Positions 1 through 64,000 of a stretch of DNA of 64,000 nt are shown here, piece after piece. The stretch spans positions 124,001 through 188,000 of the forward strand of contig JAGOBF010000002.1 of assembly GCA_017983515.1 (NCBI GenBank), in the 5' to 3' direction. The notes beneath the pieces were generated by a model. That model was given only the letters and a program-made list of their open reading frames with translations, was not told the origin of the DNA and did not search any database. The stretch comes from Promineifilum sp. Its GTDB lineage: Bacteria > Chloroflexota > Anaerolineae > Promineifilales > Promineifilaceae. Position numbers and translations under genes: made by a program. Numbering within the stretch: position 1 is the stretch's first letter; every line of letters starts with the position of its first letter.

Positions 1-243
1 GACGATTCAACCAGCGCCGTCGATAGCGAGACGGAAGATCAAATTCAGCGCGCCATTCGGCACGCTTCGGCAAACCGAACCACGTTTCTCATCACCCACC
101 GCTTGTCGCAGATACGATGGGCCGATCTGGTGTTGGTGTTACGCAAGGGACGTCTGGAGGCGGTGGGCGATCATCAGACCTTGATGGAAACATCGCCGGC
201 CTATCGACTCATTTTTGAGCAGTACGAGCTATCCGACGGCTAG
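1..243 (+). CDS. ABC transporter ATP-binding protein, C-terminal fragment
   Basis: This is the last 80 codons of a gene that begins before the window. The reading frame opens with [12 protein letters not shown], the D-loop/Walker B continuation of an ABC ATPase, and continues to [12 protein letters not shown], which carries the switch (H-loop) histidine. It ends in the [20 protein letters not shown] pattern typical of exporter-type ABC proteins of the MsbA/LmrA kind, where the nucleotide-binding domain is fused behind a six-helix membrane domain. The membrane part and the substrate are outside the window, so the cargo cannot be named. The next gene starts 7 nt after its stop and probably shares its transcript. 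Confidence 0.9.
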
Positions 244-250
244 GAGAAGT

Positions 251-478
251 ATGGCGCCACTCGTATACTACTGCCGCTGGCGAGGAGCCAAGCTTCGATT
301 GCAAGGTCGTGATGGTCACCAGGTATGGGGTTGGCTGGCGTTTCCAAAGGAGGATGGTGGAGATTCCATCCCTTTCCAATTCGATACGAATACCTGGGAA
401 CTAGCGTTGGGCGAGGGCGAGCGGATGGAGCATTATCAATTGGATGAGATGGGCGTTGTCGTGCCTGCCGGCTCCTGA
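251..478 (+). CDS. Small hypothetical protein (75 aa)
   Basis: I do not recognise this protein. An ATG at 251 is preceded by AGGAG at 242-246, which overlaps the stop codon of the upstream ABC transporter, so the two are probably translated from one mRNA. The frame remains open upstream to 215, but that part lies inside the transporter gene and has no ribosome site. The product has no membrane segment or Cys-rich motif. It has a WGWLAF stretch, a run of acidic residues and a C-terminal VVVPAGS. Its stop lies 7 nt from the end of the convergent relA-type gene. The clean ribosome site supports a real gene; function is unknown. Confidence 0.6.
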   Translation: MAPLVYYCRWRGAKLRLQGRDGHQVWGWLAFPKEDGGDSIPFQFDTNTWELALGEGERMEHYQLDEMGVVVPAGS

Positions 479-485
479 TTGCCGC

Positions 486-2807
486 CTATGACCAGTGCCG
501 GCGCTCAACCTTGAGCACCTTGCGCAAATTCCCAAGTTTGGTCATCAGCCAGTTGAGTTGATTGATGTCGGCCACCTCAGCGATCAGATAAACAGTCATC
601 AGATTATCCGAGGTTACCAGCTTGGTCTTGGGCACGTTGATCTGCTGGCCGCGCAACGTGGAGACCAGGTCTTCGATGAGCGTGCCACGCCGAAAGGCGG
701 TAACAACGATCGGGATAGGATACCGTTCATCTTCCGTTCCCCACTCGACCTCGATAAATCGTTCTGTATCCCGGATGTTCTGTAATTGGTCGCAGTTTTG
801 CGAGTGGATGCTGACGCCTTGGCCGCGCGTGATGTAGCCAATGATAGGATCGGGCGGCAGTGGATTGCAGCATCCGGCAAAGCGAGTATATAAACCTTCG
901 ACGCCGCGAACCGTTAGGCCCTTCCGCTTGGGAGAAGGGGGTTTGAACAGCGGCAGCAGTTCTTCGTCCTCGGCGCGCAAGGACTGCTGCATCAGGGCGA
1001 TGGCGCCCGTGATTTTGACGGCGTGAATATCCCCGAAGCCGACCTTGGACAAGAATTCATCCAGGTTATTGAACTTGAGCGCCCGGCCGATGTCCTCGAC
1101 GGTGAAAACATCGGTTAAGCCCAGACGTTTCAGCTCGCGCTGGACGACCTCTCGCCCCTGAGCGATATTTTGCGCGCGCTCCTGTTGCCGGAACCATTGG
1201 CGGATCTTGCTGCGGGTGCGCGAGCTTCCGGTGTATCCCAGACTGGGACTCATCCAGTCACGACTTGGCCCGCCTCGCTTACCCTCGATGATCTCGACTT
1301 TGTCGCCGGACTGTAGCTGGTAATCGATCCCTACCGGTTTGCCGTTGACCCGCGCTCCACGACAACGGTGGCCCAGTTCGGTATGGATTTGATAGGCGTA
1401 GTCGATTGGCGTCGAACCGGCCGCCAGGTCGATTACTTGCCCGGTAGGGGTGTAGACGTGGATTCGCTCATCCGGTTTATCGACTTCGATGAAGTCCTCG
1501 CCGTCTTCCTCGTCTTCCTGGAGATTCACGAGTAAGTCGCGAAGATTCTGGATTTGTTTTTGGGCGGCCGAGCTGACTACGTTTTGCTCCTTATAGGCCC
1601 AGTGAGCGGCGATGCCGCGCTCGGCTTCTTCGTGCATTCGCAACGTGCGGATTTGCACTTCCAGAACCTGCTTCGTTTCCGAATTGATGACCGCCGTATG
1701 CAGGGACTTATAGCCGTTGGCCTTGGGCGAGGCGATGTAGTCGTCGAATTCGCCTTGAATCGGCGTCCACAGGTTGTGGACAGCGCCTAATACTTGATAG
1801 CATAAATCGCGCTCCAGATCCTCCCGCTCCTTTTTGGCTCTGGCGATTTGCCGTTTGTTAGCGGGCGTGTGAGGCTTGTCGTTTTCGTCCTTGGACGTTG
1901 CCGCCTCCTGCGGCTCGATAATGACGCGGATAGCCTCGATGTCGTAGATCTTGCTGACGTCCTTTACCCCCAGGCCCTTGCGCTGCATTTTTCGATAGAT
2001 CGAATAGATATGCTTGGGTCGCCCGGTGACCGTGGTATTCAGGTCCATGTTTTTCAAGCGCTTTTGCAAGCGAGTAGCCGCCCGTTCGACCTTCATCGCG
2101 CGCGATATTTTGTCTTTGTCTACGTGTCGGGCGATAGCCAGGTACTGTTCCGGCTCAAGATAACTGAAGGCATTATCTTCCAGTTGGGATTTCAAATGCC
2201 AGATACCCAGCCGATTGGCCAGCGGCGCGTAGATTTTCATGGCTTCAAAGGCCACTTCGCGCTTCATGGCCGGCGGTAGCCTGTCCGCGCGGCGCAGGTC
2301 TTGCAGACAGTCGATCATTCGAATCACGATGATACGAATATCCCCGTCGATGATCGTCAACAACGCCTTGCGGATCGCTTCCAATCCCTCCTGGTTGGGG
2401 CCGGCTCCGCCTCGGGCTTCATTCTCCAACCATTTGCGGCCGGCTTCCTTGGAATGGTTGTCTAATGTATTGATGCCCTTGATCAGGCCGGTGACCTCGT
2501 GGCCGAATTGATTCGCTAGATTCTTTTCCGAAACGCCTGTGAAGGGCTGGAGAGCATCATGCAGCAGCGCCGCGATAATGGTGTCCGCGTCCTCAATGCC
2601 CAGTTCCGCCAGAGAGGCGGCCACTTGTTGACCGTGCTCCAGGTATGTTTCCCCGGACGCGCGCTCTTGGTCGCCATAGGCCTTCTTGGCGAACTGCAAC
2701 GCGCTGTGAATGCGTTCTCGTTCGGTGTCATTAGCCTGACGCGGGACCAGCTTTTTGGGCAGTCCTTCCGCGACAAGTTCCTCAAATTGTATCATGAGGC
2801 ACATCAA
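486..2807 (-). CDS. relA: RelA/SpoT-family (p)ppGpp synthetase, hydrolase site degenerate
   Basis: This 773-residue protein has the long RSH architecture: HD domain (about 30-200), synthetase (about 255-400), TGS (448-507), a Cys-containing region (CC at 646-647, C672) and a C-terminal ACT domain (about 697-770). It makes the stringent-response alarmone (p)ppGpp from GTP/GDP and ATP. In the HD domain H58 and H83-D84 are kept, but the Glu-Asp pair expected after HDxx reads Q87-P88, and the ADRLHNMRT-like helix reads IDCLQDLRRA, so hydrolysis is doubtful. The synthetase loop reads EFDD (353-356), the EXDD form known from synthetase-only RelA, not the RXKD form of bifunctional enzymes. A charged insertion of about 35 residues (298-335) splits the synthetase core. 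The ATG at 2807 is used; an in-frame Met 4 codons later is possible. Confidence 0.93.
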   Translation of the reverse strand: MMCLMIQFEELVAEGLPKKLVPRQANDTERERIHSALQFAKKAYGDQERASGETYLEHGQQVAASLAELGIEDADTIIAALLHDALQPFTGVSEKNLANQFGHEVTGLIKGINTLDNHSKEAGRKWLENEARGGAGPNQEGLEAIRKALLTIIDGDIRIIVIRMIDCLQDLRRADRLPPAMKREVAFEAMKIYAPLANRLGIWHLKSQLEDNAFSYLEPEQYLAIARHVDKDKISRAMKVERAATRLQKRLKNMDLNTTVTGRPKHIYSIYRKMQRKGLGVKDVSKIYDIEAIRVIIEPQEAATSKDENDKPHTPANKRQIARAKKEREDLERDLCYQVLGAVHNLWTPIQGEFDDYIASPKANGYKSLHTAVINSETKQVLEVQIRTLRMHEEAERGIAAHWAYKEQNVVSSAAQKQIQNLRDLLVNLQEDEEDGEDFIEVDKPDERIHVYTPTGQVIDLAAGSTPIDYAYQIHTELGHRCRGARVNGKPVGIDYQLQSGDKVEIIEGKRGGPSRDWMSPSLGYTGSSRTRSKIRQWFRQQERAQNIAQGREVVQRELKRLGLTDVFTVEDIGRALKFNNLDEFLSKVGFGDIHAVKITGAIALMQQSLRAEDEELLPLFKPPSPKRKGLTVRGVEGLYTRFAGCCNPLPPDPIIGYITRGQGVSIHSQNCDQLQNIRDTERFIEVEWGTEDERYPIPIVVTAFRRGTLIEDLVSTLRGQQINVPKTKLVTSDNLMTVYLIAEVADINQLNWLMTKLGNLRKVLKVERRHWS

Positions 2808-2995
2808 TGCCCGACGGCCGTCAGTTTGGCCGCCGGGGCTGTCTATTCATGCTATTTAGTTCGTCAATTAAAGACCGCTCTGATCGGATTGGCGGCCGCT
2901 GGCTCAGAAGCGATGGGGCCGGACAAGAATCGGCGGTGTCTCCGAGCGATGAGACCGTTGCTGAGCGCGGGGAGTCTGCGCCCTACAACAGGTGA

Positions 2996-3367
2996 TCAGG
3001 TGGAAGCCGAAGCGTCGGCTATGTCGGCATTCATATCGTCGACGGCCCGTTCCACGTGTTCCTTGGTCTGGTCAACTTGATCCTTACCGGCATCCAGCAC
3101 GATACGCACTTGGTCCTGGACCTGTTCGGAGAGGCCCTGGGCGCGGCTACGGGTATCCGAAAGGATGGAGGTTGCCTTGTCGCGATATTCTCGCGCGTAG
3201 CTGTCGGCCGAGCTGCGTAATTCATCGCTGGTCGACATGATCTGGTGCCTGGTCGACTCGCCGGATTGCGGTGCCAGAATGAGCGCCGTCGCCGCACCGA
3301 CAAGCGCGCCGATGACAAAACCGGCCAGGAAAGAGCCGAGTTCACTTTCGTTATTTTGCATATCCAT
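2996..3367 (-). CDS. YtxH-domain protein
   Basis: This 123-residue protein has one N-terminal glycine/alanine-rich membrane segment (about residues 12-32, FLAGFVIGALVGAATALILA) followed by APQSGESTR, the hallmark of the YtxH family. The rest is a long, charged, probably coiled-coil helix, with an acidic C-terminus. YtxH-like proteins are often general-stress or envelope-associated, but no biochemical role is established. It lies 14 nt downstream of the next membrane protein gene on the same strand, so they are probably cotranscribed. About 190 nt separate it from the alarmone synthetase downstream. Confidence 0.8.
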   Translation of the reverse strand: MDMQNNESELGSFLAGFVIGALVGAATALILAPQSGESTRHQIMSTSDELRSSADSYAREYRDKATSILSDTRSRAQGLSEQVQDQVRIVLDAGKDQVDQTKEHVERAVDDMNADIADASAST

Positions 3368-3381
3368 TCTCCTAGAATCGC

Positions 3382-3846
3382 CTACTTACCCAGATTCCGT
3401 CGTGGATCGCCAAATAGCGTCGCCACGCCGCGCCGTAAACCAGCCATATAGCTGCTGGCCTTTGTCACCGGCCCCAACACATTTTCGCTCATGAAAACGG
3501 TGGTGCCGCGAATCGTGCCCAATGTATCGTTTGTCTTCAACAGGATCGGCTTTAACTCAAACTCGAGCATGTTGATCAGGCGAATAATGCTTATCAGCAA
3601 CAAGATGAGAACGATGCCCGACAAGCAAGACATGATCCCCAGGGTGATAATAAATATATCCCGTACGACGATGATCGTAGAGGCATAGTTTAGAGCCAAA
3701 TAGACCAACAAGGCGACAAACAAGGTCGCCACGATCAGGGTGACGACTACGCCGACGATAATATATTTGATCGGAACAAGTGGTTCACGCTGAACGATCT
3801 CTTCAGTTGTTATAGGCGAGACCGCATAGGATGCTTCATTCATCAT
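3382..3846 (-). CDS. Two-helix membrane protein, function unknown
   Basis: The product is 154 residues with two strong hydrophobic segments (about 27-52 and 62-90) and a cytosolic-looking C-terminal tail. The tail pattern (LKPILLKTNDTLGTIRGTTV, then a Lys/Arg-rich end) resembles proteins that accompany YtxH genes and DUF948-like envelope proteins, but I cannot assign a family with certainty. It sits between a small membrane protein gene 52 nt upstream and the YtxH gene 14 nt downstream, so it likely belongs to an envelope or stress operon. Confidence 0.7.
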   Translation of the reverse strand: MMNEASYAVSPITTEEIVQREPLVPIKYIIVGVVVTLIVATLFVALLVYLALNYASTIIVVRDIFIITLGIMSCLSGIVLILLLISIIRLINMLEFELKPILLKTNDTLGTIRGTTVFMSENVLGPVTKASSYMAGLRRGVATLFGDPRRNLGK

Positions 3847-3898
3847 ATGATCCCCAAATGACTAGTATAGCAGGAATGTATGCCCGTCCCAATTGTCC

Positions 3899-4174
3899 TC
3901 ATGAATCCTGTCCTACCAGCCACCAGGCAGCCAGCAGCGCCACCCATGCTCCCACGCTGGCACTCGCCAAATGAATCTTGCCCAACTTTAATAGTTCGAA
4001 GTTCAGAAAATCGCCGATAAATTGCCCGATGAAAAAGCCGATCCACGCGGCAATGAGATAGGCGATGATTCGTCGCACCGGCCCGCCGAAGACGAAATGG
4101 AAAGCCGCCCCATAGATGCTGGCTAACAGAAACCCCAATACCAACCCTGATGCCGACCCCGGTATGGCGATCAT
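3899..4174 (-). CDS. Small membrane protein translationally coupled to mnmA
   Basis: The ATG at 4174 overlaps the TGA of mnmA (ATGA, 4171-4174), so translation is probably coupled. A longer frame to 4261 exists but would run inside mnmA. The 91-residue product has three hydrophobic segments separated by short loops, including a central VRRIIAYLIAAWIGFFIGQF. I recognise no family. Its fixed overlap with the tRNA thiolase gene is probably operon packing and does not prove a functional link. Confidence 0.65.
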   Translation of the reverse strand: MIAIPGSASGLVLGFLLASIYGAAFHFVFGGPVRRIIAYLIAAWIGFFIGQFIGDFLNFELLKLGKIHLASASVGAWVALLAAWWLVGQDS

Positions 4175-5337
4175 TTGTTTGCCGCTTCCTCGGCCGCGGC
4201 CGTTTGCCCACGCGCGTCGTTGGGTTGAACGCCGTCGCGGATGAGGCCACCCCCCAGACACGTGTCGCCTTCATAGAAAACCGCCGCCTGGCCCGGCGTC
4301 ACTCCAAGCACCGGCGTGCTGAAGGTGACATGGGCCTGATTCCCGTCGAGCGGTGTGACTACAGACTGTACCGGCGCGGCCATATAGCGGATCTTGACTT
4401 CGGCGCGGATGGGGCCGGCCGGCGGGCGGCCGGCGATCCAGTTGACGTCGCGCGCGACTAGTTCTCCCACGCCCAGTGCTGCGCGTGGGCCGACGATGAG
4501 TGCGTTGCGGGTGGTATCCTTGCCGAGGACAAACAACGGCTCGGCGGCGGCGATACCCAGGCCTTTTCTCTGACCGATGGTGTAGAATGGCAAACCTTCA
4601 TGCTGTCCCAACTCGCGCCCGTTCAGGTCGAGGATCGGGCCGGGGGGATGGTCTTGGGGACTGTAGTCGCGAATGAATCGCCGGTAATCCCCGTCGTTCA
4701 GAAAACAGAGATCCTGGCTCTCCTGTTTCGATGCGACCGGCAATCCGTGCTCGCGCGCCAGTTGACGCACCTCATCCTTGGTGTACTCGCCGATGGGAAA
4801 CAGCACGTGGGCCAGTTGTTCCTGTCGAAAAGTGTGCAGCACGTAGGACTGATCCTTGTGACTGTCCTTGCCCTGCTTCAGAAGATAGCTCCCGTCCTCG
4901 CGCACTACCCGCGCGTAATGGCCGGTCGCCAGGAAATCGGCATTCAGGGCGAGCGCCCGATCCAGCAAATAGGTAAAGCGTATTTGCCGGTTGCATTCGA
5001 CACAGGGGTTAGGCGTGCGGCCGGCATCATGTTCATCCAGGAAAAACTGGACGATGGTTTGTCGGAAATGCTGCTGCACGTCCGCGACGTATAAAGGGAT
5101 GCCCAGCCGGTCGGCCACGCGGCGGGCATCGGCCATCTGGTCGGGAGTGCAGCAGCGGTTGGCCGGGGTAGCCGGCCCGCTGCCCGATTCGCTCCACAAG
5201 CGCATCATCATGCCGATGACTTCGTACCCCTGCTGGACGAGCAAAGCGGCCGCGACAGAACTGTCGACGCCGCCGCTCATGGCCACGACCACGCGCGGCC
5301 GGCTATGGTCGCGGGGATCAAGTGGTGATTCGTTCAT
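4171..5337 (-). CDS. mnmA: tRNA-specific 2-thiouridylase MnmA
   Basis: MnmA adds sulfur to C2 of wobble uridine 34 in the Lys, Glu and Gln tRNAs, using ATP to adenylate the base and sulfur relayed from a cysteine desulfurase. The 388-residue protein starts with the PP-loop AMSGGVDSS (about residues 19-27). The catalytic cysteines are visible in NPCVECN (about 110) and SQDLCFLND (about 211), followed by YTIGQRKGLG and the C-terminal beta-barrel. Length and order fit the family. It lies 4 nt downstream of a cysteine desulfurase gene, which is its expected sulfur donor, and overlaps the next small gene. Confidence 0.96.
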   Translation of the reverse strand: MNESPLDPRDHSRPRVVVAMSGGVDSSVAAALLVQQGYEVIGMMMRLWSESGSGPATPANRCCTPDQMADARRVADRLGIPLYVADVQQHFRQTIVQFFLDEHDAGRTPNPCVECNRQIRFTYLLDRALALNADFLATGHYARVVREDGSYLLKQGKDSHKDQSYVLHTFRQEQLAHVLFPIGEYTKDEVRQLAREHGLPVASKQESQDLCFLNDGDYRRFIRDYSPQDHPPGPILDLNGRELGQHEGLPFYTIGQRKGLGIAAAEPLFVLGKDTTRNALIVGPRAALGVGELVARDVNWIAGRPPAGPIRAEVKIRYMAAPVQSVVTPLDGNQAHVTFSTPVLGVTPGQAAVFYEGDTCLGGGLIRDGVQPNDARGQTAAAEEAANK

Positions 5338-5341
5338 CAGC

Positions 5342-6544
5342 TCAAACGGCGACTTGATAACCCGCCTCCAGTGCCGACAATTTCTGAACAGTTTCGATGA
5401 TTGCGCCGAGCGTATAATCGATTTCGGCGTTCGTGTTCTGTGTGCCCAGCGTCAGACGTAGCCCGCCCGTTGTCCATTCCGGCGACAACCCCACTGATTG
5501 CAGGACGGCCGAAGGTTTGGGGTCGCCGCTGCTACAGGCCGAGCCGCTGCCGGCGGCGATTCCGGCTACGTCGAGATGGATCAACAAGTCATTGCCGCTA
5601 ATCCCGCGAAAAGCGAAGCTGGCGTGATGTGGCAATCGCTCGGTCGGATGTCCGGTGATGATGCATTGGTTGGGCAGAGCGGAGGGCAGTTCGATCAACA
5701 GCCTGTCGCGTAATGGAAGGACGTGGGCCAGGCGGGCATCACGTTCGGCTGCGGCCAGTCTGAGCGCTTCGGCCGCGCCGACGATGAGGGGTACATTGAG
5801 CGTACCGGCCCGCCGACTGTCCTCCTGGCTGCCGCCCGTCTGGGACGAAATCAGGTCTACACCCGGGCGAACGATGAGGATGCCGACCCCCTTCGGCCCA
5901 TAAAATTTATGTGGGGCGATGGTCATCAGATCGACCGGCTCGGTGTTGAGCTGCCACGGCCGCGCGGCGATGAGCTGGACGGCGTCGGTATGGAAGAGGA
6001 TATCTCGCGAACGGGCCAGTGCGCCGATCTCCGCCCAGGGCTCGATGGTGCCGATCTCGTTATTGGCGGCCATCACGCTGATTAGCGACGTGTCCGGGCG
6101 AAGCGCCGCTTCCACGTCGCTTAGGCGCACGCGGCCGAATCGATCCGTCGGCAAAATAGTCAGTTCGTAACCGAAGTAGTCCCGTAATTGGCGGGCCGTC
6201 TCCAGCACGGCGCTATGCTCAATGGCGCTGACAATGAGATGCTCGCCTTGTCCGGCGGCTCGCGCGGCGGACATCACCCCACGCAAGGCGAGATTATTGC
6301 TCTCGGAACCGCAACCGGTAAAAACGACTGCCTCCGCGTCAGTGCCCAAAACGTCGGCCACCGTCCGGCGGGCATCCTCGACGGCGCGAGCGGCATGATA
6401 ACCCGTGCGATGATGCGATGACGGATTGCCGAATTGCTCGCTCCAGAAAGGAGCCATCGCCGCCACGACCGCCGGATGGACCGGTGTGGTAGCGCTGTGA
6501 TCAAGATAAATAGCATTTTGTCGCATGTTGTTATCCCCGGTCAT
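5342..6544 (-). CDS. Cysteine desulfurase (IscS/NifS class)
   Basis: This PLP enzyme removes sulfur from L-cysteine to give alanine and an enzyme persulfide. The 400-residue protein shows YLDHSATTPVHP near the start, TGCGSESNNLAL, HTDAVQ, the PLP lysine in PHKFYGPKGVG (about residue 212) and the persulfide cysteine in GSACSSGDPKPS (about 335). The short SGSACSSG loop fits NifS/IscS proteins rather than SufS. The ATG at 6544 overlaps the kinase stop (ATGA). A second Met at 6526 is closer to the family's usual start, so the true start is one of these two. The neighbour mnmA suggests tRNA thiolation as its main job. Confidence 0.93.
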   Translation of the reverse strand: MTGDNNMRQNAIYLDHSATTPVHPAVVAAMAPFWSEQFGNPSSHHRTGYHAARAVEDARRTVADVLGTDAEAVVFTGCGSESNNLALRGVMSAARAAGQGEHLIVSAIEHSAVLETARQLRDYFGYELTILPTDRFGRVRLSDVEAALRPDTSLISVMAANNEIGTIEPWAEIGALARSRDILFHTDAVQLIAARPWQLNTEPVDLMTIAPHKFYGPKGVGILIVRPGVDLISSQTGGSQEDSRRAGTLNVPLIVGAAEALRLAAAERDARLAHVLPLRDRLLIELPSALPNQCIITGHPTERLPHHASFAFRGISGNDLLIHLDVAGIAAGSGSACSSGDPKPSAVLQSVGLSPEWTTGGLRLTLGTQNTNAEIDYTLGAIIETVQKLSALEAGYQVAV

Positions 6545-8628
6545 ACTTGGGCGACCGGAAGGCGAACCGTAAATGTTGAGCCTTTTCCCAGGGTGCTTTG
6601 GACCGCGATATGTCCATTATAGTTCTTGAGATTCTCTTTTACCATATAGAGACCGAGGCCGGTTCCGGCAATGCCGCGCTCGACGGCCGATTGGGCGCGG
6701 TAAAAGCGTTTGAACAAGTTGTTCATCGCTTCCGGGGGAATCCCGATGCCCTCGTCCGTCACCTCGACGATAACGATCCCATTATCCTGCCAGGCCGCCA
6801 GCTGAATGCTGCCAGACGGCGTGAACTTGATGGCGTTATCGAGCAGGTTTTTCAGGGTCATATCATAGACGTCGCTATTGCCCATGACCGGGGGCAGGTC
6901 CGTCTCGATCCGTTGCCGGAACAGCAGCCCCTTCTGTACGGCGCGGTCAACAAGCGGCGGTAACGTTTCGTCGAAGACCGGATTCAACCACACCGGTTCC
7001 GGGCTGCGGCGCATTTCTCGCGCCTCCAGCTTGGCCAGGTCCAGCATCTGCCGAACCATGCGTTGCAGCCGGTCGCTTTCGCGCTCGATCACGCCCAGAA
7101 AGCGCTCCGACTTTTCCGGGTCGCGAGCCTTTCCTTCGCGCAGCAAACGGGAATACATCAATATCGTTGCCAATGGTGTGCGCAGTTCGTGGACAATGCC
7201 TTGGAACAAGTCGTCGCGCATTCGCTCTACTTCGCGAATTTGAGTCAGATCGCTGAACACCAGGATCGCTTCGTTGACCGATCCATGTTCGTTGTCTACC
7301 GGCGCGCCGCTGATCAGGATCGGCAGTGATCGCCCCGCCGGCTGCGGAATTTCGGCCGTGAGATGGATGTTGGCTTCCGTGGAATTGAGCATACGGCTGA
7401 TCAGGGCATCGATCTCTCCCTTTTCGAGACGCACCAGCTCGCGCAACGGCTCGCCGACCAACTCGTCAAATTGTCCGGCTATCAAAGTCGAAAACGCGCT
7501 GTTCGCCTTGGTGATGATGCCCTCGCGGTTGACCGTCACCAGGCCTTCGGACATGCTGGCGAAAAGGGTTTCTATACGACGTTTTTCGGCCAGTACGTCG
7601 GCATGAAGGTTGGCATTTTCGATGGCGGCCGCCAATGGCCCACCCAGGCCCTGCATCAACTCCAGGTCATGAGTGGTGAACTTCCCAAACTGGCGGTTGA
7701 TGGCCTGGAGCACGCCGATGGTGCGGTCATCCACTCTCAGGGGGATACATATCATCGACGACGTTCGAAAACCGGAACGCCGGTCGACGCCTGAGAAAAA
7801 TCGCTGGTCCGAATAGGTGTTGTTGATAATGACCGGTTCTTGATGTTCGGCTACCCAACCGGCTATGCCCTCACCGCGCGAAAGACGAATCGGCGGCAGG
7901 CGCTGGAACTCAGGCCCGAATAAGGTTCCCACGAAGACGATGTCGCCCGTGATCGGCTCGACCAGGCCGATGGAAAGCGTCTCCACGTTCAGGGTTTGCC
8001 GGACGGGGCCGGTGAGCAATTGATAAATTTGCTCCACGTTCAGCGTCGAGCTTAGGGCGCGGCTGACGTCGGAGATGACCGCAAACTCGATGGTGCGACG
8101 GTCGACTTCCTGCCGCAAGCCGGCCCTGTCCAGAAAAATGACCATGAGATCGACGATCTGTTGAATCGTCCGGGGCTGTGCCGGAGCGGACTCCGGCGGA
8201 TCGATCAGGACGAGGATCGCCGCTGGAAAGGCATTGTCGGCGCGACCTGCCCGCGTCAGTCCCACGACCATGAGCCGGCTCTTTGTTTCCAGCCACAGCC
8301 GACTTGAGATGACCTCTAAAGCCGGCCGCTCCAGCTTGTCGATGTAAACGGGATGGGTGTAGTCCATCAGGACTTCGAAGCCGGCCTCCTCCTGCGTCCA
8401 GCGATGTTGAAACGTGTGACCGTTTGGATTCGCCAGCCACAAGTCATAGCATTTCGACTCCGTGTCGGCTACGGCTATAAGGGTTCGGGTGCCCATGTAG
8501 CGGGCAACGTGGTGTGAAAAGCGAGCGCAGACGAAATGAATGTCGAAAACGTCTCGCAAATCATCCACCACATCCTGCCAAAGTTCATGTAAATCGTGGC
8601 TTTGTTGTGGCTGCACACCCACGATCAT
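6541..8628 (-). CDS. Soluble sensor histidine kinase with GAF and PAS domains
   Basis: The 695-residue protein has no membrane segment. An N-terminal GAF-like region (about 20-150) is followed by a clear GAF domain (about 190-345), a PAS domain opening with IETLFASMSEGLVTVN (about 350-460), then the dimerisation domain with the phosphoacceptor His in IVHELRTPLATI (about 480). The ATPase domain carries LKNLLDNAIKFTPSG, DEGIGIPPE and GTGLGLYMVKENL. No response regulator is encoded nearby, so its output partner is unknown. A -10-like TATAAA lies 7 nt before the ATG with no ribosome site, suggesting a leaderless mRNA. It opens an operon whose next members are the cysteine desulfurase and MnmA, an unusual combination. 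Confidence 0.92.
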   Translation of the reverse strand: MIVGVQPQQSHDLHELWQDVVDDLRDVFDIHFVCARFSHHVARYMGTRTLIAVADTESKCYDLWLANPNGHTFQHRWTQEEAGFEVLMDYTHPVYIDKLERPALEVISSRLWLETKSRLMVVGLTRAGRADNAFPAAILVLIDPPESAPAQPRTIQQIVDLMVIFLDRAGLRQEVDRRTIEFAVISDVSRALSSTLNVEQIYQLLTGPVRQTLNVETLSIGLVEPITGDIVFVGTLFGPEFQRLPPIRLSRGEGIAGWVAEHQEPVIINNTYSDQRFFSGVDRRSGFRTSSMICIPLRVDDRTIGVLQAINRQFGKFTTHDLELMQGLGGPLAAAIENANLHADVLAEKRRIETLFASMSEGLVTVNREGIITKANSAFSTLIAGQFDELVGEPLRELVRLEKGEIDALISRMLNSTEANIHLTAEIPQPAGRSLPILISGAPVDNEHGSVNEAILVFSDLTQIREVERMRDDLFQGIVHELRTPLATILMYSRLLREGKARDPEKSERFLGVIERESDRLQRMVRQMLDLAKLEAREMRRSPEPVWLNPVFDETLPPLVDRAVQKGLLFRQRIETDLPPVMGNSDVYDMTLKNLLDNAIKFTPSGSIQLAAWQDNGIVIVEVTDEGIGIPPEAMNNLFKRFYRAQSAVERGIAGTGLGLYMVKENLKNYNGHIAVQSTLGKGSTFTVRLPVAQV

Positions 8629-8635
8629 ACCGGCA

Positions 8636-8641
8636 TTTATA
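8636..8641 (-). promoter_or_regulatory. -10 element of the kinase-desulfurase-mnmA operon (leaderless)
   Basis: On the minus strand TATAAA ends 7 nt before the ATG at 8628, and there is no purine-rich ribosome site in between. I see no good -35 at 17-18 nt. This is one of the promoter-to-ATG arrangements that suggest leaderless transcription here. Confidence 0.5.
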
Positions 8642-8710
8642 CTGATCGGCCACCAGAGCGGCGGGCGGCACGTTCTCCTCTAATTCAGTCATGAGTGACG
8701 GCTCGCAAGC

Positions 8711-8739
8711 TTGCGAGAAAGGGGTGGATTTTGTATAGT
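8711..8739 (+). promoter_or_regulatory. Predicted sigma-70-type promoter of eno
   Basis: TTGCGA (8711-8716) and TATAGT (8734-8739) are separated by 17 nt. Transcription would start near 8746, leaving a leader of about 45 nt that contains the AAGGAG ribosome site before the enolase ATG at 8791. Confidence 0.6.
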
Positions 8740-8772
8740 CAGGAGTGCCGCAAGCGTATTTCATCTTTTTAA

Positions 8773-10077
<1,305 letters not shown>

Positions 10078-10152
10078 GTTAACGGTCGCCCACCCGGCGA
10101 AAAGTGATTGCGCCCTAGCCGTATGGAGGATGCGCGCCACCGCCGGTTTCCT

Positions 10153-10158
10153 TATAAT
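10153..10158 (+). promoter_or_regulatory. -10 element of the clpP-like gene
   Basis: A consensus TATAAT sits 46 nt before the ATG at 10205. The -35 region is not recognisable. Its position rules out the longer frame that begins at 10130 and supports the start at 10205, where GGAG at 10191-10194 acts as the ribosome site. Confidence 0.5.
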
Positions 10159-10204
10159 CAATCCGCAAGGAGCCATCATCCCGGCTCTGAGGAGAATTTA
10201 CAGT

Positions 10205-10867
10205 ATGAGAAATATGATGGGGCTTACCCTTAAAATGGACGATGATGACGACGACGACGACTTCCCGGAAGTCGAGCCAGTACCGCAGCCGAATGGTGAC
10301 GAACCGGACAAGGACAGGAAAGACGGGCCGGGATCAATAGAGGAGCGGCTGCTGAAGAACCGCACTATCTTGATCTACGGACAAATTGATATGGACGTGG
10401 CAATGGATGTGACCAGGCGGCTGCTGGTCATGGATGCTGAATCGCAAGACGAAATTCGCATCTTCATCAATTCGCCGGGCGGCCATGTGGAATCGGGTGA
10501 CACCATTTTCGACATGATCCGCTTCGTCAAGTCGCCGGTCAAGGTGATCGGCACCGGCTGGGTTGCCAGCGCCGGCGCGCTCATCTATGCCGCGGCCGAC
10601 GTCGAGAACCGCTACAGCTTGCCCAACACGCGCTTCCTGTTGCATCAGCCGGCCGGTGGCGCCACCGGTCAGGCGTCGGATATCGCCATTGAGGCCCAGG
10701 AAATCATCAAGATGCGCCGCCGTCTCAATGAGATTTTTGCTCGTCAGACGGGACAAGCTATTGAGAAGGTCGAGGAAGATACCGACCGCAACTTCTGGAT
10801 GTCGGCTTCGCAGGCGAAAGCTTATGGCCTTGTGGGCCACATCATCGAGTCGACCGCCGAACTTTAG
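10205..10867 (+). CDS. clpP: ClpP-family protease with acidic N-terminus and Ser-His-Asn site
   Basis: ClpP forms a double heptameric ring that degrades proteins unfolded by a Clp ATPase. The 220-residue product has the core motifs NSPGGHVESGDTIFDMI, the nucleophile Ser122 in GTGWVASAGALIY, and His147 in RFLLHQPAGG. At the third catalytic position it has Asn196 (DTDRNFWMS) where E. coli has Asp171, as in Listeria ClpP1. The N-terminus (1-50) is unusual: eight Asp in a row at 12-19, then a Pro- and charge-rich stretch, in place of a normal propeptide. No second clpP or Clp ATPase gene lies in the window. I chose the ATG at 10205 because of the -10 at 10153 and the GGAG at 10191. Confidence 0.9.
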   Translation: MRNMMGLTLKMDDDDDDDDFPEVEPVPQPNGDEPDKDRKDGPGSIEERLLKNRTILIYGQIDMDVAMDVTRRLLVMDAESQDEIRIFINSPGGHVESGDTIFDMIRFVKSPVKVIGTGWVASAGALIYAAADVENRYSLPNTRFLLHQPAGGATGQASDIAIEAQEIIKMRRRLNEIFARQTGQAIEKVEEDTDRNFWMSASQAKAYGLVGHIIESTAEL

Positions 10868-10903
10868 ACGAGCAATGTGAATTCTGTGTAGCAGGCAAAT
10901 CAA

Positions 10904-10930
10904 GGGGCACGATCTAGGTGCCCCTTTTTG
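10904..10930 (+). terminator. Intrinsic terminator after clpP
   Basis: GGGGCAC and GTGCCCC form a perfect 7-bp stem with a 7-nt loop, followed directly by TTTTT. It ends the clpP transcript before the phosphatase gene. Confidence 0.85.
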
Positions 10931-10967
10931 CTTTTGCCCATCGGATGGTATTTTAAACGGAGTCAGG

Positions 10968-11456
10968 ATGAAGCGATTGTTGCTGCTGCGTCATGCCAAA
11001 TCGAGTTGGGGCGAGGGGAACCTGGCGGATTACGACCGGCCGCTGAACGACCGCGGCCGGCACGATGCGCCGCGCATGGGCTGGTTGCTCCGGCAGGAAG
11101 ATCTTGTGCCCGATATGATTATCACCTCGTCCGCCAAGCGCGCCGCCTCGACGGCCGAGTTGGTTGCTGAGGCGGCATCCTTCGAAGGCGAGCTGCGCTA
11201 CACCAATAATCTTTACCTTGCCGAGCCGGAAGCTTACATCGCGCTCGCGCGGCGGGTTGACGAAGCGGTCAACACCCTCATGCTGGTGGGCCACAATCCG
11301 GGCATCCAGGAACTCGTCGCCCTCTTAACCGCCAAGGATGAGCGCATGGCGACTGCTAACCTGGCTTGCGTGGCGATGCCGATCAAAGTGTGGTCCGAAC
11401 TGGACGCTGATGAACAGTACGAGTTACAAGGGGTGTGGCGGCCGCGAGAGTTATAG
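10968..11456 (+). CDS. sixA: SixA-like phosphohistidine phosphatase (histidine phosphatase family)
   Basis: The 162-residue protein carries RHAKSSW at residues 8-14, with the phosphate-accepting histidine, and a second catalytic histidine in MLVGHNPGIQEL. This is the short SixA-type branch of the histidine phosphatase superfamily. SixA proteins dephosphorylate phosphohistidine on signalling or phosphotransferase proteins; the substrate here is unknown, though several histidine kinases are encoded in the window. GGAG lies a few bases before the ATG. The gene follows the clpP terminator and ends with a small hairpin at 11460-11478. Confidence 0.85.
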   Translation: MKRLLLLRHAKSSWGEGNLADYDRPLNDRGRHDAPRMGWLLRQEDLVPDMIITSSAKRAASTAELVAEAASFEGELRYTNNLYLAEPEAYIALARRVDEAVNTLMLVGHNPGIQELVALLTAKDERMATANLACVAMPIKVWSELDADEQYELQGVWRPREL

Positions 11457-11459
11457 CTC

Positions 11460-11478
11460 CTGTGGAGAGCATCCACAG
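11460..11478 (+). terminator. Hairpin after the SixA-like gene
   Basis: CTGTGGA and TCCACAG form a perfect 7-bp stem with a 5-nt loop, followed by ATTTCC. The T tract is weak, so it may be a poor or factor-assisted terminator. Confidence 0.45.
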
Positions 11479-11548
11479 ATTTCCAAATAACCCAGATTTT
11501 TCAGAGTGCAGCCCAAAAAGGTGGCGATCTTTTCGAGTGCCTTACCTG

Positions 11549-14500
11549 TCAGCTCTCCAAGTGAATGTGCAATTTGCTCAGACTTTTATTCTGGGCCACC
11601 CACTGGCCGACCAGGCCGATCCGCAATTCGTATAGGGATTTGCCCTCCACAGTAACCTCATGCATTACGTCTCGCTCGACCAGCGAATTGAGCGCCTGGG
11701 TGGCGTCGGCCGGGTTTAATTCAATGCTGTAGGTGCGCAGATAGTCGATGATTTCCTCCGGGTGTAGCGGTTCGTTATGATCGATAAGGTGGGCCGCCGC
11801 CGAGAGCACGGCGCGCTCGGCCAGGTTCGAGCGCTGCCACAGATAGGCAAAATGGACTTCACCCAGGCGCAGCATTTCGTCGAGGGCCACGTTGACGTCG
11901 GAGATGGTCACGTAGCCGGTCTTCTGCTGGTTGGCCTGCTTGACCAACGTGTAACAGACCAGTTGCAGGAAATAGGGATGCCCGGCGGTGACGCGCAATA
12001 TTTTGTCTATCGCCAGATCGTCGTAGATTAGATTGGGCGCGACCGGCTCGCATATGAGCCGTTCGGCCGCTTTGGAGCTGAGGAAGTCGATCTTGCGGTA
12101 CAGGGCGATATTGAACAGAACTGACCAGTAATCAGCGCTCATCTCTTCTAGCCGCCGCGTGCCGACGAACACGAACCCCAGGCCACTGCTGTGCTGCATC
12201 AGATGACGCATGTAGGGGAAAAATGTCCGTGGCAGGATGTCGTCGGCCACCATCGATTCGAACGCCTCGAATTCGTCGAACACCATCAACAACGTGGCAT
12301 CCGGAGGCAACAGACGCCGGGCGGCCGGCAGAAATTCGCGCTGGAAGATTCGCGCCGGATCGGCGTTCCAGACATCGATAGGCGGAACCGCCAACTTCAG
12401 CCCCCGCGCTCCCAACGAGTCGGCGATGTGCCAGGCGAATTCCTGGAGCAAGGCGGGCATTCCGGGTGACACGCCCAGAGATTGGCAATCGATATAGATG
12501 GGAATCAGATGTGGCGGCAAATAGTCTTCGAGACGAAGAAGTAGGGATGTCTTGCCCGTGCGCCGCTGGCCCACCAGCATGAAGACGTTGCGCTGGCTGT
12601 GCGTCCCGGCATGTTCGGCGATGAAGTCGAATAGCTCCTCGCGGCCGTAGAACAAGGGATTGTCTTTTCGCAGGGGCGTACCGGGCAGATAGGGATTAAT
12701 GATCGGGGCGAACTCTCTGACGGGCGGCAGCAGATAAACCATATCGCCGAATGCCGCGGTTTTGTCGCGCCGATTGCGGTCATCGTATGTCAGGGACAGA
12801 CCGATCCTGAATCGTTCTTCGGCCTGTGGCTCGATCAGGAATTGCACCTGTCGCGAGTGGCCCGACGGTAAGAACGGTATGACCTGTGGCTCGCTGTGCA
12901 CCAGGTAGGCCGGATTGTCGCTGAGGGCGGCGATGATGTTCTCGGCTGCGGCCCGACCGGTGTTGCGGATTTCCATCGCCACGTGAGTCTGACGCCCGTT
13001 GAGAGCCAGCCGCTTGGTTTTCAAGGAGACGTCTAGCTCTGCGCGACCTCGCTGCTCTTCGATTTCCGCCGTCAATAAACCCGACCATCGGCGGCCGATG
13101 GCCCGCACCAGCGTCCGCTCGACGCTAGGCGAAAACTCGAACAACTGATCCTGAATCTGCCGGAGACGGACGGCCGCCTGAGTCAGATAGGCAAGCCTGT
13201 CGTCAATCGCTTCAACCCGATCGCTATCGCGCATATTGGTCAACACGGGCAATAGCGTATCCAGAATGGGCGACCATTCCTTTCGTTCTTCCAGGACTGT
13301 CAGCATCTTCACGTATTGCGGCCGCACGAGACCCAGTTCGATGATAGACGGCGCTTCGAGCATCGTCTGGCACGTACGATAGATCAGCCGGCGCTGCGAC
13401 AGATTACGCCACACATTTTTGGATGCTGCCAGATCATCCAGCGTGCGCGTGATGATGGGGAGTCCCGCCTGCGGCCTGTTTGCCAGCAAGAACAGGCCGT
13501 CGGAAAGATTCGCCAGCGCGGCATTGCCGGCGCGGCGAGCCTGGTTAGCCAACTGCAACAGGAAATCGGGCGAGCCGCCCACCAGCGTATACTGTTGTTC
13601 GAGCATAGGCAGGGTGCTGGCTGGGGCCTGAGCCAGACGCTTGTAGAATCGGCTGGCCTGGGCGGCCGGCGTTTGTGCCTGTCGCCAATAGGCCAAGAGG
13701 CCGAGGAGGCCCAGAAAGCCGAGCGAGCCGACCAAAACCGGCAAGGTCACGTTGCCGGCCACAGGCGCAACAACGGTCGGCCCCAGCGGAGGCGTCACAT
13801 ACCCGCGATAAAAACCGTCATTAAACCGCAGGCGATAGTTGATGCGCGCCGCGCCGGCCGGCATCGTCACGCCCGACCAAAACAGTTGGCCGTTGCCCGA
13901 GGCGAGCTGCTGCTCGGATATCGGCCGCCAGGCGTCAATCACTTGATCATGCACTTCCAGCTGAACGGCTACCGTGTCGTTTTCCACGTCGTTCACCTGC
14001 ACGCCGACGGAGAATTGCCCTTGGTCCACTTCGAGGGCTGGGTGAGTGAGCAGTGGCGGACGATTTTCTTCTTCACGAAAGAGCCGGATCAAGCCATTCT
14101 GCGTGATCGCTAGCAGATCAGGCGATTGGCGAGAAGTACGCTTGAGAAGAGCCAGGTCAAAGATGCTGCTGGCCAGGGGCAACTGTAGAACCAGCCGGGG
14201 CTCGCGGGTCTGGAGCTGCTCGTACAGCCAGACGTCGCCTTCGCGCGTGCCGAATGAGCCGGTATCCGGCCGGCCGTCCTTATCGAGATCGTCCCAACTC
14301 ACAGCCTCTACATCTCCCAGCTCGTCCAGAGTCCAGGTGATAGCCGGCTGGTTATCGGTGACTACGATCTGCTTCAATTGATCATCCGCCGTGGCTACCA
14401 GAAAGGCGGTTACGTTTTCCTGGAACGCCTCGACCGCGCCCACGTCGGATGGTTCCACCACCAACGGCTGCTCGCCCACCGGGTACGGCCACGCCCATTG

Positions 14501-16522
14501 GGACATCTCGATGCCTCGATGGTTGAAACCGTGCATTTGGCCGTCGTCGGTGAAAACCACCAGACGGACGGACAGCTCCTGGCTGCCGGGCTGCTGGACA
14601 GAATAGACCGCGGAGATGGACGATTCCAGCGTCGCAAAGCTGGAATAGAACACGTCGCCGCTGCTCGGTGAAAGGCGCACAATAGCGTGTTCGCCCACCG
14701 CCAAGACGGCATCCGGATCGCCCGGCGTATGGTTAAACGGGATGAGGCTCTCGATGGCCCCCATCTGTCCGTCGAGGGGCGTCTCCCAAATCTGGTTACC
14801 GTCCAGATTAAAGGCCATGACACTACCTGATTGCGTGCCCAGGAGGATGGTCGACTCCCCTGCACCAACCTGATCGTCGATCAGGAGAGATGTAACCTGG
14901 TTGGGGATGATCGTCTCCCAAAGGCGTTCCCCGGTAGACTCGCGAAGCTCCAGCCAGCTGATGGTCGTCTGACTTTCGGCCGTTTCATCGGCCGGCGGCC
15001 GTTGGCGACGCACCACGGCGATGCGGGGCGACTTTCCCAACGCATAACGCACGCGCCCCAGCTGGGAGATAATTTCGCCGGGGGCGTGGAGCCAGCGAAT
15101 GGTGCGGTCAACGGCCAGAGTGTGGAGGCGGCCATCGCGCGTACCGACGATTATTTCGTCCTCGCCGTCCTCGTCCAGGTCTTGGATGAGCATGGTCGTC
15201 GGCTCGGCGTCGAGGAAGTACTCCCATTCCTGAATATACTCACTACTGCCCACGCCCAGGCCGATCAGTTGCAGTGTGGCAAACCGCGCCAGCAAGAGTT
15301 CGTAATGGTTATCGTTGTTCACGTCTACCAGACGGGTCAATTCAGGTAAGTCCGTGTCATTGAGCTTGGCTAGCGTTTGGCCGTTATTGCCCAGAAGTAG
15401 AACGTCGGCCAGTTCGCTGGCCGTTGCCAGCGGCTCCAAAATGGCCGCCAGCGGCGTCTGGCCGGGCGCGGTGCGGCCGCCGGCCGGGAGCAAGGCCAGC
15501 ACATGCCGGTTAGCGTCTCGGGCCAGATTGTTGGTCCATAATCGTCGCCCCTGCTCGGAATAGGCTGTGACGCTGCCCGCGGCCGTTCCGATGGCCAATG
15601 CCGGCTCGTCGGGCAGCTCCACAGCAGCCAGCGCGGTAATGGGCCGGTTCAGTGTCCGGTACCAGAGCAGCTCGCCCGATGGGGCATAGATATCTACCTG
15701 ACCAAAGTTGGTGCCGACGGCAATCGCTGCGCCCGTCGGGCCGAAAGGGGCCTTGGCCAGGCTGGTAATTCGCCTGGAGATGGCTTGCTGCCAAGCGACG
15801 GCTCCGTTGTCCAAATAGACCAGTTGGCTGAAACGACGGGACGTAAAGATGCCGACGGCGATCTCTTTTTGTCCATCGCCGTCGAAATCATCGACGATGA
15901 GTTGCGGATTTACGCCGCCGCCCGCATCCTCGACGCCGAATTGCCAGACCGGATCACCATTGATATCGAGCGCGATTAATTCGCCCGATGCAAGAAGCAG
16001 CAGAATGTCCTGAATGCCGTCGGTCCCATAGTCGAACGATTCGATTCTGATGGGGGCGCTGGCAACGTCGAGCGGGACGCGCCATTGTTCTTCGCCATTT
16101 TTGTCCAGCATGATGACGTAGTCGGTGCCGGCCAGCACGATCTCCTTGATCGACAATTGCTGCTCGGTGGTGTCCACCGTGCCGATGGCCGTGACACCTT
16201 CCTGGCTGACGTAGGTCCACTCTTCCTTGCCGTCGGCCGCCAGGAGCGTCAAATGTCCATTGCGATCCAGAACGATAAATTCGTCAACCCCGTCGCCGTC
16301 GACGTCGGCCGTCACGATGTTTTCGAGGCGTCCGGACGCGGCGAATTGCCAGTAGCTTTGGGGGCGGGCGGCTCCCTGGGCGGCCACCGGGGCCAGGGTG
16401 ACTACCAGCGCGGCGATGGGCAGCAGGAAGGCAATCCACCACCGTCCGGCAGGTTGCATGGAGCAGCGGATGCATCGACTGATAAGTCCGCGTAGGGAGG
16501 GGGCGAGACGTAGCGCGTTCAA
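11549..16522 (-). CDS. Transmembrane beta-propeller sensor fused to a STAND-type ATPase
   Basis: This 1657-residue protein begins with a signal or anchor segment (about 28-48). Residues 50-830 form a propeller-like region. It has PQQ/WD-type blades, for example GTNFGQVDIYAPSGELLW and GTQSGSVMAFNLDGNQIW, and calcium-loop-like FG-GAP motifs (DVDGDGVDE, DFDGDGQKE, DLDEDGEDE, DLDKDGRPD). An Ig-like stretch leads to one membrane helix (about 925-947). The inner part has a helical region, a CARDB-like domain (about 1160-1260) and a P-loop ATPase with GREELFDFI, LVGQRRTGKTS (about 1310-1320) and Walker B LLMVFDEFEAF (about 1417), ending in a helical tail. It follows the DNA-binding ATPase gene by 23 nt. 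I infer a receptor that couples an outer ligand to ATPase assembly; the ligand and activity are unknown. Confidence 0.85.
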   Translation of the reverse strand: MNALRLAPSLRGLISRCIRCSMQPAGRWWIAFLLPIAALVVTLAPVAAQGAARPQSYWQFAASGRLENIVTADVDGDGVDEFIVLDRNGHLTLLAADGKEEWTYVSQEGVTAIGTVDTTEQQLSIKEIVLAGTDYVIMLDKNGEEQWRVPLDVASAPIRIESFDYGTDGIQDILLLLASGELIALDINGDPVWQFGVEDAGGGVNPQLIVDDFDGDGQKEIAVGIFTSRRFSQLVYLDNGAVAWQQAISRRITSLAKAPFGPTGAAIAVGTNFGQVDIYAPSGELLWYRTLNRPITALAAVELPDEPALAIGTAAGSVTAYSEQGRRLWTNNLARDANRHVLALLPAGGRTAPGQTPLAAILEPLATASELADVLLLGNNGQTLAKLNDTDLPELTRLVDVNNDNHYELLLARFATLQLIGLGVGSSEYIQEWEYFLDAEPTTMLIQDLDEDGEDEIIVGTRDGRLHTLAVDRTIRWLHAPGEIISQLGRVRYALGKSPRIAVVRRQRPPADETAESQTTISWLELRESTGERLWETIIPNQVTSLLIDDQVGAGESTILLGTQSGSVMAFNLDGNQIWETPLDGQMGAIESLIPFNHTPGDPDAVLAVGEHAIVRLSPSSGDVFYSSFATLESSISAVYSVQQPGSQELSVRLVVFTDDGQMHGFNHRGIEMSQWAWPYPVGEQPLVVEPSDVGAVEAFQENVTAFLVATADDQLKQIVVTDNQPAITWTLDELGDVEAVSWDDLDKDGRPDTGSFGTREGDVWLYEQLQTREPRLVLQLPLASSIFDLALLKRTSRQSPDLLAITQNGLIRLFREEENRPPLLTHPALEVDQGQFSVGVQVNDVENDTVAVQLEVHDQVIDAWRPISEQQLASGNGQLFWSGVTMPAGAARINYRLRFNDGFYRGYVTPPLGPTVVAPVAGNVTLPVLVGSLGFLGLLGLLAYWRQAQTPAAQASRFYKRLAQAPASTLPMLEQQYTLVGGSPDFLLQLANQARRAGNAALANLSDGLFLLANRPQAGLPIITRTLDDLAASKNVWRNLSQRRLIYRTCQTMLEAPSIIELGLVRPQYVKMLTVLEERKEWSPILDTLLPVLTNMRDSDRVEAIDDRLAYLTQAAVRLRQIQDQLFEFSPSVERTLVRAIGRRWSGLLTAEIEEQRGRAELDVSLKTKRLALNGRQTHVAMEIRNTGRAAAENIIAALSDNPAYLVHSEPQVIPFLPSGHSRQVQFLIEPQAEERFRIGLSLTYDDRNRRDKTAAFGDMVYLLPPVREFAPIINPYLPGTPLRKDNPLFYGREELFDFIAEHAGTHSQRNVFMLVGQRRTGKTSLLLRLEDYLPPHLIPIYIDCQSLGVSPGMPALLQEFAWHIADSLGARGLKLAVPPIDVWNADPARIFQREFLPAARRLLPPDATLLMVFDEFEAFESMVADDILPRTFFPYMRHLMQHSSGLGFVFVGTRRLEEMSADYWSVLFNIALYRKIDFLSSKAAERLICEPVAPNLIYDDLAIDKILRVTAGHPYFLQLVCYTLVKQANQQKTGYVTISDVNVALDEMLRLGEVHFAYLWQRSNLAERAVLSAAAHLIDHNEPLHPEEIIDYLRTYSIELNPADATQALNSLVERDVMHEVTVEGKSLYELRIGLVGQWVAQNKSLSKLHIHLES

Positions 16523-16545
16523 TTTAGTGGCGGCGAACGGCCGAC

Positions 16546-17877
16546 CTATTCTTCGGGTTGGCGCAGGGCATAACCCACGCCGCGCTCGCTAATGATCCAG
16601 TTTCCGAACGGATCGACAGCCCGCCGCAGGCGTTTGATCAACGTTTTCAGCCTGTCCGGATCATCCACCAGTACATCACCCCAAACCGCCATCTCGAGGT
16701 CTTCGCCGCGCACGACTTGCCCGACGTGCCGGCACAGTCGCACCAGGATGCTAAATTGCGAAGTCGTCAGACTGAGTTCCCGACTGTTGCCCCATACCTG
16801 ATGCCGCTGTTCGTCGATTACGAAGGGGCCGGCTTGTATCAGGCCGGGAACCTCTTGACGGCGCACGAAACGCCGTAGAATTTCGCTGCTGTATACGTAA
16901 GTGTTATCCACCTTTTCCAGCAGACATTGTTGTTCCAGTTGTCGCAGGCTTTCTATTGGCCCGTCGGCAATGGCCAGTACGTGTTGATCTTCCGGCGACA
17001 AATTCTGCCAGAGATAGCCCAGATGGGATTCAGCCTCGACCTCTATAGGGCCGTCCAATACCTGGAAATCGGCCTCCGTGTACCGGTCGAGAGAGGCATT
17101 GATCTCACCGTTGTTAATGGCCTGGATGGCATGATAGCCGGCGATGTGGAGGAAAAACGGGTGCAGTCCGACAAGCTCGATCAGATAAGCTATTAATTCG
17201 GGCGGCAGGGTCTGATTCGTTCGATCCAGTCGCCGGCGAAATAGCTCCTGGGCTTCGGCCTCGGTGAAAAGACCCAGCGGCATGGTGACGAAAATATTGA
17301 AAAACGGGGAACTGAGGACGGTCTCTTCGGCGGTGATAGCGAACAGTGGTCTCTGGCTAGCCGTCAGATAGGCCAGTCCGTACTTCGTCGTGAGACCGCG
17401 CAGGCGAGCAAAGAAATAGGGTGTCAGGTGTTGATTGGCGGCTAGCAGCTCGAACTCATCGAGCAGCACGACGACGCTGGAGCCTTGCTGGTAGATTTGC
17501 TGCAGGGCGCGGTCGAGGGCGCGATACGTCCCCGGCTGCTCGGCCGCGTCGACGGTGAGGTTGGCCTGACTCGCTGCGTCCAGTAGCCCATCGAGTAGCA
17601 ATTCGTAGACTTCTTCCGGCGGCGAGCCGGCAAGCTCCTGGCAATCGAGCAAGACAAAAAGGCTACGGGGTGGATCCAGTTGAAAGGAGGCACGAACCGA
17701 CGCATTGCCGATATACAGGAGCAGAGAGCTTTTTCCGATGCGACGGGGACCGATTAGTGAGATGCTCTGGCCGTTGCGCAACAGGCCCAGCATTTGTGCT
17801 AACTCCGCTTCGCGGCCGACAAAGTCTTCAACGTGACGAATCGCACCACGATGGAAAAAAGGATTGTCTACACCCAT
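16546..17877 (-). CDS. STAND-type ATPase fused to an OmpR-like winged-helix regulator
   Basis: The 443-residue protein starts with HVEDFVGREAELAQML and a P-loop SLIGPRRIGKSS (residues 40-51). Walker B is SVVVLLDEFELLA, and LTASQRPLFA fits the sensor strand of AAA_16/STAND proteins. The last about 95 residues form an OmpR/PhoB-type DNA-binding domain (ELSLTTSQFSILVRL, DRLKTLIKRLRRAVD, ISERGVGYAL). It lacks a receiver domain, so it looks like a nucleotide-switched one-component activator, as in the SARP/STAND class. Its ATPase resembles that of the next gene, 23 nt downstream, so the two probably act together. A TACAAT 10 nt before the ATG suggests a very short or absent leader. Confidence 0.88.
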   Translation of the reverse strand: MGVDNPFFHRGAIRHVEDFVGREAELAQMLGLLRNGQSISLIGPRRIGKSSLLLYIGNASVRASFQLDPPRSLFVLLDCQELAGSPPEEVYELLLDGLLDAASQANLTVDAAEQPGTYRALDRALQQIYQQGSSVVVLLDEFELLAANQHLTPYFFARLRGLTTKYGLAYLTASQRPLFAITAEETVLSSPFFNIFVTMPLGLFTEAEAQELFRRRLDRTNQTLPPELIAYLIELVGLHPFFLHIAGYHAIQAINNGEINASLDRYTEADFQVLDGPIEVEAESHLGYLWQNLSPEDQHVLAIADGPIESLRQLEQQCLLEKVDNTYVYSSEILRRFVRRQEVPGLIQAGPFVIDEQRHQVWGNSRELSLTTSQFSILVRLCRHVGQVVRGEDLEMAVWGDVLVDDPDRLKTLIKRLRRAVDPFGNWIISERGVGYALRQPEE

Positions 17878-17887
17878 AGTGCGCCCT

Positions 17888-17893
17888 ATTGTA
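17888..17893 (-). promoter_or_regulatory. -10 element of the STAND operon
   Basis: TACAAT on the minus strand lies 10 nt before the ATG at 17877 with no ribosome site between them. No convincing -35 is seen. The operon may be autoregulated through the winged helix, but I find no clear operator repeat here. Confidence 0.4.
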
Positions 17894-17965
17894 ATGCCGA
17901 ATGGCTTTAAAAGGTAATAGCCCGCCCGCCGGTGCGGCCGGCTATCATTCGCACCGTCCGGCGAC

Positions 17966-17994
17966 TTGCCATCATTCGGTCAAGACCGTAAAAT
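17966..17994 (+). promoter_or_regulatory. Promoter of the YprB-like nuclease gene (leaderless)
   Basis: TTGCCA (17966-17971), a 17-nt spacer and TAAAAT (17989-17994) are followed after 7 nt by the GTG at 18002. The TTG at 17966, which could be mistaken for a start codon, is better explained as the -35 element. Confidence 0.65.
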
Positions 17995-18001
17995 CGAACA
18001 T

Positions 18002-19297
18002 GTGAACGATGAAATTGTCTCTCTCTTGCGACAACTGGGGGTTGCAAAAGGCGCGCGTCATCTGCGGACGGTGCCCGCCCCGCGCGAGCGCGAAGGAAGA
18101 CCGGCCCGTGACGAAGGCGCGCCGCCGTCACTGGAGTTGCTGTTGCCCGGCGGCCGGCTGATGGAGACGGCGGACGGGGCCTGCTTTGTCGTCGAGCGCG
18201 TCTATCCGACTCATTATCGACATGGACAAGACACGCTGGCCGATCTGTTGGCGGTCGCGCCGGGCGAGGGTGCCCGGTATGCGCTGGATCAGCGCCTGGC
18301 CGGGCAGACGTTTCGCGATTTTCTGTTTCTCGATACCGAAACAACCGGCCTGGCCGGTGCGGGCGCGCTGGCTTTTATGGTCGGCGTGGCTTTCTTTGAG
18401 CCACACGCGGCCGTCGTCGATGGCCTCCCTGTCGAACTTGAGGTGCTTGTCGTCCGGCAATACTTCCTGCGCGACCACGGCGACGAGCCGGTTATGTTGC
18501 GCCGGCTGGACGAACTGCTCAGCGACAAGGCGGGTCTCATCACCTTCAATGGCCGATCGTTCGATGTGCCGTTGCTGGATAACCGTTATTTGATGAATCG
18601 ACTGCGGGGCCGCTTGCTCGATGTGCCCCACATCGATCTCCTGCCGCCGGCGCGGCGGCTCTACCGGGCGCGCCTTGGTTCGTGTGCTCTCGGCTCGCTG
18701 GAGCAGAACCTCCTTGGACTGCGACGAACGCAGGAGGACGTCCCTGGCTGGCTCATCCCCTCGCTCTACCACAACTATTTGCGCACTGGAGACGCCAGAG
18801 AACTGATCCGCGTTTTCTACCATAATGAGATGGACATGTTGTCCATGGTGACGCTGGCAGCGCGAATTTTCAGACAGCTGTCGACTTCAGTTTGTGATGA
18901 CGCGCTCGATCTGGTGAGCCTGGGGCGTTGGCAGGCGGATCTGGGGCTGCACGCTGAGGCGGAGCGAACATTGCGGGCTGCTCTCGACAGCGATTTGTCT
19001 CTGGAAGCCTATCAACTGGCGCTGCATAACTTGAGTGGCTTGTATAAGCGCACCAATCGCCGCCCCGATGCCGTCACTGCCTGGCAACAACTGGCGGCCG
19101 TCAGCACCGCTGACGTTGCGGCGTTTGTGGAATTGGCCAAACATTATGAGTGGCACGCCGGCGACATCTCTACGGCCATCGATTGGACGGCCCGTGCCCT
19201 GGCCCTGCTCGACCGCTTGCCGCTTACCCCGAACACGCGCCTGACGCGCTCCGAGCTGACTCATCGCCTGCGCCGGCTGGAAAAGAAACGGGGTTAG
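18002..19297 (+). CDS. YprB-type RNase H-fold nuclease with TPR tail
   Basis: The protein has a DEDD-type exonuclease core: [10 protein letters not shown] (motif I), [16 protein letters not shown] (motif II) and HNEMDMLSM (motif III). These match the ribonuclease H-like domain of YprB proteins. The C-terminal third is made of TPR-like helical repeats ([24 protein letters not shown]), which likely bind a partner. Family members are predicted DNA or RNA exonucleases, but the substrate is not settled. I use the GTG at 18002 because a good promoter ends 7 nt before it. Its stop overlaps that of convergent trpB by 4 nt. Confidence 0.8.
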
Positions 19298-20511
19298 CGC
19301 AGTGGCTGCTCGCCCATCGCCGCCAGGACGGTATCCAGATCTTTGTCTCCCCGGCCGCTCAAATTGACAAGCAGAATTTGGTCCGATCGCATGGTGGGCG
19401 CACGCTTCAAAGCTTCCGCCACGGCGTGGGCCGACTCCAGGGCGGGGATGATCCCCTCCGTTCGCGATAATTCGTGGAAGGCAGCCAGCGCTTCCTGATC
19501 GGTAGCATAGGTATAGAAGGCGCGTTCCTGATCGCGCAGCCAGGCGTGCTCCGGCCCTACGCTGGGATAGTCCAGCCCGGCGCTGATGCTGTGGGTTTCC
19601 CTGATCTGGCCGTCGGCCGTCTGCATCACGTAACTTTTTGTGCCGTGAAGTACGCCGATCCGGGCCACGTCGGGGTCGGCAAAACGCGCGGCATGGCGAC
19701 CTCCGTCGATTCCCTCGCCGCCCGCCTCGACGCCGATTAGCTCCACACTTTCATCGTTCCGAAAAGCGTGGAAGATACCCATAGCATTACTGCCGCCGCC
19801 GACGCAGGCCACTACCGTGTCTGGCAATCGGCCGCATTGCGCCAGCATTTGCTCGCGCGCTTCGCGGCCGATGACGCTCTGGAAGTCGCGCACCATGGCC
19901 GGGTAGGGATGTGGCCCCAGGACGGAGCCGAGCAGGTAATGGGTCGTGGTCACGTTGGTCACCCAGTCGCGAATGGCTTGATTAATCGCGTCTTTCAGCG
20001 TGCGACTGCCGGAGCTTACCGGCCTCACCTCGGCGCCCAATAGGCGCATGCGCTGGACATTAGGCTGTTGGCGGGCGATATCGACTTCGCCCATATAAAT
20101 GATGCCTTCCAGACCGAGCAGGGCGCACACGGTGGCCGTGGCGACGCCGTGCTGTCCCGCGCCGGTCTCGGCCACCACACGTTGCTTGCCCATGCGCCGG
20201 ACGAGCAGGGCCTGACCCAGGGCATTATTGATCTTGTGTGCGCCGGTGTGGTTGAGGTCCTCGCGTTTGAAGTAGATTTGTGCGCCACCGAGCTTTTCCG
20301 ACAGACGGCGGGCATGAGTGAGGGGCGAGGGGCGGCCGACGTAGCTGCGCAGCAGGCCTTCAAATTCGGCCATGAAGGTTGGGTCCCGGCGCGCGTCCTC
20401 GTAAGCGGCGGCAAGCTCTTCAACGGCGGGCATCAACGTTTCGGGTACGAACTGCCCGCCAAACGGGCCAAATTTACCTTCTGCATCAGGGAGTGAAGTT
20501 GTTGCGTCCAT
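19294..20511 (-). CDS. trpB: Tryptophan synthase beta chain
   Basis: TrpB condenses indole with serine to give tryptophan, using PLP. The 405-residue protein has [18 protein letters not shown] at the N-terminus, the PLP lysine K93 in [26 protein letters not shown] and the phosphate-binding VGGGSNAMG. It is the standard TrpB1 type that normally pairs with TrpA, but no trpA or other trp gene is present in the window. A TATAGT 6 nt before the ATG suggests a leaderless mRNA. It is divergent from trmFO and convergent with the YprB-like gene. Confidence 0.96.
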
Positions 20512-20517
20512 GAGTTA

Positions 20518-20523
20518 ACTATA
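20518..20523 (-). promoter_or_regulatory. -10 element of trpB (leaderless)
   Basis: TATAGT on the minus strand is separated from the ATG at 20511 by 6 nt. There is no ribosome site and no clear -35. Another TATAAT farther upstream could give a short leader instead. Confidence 0.45.
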
Positions 20524-20633
20524 CTGAAATTTGCGGATTTGCCGGATTATAACAATTTTGGCTGTTTAGCAGTGAGCGATCCGGCAAGCCAAGTATAAGC
20601 GAGATGCGTTTAACCGGCTGGAGCTTCTACCTG

Positions 20634-20642
20634 TGATAGAAT
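20634..20642 (+). promoter_or_regulatory. Extended -10 element of trmFO (leaderless)
   Basis: TGATAGAAT is an extended -10 (TGn followed by TAGAAT) that ends 7 nt before the ATG at 20650. The lack of a -35 is typical of extended -10 promoters. No ribosome site is present. Confidence 0.5.
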
Positions 20643-20649
20643 AGAGCGT

Positions 20650-22023
20650 ATGGTAAAGGAATTAATCGTTGTGGGGGGCGGGCTGGCGGGTAGCGAGGCT
20701 GCCTGGCAGGCGGCCGAGGCGGGCATCGAAGTGCGCCTGTACGAGATGCGGCCAGACCAAACCACCCCCGCCCATGAGACCGAGTGGCTGGCGGAACTGG
20801 TCTGCAGCAATTCGCTCGGCTCCGACTTGCCGCACAAGGCGCCGGGGTTGCTGAAGGCGGAGTTGCGTGGATTGGGATCACTCATATTAGAATGCGCGAC
20901 GGCGACGGCCGTGCCCGCCGGCTCTTCGCTGGCCGTCGATCGCGAGGGGTTTGCCCGTTTGGTGACCGAACGCATCAGCGCTCACCCACGTATCACCCTG
21001 GTGGCCGAAGAGATGCCAGCCATCCCCGACGGGCCCACGATCATCGCCAGCGGCCCGCTCACCTCATCGTCGCTGGCGCAAAGCATCGGCGCACTAACGA
21101 CGCGAGAACACCTCTACTTTTATGACGCCATCTCGCCCATTGTCCAGGCTGAGACGATCGATCTGTCCATCGCCTTCCGGCAATCACGCTATGACAAGGG
21201 CGAACAGGAAGAAGGGGACTACATCAATTGTCCGCTGAACCGTGAGGAGTACGAGGCCTTTGTCGCGGGGCTCCTGGCGGCCGAAACGATCACGCTGAAG
21301 CAATTCGAGCGTGAAGATCCCCACTTCTTTGAGGGCTGTATGCCCATTGAAGCGTTGGCCGCCCGTGGGCACGACGCACTCGCTTTTGGGCCGATGCGGC
21401 CGGTGGGCCTGATCGATCCGCGCACCGGGCGGCGACCTCATGCCGTCGTTCAGCTGCGACAGGACAACCTGATCGGATCGCTGTACAACATTGTCGGCTT
21501 CCAGACAAATCTGAAGTGGGGCGATCAGAAGCGAGTCTTGCGCCTCATCCCCGGCCTGGCCGGGGCGGAGTTTGCGCGCTTCGGCATGATGCATCGCAAT
21601 ACCTATATCAACGCGCCGGCCATGCTCCAGCCCACCATGCAGTACCGCAATCGGGCCGACCTGTTTTTCGCCGGGCAGATCGTCGGCGTCGAAGGCTACG
21701 TGGGTAACGCTGGGACGGGACTGCTGGCCGGCGTCAATGCCGCGCGCTTGCTGCAAGGTGCTCATCCGGTCATCTTGCCGCCGACGACCATGCTGGGAGC
21801 ATTGTGCCACTACGTCACCCACAGCGCCGTCAAGGACTTTCAGCCGATGAAGGCCAACTTTGGCATCTTGCCCAGCCTGCCGCCCCGGCCCGGCAAGGAG
21901 GAACGCGGCCGATATTACGCCGAACGCGCCCTCACGGCCCTGCGTCGTTTTGCGCGTGAACACGGGCTGCGCTACGATCCCGTTGTCGCCGCACCGCCGT
22001 CCGTTTCGTCAGCCCGTGGCTGA
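20650..22023 (+). CDS. trmFO: Methylenetetrahydrofolate-tRNA (uracil-54) methyltransferase TrmFO
   Basis: TrmFO makes 5-methyluridine at position 54 of the tRNA T-loop, using methylene-tetrahydrofolate and FADH2 in place of S-adenosylmethionine. The 457-residue product has the FAD-binding [13 protein letters not shown] at residues 7-19, [20 protein letters not shown], and the C-terminal [20 protein letters not shown] signature of the Gid/TrmFO family. Length is normal. The downstream MuiA-like gene begins 28 nt after the stop and is likely in the same transcript. Confidence 0.97.
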
Positions 22024-22051
22024 GAGCGCGGCCGATCAAGCAAAGGAGAAT

Positions 22052-23656
22052 ATGGAAATCCCAGTTGAAACAACAGTCGCCCGTGTCGTCGTCTATCCCG
22101 ACCGCGCGCGGGTTGCCAGCCACGGCCGGTGCGACCTGACAGAGGGGCTGCATCAGATCGTCGTGGGCGAATTGCCGCTGGCCCTGGAGCCTGACTCCGT
22201 GCGGGCGGCCGGGGCGGGTTCGGCCCAGGTTCGGCTGCGCAGCGTCGATGTACAGCGCCGCCACTACGCCGTCGCCCCGTCGGCCGAAGTCGCCGGGTTG
22301 GAACGACAGATCGAGGAGCTGCAACTGTCATTAAGGACATTGACCGATCACCAGGCTGTCAAACAGGCTTCAATCGATCATCTAAACGGGATGCGCGAGG
22401 CGACAAGCGAATATGCCCGCGGTCTGGCCCGCGGGCGCAGCACGATAGAGGATCAGACCCACCTCATCCGTTTCTTCGAGGAAGAGGAGGCCCGCCTGCG
22501 TGCCGACCTGCGTCAGGCGGATGAAGAGCAGCGCGGCCTGAATGACGAACTAATGAAAGTGCAGGCCGAACTGGATCAGATTCGGTCGGCTCGACCACGC
22601 CAGCGCTATGAGGTCCGGCTGGAGGTCGAGGCGCTCTCGGCCGGCGACTTCGTGGTGGAGATCACCTACGTGGTTGGCCGGGCGGGTTGGCGGCCGCTGT
22701 ACGACATGCGGTTACGCGAGACGGGGGCGGATGGTTCAGCCATAGTAGCGATTTCCAGCCTGGCGGAGATCACCCAAAACACTGGGCAAGACTGGACGGC
22801 CGTTCAACTGTCGGTGTCCACAGCTCGCCCGGCTTTGAACCAGCGTGTGCCGGAACTCAAACCGTGGTTCGTCGACGTGCTCCAGCCGCAACCGCGAATG
22901 TACAAGGCCCAGATGGCTGCCAAGAGCGCGCGGATGGATACGATGGAGATGGCCGCGGCCGATGAGGCGCCGGTTATGGCTGCGATGGCCGCTGCGCCCG
23001 TGGCTGCCGAGGTCGAGACGGCCCAGGCCGAGGAAAGCGGCACGGCCGTGACCTTTCGCATAGCCGGCGACGTGGACATTCCCGGCGACGGCACGCCCAA
23101 AAAGACGACTCTCGGTCAGTATGATCTGACGCCGGCGCTTGATTTTCTGGCAGTTCCCCGACACACAGATGCCGTCTATCGCCGGACCAAGCTGACCAAC
23201 ACCACCGGCGCACCCCTGTTGCCGGGGGCGATCAACCTTTACGTGGGCGAGGAGTTCATCGGTCAGAATCGGGTCGTTTACACGCCAAACGGCGGCGAAG
23301 TGGAACTCATCCTCGGTGTCGAAGAACGCATCACGGTCAAGCGGGAGCTGATCCGCCGCGAGGTGGACAAGCGTCTGCTGCGCGATCAGCGCCAGGTGGT
23401 TTACGGTTACGAGATCAAGTTGGAAAATCTGCTGGACTCGGCCGCCAACATTACCGTTCAGGATCAATATCCCGTCTCGCGCCATGACCAGATCAAGGTT
23501 CGCCTCGATCGGGCCGCGCCGGAGCCGGTGGAGCACACGGAGCTGCATATCCTGAAGTGGCAGTTGGCCTTGGCGCCGGGCGAGAAGAAGACGATACAGT
23601 TTGAATACCAGGTTGAACACCCGCGGGCGTTGCCGATTGCCGGGCTGGTCGACTAA
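22052..23656 (+). CDS. MuiA-like protein (DUF4139 family)
   Basis: The 534-residue protein matches the mucoidy-inhibitor MuiA family. The N-terminal domain begins with TTVARVVVYPDRARVA, followed by a coiled coil (about residues 75-190) and a C-terminal beta-rich domain with ITYVVGRAGWRPLYDMRL and an Ala/Met-rich linker (about 290-330). No catalytic site is known; the family name comes from a genetic phenotype in another bacterium. AAGGAG lies 6 nt before the ATG at 22052. The frame is open further upstream, but that part lies inside trmFO. HflX follows 16 nt later. Confidence 0.85.
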   Translation: MEIPVETTVARVVVYPDRARVASHGRCDLTEGLHQIVVGELPLALEPDSVRAAGAGSAQVRLRSVDVQRRHYAVAPSAEVAGLERQIEELQLSLRTLTDHQAVKQASIDHLNGMREATSEYARGLARGRSTIEDQTHLIRFFEEEEARLRADLRQADEEQRGLNDELMKVQAELDQIRSARPRQRYEVRLEVEALSAGDFVVEITYVVGRAGWRPLYDMRLRETGADGSAIVAISSLAEITQNTGQDWTAVQLSVSTARPALNQRVPELKPWFVDVLQPQPRMYKAQMAAKSARMDTMEMAAADEAPVMAAMAAAPVAAEVETAQAEESGTAVTFRIAGDVDIPGDGTPKKTTLGQYDLTPALDFLAVPRHTDAVYRRTKLTNTTGAPLLPGAINLYVGEEFIGQNRVVYTPNGGEVELILGVEERITVKRELIRREVDKRLLRDQRQVVYGYEIKLENLLDSAANITVQDQYPVSRHDQIKVRLDRAAPEPVEHTELHILKWQLALAPGEKKTIQFEYQVEHPRALPIAGLVD

Positions 23657-23672
23657 GTAGGAGGTCACGATT

Positions 23673-24986
23673 ACGTCAAATAATAAAGGATATGATACCG
23701 CGCCGCCGCGAGAGCAGGCGTTCCTCGTGGGGGTGGAACTACGAGACGAACCTTCTCTATTGCCGGTGGAGGATAGTCTCGATGAGCTAACTCGATTGGC
23801 CGATACAGCCGGCATCGATGTCGTCGGTCAGGCGATTCAGCGCATTGACAGGCCCAACAGCGCCACCTACATCGGCTCCGGCAAGGTTGGGGAAGTTAAA
23901 TTGCTCGTAGATGAGCTTCAGGCCGACGTCGTCATCTTCGACGATGAACTTTCTCCGCGTCACCAACGTGAGCTGGAAGAGGCGTTCGGCGAAGACGTTA
24001 AGGTCGTCGATCGCACGGCGCTCATCCTCGACATCTTCGGGCAACATGCGCACACGCGCGAGGGACAGCTTCAGGTCGAGCTGGCGCAATTGGAGTACCG
24101 GTTACCTCGCCTGACCCGCATGTGGACGCATCTGGCCCGCCAGGCCGGCGGCCGCGCGGGTGGGGCCACCGGCGGCGTAGGCCTGCGCGGCCCGGGCGAA
24201 ACCCAGTTGGAGACCGACCGCCGCGAGATCAACCGGCGCATCTCGCAAATCAAGGATGAACTCGAAGCCGTGCGCGCCCACCGCGAGCGCCATCGCTCCA
24301 AGCGCCAGCAAACGGAGCTTCAGGTTGTTGCCATTGTCGGTTACACGAATGCGGGCAAGTCGACGCTCCTGAACAAGATGAGCGGGGCCGATGTGCTGAC
24401 GGCTGACATGCTCTTCGCCACCCTCGATCCAACCACGCGCAAGGTTAACATGCCCGGCGGCCGCGAAGTATTGTTCACCGACACGGTCGGCTTTATCCAG
24501 AAATTGCCGACGCAGATCATCGCCGCGTTTCGCGCCACGCTGGAGGAGATCGGCGATGCTGACATTCTCCTGCACGTCGTCGACGTCACCCATCCCAACG
24601 CGGCCGAGCAAATTGAGGCCGTCGAGGATACGCTGGCCGAGCTGGAGGTGGATCACCTGCCCCTGGTCATCGCCCTTAACAAGGCCGACCGGCTGGTCGA
24701 CCGCGAGGAGACTGTCCGCGATCTCGACTTGGCCTCCCCGGCCGCTTTCGTATCGGCCAGGACCGGCCAGGGGATTGACGAACTTTTAATCCTGATTGAG
24801 GCGGCGATGGTGCAATTGTTGCAACCCATTGAAATCTTGCTGCCCTATGAGCGCGGGGATTTGTTGTCCCTCTTGTACGAGCGGGGCCAGGTGGACGAAG
24901 AAAAGCATACCGGCGACGGCGTCCATCTGTTTGGCCGCATTCCCAAGCGTCTTATCCCCGTATTTGAGGCCTATCGACCTGTATGA
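23673..24986 (+). CDS. hflX: Ribosome-associated GTPase HflX, probable ACG start
   Basis: HflX is a GTPase that splits or rescues stalled 70S ribosomes. The N-terminal domain contains GSGKVGEVKLLVDE, then a coiled coil, GGVGLRGPGETQLETDRR, the G1 loop GYTNAGKSTLLN, G3 DTVGFIQKLP and G4 NKAD. Family members begin close before a (R)AFLVGVEL motif. Here that motif is in frame upstream of the first GTG (23727). The only strong ribosome site, AGGAGG at 23659-23664, stands 8 nt before an in-frame ACG at 23673. I therefore place the start at ACG, giving 437 residues. The first canonical alternative is GTG 23727. The stop overlaps the next gene. Confidence 0.9.
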   Translation, partial: TSNNKGYDTAPPREQAFLVGVELRDEPSLLPVEDSLDELTRLADTAGIDVVGQAIQRIDRPNSATYIGSGKVGEVKLLVDELQADVVIFDDELSPRHQRELEEAFGEDVKVVDRTALILDIFGQHAHTREGQLQVELAQLEYRLPRLTRMWTHLARQAGGRAGGATGGVGLRGPGETQLETDRREINRRISQIKDELEAVRAHRERHRSKRQQTELQVVAIVGYTNAGKSTLLNKMSGADVLTADMLFATLDPTTRKVNMPGGREVLFTDTVGFIQKLPTQIIAAFRATLEEIGDADILLHVVDVTHPNAAEQIEAVEDTLAELEVDHLPLVIALNKADRLVDREETVRDLDLASPAAFVSARTGQGIDELLILIEAAMVQLLQPIEILLPYERGDLLSLLYERGQVDEEKHTGDGVHLFGRIPKRLIPVFEAYRPV

Positions 24987-26155
24987 GACCCATCACCGAG
25001 CTTGCCAAACGGCCGGCCGTCCGCGCCGCTTTGGCCGCTTTCCACGAGCGCCGGGCGGCCATGCTGTCGCAAATCATCGCCATCCAGCAAATCCCCGCGC
25101 CAACTTTCGATGAGGCGCGCCGGGCGGCCTTCATCGAGGAGCGGTTTCGGGCGCTGGGTCTGGTGGACGTGGGCCGCGACGAGCTGAACAACGTCTACGG
25201 CAAGCTGGAAGGCGCTTCGCTCATCCGGCCGCCGGTCGTCGTATCTGCCCACCTCGACACGGTTTTCCCGATAGAGACAAACCTGGCTGTCCGTAATGAC
25301 GGGCAGCTGGTCTACGGGCCGGGAATCGGCGACAACTCGACTGGCGTGGCCGGACTGTTGCAGGTGGCGGAGATGATTCGGGAGCGCGATTTGCCCCATG
25401 AGGCCGATATCTACTTCGTCGCCAACGTCGGCGAAGAAGGATTGGGCGATCTGTGCGGTATGCGCGCCGTCGTTGACAGATTTGGCGGCGAGGCGACCTA
25501 CGTCGTCGTCGAGGGTGGTCTGTTCGGCAAGCTGATCCATCAGGCAGTGGGCGTGCGCCGCTATCATATCGAGGTGACGGCCCCCGGCGGCCATTCCTGG
25601 GGCGGATTCGGCGCGGCCAGCGCCATCCACGTTCTGGGGCATCTCATCGTCGATATCGATGGCCTGAACGTGCCGGCCACACCCAAGACGACTTACAACG
25701 TCGGCATCATCCAGGGGGGAACGTCGATCAACACTATCGCTAACTCGGCTCATCTGTGGCTCGATCTGCGTTCGGAAGGGTCGGCGGCGCTGGAGCAACT
25801 GGTTAAATCGGCCGAGGAAATCGTAAGCCTGCGAAATCGGAAGTATGTGTTGGAGGGTCACGGGGTCGAAATAAAAATGGAGCAGGTCGGCAATCGCCCG
25901 GCCGGCAGTATCGACCGCCGGTCGCCCGTCGTAGCCCTGGCCGACGCGGCTTTGCGCGCCGTGGGCAGCGAAGATGTGCACTATATTGTTAGCAGCACCG
26001 ACGCCAACGTCCCGCTCAGTCGAGGCTATCAGGCAGTGTGCCTGGGTCTCACCCACTCTGGCAACTCCCATCGGCCCGACGAGTTCATCGACACGACGCA
26101 TCTGCCGGCGGGAATGGGCCAATTGCTGTTGGTGGCATTAGCGGCCGCGAGCTAA
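24983..26155 (+). CDS. M20-family metallopeptidase
   Basis: The 390-residue protein has the di-metal site of M20 peptidases: SAHLDTVF (His, Asp), GIGDNSTGVAGLL (bridging Asp), GEEGLGDLCG (catalytic Glu) and a late His in HSGNSHRPDEF. A dimerisation lid domain lies between (GGHSWGGFGAASAIHVLGHL). Such enzymes are aminopeptidases, dipeptidases or acyl-amino-acid hydrolases; the substrate cannot be told from sequence. There is no signal peptide, so it is cytosolic. The ATG overlaps the hflX stop (ATGA at 24983-24986). Confidence 0.9.
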   Translation: MRPITELAKRPAVRAALAAFHERRAAMLSQIIAIQQIPAPTFDEARRAAFIEERFRALGLVDVGRDELNNVYGKLEGASLIRPPVVVSAHLDTVFPIETNLAVRNDGQLVYGPGIGDNSTGVAGLLQVAEMIRERDLPHEADIYFVANVGEEGLGDLCGMRAVVDRFGGEATYVVVEGGLFGKLIHQAVGVRRYHIEVTAPGGHSWGGFGAASAIHVLGHLIVDIDGLNVPATPKTTYNVGIIQGGTSINTIANSAHLWLDLRSEGSAALEQLVKSAEEIVSLRNRKYVLEGHGVEIKMEQVGNRPAGSIDRRSPVVALADAALRAVGSEDVHYIVSSTDANVPLSRGYQAVCLGLTHSGNSHRPDEFIDTTHLPAGMGQLLLVALAAAS

Positions 26156-26250
26156 ATCGCGCCAGCGACAGGGGCCTCAAAAGCGGGCGGGAGCGGATAG
26201 CGGCTGCCACACAAGATCGAATCCAGTTATCAACCGTAAGAGAAATATCC

Positions 26251-27396
26251 ATGGAATTTGAACTGTCTGATGAACAACGCGCCTTGAAGGAGGTCGTCCA
26301 CGATTTTGTCGCCCGCGAAGTGCGCCCGCGCGCGCGCCACACGGATGAAGCGAGCGAATTCAATTGGCCGGCCGTGCGCCTGATGGGGCCACTGGGCCTG
26401 CTTGGCCTGGAAGTGCCGGAGGAGTACGGCGGCGCGGCGCTGGACGCGATCAGCGTCGCTATCGTGATCGAGGAGTTGGGTTGGGGTTGTGGCTCCACAG
26501 CTCTGGCGATTGCCGCGCACAACGGCCTGGGCCTCGGCCCGCTCGTGGCCTACGGTAGCGAGGAGCAGAAGCGGCAATGGCTGCCCCATCTCGTTAGCGG
26601 CAAGGGCAAATTGGCCTGTCTCAGCCTCACCGAGCCGGGCGCGGGATCGGACCTGAAAGACGGCGTGCGGACGCGGGCCGTGCCGGAGGGTGACTCCTGG
26701 ATCATCGACGGCGCCAAGATGTGGATGACCAACGCCTCCATCTCCGACCTGATGGTCGTCCTTTGCCGGACGGGCAGCCAGGGCAGTTACGCCCTGAGCC
26801 ACATTCTGGTGCCGACGGACACGCCCGGCATCGTCATCGGCCCGCCGGAAAAGAAGATGGGGCTGCATGGTTCGCCCACTCATGCAGTGACCTTTGACGA
26901 GGTTCGCGTCCCGCGCGAAAATCTACTGGGGGTTGAGGGGCGCGGGCTTCACCAGACGATGAGCACGCTGGACAGCGGCCGCGTCGGCATCGGCGCGCTG
27001 GCTCTGGGCCTGGCGCAAGCCGCCTACGAAGAGGCCCTGAAATATGCCCAACAGCGCGAAGCCTTCGGGCAGCCCATCGCTAACTTCCAGGCTATCCAGT
27101 GGATGCTGGCCGACGCAGTCACGGAGATCGAGGCCGCGCGCCTGATGGTCCACAAGGCAGCCTGGCTAAAGGGCCAACAGCGACCCTACACGCAGATGGC
27201 CTCGATGGCCAAGCTGTTCGCTACGGAGGTCAGCGAGCGGGTCTGTCGCAACGCCATACAGATTCACGGCGGCTATGGCTACAGCTCGGAGTTCGAGGTC
27301 GAGCGTATGTACCGCGATACGCGCCTCATGACAATCGGCGAAGGGACGAGCGAAATCCAACGACTTGTCATCGCCCGGCATATCCTTCAAGGATAA
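26251..27396 (+). CDS. Acyl-CoA dehydrogenase
   Basis: This flavoprotein oxidises an acyl-CoA to the enoyl-CoA and passes electrons to ETF. The 381-residue product begins MEFELSDEQRALKEVVHDFV, has the FAD/substrate motifs CLSLTEPGAGSDL and WMTNASISD, and ends with QIHGGYGYSSEFEVERMYRD and IGEGTSEIQRLVIARHIL, where the EGT Glu is the usual catalytic base of short-chain members. The exact acyl chain is not predictable. The frame is open back to 26038, but that overlaps the M20 gene, so I choose the ATG at 26251. Electrons may reach menaquinone through the oxidoreductase encoded at 40172-42211. Confidence 0.94.
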   Translation: MEFELSDEQRALKEVVHDFVAREVRPRARHTDEASEFNWPAVRLMGPLGLLGLEVPEEYGGAALDAISVAIVIEELGWGCGSTALAIAAHNGLGLGPLVAYGSEEQKRQWLPHLVSGKGKLACLSLTEPGAGSDLKDGVRTRAVPEGDSWIIDGAKMWMTNASISDLMVVLCRTGSQGSYALSHILVPTDTPGIVIGPPEKKMGLHGSPTHAVTFDEVRVPRENLLGVEGRGLHQTMSTLDSGRVGIGALALGLAQAAYEEALKYAQQREAFGQPIANFQAIQWMLADAVTEIEAARLMVHKAAWLKGQQRPYTQMASMAKLFATEVSERVCRNAIQIHGGYGYSSEFEVERMYRDTRLMTIGEGTSEIQRLVIARHILQG

Positions 27397-27401
27397 TTCG
27401 A

Positions 27402-27439
27402 CGCGGCCGCCGGCCAGATTAATCCGGCCGGCGGCCGCG
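27402..27439. terminator. Perfect 14-bp GC-rich hairpin between convergent genes
   Basis: Two perfect 14-nt arms (27402-27415 and 27426-27439) flank a 10-nt loop between the stop of the acyl-CoA dehydrogenase and the end of the convergent glycosidase-like gene. Only short T runs follow, so termination could rely on the very stable stem in both directions. Confidence 0.65.
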
Positions 27440-27472
27440 TTTAGATGGGCGTAGTCCTGTCCGCTCTATCGA

Positions 27473-28846
27473 CTAGGGCATTGTACGCGGCCGGGGGAAC
27501 GGCGTCGGCAGCGTCAGCGGCTCGACGCCCAACAGGGTCGGCGGCTTGGGACGGAATAGCTCGGCGTCGATGCGGCCGCTTCCCGGATCGATGATGAAGT
27601 AATGACTGCGGGCATAATCGCGCATCGGCAGGATCAGTTGTTGCGCTTTCTGGGCGATGCCACCGAATTGGCCTCCCAGATACCAGACGGCCGCGCCCTT
27701 CACCTGCGGATAGGCCGCGTAGAGCCACGAGGCCCAGGCCATATCTTCCACGGCGGGGATGGGTTGGGGCACGCTATTGTATTCCCAACCCCATTCGGTG
27801 ATCAGGATCGTCGGCCGGGGGATGCCATGCTTGTCGCAGACGTCGAAAAGCGCCTGGAACCGGCCGACCAGATAGGGGTAGATGGCACCGATAAAATCGT
27901 TGGTCAGGCTGTACTCGTGAATGGCGACGGCGACCTCGTCCGGGTGCTCCCCGGCGAAGCGCAGAAAGTCGAGCATGGCCGGATGTTCCCAGTCTTCCGG
28001 CTCCGGCACGCCCGTTGACCAACTGAAAGCGCCGTAGCGATAGCCGTCGGCCAGGGCCAGCTTGGCCGTCTCCAGCGAAAATCGGCCCAAACGTTCGATC
28101 TGTAGTTGGTCGTTGTCGCCAGAGCGGCCCGGCTCGTTCAGCGTTTCCAGCCAGATGTATTCCTTTTCCAGATCGGCCGGCACGTTGTCGCGGTTCAATT
28201 GCCAACTCACGGCTGCGGCCTCTTCCGGAGAAAGCGAGAGATTATAAAAGGGCGCCTCGAAGCGTGGATCGGTCAGGCGAAAAACCAGCGTGTGGGGAAC
28301 GAACCGGCCGGCGGCCTCATTGGCCTTCATGAGGTTCTGTGCTTCAAGAATTGGCCCGGCATCGTCGGTGCTTTTCAGAAAGAATGGAATGCCGGCCGCG
28401 TTGAGGTCATTCATCCACTGGCCCAGTCCGGAGGCACTTCCACCGGGGCCGGTGTGGAAGCCGATTTTGCTGAAGGCGATATCGAGACCCCGAGAGTGGG
28501 CGGACGCGCGCGCAGCCTCGAAATCAATCGGCGGCAGGGCCACCACGACGGTCGGCGGCGGCAGGGGCGCTCCCAGCGTGGGGGGCGACGTGGGGCCGGG
28601 CGTCGGTTCAAGTGAGCTGCCCAGAACGGGCACGATATACGCTGACGGTTCGCCGGACGCCGCTTGCGGCGTGGTAGCAGAGGTTATCAGCTCTTCGGCC
28701 CTTGAAGCGGAAGCCGGCCGTCCGGGCGTGGCCGACGATAAGGCCGCGCACCCGGCAATCGCCAACATAAACGCTAGACCCAGCAGGCCGAGCAATGGGG
28801 ATGAATGCGTCGATTCAGTTGGGGGTTTCAGGTCGTGGCGTGTCAA
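27473..28846 (-). CDS. Membrane-anchored glycoside hydrolase-like protein (copy 1)
   Basis: The 457-residue protein has an N-terminal hydrophobic segment ending in AIAGCAAL, which fits a lipoprotein signal with Cys at about 32, then a Pro/Thr-rich linker. The rest looks like a (beta/alpha)8 clan-A glycosidase: the likely acid/base Glu is in WLETLNEPG (about 235) and the likely nucleophile Glu in ILITEWGWEY (about 350). I cannot place it in a specific GH family. It is a diverged tandem copy of the gene 19 nt upstream, sharing KIGFH, PFFLKSTD, HEYS and IYPYLVGRFQ. Its probable job is hydrolysis of an outer polysaccharide or glycan at the cell surface. Confidence 0.78.
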   Translation of the reverse strand: MTRHDLKPPTESTHSSPLLGLLGLAFMLAIAGCAALSSATPGRPASASRAEELITSATTPQAASGEPSAYIVPVLGSSLEPTPGPTSPPTLGAPLPPPTVVVALPPIDFEAARASAHSRGLDIAFSKIGFHTGPGGSASGLGQWMNDLNAAGIPFFLKSTDDAGPILEAQNLMKANEAAGRFVPHTLVFRLTDPRFEAPFYNLSLSPEEAAAVSWQLNRDNVPADLEKEYIWLETLNEPGRSGDNDQLQIERLGRFSLETAKLALADGYRYGAFSWSTGVPEPEDWEHPAMLDFLRFAGEHPDEVAVAIHEYSLTNDFIGAIYPYLVGRFQALFDVCDKHGIPRPTILITEWGWEYNSVPQPIPAVEDMAWASWLYAAYPQVKGAAVWYLGGQFGGIAQKAQQLILPMRDYARSHYFIIDPGSGRIDAELFRPKPPTLLGVEPLTLPTPFPRPRTMP

Positions 28847-28865
28847 GTTACCTCTCCTGCACTGC

Positions 28866-30110
28866 TTATGGCGATGGTCGGAAGATGCTCGGGTCTACCC
28901 GCCCAAAACCGGGGTCAACGCCAAAATAGTGGCTCAGGCTATAGTTTCTGACCGGGTCAATCAACTCGGCTGTCTGATCCTCGATCGTGCTCGGCGTATC
29001 GCCCAAATACCAGATGGCCGCGCCCTTAACTTGCGGATAAGCGGCATAGAGGCGGGCCGCCCAGCGGATATCGACCAAGGCCTGAGCCGGCGGCGGAACG
29101 GTGTTGTACGTCCAGCCCCATTCGGTGATCAGGACAGTCGGCCGCATCATACCGTTGCGGTCGCAGGCGTCGAAAAGAAACTGGAAGCGGCCGATCAGGT
29201 AGGGGTAAATCGCCCCGACGTCGTCGACGTCGTAACTGTATTCGTGCAGGGCGATGGCCAGTCGATCCTGGTTTTCGCCGGCCAACCGCAGGAATCTGAG
29301 CATCGACGGTGATTCCCAATCGGCCGGTTCCGGCTCGCCCGACGACCAACCGAAGGCCGCCCAGCGAAACCCGTCGTGCAGCGTCAATTGCGCCGTCTCA
29401 TAGGCGAAGTCGGCCAGCCACGCCGCGCGGTTCTTATCGACCTCGTTGACCGTTTCCACCCACACGTATTCGGGATCCAGTTCCGGCGGGAAGATGGCCT
29501 TGTGTTGCGCCCAATGGTAGGCCGCCGCCGCCTTGGGGTCGGCATCATAATTGGGCACGTTGTCCACGCCCGACACCCGCCGATAGACGAGCGTATGGGG
29601 CACGCCGCTCTTTTTCATCAGCTCCTGGGCGATGTAGAGGGGTTGGGCGTTATCGGTGCTCTTCAGGAAGAAAGGAACACCGGCCGCGTCAAGCTGGGTC
29701 ATCATGTCTACCAGGTCGGCCCACCGGCCGCGGTCTCCGGCATGGAAGCCAATCTTATTGAACGACAGCTTTAACCCTTGTGCCTGCAACTCTATCGCCT
29801 CGGCCGCGAAATCGATGGGCGCCTGCCCGGCCAAGACCAGCGGCGGTGGTAACGGCGGCGGCAGCGGTACAGTCGCGGCTCGAATCAGAGGGATAAAAGC
29901 GCGCGGAGGAAAGGTCAGGGTGTTAGGGTAGGGGTCGGACGAAGCGTCCTTGCCGGCCAGCCTCGACTGAGAAGCATAGCCCAAGGCGAAAACGCGGGTG
30001 GCGACTATAAGGCTACCCACTGCTAATGCCACGGCAATGAATAGTATGATCGACAGGACGGGCTTGCCCAGGATGCCGGACAGTTCCCTGTCGTGCTTCG
30101 CGTGCTTCAT
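28866..30110 (-). CDS. Membrane-anchored glycoside hydrolase-like protein (copy 2)
   Basis: From the ATG at 30110 the product is 414 residues, with one N-terminal membrane helix (about residues 15-40) and a short linker. The catalytic-domain pattern matches the downstream copy: the acid/base motif is WVETVNEVDKN (NEV in place of NEP) and the nucleophile motif is VLITEWGWTY. Shared blocks include NKIGFHAGDRG, PFFLKSTDNAQPL and KGAAIWYLG. A GTG at 30134 could extend it by 8 codons, but no ribosome site supports that. It is divergent from the ATP-grasp gene. The specific substrate is unknown. Confidence 0.76.
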   Translation of the reverse strand: MKHAKHDRELSGILGKPVLSIILFIAVALAVGSLIVATRVFALGYASQSRLAGKDASSDPYPNTLTFPPRAFIPLIRAATVPLPPPLPPPLVLAGQAPIDFAAEAIELQAQGLKLSFNKIGFHAGDRGRWADLVDMMTQLDAAGVPFFLKSTDNAQPLYIAQELMKKSGVPHTLVYRRVSGVDNVPNYDADPKAAAAYHWAQHKAIFPPELDPEYVWVETVNEVDKNRAAWLADFAYETAQLTLHDGFRWAAFGWSSGEPEPADWESPSMLRFLRLAGENQDRLAIALHEYSYDVDDVGAIYPYLIGRFQFLFDACDRNGMMRPTVLITEWGWTYNTVPPPAQALVDIRWAARLYAAYPQVKGAAIWYLGDTPSTIEDQTAELIDPVRNYSLSHYFGVDPGFGRVDPSIFRPSP

Positions 30111-30207
30111 CAAGGTGGCCCTACTATAGCGCACTTTGCATTAATGCGGTTCCTTGCAACGTTAAAATATCTGACGGCTCTCATCGACCTCTTGCGCATC
30201 TGTGGGC

Positions 30208-30213
30208 TATAAT
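30208..30213 (+). promoter_or_regulatory. -10 element of the ATP-grasp gene (leaderless)
   Basis: A perfect TATAAT lies 6 nt before the ATG at 30220. A weak -35 (TCGACC, 30184-30189) lies 18 nt upstream. There is no ribosome site. This is the clearest leaderless arrangement in the window and argues against the GTG at 30202. Confidence 0.6.
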
Positions 30214-30219
30214 CCGCTT

Positions 30220-31479
30220 ATGGAAAACGGAGGCGTGGCGGAACCCGGCATCATGTTGCTGACGACAGTTCGATCTTACCGGCTGGAAGCGTTTCGCGCC
30301 GCGGCCGAGAGACTGGGCGTCAGGATGATAACCGGCATCGATTTACCGGAACAACTGGCCGAGCAGTGGCCCGGCTCGCTGCCGTTGACATTCACCGACG
30401 TTGCCGAGTCTACCCGTAGGATCGTGGCTTACGCCGCCGAGGAGCCGCTATGCGCCATTCTTTCGGTTGATGACAGCGGTAGCCTGATCGCCGCCGCTGC
30501 ATCGGCCGCGCTGGGCCTGCCGCACAACAACCCCGCTGCGGCTGACGCGGCGCGCGATAAATCATTGATGAGGCGGTTGTTGCAGCGCGGTGGCGTGGCC
30601 GTGCCCTGGTTCCGGCAATACACGACAGCCGATGACCCGGCCGTCGTCGCCGCGCAAGCGCCCTATCCCTGCGTCATCAAGCCGGTCAATTTGAACGGCA
30701 GTCGCGGCGTCATGCGCGCCGATTCGCCGGCCGAACTTATCGCCGCCATTGGCCGCCTGACGCGCCTGCTCACCGCCGATACCGACGAAGATCGGCCTTA
30801 CCTGATTGAAGCTTATTTGCCCGGCATCGAGGTGGCGCTGGAGGGGATGCTGGATCAGGGACGCCTCACCGTCCTGGCTTTGTTTGACAAGCCCGACCCG
30901 CTGGAGGGGCCTTTTTTCGAAGAGACTATCTACGTCACGCCGTCGCGCTTGCCCCCATCCACGCAGACGGCCATCGAGGCGGCGACAGCCGCCGCGGCGC
31001 GGGCACTCGGACTGATCGCCGGGCCGATCCACGCCGAGTTGCGCGTGAACGACGAAGGGGTGTGGATCATCGAGATCGCCGGACGTTCTATCGGCGGGCT
31101 GTGCTCGCAGGTACTGCGGTTCGGGGTCGATGTCTCGCTTGAGGAGCTGCTCATCCGGCAAGCGGCTGGGCTGCCGCCGGGCGACGCCTCGCGCCGCGAC
31201 CGTGCCGCGGGCGTCATGATGATCCCCATTCCGGAGGCGGGATTGTTGCGCGCGGTGTCGGGTGTGGAGGAAGCCGCGGCCGTTCCCCTGGTCGAGAGCA
31301 TCGAGATCACCGCCCGCCTCAACTACCCTCTCGTGCCCCTGCCGGAGGGGGACAGTTATCTGGGCTTCATCTTCGCGCGAGGGGAGACGCCTGAAGCAGT
31401 GGAGGCCGCCTTGCGACAGGCGCACGCTTGCCTCCGTTTCGAGGTAGATGCTCTGCTGCCGGTCTTTATCAATCTCTAG
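30220..31479 (+). CDS. Orphan ATP-grasp ligase
   Basis: The 419-residue protein has the ATP-grasp fold: an N-terminal Rossmann-like preATP domain, a nucleotide lid with CVIKPVNLNGSRGVMRA, and metal-binding residues in AELRVNDEGVWIIEIAGRSIGG. Such enzymes join a carboxylate, through an acyl phosphate, to an amine or thiol. The closest general look is the carbamoyl-phosphate-synthase-like or amino-acid ligase group. It has no biosynthetic neighbour, lying between a glycosidase-like gene and sucB, so the product is unknown. An in-frame GTG at 30202 lies before the -10 element and is unlikely to be used. Confidence 0.85.
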   Translation: MENGGVAEPGIMLLTTVRSYRLEAFRAAAERLGVRMITGIDLPEQLAEQWPGSLPLTFTDVAESTRRIVAYAAEEPLCAILSVDDSGSLIAAAASAALGLPHNNPAAADAARDKSLMRRLLQRGGVAVPWFRQYTTADDPAVVAAQAPYPCVIKPVNLNGSRGVMRADSPAELIAAIGRLTRLLTADTDEDRPYLIEAYLPGIEVALEGMLDQGRLTVLALFDKPDPLEGPFFEETIYVTPSRLPPSTQTAIEAATAAAARALGLIAGPIHAELRVNDEGVWIIEIAGRSIGGLCSQVLRFGVDVSLEELLIRQAAGLPPGDASRRDRAAGVMMIPIPEAGLLRAVSGVEEAAAVPLVESIEITARLNYPLVPLPEGDSYLGFIFARGETPEAVEAALRQAHACLRFEVDALLPVFINL

Positions 31480-31514
31480 ACTTGCGGATCGGACGGCCCA
31501 TTGCTGGCTGCCTC

Positions 31515-32771
31515 TCACCCATCGAGCAGTAACGCCTCGGGCTCTTCGACCAACTGTTTCACTCGCACCAGGAACTGCACCGCCTCGCGGCCGTCAACGA
31601 TGCGATGATCATAGCTCAGGGCGACGTACATCATGGGACGGATGACGATCTCGCCGTCACGGGCGACCGGCCGATCCTGGATGTTGTGCAACCCCAGGAT
31701 ACCGACCTGTGGCGGATTCAGGATGGGCGTGCTCAGCATGGAGCCGAAGACGCCGCCGTTGGTGATGGTGAATGTGCCGCCGCGCAAGTCTTCCAGCGAG
31801 AGTGTGCCGTCGCGGGATTTCGTGGCGTAGTCGCGTACTTCGCTTTCGATGGTGGCAAAAGACTTGCGGTCGGCATCGCGAATCACCGGTACCACCAGTC
31901 CTTCTTCCGCCCCGACGGCAATTCCGATGTCGTAATAATGTTTCAGGATGATTTCGTCACCCTGAATCTCGCCGTTTAGCCGGGGGAAGGCTTTCAGCGC
32001 GCCAACGCAGGCCTTTACGAAAAAGGACGTGAAGCCCAGCTTCACGCCGTGTTGGTTGACGAACGACTCTTGCCGGCGGCGGCGCAGATCCATGACCGCG
32101 CTCATATCGATCTCGTTGAACGTCGTCAGGATGGCGGCCGTCTGCTGGGCTTCTACCAAACGTTGGGCGATGGTGCGTCGCCGGCGCGACATGCGCTGCC
32201 GCTCCTCCCGTTCGTCGGATTGGCGGGGCGGCGGCGCGAGAGCAGGGGTGGAAGAAGCAGGCTTTGGTTCTAACGCGGCCGGTTCCGTTATCTTTTCCGG
32301 TTGGACCTGAGGTTCGACGCGCGCGGCGATGTCCTGCCGGGTGACGCGTCCGCCCGCTCCGCTACCGTCTATGTGCGCCAGATCAACCCCCTCGGCCTCA
32401 GCCATGCGCCGTGCGACCGGCGTCGCTTTGCTCTTGCTCGTCTCGCCTGCGTGTGCCGGCGCGGCGGCCGTTGCTTGCGGCGTGGTCTCGACCGGAGTGG
32501 GCTGGGGCTTGGCCTCCGTCTCGGCCGCCGCGCCGTTGCCATCGATGGCCCCCAGCACGTCGCCGATCTTCACGTCGCTGCCGGTGGTTTGGGTGATGGT
32601 AGTGATCACGCCGGCCATCGTCGCTCCGACTTCCACGTCAACCTTGTCGGTCTCCAGCTCGACGACGACGTCGCCCACCTTCACCGAATCGCCGACCTTC
32701 ACCCGCCACTCGCCGACTGTCGCTTCGACGATGGATTCACCCAATTCGGGCACAGTGATTTCCGTTGTCAT
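31515..32771 (-). CDS. sucB: 2-oxoglutarate dehydrogenase E2 (dihydrolipoyl succinyltransferase)
   Basis: E2 transfers the succinyl group from E1 to CoA through a swinging lipoyl arm. The 418-residue protein has a lipoyl domain with K43 in LETDKVDVE, an Ala/Pro-rich linker, an E3-binding domain (about 120-155, [16 protein letters not shown]) and a catalytic domain ending in [17 protein letters not shown], with the catalytic His. It follows sucA with a one-base overlap (TGATG), so the two are translationally coupled. The E3 gene (lpd) is not in the window. Confidence 0.95.
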
Positions 32772-35560
32772 CAGGGGGTAACCTCCTCAAGAAGTTCGTA
32801 GGCTCGGTCGATCAGGGTTGCCTGGCCCAGGACGTGCATGCCCATCGAGCCTTCGGCCGGGGCGGCGCGGCGAGGCCGGGCGATGAGTCGGAGAGGCAGA
32901 GCGCCGTCAAGGAGATGCCGTACGCGCTGGTGAATGGTGTCCCACGCCCCGGCGTTGGCTGGTTCCTCTTGTAGCCACACGACTTCCGTCGCATTGGGAT
33001 AGGAGGCGATCACGTTGCCGAGCAGATGGGTCTCCAGGGGATACAATTGTTCGACGCGCACCAGGGCCAGTTCGTCCCGTTCGGCGCGACGCGTATCGCT
33101 GATCATGTCGATATAGATCTTGCCGCTGCACAAGATAATGCGGCGCACTGCACTGCGGTCGGCCGAGGCCTGCGGGTCGTCGATGATCGGCTGCCATTGC
33201 CCTTCGGCCAGGTCGCGCAACGACGAAAAAACTTTCGGATTGCGCAGCAAACTCTTGGGCGTCATGACGATGAGCGGCAACGGATCGACTGTCAGAAGGG
33301 CCGCCTGACGACGCAACAGGTGGAAATATTGGGCCGCGGTGCTGGCATTGGCGATGCGGATGTTCGTCTCGGCCGCTGATTGCAGGAAGCGCTCCAGACG
33401 GCCGGTTGAGTGATCCGGCCCTTGACCTTCATAGCCGTGCGGCAGCAGTAGAACCAGAGAGGAGGCCAGCTCCCACTTGGCGTTGCCGGAGGTCACGTAC
33501 TCATCAATGATGGCCTGGGCGGTATTGATGAAGTCGCCGTACTGGGCTTCCCAAATGACCAATCGTTCCGGAGCCTGGATGCTGTAGCCGTACTCAAAGC
33601 CGATGGATCCGGCCTCGGACAGTGGGCTGTTGCGTACTTCAAACGCGGCTTGGGCCTGGGGGATGTGTTGCAGAGGAATATAGATCGCGCTGGTCGATTC
33701 GTCGCGTAACACCGCATGACGCTGGCTGAACGTGCCGCGTTCAACGTCCTCGCCGGTCAGGCGGATAGGAATGCCCTCCGTCAGGATCGATGCGAAGGCC
33801 AGCGCTTCGGCCGTGCTCCAATCGACTGTGGCGGCATCTGGGTCGGCAAATAGATCATGGCGGCGCTCAAAAGTGCGCGCCAGCTTTTTGCTCATGGTGA
33901 AGTTTTCAGGCAGACGCAGCAATTCCTTGTTGAGTGCAACCAACAAGTCGGCCGGCAGAGTAGTCTGTACGCCGCGCGCCGCGCCGCCCGGCGGGGGCGG
34001 CAACTGTGGCTCGAGGGCCGCGGCCGGCTCCGATGGCAGTGACTGATAGATCTCGTTGAGCGTGTCCAGTTGCTGCTGGAACAGCTGGTCACTTCGCTCC
34101 GGGCTGATAACGCCCCGTTCAACCAGGGTGGATGCCCACAATTTGCGGGTGGTGGGGTGTCCGTCGATGCGCTTATACATCTGTGGATGGGTGAATCGCG
34201 GCTCATCGCCTTCGTTGTGGCCGTAGCGTCGGTAACCTACCAGGTCGATCACGAAGTCGGTATGGAATTTCTGCCGGTAGGCCGACGCCAGACGAGCGAC
34301 TTCGACACAGGCTTCGGGATCGTCGGCATTCACGTGGACGATGGGCATCTTGAAGCCCTTGGCCAAGTCGCTGGCATATAACATGCTGCGGCTCTCCCAC
34401 TGCGAGGTGGTGAAGCCGACCTGGTTATTGGCGATGATGTGGATCGTTCCGCCGACGCGATAACCGCGCAAACGCTGCAGATTGAGCGTCTCGGCGACGA
34501 TGCCCTGTCCCGGGAAGGCGGCATCACCGTGGATCACGACGGGCAATATGGCACGCGGATCGAAGTAGGGCCGCCCTGGCTTGTCGGCCGTCGTGCCGGC
34601 GGCCCGCGCCATGCCGGCGATGATCGGGTTGACGTGCTCCAGGTGGCTGGGATTGGGAGGCATGATGACGACCAGATCCACCGGATTGTTGCCGTTGAGC
34701 GAACGACTGGCTCCGGCGTGATACTTCACGTCCCCCGTCCAGCCCAGATAGTCGCGCGCCGCATGCTCATCCCCGGCCGTGTCCCGAAACTCCTGCAAAA
34801 TTTCGGCGTAGGACTTGTTGAGGATATGGGCCAGCACGTTCAGGCGGCCGCGATGGGCCATACCGATCAGGATAGTATAGATGCCCGCGTCCACCGATTC
34901 GCCCAGGATAATGTCCAGCATCGGCACCATCATGTCCAGACCTTCGACGGAGAAGCGCGTCTTGCCGGGGAATATGCGATGCAGAAAGTGCTCGAACGCC
35001 TCCACCTTCGTCAACTGTTCGAGCAGCCGCACAGGATCGAGTGGATCGTTGGGCGGCCGGAAGCGCCGGGTTTCGGCCGCTTCGCGCAGCCAGGCACGTT
35101 CGTCAGGCAGGCGAAGATGATCGTAGTCGTAGCCAATGGACGACGAGTAGATTTCTCTTAGCTTGCGAATGGCTTCATAGGCGTTGGCGGCATTGGCAGC
35201 GCTGCCTCCGATCAACGAGGCGGGCAAGGCACGCAGATCGTCGTCACGGATGCCATGCGCGGACGGATGGAGCGATGGCTCGCCCGGCGGGTTTGCCAGA
35301 TCGAGGGGGTCGATCTTGCTTGCCAGGTGACCGTACTCGCGAATGGCCATCGCCAAGTTGATTGCGCCCATCACCTTGTCGGTCTCGGCGGCAACGGTCG
35401 GCGTCGCCGAGACGTGGCCGTTGCCTTCCTCAGGAGGCTGCCATCCCTGAAAGGCCGCGCGCGTCGCCGCATCGACGCTTTGGGGATCGTTGCGGTAGTG
35501 TTCGTAAAGTTCGAGTATGTAACCGGCGTTCGGCCCGTGAAACTCACGCCAAAAATCCAT
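32771..35560 (-). CDS. sucA: 2-oxoglutarate dehydrogenase E1
   Basis: E1 decarboxylates 2-oxoglutarate using thiamine diphosphate in the TCA cycle. The product opens with [20 protein letters not shown], the usual E1o start that docks to the complex. It contains [10 protein letters not shown], the diphosphate-binding [25 protein letters not shown], and a C-terminal transketolase-like domain. About 929 residues is normal. Upstream in-frame Met codons to 35596 exist, but the ATG at 35560 fits the family and has TAATAT 7 nt before it, suggesting a leaderless mRNA. The neighbouring SOS operon ends with a terminator at 35606-35633. Confidence 0.95.
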
Positions 35561-35567
35561 AGCGGCT

Positions 35568-35573
35568 ATATTA
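35568..35573 (-). promoter_or_regulatory. Possible -10 element of sucAB (leaderless)
   Basis: TAATAT on the minus strand ends 7 nt before the ATG at 35560, and no ribosome site is present. The hexamer matches the consensus at 4 of 6 positions. Confidence 0.4.
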
Positions 35574-35605
35574 ACAGGTTTTGCGATGCTGATCATCCCG
35601 TAACT

Positions 35606-35633
35606 GAAAAAGCCACCTGCTATCAGGTGGCTT
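35606..35633 (-). terminator. Intrinsic terminator of the ftsK-like operon
   Basis: On the minus strand AAGCCACCTG and CAGGTGGCTT form a perfect 10-bp stem with a 4-nt loop, followed by a run of five T. It separates the 75-residue protein gene from sucA. Confidence 0.85.
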
Positions 35634-35665
35634 GCGATGGTTATTCTCCGACTGTAGAAATTGGG

Positions 35666-35893
35666 TTAGGCCGTGCTCAGGCCAACCCAAAAATGATGCG
35701 GCAGCACGGTTCGGGCGCGCTGCACCTTTACGGAGCCGACATTTACCTCTTCCTCGGCGAAGGCGGCCGAATTTACCAGGCATAAGTCAGGCATAGCACC
35801 ATATTTCTGACGATAATAGTCGACTGCGCGTTGGACTTTTTCATCCAGCGTCCGGCGAGCATCGGCATCGAGCCACAACATTCCGGTTCTCAT
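35666..35893 (-). CDS. Small protein after the FtsK-like gene (75 aa)
   Basis: An ATG at 35893 has GGAGG 6 nt upstream, so the start is well supported; the frame remains open upstream but without a site. The 75-residue product is mostly charged helix (ARRTLDEKVQRAVDYYRQKY) followed by MPDLCLVNSAAF and a Val-rich tail. There is no membrane segment. I do not recognise the family. It lies 43 nt after the FtsK-like gene and before a strong terminator, so the two form an operon with a LexA-type box upstream. It may be a partner or adaptor of the ATPase. Confidence 0.75.
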   Translation of the reverse strand: MRTGMLWLDADARRTLDEKVQRAVDYYRQKYGAMPDLCLVNSAAFAEEEVNVGSVKVQRARTVLPHHFWVGLSTA

Positions 35894-35936
35894 GGTTTGC
35901 CTCCATTGGCTTGATTCAATTCGGTCATGTCTCACT

Positions 35937-37169
35937 CTAAAAGGGAAGTTTCTCCGAAGGATCCTCTCCGGAATCCGGTCGATTTGTATCCAGTTCGATG
36001 TCGCCATCGTGCATCGTAAATATCCGCGAAGCGGGGGAAGCCTTGGCCGGCTTGTCCTTAATCCGCAGTCGAGTGCTATAGGGTTGGGCCAGCAGGACGG
36101 GCCGTGCTGAGCGATTCAGTTCGGTCAATTGATGGTGAAGCTCATAATCACTTAAATAGGCGGCCTGAAAGTAGGTTACGTCTTCTCCGGCAACCGCCAG
36201 AAAATCACCTTCACCATAGAGGAGAGTGGCTTTCTCCAGCGGTATTCCAGCAACGCGGCGAGCCACTAACGGGTCACCAAGCCGGCCGACCAGTCGCATC
36301 GTGAGGCTGGCTTTCAGCGTCGAATCCAGCAAGGGCGAATCCGGCCGGTCGGCGGCCAAGACAAGGTGTATCCCCGCCTGCGCTCCATACTGCAATAACC
36401 GATACAAATCGTTCTTGCCTTCGCCGACGCCGCCTTCCAGATAGGCGACCACGTGATCCAGGAGGATAACAATGCGCGGCAACGTCATTCGCTCGCGACG
36501 ACGATAGGTCATCTCCTCGGCCAGGAAGTGAATCAGCGAGGCACATGCCTCCATTCCGAATGCCGGATCGGTCAGCATGGGGGGCAGATAACCTAGGGGG
36601 AGGAGTGGAAAGTCCGTTGCATTGAGCCTTTTTGTGCCATCCCACGACGGATCTAGTATCTGTAATTGGCATTGAGCCTGGCGGCTGGTCAGCGCCAACG
36701 CCGTGGCGATTGTTCGGAGCAGGGAGGTCTTGCCGGCTCCCACTTCCCCGGCGATCAAGACGTGGCCGTGCCGATGACCGGAAAAACTTAGTAAAACAGA
36801 CTGCCCCTCTTCATCCACGCCGATGGGAATGGACATGGGTGACAGGGAAGATGTTTCCGCCATCAGCCTGAAAAGCGGCACTGGAGCATCATCGGGCCGG
36901 GGGACTTGCAGGCGCCATCGACCATCATCCCGCGTGAGACCCACGTCGCCCACACCGAGAGCCGATCCGAGATCGCGCTTCAACCCCAGTATTCTTTCCA
37001 GCCCGGCCGCGATTTGGGTTTGCAGATCGAAACTCACCAGGCGCGAGCGCACCAAGCCACCGGTGATAGTGGCCGGCACCCGATGGTGATTCAGCACACG
37101 ATTGATTTGCTGCGATTGCACATCAAGTTGATGTCTCAATCGGGCCTCTGATGGAGATTCTTGTTCCAT
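35937..37169 (-). CDS. Soluble, shortened FtsK/SpoIIIE-type ATPase, probable SOS gene
   Basis: The 410-residue protein resembles the motor part of FtsK: an alpha-like domain (about 20-90, ITGGLVRSRLVSFDLQ), then a RecA-like domain with Walker A GEVGAGKT (141-148), Walker B RIVILLDHVVAYL (about 226-238) and LAADRPDSPLL. It has no membrane helices and no gamma winged-helix domain, so it cannot be a septal FtsK. The Walker B end reads LLDHV where FtsK has a D-E pair. A near-perfect LexA-type box (37193-37206) lies 24 nt upstream. With the 75-residue gene it forms a two-gene operon. A role in DNA repair or DNA pumping under stress is an inference. Confidence 0.8.
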   Translation of the reverse strand: MEQESPSEARLRHQLDVQSQQINRVLNHHRVPATITGGLVRSRLVSFDLQTQIAAGLERILGLKRDLGSALGVGDVGLTRDDGRWRLQVPRPDDAPVPLFRLMAETSSLSPMSIPIGVDEEGQSVLLSFSGHRHGHVLIAGEVGAGKTSLLRTIATALALTSRQAQCQLQILDPSWDGTKRLNATDFPLLPLGYLPPMLTDPAFGMEACASLIHFLAEEMTYRRRERMTLPRIVILLDHVVAYLEGGVGEGKNDLYRLLQYGAQAGIHLVLAADRPDSPLLDSTLKASLTMRLVGRLGDPLVARRVAGIPLEKATLLYGEGDFLAVAGEDVTYFQAAYLSDYELHHQLTELNRSARPVLLAQPYSTRLRIKDKPAKASPASRIFTMHDGDIELDTNRPDSGEDPSEKLPF

Positions 37170-37192
37170 TCCGAATTCTTTTGCTGCCGATA

Positions 37193-37206
37193 CGAACGAA
37201 TGTTCT
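37193..37206. promoter_or_regulatory. Near-perfect LexA (SOS) box upstream of the ftsK-like operon
   Basis: CGAACGAATGTTCT matches CGAAC-N4-GTTCG at 9 of 10 fixed positions. It lies 24 nt before the ATG of the FtsK-like gene, right beside lexA, whose own promoter has a perfect copy. Confidence 0.65.
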
Positions 37207-37216
37207 AATTGGAACG

Positions 37217-37247
37217 AAAAAAAGAGACGGCCGAAAGGACCGCCTCT
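37217..37247 (-). terminator. Intrinsic terminator of lexA
   Basis: On the minus strand AGAGGCGGTCC pairs with GGCCGTCTCT around a TTTC loop (one bulge and one mismatch) and is followed by seven T. It isolates lexA from the ftsK-like gene, which therefore needs its own promoter. Confidence 0.85.
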
Positions 37248-37262
37248 GTTTACTGAAATCTG

Positions 37263-37955
37263 TTAGGGTGTTTGCCGCAGCACCATCAATACGCGCCCTT
37301 GAATCTGGACTTCCGATGGGTCGACGTAGATGGCGTCCATCGTCGGATTGGCTGGTTGAAGTCGTATCTGATGGCCCTCGTTATAGAAATGCTTGAGGGT
37401 CGTGGTATCGTTGCGCAGCCAGACGGCAACCATATCGCCGTTGCGGGCCTCATACTGCGGCTTCATGATGACGATGTCGCCATCGTTGACCATCGCATCG
37501 ATCATCGAATCCCCACGGACGCGCAGTGCGAACAGGCCTTCGGGCTTTTCGGAGAGCATAGCGCGGCTAAGTTCAACCGCGTCTTCCTCGTCATAAGTGC
37601 CGAAGGTGTCGTTGCCAGTCATTACCGGCTTGCCGGCGACAATATCGCCCGCCAGAGGAATTTTGATCAATCGCTCAACAGCATTGCGGACGGCGGCCGT
37701 CGCCTGATTGACCGAGCTGGAAAACGCACCTGCCTTCTGGGTCAGGCGCAAACCACGCGAAACGTCTGGATCGCGGTCGAGATATCCTTTTTCTTCCAGC
37801 TTGCCGAGATTATAATTGACGACAGACGTGGAGTTGATACCGACGGCCTTGCCGATTTCGCGAATCGTGGGTGGGCGGCCGTTCTCGTCCATATAGCCCC
37901 GCGTGAATTGCAGGATTTTTTGTTGCCGACTGGATAAGGGCTTTTCGGTCATCAT
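37263..37955 (-). CDS. lexA: LexA repressor
   Basis: LexA represses DNA-damage genes and cleaves itself when stimulated by RecA-DNA filaments. The 230-residue product has a winged-helix DNA-binding domain (about 8-72, with PPTIREIGKAVGINSTSVV), the cleavage site A107-G108 in DIVAGKP, and the Ser150/Lys188 dyad in VRGDSMI and TTTLKHF. About 10-30 residues longer than common LexA proteins because of a longer linker. AGGAG stands 7 nt before the ATG. Its promoter holds a perfect SOS box, so it is autoregulated. Confidence 0.96.
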   Translation of the reverse strand: MMTEKPLSSRQQKILQFTRGYMDENGRPPTIREIGKAVGINSTSVVNYNLGKLEEKGYLDRDPDVSRGLRLTQKAGAFSSSVNQATAAVRNAVERLIKIPLAGDIVAGKPVMTGNDTFGTYDEEDAVELSRAMLSEKPEGLFALRVRGDSMIDAMVNDGDIVIMKPQYEARNGDMVAVWLRNDTTTLKHFYNEGHQIRLQPANPTMDAIYVDPSEVQIQGRVLMVLRQTP

Positions 37956-38021
37956 TTACTGCTCCTGATGTAAACCAGTGACGGCACCCAACAAATGCAG
38001 GGAAACCGCTCATTTGTTCTG

Positions 38022-38051
38022 AGTATAACACGAACACTTGTTCGCTGTCAA
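38022..38051 (-). promoter_or_regulatory. lexA promoter with the SOS box in the spacer
   Basis: On the minus strand a perfect TTGACA (38046-38051) and TATACT (38022-38027) are separated by 18 nt. The LexA box at 38031-38044 fills the spacer, so bound LexA would block RNA polymerase directly. Confidence 0.85.
38031..38044. promoter_or_regulatory. Perfect LexA (SOS) box
   Basis: CGAACACTTGTTCG is an exact CGAAC-N4-GTTCG palindrome, the LexA site type known from Bacillus and Mycobacterium. It lies in the lexA promoter and 20 nt upstream of the divergent gamma-glutamyltransferase ATG, which it might also affect. Confidence 0.9.
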
Positions 38052-38064
38052 TAGCGATTTAATT

Positions 38065-39672
38065 ATGAGATTTGAAAACTATTCATTCCCTTCGCGACGG
38101 GTCCCGGTGGCCGCTCGCCACGGCTTAGTAGCCACCAGCCAGCCGCTGGCGGTGCAAGCGGGGCTGGCAGTCATGCAGGCCGGGGGTAACGCCGTGGACG
38201 CGGCCATCGCCACCGTTGCTACGTTGTGTGTCGTCGAGCCTTGTTCCACGGGCATCGGCGGGGATGCTTTTGCGCTCATCTGGTCGGCCGCCGAGGGGCG
38301 GCTCTATGGCTTGAACGCCAGCGGCCCGGCCCCGATGGGGCTGACGGCCGATTGGGTGCGGAGCCACGGGTTCGCCACCTTTCCGGCGCGGGGCGGGTTG
38401 CCGGTCACCGTTCCCGGCGCACTGCGCGGTTGGGAGCTGGCGCTGGGCCGCTTCGGCACTATGGGATTGGACACATTACTTCGGCAGCCCATCGACTACG
38501 CCCGGAACGGCTTTCCAGTCAGCCCGGCCATTGCCCGCGCCTGGGCCAATTCGACCGAGCTTCTGGGCCGCTTGCCCGATTCCCAGCGGGTGTGGCTGCC
38601 CGCCGGGCGCGCGCCGCGGGCGGCCGAACTATTCCGCAATCCCGAATTCGCGACCACATTGCAGGCCCTGGCCGAGATCGGCTATGACGCTTTTTATACC
38701 GGTGACATCGCGGCGCAGATCGTCGCGGCCGTTCGCGCCGATGGCGGGATGATGATCGAAGATGACCTGGCCGCCTATCGAGCCGAGTGGGTCGAGCCTA
38801 TCGCCGTCGACTACCGCGATGGCTATACGTTTCACGAGATTCCGCCCAACGGGCAGGGTCTGGCAGCATTACTGGCGCTCAACATCGTGCGGGATTTCGA
38901 TTTAAACCATATGACTTACGGGTCGGCCGACTACTATCACGTGTTGCTCGAGGCGATGAAGTTGGGATTTGTCGACGCTCAGGCCTACATCGCTGATCCC
39001 CGTCAGGTGTCGGTGCCGGTCGAGGCGCTGTTGAGCCGCCGCTATACGCGCGAGCGGCGGGCCCTGATCGACGGCCAGACCGCCTTGTGGCCCGAGCCGG
39101 GCCAGCCGGCCGCCCAGGGCGACACAGTCTACCTGACCGTTGCCGACGAGGCCGGCAATATGGTGAGCTGGATTCAGAGCCTCTACATGGGCTTTGGCAG
39201 CGGCATCACCGCCGGTCGGACGGGTGTGCAGCTACAAAATCGGGGCGCGAATTTCAGTCTGGCGCCCGGTCATCCCAATGAGGTTGCGCCCGGCAAACGC
39301 CCTTATCACACCATTATTCCCGGCTTCATCAGCCGTGACGGGCGGCCGTGGGCCAGCTTTGGCGTGATGGGCGGCTTTATGCAGCCGCAAGGCCATTTGC
39401 AGGTGGGGGCTAACTTGATTGATTTTGGCATGTCCCCCCAGGCTGCGCTGGATGCACCGCGCTTCAACTGGTTACAAGGGAGGGACGTCGCCCTCGAACC
39501 GGATATCGGCGATGAGGTACGCGCCGAGCTTGCCCGGCGTGGGCACGCGCTGCGGCCGCGAGGCGAACCTTTGCACTATGGCGGCGGCCAGGTGATCCTG
39601 CGTGATTCTGACACGGGCGTGCTCATCGGCGGCACGGAACCGCGCAACGACGGCGCAGTGGCGGGATGGTAG
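38065..39672 (+). CDS. ggt: Gamma-glutamyltransferase
   Basis: This N-terminal nucleophile hydrolase hydrolyses or transfers gamma-glutamyl groups from glutathione-like compounds. It is made as a precursor that cuts itself before a Thr. The 535-residue product shows GGNAVDAAIA and PCSTGIGGDAFALIW in the large subunit, the expected nucleophile Thr in GDTVYLTVADEAGNMVSWIQ, and FGSGITAGRTGVQLQNRG in the small subunit. The usual TTH reads TVY here, so the subgroup is atypical. There is no signal peptide, so it seems cytosolic. The ATG at 38065 matches the family start. It is divergent from lexA. Confidence 0.9.
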   Translation: MRFENYSFPSRRVPVAARHGLVATSQPLAVQAGLAVMQAGGNAVDAAIATVATLCVVEPCSTGIGGDAFALIWSAAEGRLYGLNASGPAPMGLTADWVRSHGFATFPARGGLPVTVPGALRGWELALGRFGTMGLDTLLRQPIDYARNGFPVSPAIARAWANSTELLGRLPDSQRVWLPAGRAPRAAELFRNPEFATTLQALAEIGYDAFYTGDIAAQIVAAVRADGGMMIEDDLAAYRAEWVEPIAVDYRDGYTFHEIPPNGQGLAALLALNIVRDFDLNHMTYGSADYYHVLLEAMKLGFVDAQAYIADPRQVSVPVEALLSRRYTRERRALIDGQTALWPEPGQPAAQGDTVYLTVADEAGNMVSWIQSLYMGFGSGITAGRTGVQLQNRGANFSLAPGHPNEVAPGKRPYHTIIPGFISRDGRPWASFGVMGGFMQPQGHLQVGANLIDFGMSPQAALDAPRFNWLQGRDVALEPDIGDEVRAELARRGHALRPRGEPLHYGGGQVILRDSDTGVLIGGTEPRNDGAVAGW

Positions 39673-39784
39673 AAAGTGACGAGTGATAAATAAAGAGGTG
39701 ATGTAGCGGCCGCGGCCTGTGATCCGCCGGCCATATGGATTGGCAATCCGGTGCATCGTTCGCTATACTATGGCTTCCAAATAC

Positions 39785-40084
<300 letters not shown>

Positions 40085-40140
40085 CGTTGGTTGACAAAAC
40101 GGGCCGCCTCAAGTGGGGCGGCCCGTTTTGTTAACCAACG
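40085..40140. terminator. Very long bidirectional terminator hairpin
   Basis: Arms of 24 nt (40085-40108 and 40117-40140) pair with a single G-T wobble around an 8-nt loop. The GC-rich inner stem and the A/T-rich outer stem give a T tract on both strands, so it can end both the tRNA-side transcript and the minus-strand oxidoreductase transcript. Confidence 0.85.
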
Positions 40141-40171
40141 TTAAACACCGCGTCAAGCGGCGCTGTATCGC

Positions 40172-42211
40172 TTAATTCGCCAGCGGCATGGCCATCGCCT
40201 CGACTACCAGTTCGGCCACGTCGCGTACCTGCATAGGATCGCCTTGGTCGCGGTTGGCATCACTCATCATCGTATGGCAGAAGGGGCAGCCGACGGCCAG
40301 CACGGCCGCGCCGGTGGCCTGGGCTTCGCGGAAGCGATTGGCGTTGACCGTCTCGCCGGTCAGGCCGTGTTCCTCTTCCTTCCAGTATTGCGCGCCGCCC
40401 GCGCCGCAGCAGAAGGAGTCCTTGCCATTGCGCGGCATTTCCATCAGCGTCATGCCGGCCGAGGCCAGCGCGGTGCGCGGTTCGGCGATGACGCCGTTTT
40501 GGCGGCCGAGATAGCAGGGGTCGTGGAAGGTCGCCTTCTCCAACGTCTGACCGTTCAACTGTAGTTTGCCCCGGCCGACGAGATCGGCGATGAGCTGGGT
40601 GTGATGGAAGACCGTGTAATGGCCGCCCAGCTCGCCGTACTCCTTTCCAATGGTCGTGAAGCAGTGGGGGCAACTGGTGACGATGCGTCGCTCGTTGGCC
40701 CCCGCAGCGTTGAGCGTCTCGATATTGGCCTCGGCCATCGCCTGAAAAAGCGGCTCATTGCCGGCGCGGCGAGCAGAGTCGCCGGTGCAGGTCTCATCGT
40801 CGCCCAATACGGCGAAGCTAATTTCCGCCTCGTGAAGAATGGTCGCCACGGCACGCACGGTCCTCTGAGCGTCGGGGTTGAACGCCCCGGCGCAGCCGAC
40901 CCACAGCAAATACTCGTAGCCGGGATTTTCCTCGACGGTCGGCACGTCGAACGGCAGCGGTTCGGCCCACTCCATGCGGCTGCCTTGCGCCTGCCACGGG
41001 TTGCCCATGCGCTCCATGCCGACGAAGGCGCCCTTGAGCTGCTCCGGGAACTCACTCTGCATCATCACCAGATCGCGGCGAATTTCCATGATGTCCAGCA
41101 TGGGGACGTTGCCCACAGGACAGATTTCGATGCAGTGGCCACAGGCCGTGCAGGCCCAAACGGCGCTTTCGCTGATAGCGTAGTCCAGGAGCGGCGTGCC
41201 GTTGGCCGCTCCGGCGGCCAGGGCGGGCATGTTCTCGCGGATGTAGTAGCGCTTGTTGATCTCCAGCGCCGACGGGGATAGCTCCTTGCCGGTATTATAA
41301 GCCGGGCAGACTTCCTGGCAGCGATTGCACATGATGCAGGCAAAAGCATCGAGAATGTGCTTTTGGGGCAGATCGTCGAGGTCGTTGGCCCCGAACTGCT
41401 CAATGGTTTCGTCATCGATGTCGAGCTTGAACATCTGCCCCAGGTAGGTGCGCTCCGGGCTGGTCATGAAGTTGAGCGGCCCCATGAACAGGTGAGCGTG
41501 CTTGGTGTAGGGGAAGTAGGGCAGGAATATCAGGATAAGGCCAACGGCCAGCCACCAGAACAGATGCCAGCCAAAATTGAGCACGTTGGGCGACAGGCCG
41601 CTCAGGAACGACCCGGCGATGAAATTGGCAACCGGCTGCCAGGCGTCGGCTCCGTGTTGGGCGACGGCGAACGACGCGGCCAGTAGTCGCGAACCGACGT
41701 GCATCAAGATGAACAGGCCGACGATGAGCGAGTCGACGGCGATGCCGCCCTCACGCACGCGCGCCATGAGTTTGACGTTCTCGCGAATCTTTAGCGCCGG
41801 GTCCTGGGCGGCAAAGCGGCGCAGCAGGAAGTAGACGACGCCAATGATGACGGCGGCGGCGAACAAGTCGGCCGCCAGTCGGAAAATATCGCCGATGATA
41901 TTGCCTTCGAAGAATCGAAAGCCGGGGATGAGGCCTTCGAGAATATCGATGACGTTGACGAGGCCATAGAAAATAAAGCCGAAGGCCACGCCGTAATGGA
42001 ACAATGAAGTGATTTTGCGGTGACGGATGATGCGGCCCTGGGTGAAAAGGGCGGCGATGCCGGCCATCACGCGGCGAGGTAGCTCGTCGAGATAGAGCTT
42101 GGCCTGGCCGCGACCAATAACCCGCGCCATCATGGTAAACGTGTTAGCCACGGCCGTGAAGCAAATGGCGACTAACAACAGAAACATAATGCGTTCAAAG
42201 GATGATAGCAT
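40172..42211 (-). CDS. Membrane HdrD/NarI-type iron-sulfur oxidoreductase, likely ETF:menaquinone oxidoreductase
   Basis: The 679-residue protein begins with a NarI-like membrane domain (about 1-250, five or more helices with several His for haem b). Two [4Fe-4S] motifs follow, CIMCNRCQEVCPAYNTG and CTACGHCIEICPVGN, then two cysteine-rich CCG domains, the second with DPCYLGRQNG and FCCGAGGAQ. This order matches the EMO-type enzyme that takes electrons from acyl-CoA dehydrogenase through ETF and reduces menaquinone. The acyl-CoA dehydrogenase at 26251-27396 would fit, but no ETF genes lie in the window. A heterodisulfide reductase-like role is the alternative. AGAGGAAG stands before the ATG. 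Confidence 0.87.
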   Translation of the reverse strand: MLSSFERIMFLLLVAICFTAVANTFTMMARVIGRGQAKLYLDELPRRVMAGIAALFTQGRIIRHRKITSLFHYGVAFGFIFYGLVNVIDILEGLIPGFRFFEGNIIGDIFRLAADLFAAAVIIGVVYFLLRRFAAQDPALKIRENVKLMARVREGGIAVDSLIVGLFILMHVGSRLLAASFAVAQHGADAWQPVANFIAGSFLSGLSPNVLNFGWHLFWWLAVGLILIFLPYFPYTKHAHLFMGPLNFMTSPERTYLGQMFKLDIDDETIEQFGANDLDDLPQKHILDAFACIMCNRCQEVCPAYNTGKELSPSALEINKRYYIRENMPALAAGAANGTPLLDYAISESAVWACTACGHCIEICPVGNVPMLDIMEIRRDLVMMQSEFPEQLKGAFVGMERMGNPWQAQGSRMEWAEPLPFDVPTVEENPGYEYLLWVGCAGAFNPDAQRTVRAVATILHEAEISFAVLGDDETCTGDSARRAGNEPLFQAMAEANIETLNAAGANERRIVTSCPHCFTTIGKEYGELGGHYTVFHHTQLIADLVGRGKLQLNGQTLEKATFHDPCYLGRQNGVIAEPRTALASAGMTLMEMPRNGKDSFCCGAGGAQYWKEEEHGLTGETVNANRFREAQATGAAVLAVGCPFCHTMMSDANRDQGDPMQVRDVAELVVEAMAMPLAN

Positions 42212-42361
42212 GTTGTGCTTCCTCTTTATTCGCCGTAGACAGGGGAATTTGGGTGCCGGCGGCGAGTGTTGTCAATAGAAGGAATGGGCCTGTACCTTAA
42301 AGTCTAGCCCAAGTGATGGATTGGGCAAGACGTAGGAAAGGCCAAGTCCCGACAGTATTAG

Positions 42362-42381
42362 AAATACATTATAACGTATTT
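42362..42381. promoter_or_regulatory. Palindrome, possible operator
   Basis: AAATAC and GTATTT form an inverted repeat separated by 8 nt, in an A/T-rich patch of a GC-rich genome between two divergent genes. It has the size of a dimeric repressor site, but no regulator is encoded next to it. Confidence 0.35.
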
Positions 42382-42526
42382 TTGACGCGCTGCATCATAT
42401 TGCATTGGGGCAATTATCCGGGTGCAGAGCCACGTTTTTCTATATCTTCGCCACCGGTGATCACCTTACCACTACGAACCGGCAGCGATCAGCCTACGCA
42501 AAGTACAGTCCGCGCCGACAGTTCGT

Positions 42527-42532
42527 TATAAT
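42527..42532 (+). promoter_or_regulatory. -10 element of the glycosidase-glycosyltransferase operon (leaderless)
   Basis: A perfect TATAAT ends 8 nt before the ATG at 42541. No -35 or ribosome site is evident. Confidence 0.5.
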
Positions 42533-42540
42533 GGAGCGTT

Positions 42541-43929
42541 ATGGATGTTGACAATCGTACTGCGCGGCGATGGGGCGGCCGTTTGCTCGTCGTTGCCGCC
42601 ATCGTCGCTCTGCTGGCTGCCCTGTGGCCCGACGCGACCTCGCTGGTTGACCTGACCGGCGAGGAAGCACTGCGCGGCCAGGTGGTCGGGATCGTTCACT
42701 GGCTCAACGCCGCCATCCGGCCGCAGCCCGATTTGCGGCCAGAGGCCGTCGCCGGGTCTCCCAATGCCTTTCCGGCCGTTTCCGCCTTCGGCGTCAACAC
42801 CTTCTTGCAGGTAGAGGCGGAGGAAGCTAAACGCGCCCGCAGTCTCGACCTGGTGAGCGATGCCGGCCTGCGCTTTATCCGGCAGGAGTTCACCTGGGAA
42901 GACATCGAAATCCACGGCAAGGGCGATTTCATTGACCGGCGCAACGACCCGGCCGGGGTGGACGCCTGGCTCAAGTATGACCACATCGTTGATCTGGCCG
43001 CTGAACGCGACCTGGCGATCATCGCCCGCCTGAGCAACCCGCCGGCCTGGAGTCGCGCCGCCGGTGATGAACTGGGCACAAATGCCCCGCCCGATGACTT
43101 CGACGACTTCGGCGACTTCGCCGCGGCCGTGGCCGAGCGTTACCGGGGGCGCATCCACACCTACCAGGTATGGAACGAGCCGAACGGCAACGAGGAGTGG
43201 GGCTTGCAGGACGTCGATCCGGAGGCGTTCACTCAACTGTTATGTGTCGCCTATGAGCGCATCAAGGCCGCCGATCCCCAGGCCGTGGTGCTGGCCGCGG
43301 CGCTGACGCCGACGGTAGCCAACGATGGCCGCCACATGAACGATCTCATCTTTCTGCAACGCATGTACGATGCCGGTGCGGGGGCGTGCTTCGACGTCTT
43401 CGCCGCCCAGGGCTACGGACTGTGGTCCGGCCCGACCGATCAACGCTTGCGGCCGACGATCATCAATTATGCCCACAACCTCTTCTTACGCGATCTCATG
43501 GTGCGCAACGGGGACGCGAACAAGGCCATGTGGATCAGTGAGATGGGCTGGAACGTGGCCCCGGACAGCGTGCGGCCCGACTTCGGCCGCGTGACCGAGG
43601 CGCAGCAGGCGCGCTACACCGTGGGAGCCTACCGCCGGGCGCAGGAGGACTGGCCTTGGATTGGCGTCAATAGCTACTGGTTCCTCAAGCGCCCGGCCGA
43701 CTGGGAAATCAACGCAGCGTGGTATTATTTCCGCATGCTGGAGCCGGACTTCACGCCGTTACCGGTTTATGACGCTGTGGCCGATTATGCGACCGCCGCG
43801 CCCGACTTGTCGCCCATGCCCGCCTGGAAATACACCTGGATGCGAACGCGGCCAGGATTATTCCTGTTTGGCTCGGCCGTCCTGTTCTATAGCCTCTTGC
43901 GCGCCCTTACGCCGCCAACCGCCAGATGA
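42541..43929 (+). CDS. Membrane-anchored clan-A glycosidase-like protein
   Basis: The 462-residue protein has an N-terminal membrane helix (about 12-30), a catalytic (beta/alpha)8-like domain and a C-terminal hydrophobic segment (PGLFLFGSAVLFYSLLRAL). The likely acid/base Glu is in TYQVWNEPNGNEEW (about 212) and the likely nucleophile in WISEMGWNVAPD (about 333), as in GH5/GH39-like enzymes. It differs from the two tandem glycosidase-like proteins at 27-30 kb, sharing only the general motif pattern. It overlaps the next gene (ATGA), so a glycan-related function for both is likely. The substrate is unknown. Confidence 0.82.
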   Translation: MDVDNRTARRWGGRLLVVAAIVALLAALWPDATSLVDLTGEEALRGQVVGIVHWLNAAIRPQPDLRPEAVAGSPNAFPAVSAFGVNTFLQVEAEEAKRARSLDLVSDAGLRFIRQEFTWEDIEIHGKGDFIDRRNDPAGVDAWLKYDHIVDLAAERDLAIIARLSNPPAWSRAAGDELGTNAPPDDFDDFGDFAAAVAERYRGRIHTYQVWNEPNGNEEWGLQDVDPEAFTQLLCVAYERIKAADPQAVVLAAALTPTVANDGRHMNDLIFLQRMYDAGAGACFDVFAAQGYGLWSGPTDQRLRPTIINYAHNLFLRDLMVRNGDANKAMWISEMGWNVAPDSVRPDFGRVTEAQQARYTVGAYRRAQEDWPWIGVNSYWFLKRPADWEINAAWYYFRMLEPDFTPLPVYDAVADYATAAPDLSPMPAWKYTWMRTRPGLFLFGSAVLFYSLLRALTPPTAR

Positions 43930-45875
43930 GGGCCAATCGGCGACTTCTGCCGGCGGCCGTATTCGTGCTGTTGCTGGCGACCTTTCTGCGCTTCCACCTG
44001 CTGGGCGCACAATCATTCTGGAATGATGAAGGCAACAGCGCCCGGCTCAGCGAGCGCTCTATCCCCGCTATCGTGGAAGGAACGGCCAGCGACGTTCATC
44101 CACCGTTCTACTATCTGGCCCTGCGCGGCTGGCGTGAGCTTCTGGGCGAGACCGAATTCGGCCTGCGCGCCCTGTCGGCTTATGCCGGGGTGCTGACGGT
44201 AGCGACAGTCATGGCGGTAGTTCGGCGGGGAGATCTGACACCCAGGCGCAGGCACGGCCAGGCAAGAGGATGGGAAGAGAGTGACCGTGCGCCCTCGGAT
44301 GCTGCCGGCTTGGCATTGACCTCTTCGGCCGTCGCCGGGCTGCTGGCGGCCGTCAACCCGCTGCTGGTCTATTACAGTCAGGAAACGCGCATGTATGCCC
44401 TGCTGGCGTTGCTGGCGGCGTTGAGCGCCTGGGCATTGCTCAATTGGCTCGGCGGGACGCGACGGCGGCTCGGTTGGGCGGCGGCCTATATCGTGATGCT
44501 GGCCGCCGGGTTGTATACCCACTATTTCTTCCCGGCAGTCATCGCTGCCCAGGGGGCGGTGATGGCCCTGTGGTGGGTTCGGCCGGCGTGGGTGATCGAT
44601 CAGGTGCTCGCTGACCAGCGCGCTCATGGGCGACGACTGTTGGCTTGGGCAGGGACGGCCGCCATCGCGGCAATGATCTACGCGCCCTGGGTTCCCGTCT
44701 TCGTGCGGCAGATCGGCGGGCGGGGAGGCGCGCCGGCCGGGCTGGCCGCCTTCGCTTCGGCCGGCGCGCGTTGGCTGGCGTTGGGCAGCACCGTGGGCCC
44801 ACATGAGGCAACCTGGGCGATTGTGGCCTTCGTAGCGCTGGTCACGCTGGGTGTGGCCGCTGGCGGTCGGCGGTCGGCCGTTCCGCTGCTACTGGCCGCC
44901 ATTCCTTTGGTGTTCATGTATGGGGCTGGGGCCACCGATCCCGCCTTCTTCAAGTTCATGCTGGTCGCCGTGCCCTTTTTGGCCGTGTTGATGGGGCTGG
45001 CCTGGCGAAGCTCAGGGCCGGGCCGTATTCCGGCGTTGGTGTTGACTGTTGCTGTCCTGACCGGCAGCCTGTTATCGCTGAGCAACCTGTATGGCGACCC
45101 GGCCTTCGCGCGGGCCGACTATCGCGGCATGGCGGCGCGTATCGCCGCCGAGGCCCACCCCAACGCGGGGATCATCCTGGTCGCCCCGAACCAGTGGGAA
45201 GCGTTTACTTATTACCACCGTGATGGTGCGCCGGTCTATCCGCTACCCCGCGGCCGGCCCGACCCGGCGATTGTGGAGCCGGAGCTGGAACGCATTGCCG
45301 CCGCCCACGACCGGCTGTACGTTCTCTATTGGGGCGACGCTCAACGTGATCCGGAACACATTATCGAACGTTGGCTAGACTCGCACACGTTCAAGGCGTC
45401 GGAAGAATGGGTGGCCGACGTGCGCTTCGCGGTCTATGCTGTGCCGAGCGCGGCCCCGGCCGAGGCGACGCCCAGCGGGGCCGCTTTCGCCGGACTGGAC
45501 GGCGGCACCATTACGTTGCATGAGTTCACTGTCTGGCCCTCAGCCGCCGCGCCGGGCGACGTCATTCAGGTGCGCCTGGTCTGGTCGGCCAACGCGCCTG
45601 CCGCCCGGCCCTACAAGGTTTTCCTTCACCTATTGGACGCGGCCGGCAACGTGGTCGCCCAACGCGACGGCGAGCCGGTCGGTGGTTCGCGGCCGACGAC
45701 CGGCTGGGCGGCCGGGGAACGGATCACCGACAATCATGGCCTATTGCTGCCGTCGAACTTGCCCACGGGGCGCTATTCGTTGCGCCTCGGTTTGTACGAT
45801 GCCTTTGATCCTCAGGTGCGACTGATTGTCGGCGGACAGGATGGGCTGGTGTTGGGCGAGATAGAGGTTCAATAG
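43926..45875 (+). CDS. GT39/ArnT-type membrane glycosyltransferase
   Basis: The 649-residue product has about ten membrane helices. An acidic motif follows the first helix (SFWNDEGNSARL), as in protein mannosyltransferases and ArnT, which move a sugar from a polyprenyl phosphate donor on the outer face of the membrane. The helical part is followed by a soluble C-terminal beta-sandwich (about 520-649) with PYKVFLHLLDAAGN and GRYSLRLGLYD. It starts inside the stop of the glycosidase-like gene (ATGA at 43926), so they are translated together. Donor and acceptor are not predictable. Confidence 0.85.
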   Translation: MRANRRLLPAAVFVLLLATFLRFHLLGAQSFWNDEGNSARLSERSIPAIVEGTASDVHPPFYYLALRGWRELLGETEFGLRALSAYAGVLTVATVMAVVRRGDLTPRRRHGQARGWEESDRAPSDAAGLALTSSAVAGLLAAVNPLLVYYSQETRMYALLALLAALSAWALLNWLGGTRRRLGWAAAYIVMLAAGLYTHYFFPAVIAAQGAVMALWWVRPAWVIDQVLADQRAHGRRLLAWAGTAAIAAMIYAPWVPVFVRQIGGRGGAPAGLAAFASAGARWLALGSTVGPHEATWAIVAFVALVTLGVAAGGRRSAVPLLLAAIPLVFMYGAGATDPAFFKFMLVAVPFLAVLMGLAWRSSGPGRIPALVLTVAVLTGSLLSLSNLYGDPAFARADYRGMAARIAAEAHPNAGIILVAPNQWEAFTYYHRDGAPVYPLPRGRPDPAIVEPELERIAAAHDRLYVLYWGDAQRDPEHIIERWLDSHTFKASEEWVADVRFAVYAVPSAAPAEATPSGAAFAGLDGGTITLHEFTVWPSAAAPGDVIQVRLVWSANAPAARPYKVFLHLLDAAGNVVAQRDGEPVGGSRPTTGWAAGERITDNHGLLLPSNLPTGRYSLRLGLYDAFDPQVRLIVGGQDGLVLGEIEVQ

Positions 45876-45911
45876 AAAACCCGGCGGCGAAGGTATCGGG
45901 AGCTACCCCTC

Positions 45912-45941
45912 TTGGCTAAGGCGTCGGAGGATTGGTACAAT
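45912..45941 (+). promoter_or_regulatory. lspA promoter (leaderless)
   Basis: TTGGCT (45912-45917), an 18-nt spacer and TACAAT (45936-45941) with a TGn extension are followed after 6 nt by the lspA ATG. There is no ribosome site. Confidence 0.55.
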
Positions 45942-45947
45942 GACGCA

Positions 45948-46562
45948 ATGATTGAGCAACATGAAGATACCGTCCCGGTAGACGGGGGCGGGCGGTCACC
46001 ATACGCCGTCGAGCCGGCTGCGGTTCCGGCCGAAGCACTTATTCACAAACCCGGCCTCGGCGAAAAGCTGTTGCCTTTTCTGATCATGGGGCTGGTATTG
46101 ACCCTCGACCAGCTGAGCAAGTACCTGGTTGAGACGCGCATCCCACTCTATAGCTATTGGGCGCCCATTCCCGGCTGGGAGAATGTGATCCGCTTTACCC
46201 ACACGGCCAATAGCGGTGCGGTTTTTGGGCTTTTCCAGGGCACCGGCATGTTCTTTGCCATTCTGGCGGTGATCGTGGCTGGGGCGATTATCTACTTCAA
46301 TGTGACGCTACCCGGCAGGCAATGGTTATTGCGCCTGGCGTTGGGCTTGCAGCTGGGGGGAGCGTTGGGCAACTTGACCGATCGGCTGCGACAAGGTCAT
46401 GTCACCGATTTCATCGATGTGGGCCCGTGGTACATCTTTAACGTGGCTGATATGGCTATTGTCGGCGGGGTTATCCTGTTTGGCATCGTCCTGATTCGGG
46501 ACGAACGGCAAGCTCGGAAAGCGGCTGTGGCGGGCCTGCAACCCGTCGATTCCCAGGAATAA
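45948..46562 (+). CDS. lspA: Lipoprotein signal peptidase
   Basis: LspA removes signal peptides from lipoproteins after lipid attachment. The 204-residue product has an extra polar N-terminal tail of about 40 residues, then four membrane helices. The aspartates of the active site are D154 in GHVTDFIDV and D168 in FNVADMAI; the GNLTDRL motif precedes them. The family is usually about 160 residues, so the N-terminal extension is unusual. The start at 45948 is set by the promoter 6 nt upstream. A lipoprotein-like glycosidase at 27-29 kb would be a substrate. Confidence 0.93.
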   Translation: MIEQHEDTVPVDGGGRSPYAVEPAAVPAEALIHKPGLGEKLLPFLIMGLVLTLDQLSKYLVETRIPLYSYWAPIPGWENVIRFTHTANSGAVFGLFQGTGMFFAILAVIVAGAIIYFNVTLPGRQWLLRLALGLQLGGALGNLTDRLRQGHVTDFIDVGPWYIFNVADMAIVGGVILFGIVLIRDERQARKAAVAGLQPVDSQE

Positions 46563-46650
46563 TGTTCGCCAACTGATCATTGAGACTTGTCGTGTCCGCA
46601 CGGCGCTGCTGATCTCGCGCCGCAAGCCGGCGACCGCGATAACAAAAATT

Positions 46651-47589
46651 ATGTCTTTATACGACCAAACAATTGAACTGGTCCTGGCGAACGTCGGCGA
46701 GCGTCTGGATCGCGCTCTAACCGAGTTGCTGCCCGATCTCTCGCGTATGCAGTGGCAAAAGCTCATCCGCGAAGGTCAGGTAAGCGTTGATGGGCAACGG
46801 GCCAAGGCTAGCTATCGCATCGTAGGCGGCGAGACGTTAGTAGCCCACATCCCGGAAGTCGTCGAGCCCGAAGTAGTGGCCGAGGACATTCCGTTGGACA
46901 TCCGTTATGAGGACAGCGACCTCATCGTCGTCAACAAGCCGCCGGGCATGGTCGTGCATCCGTCGCTGGGTCATGCCGACGGCACGCTGGTGAATGCGCT
47001 GTTGGCTCACTGTCCCGATCTGGAAGGCGTGGGCGGCGAGCGACGGCCGGGCATCGTCCATCGGCTGGACAAGGACACTTCCGGCCTCATCATCGCCGCC
47101 AAGCACGATCAGGCGCTGTGGCACCTACAAAACCAGTTCAAGCACAGAACGGTGGCGAAAGTGTATCTGACCTTGGTCAATGGCGCGCTGCAGCCGCCGG
47201 AGGCGCTCATTGATGCGCCCATCGGCCGCGACCCGCGAAGCCGCCAGAAGATGGCCGTGGTGACGACGGGCAAGGGGGATGCCCGCCCGGCGCAGACCGC
47301 CTTTCGCGCGCTGGCCTATTACACTGATTACACCTACGTGGAGTGCCGGCCGCAGACCGGGCGCAAACACCAGATTCGCGTTCACATGGCCTACATCGGC
47401 TTCCCCATCGTCGGCGATATTATTTACGGCCGGCGCAAAGACAGGCTGGGGCTGCAGCGTCAGTTCCTGCACGCAGCCGAACTCACTTTCCGGCGGCCGT
47501 CAGACGACGAAATGCTTCATCTGATTGCCGAACTGCCGTCCGATCTGGCCGACGCCCTGGCGGCGCTGAACAGCCCGGCTACTCTCTAG
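46651..47589 (+). CDS. rluD: RluD-type 23S rRNA pseudouridine synthase
   Basis: The 312-residue enzyme has an N-terminal S4 RNA-binding domain (about 15-75, ERLDRALTELLPDLSRMQWQ) and the catalytic HRLDKDTSGLIIAAK (about 135-149), whose Asp is essential. RPQTGRKHQIRVHM is the conserved C-terminal motif. It converts uridines in the large-subunit rRNA; the exact sites cannot be read from sequence. It follows lspA, a common arrangement in bacteria, and ends 16 nt from the first convergent M42 gene. Confidence 0.93.
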   Translation: MSLYDQTIELVLANVGERLDRALTELLPDLSRMQWQKLIREGQVSVDGQRAKASYRIVGGETLVAHIPEVVEPEVVAEDIPLDIRYEDSDLIVVNKPPGMVVHPSLGHADGTLVNALLAHCPDLEGVGGERRPGIVHRLDKDTSGLIIAAKHDQALWHLQNQFKHRTVAKVYLTLVNGALQPPEALIDAPIGRDPRSRQKMAVVTTGKGDARPAQTAFRALAYYTDYTYVECRPQTGRKHQIRVHMAYIGFPIVGDIIYGRRKDRLGLQRQFLHAAELTFRRPSDDEMLHLIAELPSDLADALAALNSPATL

Positions 47590-47605
47590 CCGGGCTCCCC
47601 CACGC

Positions 47606-48610
47606 TTACAGCTCCATATCGGCTGACAATAGGGCCACCAGCAGGGCGATCGCCCCTTCCACGTCGCCCGTGTCCACCGTCTCGCTGGGAGTGTGGACGT
47701 AGCGACAGGGAATGGAAATGCAGCCGGCGACGCTGCCCGGCCCGGCCAACTGCATCGGCCGCGCGTCGGTTGTCCCGCCGTCCAGCACCTCCAGTTGATA
47801 GTCGATCTCCGCTGCCTCGGCCCGCCGCCGCATCAGGCGAACCAGACCGGCGTGGGCGATCATGCCGCTGTCCTTGACCTTGATCGCCGGCCCCGCACCC
47901 AGGCGCACGTCCATCGGCCGGGACTCCGGCACGTCGCCGGTCAGTGTCACATCCAGGGCGATGCTCACATCGGGCATGATGCCATTGGCCGCTGCCTCCG
48001 CGCCGCGCGTACCGACTTCCTCCTGCACGCTGAAAACGAAGTACAGGTCGTGGGGCACGTCGGCGGGCAGCCGACGCAACGCCTCGATGGCTACGGCGCA
48101 ACCGATGCGGTCGTCCATGCTCTTGGCCGTCAGGTGGCGGCCGCGCGACTCGAAAGGCCGGGCGAAGTGGGCCGCGTCGCCCACCCGCACCGGGCAATCT
48201 TCGCGGCTGGTGGCGCCCACGTCGATAAAGTGCTTGTTGAGGGGGTGAACCATGTTGCGGTCATCGAGCCGGTCAGCGCCGATCACACCGATGGTGCCGT
48301 CGGCAAAACGCACCCGTCCCCCCAGCAAGGTGTGGCTGCCCACACCGCCGATGTTGGTGAAACGCAGAAAGCCCTTCTCGGTTATGTGGCTGACCATAAT
48401 ACCGATCTCGTCCATGTGTGCGGCGATCATGACCTTGAGAGGATTGGGCTCCCCGGTCGTGGCTCGCTTGCGGGCGATGAGGTTGCCCAAGGCATCGACG
48501 GTTACTTCGTCGGCGAGGGGTTCGATGAGCGGCCGGATGAGATCGCGTACGCCATCTTCAAACCCGGACGGGCCATATGCTTCTACAAGCGAGCGAATCA
48601 GGTCATTCAT
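47606..48610 (-). CDS. M42-family aminopeptidase (copy 1)
   Basis: The 334-residue product is a di-metal aminopeptidase of the tetrahedral TET type, acting on peptides in the cytosol. It has the metal and catalytic motifs AAHMDEIGIMV, DDRIGCAVAIEAL, QEEVGTRGAEAA (catalytic Glu), ALDVTLTGD and a final His in YVHTPSETVD. It is the last of three tandem paralogs on the minus strand, 31 nt after the second. It differs most from the third copy, which suggests divided substrate preferences rather than recent duplication. Confidence 0.93.
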   Translation of the reverse strand: MNDLIRSLVEAYGPSGFEDGVRDLIRPLIEPLADEVTVDALGNLIARKRATTGEPNPLKVMIAAHMDEIGIMVSHITEKGFLRFTNIGGVGSHTLLGGRVRFADGTIGVIGADRLDDRNMVHPLNKHFIDVGATSREDCPVRVGDAAHFARPFESRGRHLTAKSMDDRIGCAVAIEALRRLPADVPHDLYFVFSVQEEVGTRGAEAAANGIMPDVSIALDVTLTGDVPESRPMDVRLGAGPAIKVKDSGMIAHAGLVRLMRRRAEAAEIDYQLEVLDGGTTDARPMQLAGPGSVAGCISIPCRYVHTPSETVDTGDVEGAIALLVALLSADMEL

Positions 48611-48641
48611 ATCGTCTTCTCATTCTCCGAAAATCGGCCGC

Positions 48642-49685
48642 TCAGTGGCGGCGAAAGGTGTCGGGTGTCAATGTCCGCAAGGCCGCATCGGCCAGACGGA
48701 CGATGTTGTCGTAATCATCCAGGTTAATCATCATCGTCGGCGTGTGAGCATAGCGGCCGGGCACGGCCAACGTGGCTGCCGGAATGCCCGCTCCGGCGCG
48801 CTGGATTGCCCCGGTATTGGTGCCGCCGCCGCCCGGCTGGCGCACTTGGTAGGGGATGCCTTGGGCGTCCCCCGTGGCCATCAAGTGGGCCACAAGGCGC
48901 GGATCCTGAATGGTACGGGCGTCCATAACGTAGATGGAAACTCCCTTACCCAAGGCTACGTTGGGGCTGCGGTCTTGCTCCTTGGGCAGGTCGAAGGCAG
49001 GCGTGCATTCCAGCACCAGGGCGGCGTCAGCGCGGGCATTGAAGGCGGCGATCCTGGCTCCGCGCAGGCCGACTTCTTCCTGCACGGTGAAGGCGGCCAC
49101 CAAGTCGAAGGGAAAGCGCTCGCCGCGCAATAGTTCGACCAGCGCGGCGCAGCCGGCCCGATTGTCGAAGGCCTTGCCGATAGCCGTTCGGCCGCCGTCT
49201 ATCTCCTCGTATTCGGTAACGAATGCCGCGTAGTCGCCTACCTTGACGCTGGCTGAGGCCGCCTCTTTGTTCTTGGCGCCGATGTCGATGCGCATGGCGT
49301 CGATCTTGACCACTTTGGAGAATTCACCATGCTTGAGCAGATGAATCGCGCGCGCCCCGATGACGCCGGTCACTTTCCGGGGGCCGACCTGGACGACTTT
49401 GCCCAGCAGCGCGCGGTCGTCGAACCCACCGACGTTGGTGAACCGAAGCATACCGCCGCTGTCGATGTCGGTAATGAGCAAACCGACTTCATCCATGTGG
49501 GCATCTACGAGCACCCGCATGTTGTAGTCGCCTGTGCCGCGCTTGGTCGCCGTCAGGTTGCCCATCGTATCGACGGCCCATTCGTCGACGTGATCGGCGA
49601 TCAGATCGCGGATCAGCAGCCGGACTTCCTTCTCGGCTCCGGAGACGCCCACGGCCTCCGTCAATTGTTTCAGCAAATCATTCAT
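48642..49685 (-). CDS. M42-family aminopeptidase (copy 2)
   Basis: This 347-residue paralog carries DAHMDEVGLLI, FDNRAGCAALVEL, VQEEVGLRGARIA, LVLECTP and YAHTPTMMIN. At the fourth metal position it reads LECTP where the neighbouring copies have IALDVT/IAIDVT, so a Glu replaces the usual Asp. TET complexes can mix subunits with different specificities, so hetero-oligomers with its neighbours are possible. Its ATG overlaps the stop of copy 3 by ATGA. Confidence 0.92.
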   Translation of the reverse strand: MNDLLKQLTEAVGVSGAEKEVRLLIRDLIADHVDEWAVDTMGNLTATKRGTGDYNMRVLVDAHMDEVGLLITDIDSGGMLRFTNVGGFDDRALLGKVVQVGPRKVTGVIGARAIHLLKHGEFSKVVKIDAMRIDIGAKNKEAASASVKVGDYAAFVTEYEEIDGGRTAIGKAFDNRAGCAALVELLRGERFPFDLVAAFTVQEEVGLRGARIAAFNARADAALVLECTPAFDLPKEQDRSPNVALGKGVSIYVMDARTIQDPRLVAHLMATGDAQGIPYQVRQPGGGGTNTGAIQRAGAGIPAATLAVPGRYAHTPTMMINLDDYDNIVRLADAALRTLTPDTFRRH

Positions 49686-50818
49686 GCGCTATCACCTTCA
49701 CTCGCGCTCCGGCCGTTGCCGTTCTGGTTACTTTTTTCCGGTCGCATCAATTCTTCCCGGATGTTATCCAGGAAGTCGTCGCCGAGGCGGGCGACCGTCT
49801 CGGCCAGCAGGCGGCCGACGCGCTCGACATCGCCCATATCCACCGTCTCGACCATGGTGTGCATGTAGCGCAGGGGGATCGACAGGACCCCTGCGGGGAT
49901 GCCTTCGCGGGCGACCTGGATCGCGTAGGCATCAGTGCCGCTGCCGGCGGCGTGGACGCCGATACCGATTTTCATCTCCAGCGCGCCGGCCGCGTCGCGC
50001 AAGGCTCCATAGAGGCCGGGATGGACGTTCGCACCGATGTCGAGCACCGGCCCGCTGCCCAGCTCCATCAATTCGCTATCACTCGTGCCCGGCCCTTTGG
50101 CATGGGTCACGTCGATTGCGATGGCCGCATCCGGTCGTTGGGCGTAGGCGCTGGTATAGGCTCCTAGAAAGGTCTCTTCCTCCTGCGACGTGGCTACGGC
50201 GAGCACGTCCCAGGTATGGCGGCGCTGTTGCAGAAGTTCAAGGCAGATCGTGACGGCCGTGACTGAGGCGCGGTTGTCCAGAGCCTTGCCCGCGACCCGG
50301 CCATTCTGCAATTTGCGCAGAGATTGCCTGAACGTGACGAAATCGCCGATGGTCACTAAGCGACGCACCTCGTCGATGGGCAAGCCGACGTCGAGGACCA
50401 GGTTTTCATAGCTGTAGGCTTTGTCGCGCTCTTTTTCCGGCAAATAGGAATCGGGCAAGCCACCCAACACGCCGGTCAGCAGCCTGGCTCCGTGGACGAC
50501 GGCCGTCTGCCCCAGCAGGTGCCGCCGGTCGACGCCGCCCAGTTCCGTGACGCGCAGGAAACCGTTGCCGTCGTGCTCCACAATACGCGACACCATCAGA
50601 CCCAACTCATCCATGTGAGCAGCCAGCAAGATACTGGGGCGCGGCCGGTCGGCCGGCCCCGCTCCGCGCTTGATGCCCAGCAGGCTGCCGACCCGGTCGA
50701 CGACGATCTCGTCTACGAGCGGCCGCCAGAGTGGCTCGATGACGGCCGCGGCGCCGCCCTCATTGCCAGTCGGGCCAGGCGCTTCGGTCAACTGTTTTAA
50801 CAATTCAAACGTTTCCAT
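49682..50818 (-). CDS. M42-family aminopeptidase (copy 3)
   Basis: This 378-residue paralog opens the three-gene operon. It contains LAAHMDELGLMV, ALDNRASVTAV, the catalytic pair in SQEEETFLGAYTSAY (a variant of the usual QEEVGLRGA), AIDVTHAKGPGT and RYMHTMVETVDMGD. The altered loop behind the catalytic Glu and the acidic/Asn-rich C-terminal tail set it apart from its neighbours. AGGAA lies upstream of the ATG. The TP-rich membrane protein ends about 17 nt before it. Confidence 0.92.
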   Translation of the reverse strand: METFELLKQLTEAPGPTGNEGGAAAVIEPLWRPLVDEIVVDRVGSLLGIKRGAGPADRPRPSILLAAHMDELGLMVSRIVEHDGNGFLRVTELGGVDRRHLLGQTAVVHGARLLTGVLGGLPDSYLPEKERDKAYSYENLVLDVGLPIDEVRRLVTIGDFVTFRQSLRKLQNGRVAGKALDNRASVTAVTICLELLQQRRHTWDVLAVATSQEEETFLGAYTSAYAQRPDAAIAIDVTHAKGPGTSDSELMELGSGPVLDIGANVHPGLYGALRDAAGALEMKIGIGVHAAGSGTDAYAIQVAREGIPAGVLSIPLRYMHTMVETVDMGDVERVGRLLAETVARLGDDFLDNIREELMRPEKSNQNGNGRSASEGDSA

Positions 50819-50835
50819 AAAAGCGATTCCTGGGG

Positions 50836-51342
50836 TTAAGGGGTTGCATTTGCTTCCGGCGTGCCCGTCACGTCGTCGGTGACTTCGAGCGTGGGGGTTG
50901 CCGTGGCCGTTTCCGTCGGCGTTTCCGTCGGCGTCTCGGTGGGTGTTTCCGTAGGCGTCTCGGTGGGCGTCGCCGTCGGGGTGTCCGTGGGCGTCGCCGT
51001 CGGTGTGTCGGTAGGTGTTGCCGTCGGTGTGTCGGTCAGCGTGGCCGTGGCGGTGGACGTGTCCGTCGCCGTTGGCGTGACGGACGGGGTGACGGTTGCC
51101 CGCGGTGTGGGCGAGCCGGGTGGCGTCAGCGAGACGACGACGGGTGGCAAGCGTGTGGCGTCGTCGGTCGGCGTCGGCGAATCGGCCGGTGAGCCGGTTT
51201 CCTCCGGCGTTGGCGATGTGTTGCCACGATTAGGCGCGCGGGAGAGCAAAGCGATACCGGACAGGTAGCAAGGCACGGTGAGGAGGATGATGCCAACCAG
51301 AATGGCATAGGTCCGGCGGCGTGTATCCATGCGAGGAATCAT
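50836..51342 (-). CDS. Membrane-anchored Thr/Pro-repeat protein
   Basis: The 168-residue protein has a short basic N-terminus, one membrane helix (about 10-33) and a long low-complexity tail of TPT, TPTDTPTA and TETP repeats. Such tails lie outside the membrane as unfolded or glycosylated stalks. There is no folded domain, so it cannot be assigned a function. A second in-frame Met lies 4 codons in. It lies upstream of the M42 genes and divergent to a sensor kinase. Confidence 0.7.
   Translation of the reverse strand: MIPRMDTRRRTYAILVGIILLTVPCYLSGIALLSRAPNRGNTSPTPEETGSPADSPTPTDDATRLPPVVVSLTPPGSPTPRATVTPSVTPTATDTSTATATLTDTPTATPTDTPTATPTDTPTATPTETPTETPTETPTETPTETATATPTLEVTDDVTGTPEANATP
50894..51060. 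repeat. Tandem 12-nt-type repeats coding for Thr/Pro-rich sequence
   Basis: Short GTCGGCGTxTCC-like units recur in a 12-nt rhythm within the TP-rich protein gene. They are imperfect, keep the reading frame and give the TPTxTPTx protein repeat, so copy-number variation would change stalk length without frameshift. Confidence 0.7.
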
Positions 51343-51359
51343 AGTGAACTACCCCTCAA

Positions 51360-51387
51360 ATGACAAATTAAGGCACTATGTTATACT
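51360..51387 (+). promoter_or_regulatory. Promoter of the large sensor kinase gene
   Basis: ATGACA (51360-51365) and TATACT (51382-51387) are separated by 16 nt. The transcript would start near 51394 and leave a leader of about 60 nt before the GTG at 51453. Confidence 0.55.
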
Positions 51388-51452
51388 GCTCAGGCAGACA
51401 TAAAGTATGGGCGACGGCCGGTCGGCCCACTGACCGGCAGGGACATTGAGCA

Positions 51453-54400
51453 GTGCTGATTGAACTATGGGGACAGTCCGGTCGGGCCGGGGTTGCCTGG
51501 CCCGAAAATGCATTGACTACCGGCCTTTGGCTCATCGGCCTGGGGTTGCTGGCTGTGGCCCTCGGCCGCTCGGACGCCCGCCGAACGTGGCAGGCGATGG
51601 GCCGTGGGCAGTGGTCAACCCTGATCGTCCTGTGCGGAGCGGCTCTCTTCTTTAGCCAGCTATTTCCGCTCACTTTTCCCTGGATCAACCCGATTTTGCG
51701 TGAGTACCCGGCGACCGGCGCGATCCTGTTGCTGTCGGCCGTGCCGTATCTGGTGGCCGGAGCGTTGCTCAATGTGCCGTCGGCCATCCTCGTGGGCATG
51801 TTCGCCGGGATCGGCCGCGTCGTGGGCCAGACCGGGGAGCCGCTGGACGTCGTGGCCGTCGCGCTGGCCGCGGGGTTGTCGGCCATCATGATGCGCCAAA
51901 TTTACGCCGGCCGCGGCTTCGATTTATTGCGCCGTCCCCTCGCCGCCGGGGTCCTTGGGCGGCTGATGCTCCCGTTGATAGGTGGATTGGCCCTCTTTGC
52001 CCATTCGCTACCGGCCGGGGTGCTCGGTGCGCTGGACCTGGCCCTGTACCTCAGCTTCTGGAGCGCTTTGCCGGCGCTGGTTGAGGGCGCTATTGGCGGA
52101 GCGGTCGCTATGGCCATCCTGTGGATTGTGCCGCACCGGCGGCCGGAGCCGGGCACCGTCCCCTCGCCGCTCCAGCGCAGCCTGCAACGCCAGCTTGTAG
52201 CCGCGTTTCTGGCCTTTGCGACGGTGGTCGTCTTTCTTAGTGCCTCTGTGGCCTTCTATTTTTCCGCACGGGCGACGGGTCGTGCCCTAACTGACCAGAT
52301 GGTCAACCGGGCCGAGACGACGGCGGCACGTCTCGGCTCCTTACAGCGGGAGCTGGCCGGCACGTTGGTTCAATTTGGGGCCGATCCGGCCCTGGCGACA
52401 GAAAATGTCGTGGAGAAATCGGCCGCCTTGGGCCGGATTCAGGCTACCCGACAGTTCGACCACGTGCGTATGCTCAGCGCATCGGGTGAGGTTTTTTCCG
52501 ACCGCCCGGCCGGCGACGCTGAACTGACTGAGGCGGAACGAGTGATCGCCGCCGCCGCATTGGCCGGCGAGACGCGCTGGGCCATCACGCGCGACGCAGG
52601 CGAGTCCTATGGCCTGAGCCTGGCCGTGCCGGGCGCGAACGACGGCCCCCAGACAACGGCGTTGCTCGCCACCGTTTTGCCCGAAGTGTTGAGCGATATG
52701 TGGATTGGCCTGTCGGCTGGCGAAGGACATGGCTCTGGCTTTCTGGTCAACGAAGCTTCGGAAGTTCTGGCGGCCGACGGGAAGTCGCGGGAGACCTGGT
52801 CTTTCCCGACCGCTGCCCAAACCTCACGCTCGCTTTCCGCCGCTACCGGCCACACCATTTATGAGTCTCGCGACCCAGCAACCGGGGCCAGACAATTGGC
52901 CGCGGTTGCGCCGGTTTCGCAGAGCGGCTGGAAGGTTGTCGCCACGATGCCGCGCGCCGCCATCTTGGGGCAGACCTTGTCGATCATAGGGCCGTTGACC
53001 CTGTTATTAATGATCGTGAGTACGTTATTCTACGCCATCGTAGCCGTGCTGGGCCGCGATATCACCCGGCCGATCGCTGAAATTAGTCGCGCATCGCGAG
53101 CCATTGCCGGGGGCGGGGGGCTGGAGCGGCCGGTGCGCTCCGAGCGCGAGGACGAAATCGGGCAATTGACGCTGGCATTTTCCCAGATGCAGCGCGCCCT
53201 GCGCCAGCGGCTGGATGAATTGTCGCTGGTGCTCAGTGTCAGCAACGACGTGGCAGCCACGCTCAGCCTGCCGCAAGGGATGACGGCCGTGCTTCAAGGG
53301 CTGCTGCGGGGCACAGGCGCGGCCGGGGCGCGGGCGGTCGTGCGCAATCCGGCCACGCCCGCGCCGCTGATATTCGCCGAAGGGCCGGCGGCCGACGGCA
53401 TGAGCATTTTTGATCGCGCGGTACTGTTGCGATTGCGCGCGGTGGATGAACTGTCTTACGGGACGGCGGCCGAGATCGAAGAGGGATTGGCGATCACGTC
53501 GTCGCCGGTGGCGGCCCTCTACGCGTTGCCCCTGAGACCCGGCGGCGAGTTTCAGGGCGTGCTCTATGTGGCCTTTCGTCAGCCGCACTATTTCGACAGC
53601 GACGAACGCAATTTCTTGCGCACGCTAGCCGGGCAGGCGACGGTGTTGGTCCAAAACGCTCACCTGTTCGTGGCCGCCGAGGGCGGGCGGCGGCGGCTGG
53701 CGGCCATCTTGGCTTCCACTACCAACGGCGTGCTGGTCACCGATCAGACGGATCGGATGCTGCTCATGAATCCGGCGGCGGAACGCGCTCTGGGAATACG
53801 CGCCCGCGACGTGGGCGGCCGGCCGGTGGTGGACGCGCTGGCCGGAGTAGATCGCGACGGCCAGCTGGCGCGCCATCTAAGCCTGGGTCTCTCATCGGCC
53901 GTTGGCGGAGCGGCCGACGGCAAGATAGAGGTGATAGTCGGGGAACAGGTTTTTCTGGCGGGCATTTCGACGGTCTATAACCATGACGGCCAGACGATGG
54001 GACGGGTGGCCGTCTTGCAGGACGTGACCGACATCCGGGAACTGGATCGCCTGAAATCGGATTTTGTGGCCGGCATCTCCCATGACTTGCTCAGTCCCTT
54101 GACGTATATGCACAACTACGCGGCCACGCTGCCGATCATCGATGATCCGGCCCTGGAAAAAGAATATGCCGAGAAAATCCTGGCCGGCATCGACCGGATG
54201 AAGCGACTGGTGAACGATTTGCTTGATCTGGCGCGCATCGAGGCGGGATTGAACCTGCAATTTGACCGGATAAACGTGGCCGCGCTGCTGGACGAGATCG
54301 TGGTGGAATACGCTTCGCCCGCCCACGTGGCCGGCGTTAGCCTGGTGGTCGAGGCCCCCATCGACCTGCCGCCGCTGGTGGCCGACCCAGCCCTCTTGCG

Positions 54401-54728
54401 ACGAGCGATTACCAATCTGGTAACGAATGCGCTGAAGCACGCTCCTCAGAGCGGCCGCCTGACACTGAAAGCCGAGGTGGTCGGACGCGAACTGGTGATC
54501 ACCGTTCGCGATCGGGGGCCGGGGATTGCTGCAGCCGACCAGGCGCATCTGTTCGAGAAGTTCTATCGGGGGCAGGCGCTGTCAACGGTCGAGCGTGGGC
54601 GTGGGTCGGGCTTGGGGCTGGCTATCGTCAAGTCTGTTGCTGACCATCATCACGGCCGGGTGTGGTGCGAGAGCCGACCCGGGGAGGGTAGCGCGTTTTC
54701 GATGGCTATTCCGCTGCAACGTAGCTGA
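51453..54728 (+). CDS. Large membrane sensor histidine kinase (MASE-like, HAMP, GAF, PAS)
   Basis: The 1091-residue protein opens with about seven membrane helices (roughly 20-230), a possible 7TM sensor. A further helix (QLVAAFLAFATVVVFLSASV) leads to an extracytoplasmic region (about 280-505), then another helix and a HAMP domain (ITRPIAEISRASRAIAGG). Next come GAF (about 590-725), PAS (VLVTDQTDRMLLMNPAAERA) and the kinase core with the phospho-His in GISHDLLSPL (about 875), NLVTNALKH, RDRGPGIAAAD and GSGLGLAIVKSV. No response regulator is nearby. The start is GTG. Confidence 0.9.
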   Translation: MLIELWGQSGRAGVAWPENALTTGLWLIGLGLLAVALGRSDARRTWQAMGRGQWSTLIVLCGAALFFSQLFPLTFPWINPILREYPATGAILLLSAVPYLVAGALLNVPSAILVGMFAGIGRVVGQTGEPLDVVAVALAAGLSAIMMRQIYAGRGFDLLRRPLAAGVLGRLMLPLIGGLALFAHSLPAGVLGALDLALYLSFWSALPALVEGAIGGAVAMAILWIVPHRRPEPGTVPSPLQRSLQRQLVAAFLAFATVVVFLSASVAFYFSARATGRALTDQMVNRAETTAARLGSLQRELAGTLVQFGADPALATENVVEKSAALGRIQATRQFDHVRMLSASGEVFSDRPAGDAELTEAERVIAAAALAGETRWAITRDAGESYGLSLAVPGANDGPQTTALLATVLPEVLSDMWIGLSAGEGHGSGFLVNEASEVLAADGKSRETWSFPTAAQTSRSLSAATGHTIYESRDPATGARQLAAVAPVSQSGWKVVATMPRAAILGQTLSIIGPLTLLLMIVSTLFYAIVAVLGRDITRPIAEISRASRAIAGGGGLERPVRSEREDEIGQLTLAFSQMQRALRQRLDELSLVLSVSNDVAATLSLPQGMTAVLQGLLRGTGAAGARAVVRNPATPAPLIFAEGPAADGMSIFDRAVLLRLRAVDELSYGTAAEIEEGLAITSSPVAALYALPLRPGGEFQGVLYVAFRQPHYFDSDERNFLRTLAGQATVLVQNAHLFVAAEGGRRRLAAILASTTNGVLVTDQTDRMLLMNPAAERALGIRARDVGGRPVVDALAGVDRDGQLARHLSLGLSSAVGGAADGKIEVIVGEQVFLAGISTVYNHDGQTMGRVAVLQDVTDIRELDRLKSDFVAGISHDLLSPLTYMHNYAATLPIIDDPALEKEYAEKILAGIDRMKRLVNDLLDLARIEAGLNLQFDRINVAALLDEIVVEYASPAHVAGVSLVVEAPIDLPPLVADPALLRRAITNLVTNALKHAPQSGRLTLKAEVVGRELVITVRDRGPGIAAADQAHLFEKFYRGQALSTVERGRGSGLGLAIVKSVADHHHGRVWCESRPGEGSAFSMAIPLQRS

Positions 54729-54783
54729 GGCAGTGGAGTTGACGATGTGACTCGCTAGGCTTAATCAAGAATCCGACGTTTCG

Positions 54784-55173
54784 TTATTCCTGATAATATT
54801 TGTTTTCAATAAAGCGGTCTTTGCCCATGACGCGCACGGCGATCCAGGCCAGGGTCATCGTCGGTATGACCTGCGTGAACGGGACGAGCGACTCGAACGT
54901 GGCGATGCCGCGCAGCCCCTTGAGACCCAGCCGATCGAGGACGATCCAGGCGATGGGCGCGGAGAGAAAATCCAGCGCCAGATCGAGCACGTCGAGAAAG
55001 AGCACCACCAGAAACGGGGTATAGAGCATCGTCTCAGCGAAGCCCGCGCCCGGCGGCACCTTGATATGACGGATCTGGATGAAGATGATCGCCAGCAGGA
55101 TGAGCGCCAAGATGAGGGCCACTGACATCACACTGACTAGGATTAAGACGAAGTTTTGAAGGAATTCTTCCAT
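54784..55173 (-). CDS. Membrane protein of unknown function (129 aa)
   Basis: This has three or four hydrophobic segments, including an N-terminal one (about 6-32) and a central VVLFLDVLDLALDFL, and a basic tail ending NKYYQE. I recognise no family. It begins 16 nt after the stop of the DUF456 gene on the same strand, so they likely form an operon and may act together at the membrane. Confidence 0.7.
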   Translation of the reverse strand: MEEFLQNFVLILVSVMSVALILALILLAIIFIQIRHIKVPPGAGFAETMLYTPFLVVLFLDVLDLALDFLSAPIAWIVLDRLGLKGLRGIATFESLVPFTQVIPTMTLAWIAVRVMGKDRFIENKYYQE

Positions 55174-55189
55174 TGATTTGATTATTTTC

Positions 55190-55693
55190 CTAAACCGGCG
55201 CTTGGGTCACCACGAGCAAGATCATCATGATGCCGCCGGCAATTTCGAAGAGTGTGCTGATGCCCCAGCCGACCATGCCCCCGAAGGCGGCCTTCAGAGC
55301 CGGCCGTAAAGCTCCCTGACGAACGTATTCAGACAGGACCAGCCCGGCCGCATAGCCCACGATTGTGCCGACAAGGGGGATGGGCAGCAGGAATGTCCCA
55401 GCCATGGCCCCGATAAAGCCGACAACGAGCGTTCGCCACGTTGCGCCGGTCTTCTTAGCGCCCAGAGCCGACAGCCAGATGTTGGATGTGCCGGCCGCCA
55501 ACCCGATGAGCGTGATCAGGGCGAAGATCCACGGCGAAAAGGTGTCGAAGCCGACGACGACGGCCGCGTAGTAGAGCGAAGCGAGCCAGATAATGATGAG
55601 ACCGGGAATGACGGGCAGGATAATGCCGAGGAGACCAACGACAAAAGCCAGAATGACGACACCGGTGCTAACCGTAAAAGCGAGATTTTCCAT
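55190..55693 (-). CDS. DUF456-family membrane protein
   Basis: The 167-residue product has the DUF456 pattern: a glycine-rich first helix with GLLGIILPVIPGLIIIWLA, an aromatic second region, and a C-terminal set with GAMAGTFLLPIPLVG and a pair of glycine-rich helices. Five or six membrane helices are predicted. The family function is unknown. TATAGT lies 8 nt before the ATG with no ribosome site, suggesting a leaderless transcript that also covers the next membrane gene. Confidence 0.88.
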   Translation of the reverse strand: MENLAFTVSTGVVILAFVVGLLGIILPVIPGLIIIWLASLYYAAVVVGFDTFSPWIFALITLIGLAAGTSNIWLSALGAKKTGATWRTLVVGFIGAMAGTFLLPIPLVGTIVGYAAGLVLSEYVRQGALRPALKAAFGGMVGWGISTLFEIAGGIMMILLVVTQAPV

Positions 55694-55701
55694 TTCCGAA
55701 T

Positions 55702-55707
55702 ACTATA
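55702..55707 (-). promoter_or_regulatory. -10 element of the DUF456 operon (leaderless)
   Basis: TATAGT on the minus strand ends 8 nt before the ATG at 55693. No ribosome site lies in between. Confidence 0.45.
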
Positions 55708-55743
55708 CGCACTTTTCCCGCGGGAGTTGTGCCGGGGAGGGGA

Positions 55744-57021
55744 TTACAAACTGCGACAGGCTCGCAGGAAGCGCTCGAAGACGCCGGCCAAATAGCGTCG
55801 CATCCCGATGGGGGGTGCGTCATGATAGCGTCCGGCCTCGGTCTCGCTGCGGCGGTTTGCTCGCTGCCACACGTAGCGATCGGGCATATCGCCGGCCCAG
55901 GTGGCGAAATATGGGAACCAGTTGAGCAGCACGTGGAGGCAGCGCGCGGCCGGCAGGGCAGCGCGAAAGGCCCGCGCCGATGAACGTCCGCTCAATTCAG
56001 CCGCGAGGGTGAGCAGATAGGTATCAATGATCGTTTCCTCGGCATGGGGGGCGACGTGGCGCAAACGCGGTTCGACTTGTTCCCAGCCGTCGCGCCGTTC
56101 CTGGAGGAGCGGGTAGCCTTCGATGAAGGCCATCAAATCGAGGATACCGGGGCCGGTCTGGGCTTCGCTCCAGTCGACGAGGAAGATGTTGCCCAACAGG
56201 TCGAGCCGCCAGTGACCCGGATGGGGCGCGCCGTGGAGCAACGTGGGCGGCAAGTCGAGCAGGGGGGCCAACATGGGCACGGGGTCATCCAAGAGGTCGG
56301 CCGCGGCTGCCAGATGGCTCTCGCCCAGGACGCCCGGCCAGCCGCCCAGATCGCGCATAACCACCAGGCCATTGGCCGCGCGCACGAAATAGGGAGCCAA
56401 ACGCCCGGCGCTGTGGATCGCGTGGCGCGAGAGGGCGGCCGCCGGGCCTTCCTCGAACAAGGTCGTCTCCGACTGGCGTAATTCCTGCCACGTATACGGG
56501 CCATCGTCGCGCCGTATAAAGTGGGGTATGAGCGATTCAGCCGGAGCGGAATCGTCGTCAGCCTCATGATTCCAGTGGGCGGCGTGGAACCGGGCCAACG
56601 TTTCCACAATTCCATCCACCTGGGCCGGGACCCAGGCCGCCGGCGGAAAATGATCAGATACATCGTTGAGGACGACCCAACTGTCGTCGCCGTCCAGATG
56701 GGCATATTGGCAGCGGGGGATGGCCGTCCCTGGCGGATCGCCATAGAGGCTATAGAAACAAGCTTCGACGGCGTTGGTCTGTTTGGCGATGAAGGTGATG
56801 GGGTCCGAACAGCCGGCCAGGGTAAGGATGTAGCGCCGCAGGTGATGGGGCCAATCGGTGACTGTGCGGCTGGGGAATGCCAATGTGGTATCGCACAACG
56901 CCTCGGACGTCACCGCCGTGACGATGGCGTCGTGGGTCTCCGGGTAGCGGGCCAACAGGGCCGACCATGCCGCGGGATCGCGCCGCCGGAGCTGAAAGAT
57001 ATCCACAGGCAAGGGTTCCAT
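55744..57021 (-). CDS. APH/choline-kinase-like protein lacking the catalytic Asp
   Basis: The 425-residue protein has the fold pattern of aminoglycoside phosphotransferase-like kinases: an ATP lobe with ITFIAKQTNAVEACFYSLY, then a helical lobe with RFHAAHWNHE. The catalytic segment, normally HGDxHxxN, reads LHGAPHPGHWRLD, so the catalytic Asp is Ala and the metal-binding Asn is lost. The next motif FLVDWSEAQTGPGILDLM keeps the DW-type metal Asp. I infer a pseudokinase or a reaction that does not need that base. A promoter (TTGCCG-17-TACAAT) ends 9 nt before the ATG. Confidence 0.78.
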   Translation of the reverse strand: MEPLPVDIFQLRRRDPAAWSALLARYPETHDAIVTAVTSEALCDTTLAFPSRTVTDWPHHLRRYILTLAGCSDPITFIAKQTNAVEACFYSLYGDPPGTAIPRCQYAHLDGDDSWVVLNDVSDHFPPAAWVPAQVDGIVETLARFHAAHWNHEADDDSAPAESLIPHFIRRDDGPYTWQELRQSETTLFEEGPAAALSRHAIHSAGRLAPYFVRAANGLVVMRDLGGWPGVLGESHLAAAADLLDDPVPMLAPLLDLPPTLLHGAPHPGHWRLDLLGNIFLVDWSEAQTGPGILDLMAFIEGYPLLQERRDGWEQVEPRLRHVAPHAEETIIDTYLLTLAAELSGRSSARAFRAALPAARCLHVLLNWFPYFATWAGDMPDRYVWQRANRRSETEAGRYHDAPPIGMRRYLAGVFERFLRACRSL

Positions 57022-57030
57022 AGCGGCGGA

Positions 57031-57059
57031 ATTGTAATGGGGAAAGAGTCCGGCGGCAA
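57031..57059 (-). promoter_or_regulatory. Promoter of the APH-like gene
   Basis: On the minus strand TTGCCG (57054-57059) and TACAAT (57031-57036) are separated by 17 nt. The -10 ends 9 nt before the ATG, so the leader would be absent or only a few bases. Confidence 0.55.
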
Positions 57060-57235
57060 ATAAGGATGCTTCTGTGGCGTCAGTTTCTTAACCGGCATCA
57101 TCCGCCAAGGAACGGGACAGGTCGGCGACCCTGGGTAATATACCAAACGAAAGCGCCTCAACTGCCCTGTCCCCGCTCCACTGTAGCCGCGATGAAATAG
57201 ATGTCCCCGCGATTCAAATAGATTAAAGTTGAAGT

Positions 57236-57598
57236 ATGATTTTAGCCATCCACCACGTTCAAATCACTATCGCTCCCGACGAAGAGGCGGCCGCCCGGCG
57301 CTTCTACTGTGAGGTGTTAGGCCTGCCGGAGATTGAAAAGCCCGACTCTCTCAAAGGTCGCGGCGGTTTCTGGGCGCGAGTCGGCGACCGGCAGCTCCAT
57401 GTCGGCGTCGAGACCGGCGTCGACCGGCTGCGCACCAAAGCCCATGTGGCCTATCAGGTCGATAACCTGGCGGCCTGGCGCGAACGTCTGGCCGCCGCCG
57501 GGGTGGCCGCACTGGAGAGTGTGCCCATTCCCGGCTACGAGCGCTTCGAGTGCCGCGACCCGTTCGGCAATCGCCAGGAGTTCATTCAACCGCTATGA
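57236..57598 (+). CDS. VOC-family (glyoxalase-like) protein
   Basis: The 120-residue product is a single vicinal-oxygen-chelate domain built from paired beta-alpha-beta-beta-beta units. It opens with AIHHVQITIAP and ends ERFECRDPFGNRQEFIQP, the typical C-terminal half with metal-ligand Glu. Members are dioxygenases, lyases or antibiotic-binding proteins; the substrate here is unknown. It overlaps the methyltransferase gene by ATGA, so the two are coexpressed. It is divergent from the APH-like gene. Confidence 0.88.
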   Translation: MILAIHHVQITIAPDEEAAARRFYCEVLGLPEIEKPDSLKGRGGFWARVGDRQLHVGVETGVDRLRTKAHVAYQVDNLAAWRERLAAAGVAALESVPIPGYERFECRDPFGNRQEFIQPL

Positions 57599-58353
57599 CC
57601 GATCCCGACCCCACCAAACGTTTCACCGACCGCGCCGACGATTACGCCCGCTACCGTCCCGGCTATCCGGCGGCCGTGCTGGAATGTCTGCGGGACGAAG
57701 GTGGCTTGTCTCCCCATGACGTCGTTGCCGACATCGGCTCCGGCACGGGTATCTTGACCGAGATGTTCCTGGCGAACGGCAACTTCGTCTACGCTGTGGA
57801 ACCCAACGAGGCTATGCGCCAGGCGGCCGAGGCCAGGCTTGCCGAGTATCCCAGCTTCGTCAGTGTCGCCGGCCGCGCCGAGGCCACTCTGCTGGCCGAT
57901 GACACCGCCGATTGGGTGGTCGCCGGGCAGGCGTTTCACTGGTTTGACGCGGCCGCCGCCCGGCAGGAGTTCGGCCGCATCTTGCGCCCCGACGGTTACG
58001 TGGCCCTGGTGTGGAATGCCCGCGCCCACGAGGGCGACGCGCTCATGGCAGACTACGAGCGCGTGCTGGGCGAATTCGGTTTGGGCTACACGACCGTTAC
58101 CCACCGCGCCCACGCCGGCGACCTGGCGATGCTGTTCGCCAACGGCCACGAGTCTCGGACCTTCAGCCACCATCGGACGCTTGATTTTGCAGCGTTGTGG
58201 GGAGGGTTTCTTTCCGCCTCTTATGCGCCACGATCTACCGATCTGCATTATGAGGCCATGCGCGCCGCGCTGGCGGCCGTCTTCAAGCGTTATGAGTCGC
58301 AGGGTCGCGTGACCTTCGTCTATGAAACTCAGCTGCACTTTGGGCGGCTATAA
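57595..58353 (+). CDS. Class I SAM-dependent methyltransferase
   Basis: The 252-residue product has SAM motif I VVADIGSGTGILTEMFL (about 40-56), the acidic motif II YAVEPNEAMRQ and the motif IV-like VVAGQAFHWF, as in the UbiE/Trans-aconitate-like small-molecule methyltransferases. The N-terminal FTDRADDYARYRPGYP is common in that subgroup. The frame is open to 57550, but translation almost surely starts at 57595, where ATG overlaps the VOC stop. The substrate is unknown. Confidence 0.9.
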   Translation: MTDPDPTKRFTDRADDYARYRPGYPAAVLECLRDEGGLSPHDVVADIGSGTGILTEMFLANGNFVYAVEPNEAMRQAAEARLAEYPSFVSVAGRAEATLLADDTADWVVAGQAFHWFDAAAARQEFGRILRPDGYVALVWNARAHEGDALMADYERVLGEFGLGYTTVTHRAHAGDLAMLFANGHESRTFSHHRTLDFAALWGGFLSASYAPRSTDLHYEAMRAALAAVFKRYESQGRVTFVYETQLHFGRL

Positions 58354-58384
58354 GCGGGTTTCCGGCACGCCGGCTCCTTGCCTA

Positions 58385-58414
58385 TTGACAGACGTGCCTC
58401 GATTAGATTATCAT
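58385..58414 (+). promoter_or_regulatory. Strong promoter of the exporter operon
   Basis: A perfect TTGACA (58385-58390), an 18-nt spacer and TATCAT (58409-58414) form a near-consensus promoter. The -10 lies inside the first of two palindromic operators, so a bound repressor would cover it. Confidence 0.75.
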
Positions 58415-58438
58415 CTAAGCAGTTAGACAATCATCTAA
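58403..58438. promoter_or_regulatory. Two tandem palindromic operators
   Basis: Two 16-nt units (58403-58418 and 58423-58438) of form TTAGAT/C-N4-ATCTAA stand 20 nt apart centre to centre, about two helix turns. The first is a perfect inverted repeat of its outer six bases; the second has one change. The first covers the -10 and the second covers the start site. The ArsR-like regulator at the end of the operon is the likely ligand. Confidence 0.75.
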
Positions 58439-58482
58439 TGCGAGCGCGGGCTAATCTGTTCAGGCAGAAAGGAGATCTAACG

Positions 58483-58704
58483 ATGTTACCAGTTGACATA
58501 CAGGCCGAGCTTATTCGCTCCTTTCAGGATGAAAAGCGTCAACAATATGAACAGATGCGGCAGCAGATGGTCGCGGCCGGTCTCAAACCAGGCCGATGGC
58601 GCTGGAGGGCAGGGGCGCTCCTGATTGCCGCCGGGCGAGGCCTGCAGCGCATGGCCGAGCCGGCCGTCGAGCCGGACGAGCGGCATCTGGGCTGGGAGAA
58701 GTAA
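58483..58704 (+). CDS. Small protein heading the exporter operon (73 aa)
   Basis: The ATG at 58483 has GGAG 8 nt upstream and lies just behind the operator-controlled promoter, so the gene is well supported. The frame is open to 58378, but that part includes the operators. The product has a charged amphipathic helix (about 8-30, ELIRSFQDEKRQQYEQMRQQ), then basic GRWRWRAGALLIAAGRGL and an acidic tail. It could associate with the membrane. I recognise no family. Confidence 0.75.
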   Translation: MLPVDIQAELIRSFQDEKRQQYEQMRQQMVAAGLKPGRWRWRAGALLIAAGRGLQRMAEPAVEPDERHLGWEK

Positions 58705-58710
58705 ATTTAA

Positions 58711-59343
58711 ATGAACAACGCTCCGATGGAACTGCGCACCCGGCAGGTCGGCCCGTGGTCAATGAACACCTACGCGCTCGTGTGCCCGCACACCGGGCAG
58801 AGTGTGCTCATCGATCCGGGCGACGACCCCGAAACGTTGATCGACATGCTAGCCGGGACTACGCCCATCGCCATCCTGCTCACCCATAGCCACGGCGACC
58901 ATATCGGCGCGCTGGACGAGATGCGCCGGCGGTTGGGCGTGCCGCTGGCGGCTTTCGACGGGCCGCACATCAACGGACTGATCTTCGACGAAGAGATCGG
59001 CCTGCGCGACGGGAGTCTGTTTCCGGTCGGCGAACATCGTCTGCGGGTGCAGTACACGCCGGGCCACATCGACGATCAGATTTGCTTCCTGGTTGAGGGC
59101 GATGTTACCGCCATCGTCGGCGACACACTGTTCGACGGCGGGCCGGGAAAGACCTGGTCGGCCGCGGATTTTCGCCGGACGCTGGACACATTGCGCCAGG
59201 TTTTGCAGTGGCCAGACGATACCATCTGCTATCCCGGCCATGGCCCACACTTCCGTCTGGGCGACCGGCGGGCACAAATCGAAGCTTTCACGGCCCGCGA
59301 TCACGGCGACTTCTTCGGCGACGCGACGTGGGACATGACCTGA
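58711..59343 (+). CDS. Metallo-beta-lactamase fold hydrolase
   Basis: The 210-residue product has the metal motif THSHGDHIGALDE, then YTPGHIDDQIC, VGDTLFDGGPG and CYPGHGPHF, as in glyoxalase II-like hydrolases. Two metal ions are expected. Its exact ester or thioester substrate is unknown. It starts 6 nt after the small protein and has GGAGAAG within the end of that gene. Its place in an exporter operon may mean detoxification of the exported or sensed compound. Confidence 0.9.
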   Translation: MNNAPMELRTRQVGPWSMNTYALVCPHTGQSVLIDPGDDPETLIDMLAGTTPIAILLTHSHGDHIGALDEMRRRLGVPLAAFDGPHINGLIFDEEIGLRDGSLFPVGEHRLRVQYTPGHIDDQICFLVEGDVTAIVGDTLFDGGPGKTWSAADFRRTLDTLRQVLQWPDDTICYPGHGPHFRLGDRRAQIEAFTARDHGDFFGDATWDMT

Positions 59344-59382
59344 CGATGATTCTAATTTATTTTGCCTGAAAGGAGAACGCCG

Positions 59383-60753
59383 TTGAACGACTCCCCACGC
59401 CTCTCCGGTATGCGCGGCTTCACGATCATCTGGTTCGGCCAGTTGGTGTCCTTTTTGGGCACCGGCATGACTAACTTCGCCCTGTCGTTCTACATCTTCG
59501 AAAAGACGGGGCAGGCGACAGCCCTGACCATTGCCATCTTCTGCTTTGTGGCCCCCAGCATCATTCTCAGCCCGCTGGCCGGGGCGCTGGTCGACCGCTG
59601 GAATCGCAAGGCGCTGATCATCGTCACTGACCTGTCGGCCGGCATCGTCACGCTGGCCTGGTTGTTTATTCTGATGACGAGCGGCGATCTGGAATTGTGG
59701 CAGATTTATCTGGGCAACATCATCACCGGCGCGTTCAATGCGTTCCAATTTCCGGCCTTCTCGGCTGCCGTGTCATTGATGATCCCCAAGGCGCAGTTCG
59801 GCCGCGCGGCGGGAATGCTCGACTTCGCCGGGGCGGCCTCCAACATCCTGGCCCCGGCCTTCGCTGGCGCATTATTGGGGCCGTTTGGCCTGGTTCCGAT
59901 CTTGCTGGTGGATGTGGTGACCTTTGTCACGGCCGTTCTGGCTGTGCTGGTTGTGCCCATTCCACAGCCCGCGCCGGAGGAAATTCCGGCCGGCAGTAAG
60001 CAGCCCAGCCTGTGGCAGGATTCGATATTTGGCTTCAAATACATTCGCGAGCGTCCCAGCTTGCTGGGCTTACAGTTCGCCTTCACGGCGCTGAATTTCA
60101 TCTCGGCCTTTGGAGGGATCATCGCCACGCCGATGATCCTGGCGCGGACGCTCAACAATGCCGGTTCGCTGGCGACGGTGCAGTCCATCGCCGCTTTCGG
60201 CGGCGTAGCCGGGGGGCTGATCATGAGCACGTGGGGCGGCCCCAGGCGCAAGGTGAAGGGGGTGCTGCTGGGCATGTCGGCCGAGAGTATGCTGGGGCCG
60301 GTGGTCCTCGGTCTGGCCCGTGGCGTGCTTGGTTGGGCGGCGGGCAGCTTCATGACCCAACTGTTTATCCCCATCATCAACGGCTCTAATCAGGCCATCT
60401 GGCAAGCGAAGGTGCCTCCGGCGGTGCAAGGGCGTGTCTTTGCCACCCGTCGGATGATTGCTCAGTTCAGCTTTCCGGTGGCCATTCTGATGGCCGGGCC
60501 GCTGGCCGACCGGGTTTTCGAGCCGGCTATGAGTGCCGGTGGGTGGGCGTCGTCGCTGTTCGGGCCGCTAGTCGGCACGGGGCCGGGCGCGGGCATGAGT
60601 CTGATGATCTTATTGAGCGGCCTGATCGGCGTTGCCATCGGTCTGGTCGGCTATTCGATTCCGGCGGTGCGTAACGTCGAGACCATCTTGCCCGATTTCG
60701 ACGCCGCGCCGCCGAGCGTGGTAACTGAGACTGAACCGGAATCAGTGGCATAG
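59383..60753 (+). CDS. MFS exporter, TTG start
   Basis: The 456-residue protein has twelve membrane helices and the loop motif GALVDRWNRKALI after helix 2, typical of the drug-exporter MFS_3 group (EntS-like). I set the start at TTG 59383, which has AAGGAG 7 nt upstream; the frame is open 21 nt further without a ribosome site. It probably exports a small molecule or drug sensed by the regulator downstream. The Ala/Gly-rich loop near residue 210 and a long polar C-terminal tail are ordinary. Confidence 0.88.
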   Translation: MNDSPRLSGMRGFTIIWFGQLVSFLGTGMTNFALSFYIFEKTGQATALTIAIFCFVAPSIILSPLAGALVDRWNRKALIIVTDLSAGIVTLAWLFILMTSGDLELWQIYLGNIITGAFNAFQFPAFSAAVSLMIPKAQFGRAAGMLDFAGAASNILAPAFAGALLGPFGLVPILLVDVVTFVTAVLAVLVVPIPQPAPEEIPAGSKQPSLWQDSIFGFKYIRERPSLLGLQFAFTALNFISAFGGIIATPMILARTLNNAGSLATVQSIAAFGGVAGGLIMSTWGGPRRKVKGVLLGMSAESMLGPVVLGLARGVLGWAAGSFMTQLFIPIINGSNQAIWQAKVPPAVQGRVFATRRMIAQFSFPVAILMAGPLADRVFEPAMSAGGWASSLFGPLVGTGPGAGMSLMILLSGLIGVAIGLVGYSIPAVRNVETILPDFDAAPPSVVTETEPESVA

Positions 60754-60768
60754 GGATAGGCGTTTGAA

Positions 60769-61836
60769 ATGAGTCCTTCACTTGATCAACGCGTCGAATG
60801 GGATATCGGCACAGCTTATGACTTCTTCATCAGCTTGTGGGCTTTGCATGAGCCGAAGCATCTGGGGCTACGAGGAGCGTGGGCGGCCGGGGTTCGCTCG
60901 CGGTTGCCGGGGCCAGAGCGCGATGTGCTGCAGCGGGTGACGCCGCTGGTGTGGCCGCTGGCCTGGGTCTACACCTTGCCTGCCCCCAAAGACGCGCCCA
61001 CGGCACTGGAAACTCTGCGTGCCCTGCACGGGCCGGAGCGCTTGCTGGCGCTGATGCCCAACGCGCCCGAACCCATCGTGAGCCTGTGGCGGGGCGTGGC
61101 CGAGCGCGGGGCCTGGAGCGAGGCGGAGCACAAGCAACTCGCCGATGAGATGGGAGGGGGCGATTGGAAAAGGCGATCGCCGGTCACGGTGCGCAAGGCG
61201 GCCGAGGATTTTCTGGACTTATGGATCGATCCCGTGAGCACGGCCGATTCCATCCTGTCGGCATATGAGTGCTATTACGAGGCCTTTTTCGCCGAGGAGG
61301 AGGCGCGCATTCGTCCGGCGCTGGAGGCGGCACTGACCGAAGCTCAGTCCCAGGCTCAGACCCTCGATCGGTGGGATGAATTGTTGGAGGAGCTTTCTCA
61401 GGGCGTGCGCGTGGCCAGGGATTGGGAGAACAAGACCCTCATCCTAGCCCCGTCCTATTGGGGGACGCCGCTGGCGCTCATGGCCGATCTGGGGCCAAAA
61501 AGTATGTTGTTCATGTTCGGCGCACGCCCGGCCGACGAATCATTGATTCCGGGTGATGTCGTGCCCGACGCGCTTTATCAGGCACTAAAGGCGCTAGCCG
61601 ATCCGACTCGACTGCGCATCCTGCGCTATCTGACCGACGAACCGCTGACGCCGGCCGAACTGGCGCGGCGATTGCGGCTGCGCGCGCCGACGGTTATCCA
61701 TCATTTGGACGCACTGCGGCTGGCGCGGCTGGTCATTGTGGCCCTGGACACAGAGGGCAAGCGCTACGCCGTGCGGCCGGAAGCGATCGATACGGCGTTC
61801 AAGCTGCTGAATCAGTTTGTCGGGCGGGAAGAGTAG
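60769..61836 (+). CDS. ArsR-like winged-helix regulator with long N-terminal domain
   Basis: The C-terminal part (about 262-350) is an ArsR-type winged helix: LADPTRLRILRYLTDEPLT, ELARRLRLRAPTVIHHLDAL and a wing ending GKRYAVRPEA. The N-terminal about 255 residues are helical with no motif that I recognise and probably sense a ligand. It closes the operon, 15 nt after the exporter. It is the natural candidate for binding the tandem operators at 58403-58438, making the operon autoregulated. ArsR proteins are usually about 100 residues, so the extra domain is notable. Confidence 0.85.
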   Translation: MSPSLDQRVEWDIGTAYDFFISLWALHEPKHLGLRGAWAAGVRSRLPGPERDVLQRVTPLVWPLAWVYTLPAPKDAPTALETLRALHGPERLLALMPNAPEPIVSLWRGVAERGAWSEAEHKQLADEMGGGDWKRRSPVTVRKAAEDFLDLWIDPVSTADSILSAYECYYEAFFAEEEARIRPALEAALTEAQSQAQTLDRWDELLEELSQGVRVARDWENKTLILAPSYWGTPLALMADLGPKSMLFMFGARPADESLIPGDVVPDALYQALKALADPTRLRILRYLTDEPLTPAELARRLRLRAPTVIHHLDALRLARLVIVALDTEGKRYAVRPEAIDTAFKLLNQFVGREE

Positions 61837-61851
61837 TCCGTTGATCAGGGG

Positions 61852-61887
61852 GGAGACACGGTTTCGCGAATGCGGCCCCGTGTCTCC
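61852..61887 (+). terminator. Hairpin at the end of the exporter operon
   Basis: GGAGACACGG and CCGTGTCTCC form a perfect 10-bp stem with a 16-nt loop, 15 nt after the regulator stop. No long T tract follows. Confidence 0.55.
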
Positions 61888-62026
61888 GATTGCTCCTTCT
61901 CCCTGATACCACCTACATAACGAACGGCTAGCGTCGTTCGTCAATAGTTGCATAGTAAGGCAGGATGGCCCTTGTTTCAATAAACAGGGCGTGAATTAGC
62001 GCCATTACGTTGATACTGATGTCTTC

Positions 62027-62104
62027 GTTCCTAGCCAGGCGCTTTAGCGCCGCCGGCGGACAGGAGTCCGTGCCAAGACGCCGCTAAAGTCGCTGGCTAG
62101 GAAC
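62027..62104. repeat. Imperfect inverted repeat overlapping the end of avtA
   Basis: Two arms beginning GTTCCTAGCCAG pair over about 28 nt with mismatches around a central GC-rich hairpin. The right arm supplies the last Ser codon and TAG stop of the aminotransferase gene, so the element seems to have inserted there. It looks like a dispersed non-autonomous repeat (MITE or REP type), but only one copy is in the window. Confidence 0.6.
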
Positions 62105-63353
62105 CATAACAGGCGCGCACTTCCTCGGCGATGATGCGGATGCCGCGCTGCACCGCTTCGTCATCCCCGGCATAACTCAGGCGCAGACACTCATAGCGAT
62201 GGCGCCATTCCCCGGACAGGCCGGGGAAGAAGTAATGGCCGGGGACGACGAGGACGCCGCGCTCCTTTAGCCGCTCATACAAGTCGGCCGAGCTGATGGG
62301 CAGGCCGTCGAACCACAGCCACAGGAAGAACGCGCCCTCCGGGTCGTGGACGTAATAGTCCAGTCCGGCCATCTCCCGATGGACGGCGGCCAAGGCGCGT
62401 TCGGCCTTGGCCTGATAGTGGGGCCGGATGACCTGGCGGCTGAGGCGGATGACGTCACCGCTCTGCATCAGGTCGAAGGTCATGAACGCGCCGAAGTTGC
62501 CCGGCGCGAGGCTGAGGATGGCATTGGCTCCGGCGATGGCCGAGGCGATGGGTTCGGCGGCCACGACGATACCGGTGCGCGCCCCCGGCAAGCCGAGTTT
62601 GGACAGGCTGAAGGCGAAAACGATGTGATCGTCCCACACCGGCCGCACGTTCCGGTAGAGGATGCCGGGGAAGGGCAGGCCGTAGGCGTTGTCGATGATG
62701 AGCGGGATATCGGCTTGCTTCGCCAGATCGTGGAGGCAGTCGATCTCCCCGTCGGTCAGTACATTGCCGGTGGGGTTGGTGGGCCGCGAGACGCAGATAG
62801 CGCCGATGTCATCGGTGACGCGGAGAGCGTCGAAGTCGACACGGTACTTGAACAGGCGGCCGTCCAAATGCTCGATCTCCGGCCGGTAGGAGACGAAGAT
62901 GTCGTCGCTGAGGCCGGCATCGTTATAGCCGATGTACTCCGGCGTCAGCGGCAACAGTATCTTCCGGCGTGTGCCGTCGTCATATTCCCCGGCAAACATG
63001 TTGAACAGGTAGAAGAAGGCGGTCTGGCTGCCGTTGGTCAGGGCGACGTTGGCCTCGGTGACCGGCCAGCCGAATTCGCGTTGCAGCAGTTGAGCCACGG
63101 CGCGGCGGAATGGCCGGTCGCCGCCCGGAGCGGCGTAGTTGCCCACCAGCCGCTCGAAGTCGTCGCCCTGGCGCAGCAGGGTCTCCATGCGTTCGCGCAG
63201 ACAGGCTTCGACCTGGGGGATATGGCTGGGATTGCCGCCGCCCAGCATGATGGTATCGGCACCCCCCTCAGCCAGGGCATGGCCCAGATCGTCCATCAAT
63301 TGCAGGATGCCGCACTCGCGGGCGAACTTGTCGCCGAACTGTGAGAATTTCAT
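62097..63353 (-). CDS. avtA: Valine-pyruvate aminotransferase (AvtA type)
   Basis: The 418-residue PLP enzyme opens with [20 protein letters not shown] and has [21 protein letters not shown] and the PLP lysine in [13 protein letters not shown]. These match AvtA, which moves an amino group between valine and pyruvate; a related alanine or aromatic aminotransferase is the alternative. The start overlaps the stop of the upstream ornithine aminotransferase (ATGA at 63350-63353). Its final codons lie in an inverted repeat, so its C-terminus may have been changed by an insertion. Confidence 0.88.
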
Positions 63354-64000
63354 TTTTTGCCGTTGGAAAGGATCGGCCCGATGCGATCCATTGCCCAGTC
63401 GACCTGCTCTTTGGTAATGACCAGCGGCGGGGCGAAGCGCACGACGGTGTTATGAGTGTCCTTGCAGAGGATGCCCGCGTCGCGCAAGTCGTCGCAATAG
63501 GGGCGGGCCGAGACGTCTAGCTCGACGCCGATCAGCAGTCCCTTGCCACGTACTTCCACGATGTGGTCGCTTTCGAGGCGCTCCAGGCGGCCCTTAAAGT
63601 AGGCGCCGACTTCGCGCGAATGCTCCACCAACCCCTCGTCGATCAGCACGTCCAGCGCGGCGCGGCCCACGGCCGAGGCCAGCGGGTTGCCGCCGAATGT
63701 GCTGCCGTGGTCGCCAGGACGGAAGAGACCCAGCACCGACCGGTCGGCCAATACGGCCGAAACGGGATAGAAGCCGCCGCTAAGGGCTTTGCCGAGGGTC
63801 ACGACGTCTGGCCGCACGCCCTCGTGGTCGCAGGCCAGCAGCGCACCGGTGCGGCCGAGTCCGGTCTGAATCTCGTCGGCCATGAACAGAATGTTGTTGG
63901 CGGCGCAGATGTCGGCCACACGCTTCAGGTAGCCGGCGGGGGGCACGTTGACGCCGCCCTCGCCCTGGATGGGTTCGGCGAGGAAGGCGACGGTGTTGGG
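63350..64000 (-). CDS. rocD: Ornithine aminotransferase, partial
   Basis: The gene continues past the right edge; about 216 C-terminal codons are visible. The class III pattern includes [34 protein letters not shown] and the PLP lysine in [16 protein letters not shown], then STFGGNPLA. This fits ornithine-oxo-acid aminotransferase, which makes glutamate semialdehyde; an acetylornithine aminotransferase is the main alternative. It is coupled to avtA through ATGA. Confidence 0.87.

What the first reader, a model, noticed from the sequence alone, without database searches (positions are those of the whole stretch)
11549..17877. Two-gene STAND system: surface beta-propeller receptor plus STAND winged-helix regulator
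The downstream gene codes for one 1657-residue chain with an outer PQQ/FG-GAP propeller, one membrane helix and an inner P-loop ATPase. The upstream gene codes for a similar ATPase fused to an OmpR-like DNA-binding domain. The genes are 23 nt apart on the same strand. Two related switch ATPases, one facing an outside ligand and one able to bind DNA, suggest ligand-driven assembly that ends in transcription. This is not a two-component system, since no kinase or receiver domain is present. The sequence shows the domains; the signalling route is inference.
Basis: partly seen in the sequence, partly recalled or inferred. Interest (0 to 1): 0.78.

Follow-up and report, generated by a model that had tools for sequence, protein, structure and literature searches.

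The report
Paired switch ATPases: receptor and regulator
Two neighbouring bacterial genes encode related ATP-binding switch proteins, one predicted to sit in the membrane with an outside propeller-shaped sensor and the other carrying a domain of a DNA-binding family; pairs of the same two kinds recur in scattered members of the bacterium's phylum with other sensors and outputs attached, so they likely form a little-studied signalling relay that would turn signals into gene control.

Summary
Gene A (16546-17877, -) encodes an nSTAND2-type ATPase fused to an OmpR/PhoB winged helix. Gene B (11549-16522, -), 23 nt downstream, encodes a signal segment, an FG-GAP/PQQ propeller, one transmembrane helix and a second ATPase of the same superfamily (profile comparison E 1.5e-45; both match archaeal ATPase 2qen best). 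In the window's family A is found in 48 of 52 genomes and lies directly before B in 40 of 46 testable ones. The new point is wider: A-class and B-class ATPases are two sister groups that recur as neighbours in Chloroflexota. Outputs on A vary (winged helix, Ser/Thr kinase, EAD7, BTAD), as do the parts on B (propeller-TM, multi-TM, GAF, TPR, FGE, RelA/SpoT, TCAD9). Of 300 phylum genomes 17 have both classes, 1.4 expected; partner trees mirror each other (r 0.80-0.92). A published two-gene nSTAND2 'conflict' operon is the closest precedent, but there one partner is inactive; here both keep their Walker motifs. Hetero-assembly and signal direction are inferred; no operator or ligand was found. 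New variant of a known kind.

The parts
16546..17877 (-). Gene A, 443 aa: output STAND, nSTAND2-type ATPase plus OmpR/PhoB winged helix
   Evidence: ORF; Pfam; AF2 mean pLDDT 91.3
16843..17877 (-). A ATPase module (residues 1-345) with its own winged-helix-like end
17725..17751 (-). A Walker A, GPRRIGKSS (residues 43-51)
   Evidence: sequence; Lys in 35 of 35 rows of A1
17449..17469 (-). A Walker B, VLLDEFE (residues 137-143)
   Evidence: sequence; Asp 35 of 35, Glu 34 of 35 rows of A1
16549..16842 (-). A winged-helix DNA-binding domain (residues 346-443)
16618..16659 (-). A recognition helix (residues 407-420)
   Evidence: mean majority identity 0.988 in 46 rows
11549..16522 (-). Gene B, 1657 aa: input STAND, membrane receptor-like
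   Evidence: ORF; Pfam; 23 nt after A
16379..16435 (-). B N-terminal hydrophobic segment (residues 30-48), signal peptide or anchor
   Evidence: hydropathy; N-terminal core in 40 of 42 rows
14027..16372 (-). B PQQ/FG-GAP beta-propeller region (residues 51-832), predicted extracytoplasmic
   Evidence: PQQ_2, Beta-prop_CGLA, FG-GAP_3; five DxDxDG-type loops; not folded
13778..14026 (-). B Ig-like region (residues 833-915); the name is from sequence appearance, not tested
   Evidence: stretch between propeller and TM helix
13718..13774 (-). B transmembrane helix (residues 917-935)
   Evidence: position and charge bias kept in 42 of 42 rows
13043..13690 (-). B cytoplasmic helical region (residues 945-1160)
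   Evidence: AF2 (mean pLDDT 86.4, pTM 0.68)
12713..13042 (-). B beta-sandwich (residues 1161-1270), weak CARDB match
   Evidence: AF2; CARDB 16.0 bits, under its 22.7 cut-off
11552..12700 (-). B ATPase plus winged-helix end (residues 1275-1657)
17888..17917 (-). Promoter-like TTACCT-18-TACAAT, 10 nt before the A start codon
   Evidence: sequence; TANAAT 2-11 nt before the start in 35 of 45 family rows, control windows 19 of 893

Best explanation
Gene B encodes a predicted single-pass membrane receptor whose cytoplasmic STAND ATPase likely partners the STAND ATPase of the neighbouring gene A, so that a signal sensed by B's outside propeller would switch A's OmpR-type winged helix and thereby control transcription. 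Shown: domain make-up, conserved linkage, common ancestry of the two ATPase domains, intact Walker motifs in both partners, co-diversification of partners, and different appended domains in sister pairs. Inferred: that the two ATPases form a hetero-oligomer, that the propeller binds a ligand or senses the cell surface, that ATP/ADP exchange carries the signal, and that the output is gene activation. In this reading A is the output half and B the input half of a two-protein STAND relay; sister pairs would use the same relay for a kinase, an EAD7 adaptor or a BTAD activator.
For: Domains and topology. A in 48 of 52 family genomes; directly upstream of B in 40 of 46 testable. A and B profiles match each other at E 1.5e-45. 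A-class and B-class ATPases are two groups: bipartition support 1.0 with 2 of 118 rows misplaced; holding the 37 A rows together gives a better likelihood, p-AU 0.73. Twelve hand-picked genomes, most already known to hold a pair: 25 of 44 A-class and 26 of 39 B-class places have a partner within 8 kb, all on one strand; among the stronger places (cut-offs set afterwards) 23 of 33 A (120 bits) and 23 of 27 B (200 bits); roughly 0.5 of 44 expected by chance. 300 phylum genomes drawn by the tool: B-class in 21, A-class in 20, both in 17, expected 1.4, p 2.9e-21. Partner trees: r 0.92 (59 pairs) and 0.88 (41 pairs), 0 of 2000 shuffles as high; r 0.80 (25 diverged pairs), 0 of 5000; partner swaps within a genome, 0 of 5000. 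Similar input with different output: multi-TM with GAF goes with a winged helix (L123, L174) or a kinase (L126, L175), GAF under its cut-off in L174; output labels change 7 times on the B rows of a quick tree, 3 being the minimum for four labels. Majority identity 0.75 in the B ATPase against 0.48 in the propeller, as expected for a variable sensor on a constant switch.
Against: A and B orthologues are not adjacent in 6 of 46 testable genomes (G031, G060-G064). G007, G009, G028 and G068 have B but no A orthologue found (78-83% complete; in G028 B lies inside a contig). Unpaired members are common: 19 of 44 A-class and 13 of 39 B-class; 6 of 26 A rows and 9 of 29 B rows. Co-inheritance of adjacent genes can come from joint duplication without physical contact, and the mirror-tree pairs were chosen because they are adjacent. 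No complex was predicted, no operator found, no ligand known. Many A partners (L142, L151, L156, L171, L172, L176, L178) have no recognised output domain and L144 has two TM helices instead. Some parts on B (RelA/SpoT, NUDIX, FGE) are enzyme-type domains that could be outputs rather than inputs.
Confidence: 0.55

Rival explanations
1. B sequesters A at the membrane: without signal, B holds A inactive, and signal releases A, which then self-assembles and binds DNA alone, much as MalT is held by its inhibitors (recalled).
Against: Does not require B to keep an intact ATPase, yet Walker Lys and Asp are kept in 34 of 34 B rows; output domains such as kinases and EAD7 need no release step.
Confidence: 0.2
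2. A defence (counter-invader) system: the pair is a chromosomal form of the published two-gene nSTAND2 conflict operon and its output is an anti-phage response.
For: A is in PF20702, nSTAND2, and the one relevant paper found for that name describes a two-gene conflict operon. Sister pairs carry EAD7, TCAD9, FGE and TPR parts known from conflict systems.
Against: No eroded partner, no GT4 or HEPN effector. A in 48 of 52 family genomes with recurrent SixA (19 of 38) and UvrD-like helicase (14 of 38) neighbours, so not mobile there. PADLOC gives no match for B and two weak ones for A (E 0.0019 and 0.012). Output is a DNA-binding domain with a near-invariant recognition helix.
Confidence: 0.12
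3. No functional pair: two separately acting genes kept together only by conserved gene order and joint duplication.
For: Six genomes keep both genes apart; joint duplication would also give mirrored trees; many A-class and B-class places lack a near partner.
Against: Pairs occur as A then B, B then A, and divergently, so the association survives rearrangement; both classes in 17 of 300 genomes against 1.4 expected; exchanging partners within genomes lowered tree agreement in 5000 of 5000 trials.
Confidence: 0.08

Closest known systems
Two-gene nSTAND2 system (Kaur et al. 2021, eLife 10:e70394, PMC8195603, section 15 and Fig. 6C legend)
   Same: Two adjacent genes each with a STAND ATPase, proposed there to form a hetero-multimer; variable domains appended; A belongs to the same Pfam family nSTAND2.
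   Different: There one partner has eroded NTP motifs and carries GT4 or HEPN effectors, and the operon is called mobile. Here both partners keep Walker motifs, the window pair has a membrane propeller receptor and a winged-helix regulator, and it is vertically conserved in its family.
Archaeal ATPase_2 / SSO1545-PABY2304 ATPases (2fna, 2qen)
   Different: Chains of about 350 residues, without the propeller of B or the OmpR-type domain of A.
OmpR/PhoB response regulators and two-component systems
   Same: Sensor on one membrane protein, DNA-binding OmpR-type domain on a second protein, genes adjacent.
   Different: No histidine kinase, no receiver; related ATPases stand where those domains would be.
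MalT, AfsR/SARP and other single-chain STAND regulators (recalled)
   Same: STAND ATPase controlling a DNA-binding domain; two sister A proteins carry BTAD, a domain of such activators.
   Different: Sensor and DNA-binding domain are on one chain there, on two chains here.

Membership tests
nSTAND2 two-gene system (Kaur 2021) | both genes encode nSTAND2-type ATPases | tested here: inconclusive
   A 55.2 bits (cut-off 24); B only 14.8 bits, though A and B profiles match at E 1.5e-45
nSTAND2 two-gene system (Kaur 2021) | one partner has eroded NTP-binding motifs | tested here: not met
   Walker A Lys 35 of 35 (A) and 34 of 34 (B); Walker B Asp 35 of 35 and 34 of 34
nSTAND2 two-gene system (Kaur 2021) | GT4 or HEPN effector | tested here: not met
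   none listed for either window protein at E up to 1 (one search showed 25 of 32 families for A)
nSTAND2 two-gene system (Kaur 2021) | mobile operon | tested here: not met
   for the window pair: A in 48 of 52 family genomes, SixA next to B in 19 of 38 loci, helicase next to A in 14 of 38; sister pairs not tested
nSTAND2 two-gene system (Kaur 2021) | conserved arginine finger in both partners | tested here: inconclusive
   an LR arginine is invariant in 57 A rows and in 51 B rows; its position across an interface could not be measured
STAND / ATPase_2-like P-loop ATPases | P-loop ATPase with Walker A and B, HP motif and winged-helix end | tested here: met
   motifs; folds; Pfam ATPase_2 itself reached only 23.5 bits for A (cut-off 33.2)
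OmpR/PhoB DNA-binding domain | Trans_reg_C winged helix with recognition helix | tested here: met
   Pfam E 3.2e-13; PhoP 1.6 A over 97 residues
Two-component system | histidine kinase and receiver domains | tested here: not met
   no such Pfam match in either protein; the 25 response-regulator matches shown all start at residue 332 or later, in the DNA-binding part
Single-chain STAND regulator (MalT/AfsR type) | sensor and DNA-binding domain on one chain | tested here: not met
   propeller on B, winged helix on A

The most novel reading that the evidence does not exclude
The pair belongs to a general bacterial signalling paradigm for which I found no name, a two-component STAND relay: an input STAND (B-class) and an output STAND (A-class), both ATP-binding, co-inherited as a matched couple while their sensors (propeller, multi-TM/GAF, TPR, FGE, RelA/SpoT) and outputs (winged helix, BTAD, Ser/Thr kinase, EAD7) are exchanged, in parallel to histidine kinase and response regulator but with hetero-oligomeric ATPase assembly in place of phosphotransfer.
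Probability: 0.4. Interest if true: 0.85.

Novelty: new variant of a known kind. Interest (0 to 1): 0.62.

Why it matters
If the relay is real, Chloroflexota carry a modular signalling system in which two related ATPases replace kinase and receiver, and in which NLR/apoptosome-like assembly serves ordinary gene control as well as defence. It gives directly testable couples (two soluble ATPase modules of about 340-385 residues) and would turn proteins annotated only as 'AAA family ATPase' or 'winged helix-turn-helix domain-containing protein' into matched sensor and output pairs.

Tried and rejected
Operator search: upstream regions of A in 45 family rows share a TANAAT element 2-11 nt before the start codon (35 of 45) and, read by eye, an upstream TTACC-like block in many. 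This fits a vegetative promoter of a leaderless transcript, not an operator. I looked for direct repeats only by eye and saw none that I would offer as an OmpR-type site, so no regulon is proposed. Tandem 7-9 nt repeats upstream of A in some relatives were judged simple repeats, untested.

Defence system as the main reading was set aside: PADLOC hits are weak, the pair is vertical in its family, both ATPases are intact.

The related-loci scan gave only 5 loci, used for organism names alone (Promineifilum sp., Anaerolineae, Ardenticatenia, Chloroflexi MAGs).

Two structure jobs went to A and to B residues 945-1657; the propeller was not folded, and the viral library was not searched. VIA-align for B covered mainly 328-713 of the model, so the helical and beta-sandwich parts were hardly tested.

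Literature searches listed no paper that, by title and opening of abstract, is on a receptor-STAND plus regulator-STAND pair; the library holds open-licence papers only. PMC8195603: one section read in full plus passages. PMC7159879 and PMC10907252: passages only. Others: search listings only.

Selection caveats: profiles A1 and A2 were built from adjacent pairs (35 of 38 and 34 of 36 candidates; L129, L132 and, for A, L136 dropped). L126-L145 were fetched mostly because both search lists had hits there, so they prove no rate. The 12 genomes were hand-picked, most already known to hold a pair, and some of their pairs are in A1 and A2; the 300 genomes were drawn by the tool (own genome always in), with only the best 6-7 candidates per genome scored, and I take both calls to use the same draw. 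Mirror trees used 59 of 76 pairs (family orthologues thinned). The tree used 73 rows, picked by hand from 35 loci, out of 87 pairs; it is a quick tree with 27 of 70 inner branches weak. The fold alignments took 51 of 53 B stretches and 57 chosen rows for A. In one search, output labels for L152, L153, L160 and L179 were corrected by hand from Pfam (EAD7 in L152 and L153 is under its cut-off), and input labels were set by hand; some (for example L128-L133, L135, L140, L141, L161) rest on a close relative's Pfam result or on hydropathy.
Full report
What is there. Two ORFs lie on the minus strand, A (16546-17877, 443 aa) and B (11549-16522, 1657 aa), 23 nt apart. Pfam finds nSTAND2 (8.8e-15) and Trans_reg_C (3.2e-13) in A; PQQ_2, FG-GAP_3, AAA_22 and, just under its cut-off, AAA_16 in B. 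B has an N-terminal hydrophobic core and one further hydrophobic segment at 917-935; in 42 of 42 aligned family rows that segment is kept with the more positive side towards the ATPase, and 40 of 42 have the N-terminal core. The propeller is therefore predicted to be outside and the ATPase inside.

Conservation of the pair. In the window's family (52 genomes searched) 48 genomes have an A orthologue; G007, G009, G028 and G068 have B but no A found. Two A genes lie at contig ends (G003, G017); of 46 testable, 40 have B directly downstream on the same strand (gap -167 to +169 nt by longest-ORF starts) and 6 do not (G031, G060-G064). Beyond the family, A with a winged helix next to a B is seen in G107, G317, G168 and G327, but G246 has A without B in the 14 kb fetched. 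Named relatives are Promineifilum and other Anaerolineae/Ardenticatenia MAGs. SixA lies convergently after B in 19 of 38 loci and a UvrD-like helicase (my reading of its sequence) before A in 14 of 38, some loci being cut by contig ends: a housekeeping setting. Mean majority identity is 0.48 in the propeller, 0.26 in the TM helix and 0.75 in the B ATPase (42 rows), and 0.988 in the A recognition helix (46 rows).

The wider module. Searching with each protein showed other places where an A-like and a B-like ATPase lie side by side. Pfam on a choice of these gives, on the A side, Trans_reg_C, Ser/Thr Pkinase, EAD7 (under its cut-off in L152 and L153), BTAD or nothing recognised; on the B side, FG-GAP propeller with TM, propeller without a strong TM, PD40 or Reg_prop propeller, multi-TM, multi-TM with GAF, TPR with TM (weak LamG), TPR with FGE, HEAT, TCAD9 with NUDIX, or a RelA/SpoT-like part (HD under its cut-off in L160). 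Where A carries a recognised extra domain it is of output type; most B extras are of sensor type, but RelA/SpoT, NUDIX and FGE are enzyme-type domains whose role as inputs is assumed. Counts of combinations among 87 pairs are.

How strong is the pairing? In 12 hand-picked genomes searched with profiles A1 and A2 I assigned 44 A-class and 39 B-class places. 25 of 44 A and 26 of 39 B have a partner within 8 kb, all on one strand; with cut-offs set after seeing the list, 23 of 33 A at 120 bits or more and 23 of 27 B at 200 bits or more. About 0.5 would be expected by chance. G048, unpaired at that cut-off, has a weak A-class neighbour. In 300 phylum genomes drawn by the tool B-class passes 1e-70 in 21, A-class passes 1e-50 in 20, and 17 have both (expected 1.4, p 2.9e-21; near relatives are not independent, so the p is only indicative). 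The module is thus patchy: 276 of the 300 have neither at these cut-offs. By my reading of those lists 20 of 26 A rows and 20 of 29 B rows have a partner within 8 kb; in one family (f74) the pair is divergently transcribed (confirmed in 4 fetched loci).

Common history of partners. In a joint tree of 59 pairs the A|B split has support 1.0 with two misplaced A rows, L164 and L165. In a mixture-model quick tree of 73 rows (37 A, 36 B) the free search needed 2 changes, but holding the A rows together gave a log-likelihood 14.9 higher (p-AU 0.73). Distances in the A tree and the B tree correlate: r 0.92 for 59 pairs and 0.88 for the 41 pairs other than family orthologues (0 of 2000 shuffles as high), 0.80 for 25 diverged pairs (0 of 5000). 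When partners are exchanged only within a genome (34 pairs, 13 genomes) 0 of 5000 exchanges reach the observed r 0.868; within G317 (7 pairs) 13 of 5040 permutations do, the true one included. On that quick tree outputs change 7 times on the B side where 3 would suffice: the couple is inherited, the outputs are exchanged.

Mechanism. The most economical account is that B's ATPase is the receptor-facing half and A's the output half of one assembly: signal at the propeller changes B through the TM helix and helical stalk, B and A associate through the ATPase modules, and A's winged helix then binds DNA. Only the anatomy, linkage and co-evolution are shown; assembly, ligand, nucleotide cycle and target genes are inferred. 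A is probably transcribed from a leaderless-type promoter (TANAAT 2-11 nt before the start in 35 of 45 rows against 19 of 893 control windows).

What is known. Kaur et al. 2021 (PMC8195603, section 15 read) describe a mobile two-gene operon of two nSTAND2 ATPases, argue for a hetero-multimer, and note that one partner has lost its NTP motifs and carries GT4 or HEPN effectors. The present pairs share the two-gene STAND idea, but the window pair fails the inactive-partner, effector and mobility features, so I do not file it as a member; it works, in my reading, like an active-active variant wired to a membrane sensor and transcription. No paper that is on such a pair by title and opening of abstract was listed.

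Verdict. The stronger finding is a recurrent two-STAND couple with exchangeable parts in Chloroflexota, of which this gene pair is the membrane-propeller and winged-helix form.

Noticed in passing
L160:1022-5969 (own genus, G001) and L159:2716-7486 (G062): A RelA/SpoT-like part (RelA_SpoT and TGS in both; HD_4 strong in L159, under its cut-off in L160; ACT in L159) fused to a B-class STAND ATPase, next to an A-class STAND with Trans_reg_C: a possible alarmone-enzyme link to the same kind of relay.
   Followed up: partly
L124:5099-7752 (window's own genome, contig C1): A second STAND pair in the same genome: A-class ATPase with an unrecognised C-terminal part and a bare B-class ATPase.
   Followed up: partly
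L157:3024-7502 and L158:3146-7540: A-class STAND with a BTAD (SARP-type) activator domain, paired with a B-class protein whose first 550 or so residues gave no Pfam match at E 0.001.
   Followed up: partly
L139, L140, L141, L162: B-class STAND with TCAD9 and NUDIX (Pfam run on L139 and L162; L140 and L141 by resemblance) paired with an A-class EAD7 protein.
   Followed up: no
window 17888-17917 (-): Promoter-like element whose -10 lies 10 nt before the A start codon; the same kind of arrangement in 35 of 45 family rows suggests a leaderless transcript.
   Followed up: partly
L171, L172, L173, L180 (family f74): Pair in divergent orientation, with a large B that shows no strong TM segment; propeller found by Pfam in the two B proteins scanned, L171 and L172.
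   Followed up: partly
L166:5685-7250 (window's own genome, contig C14): An A-class STAND with EAD7 and no B-class partner within the stretch fetched.
   Followed up: no
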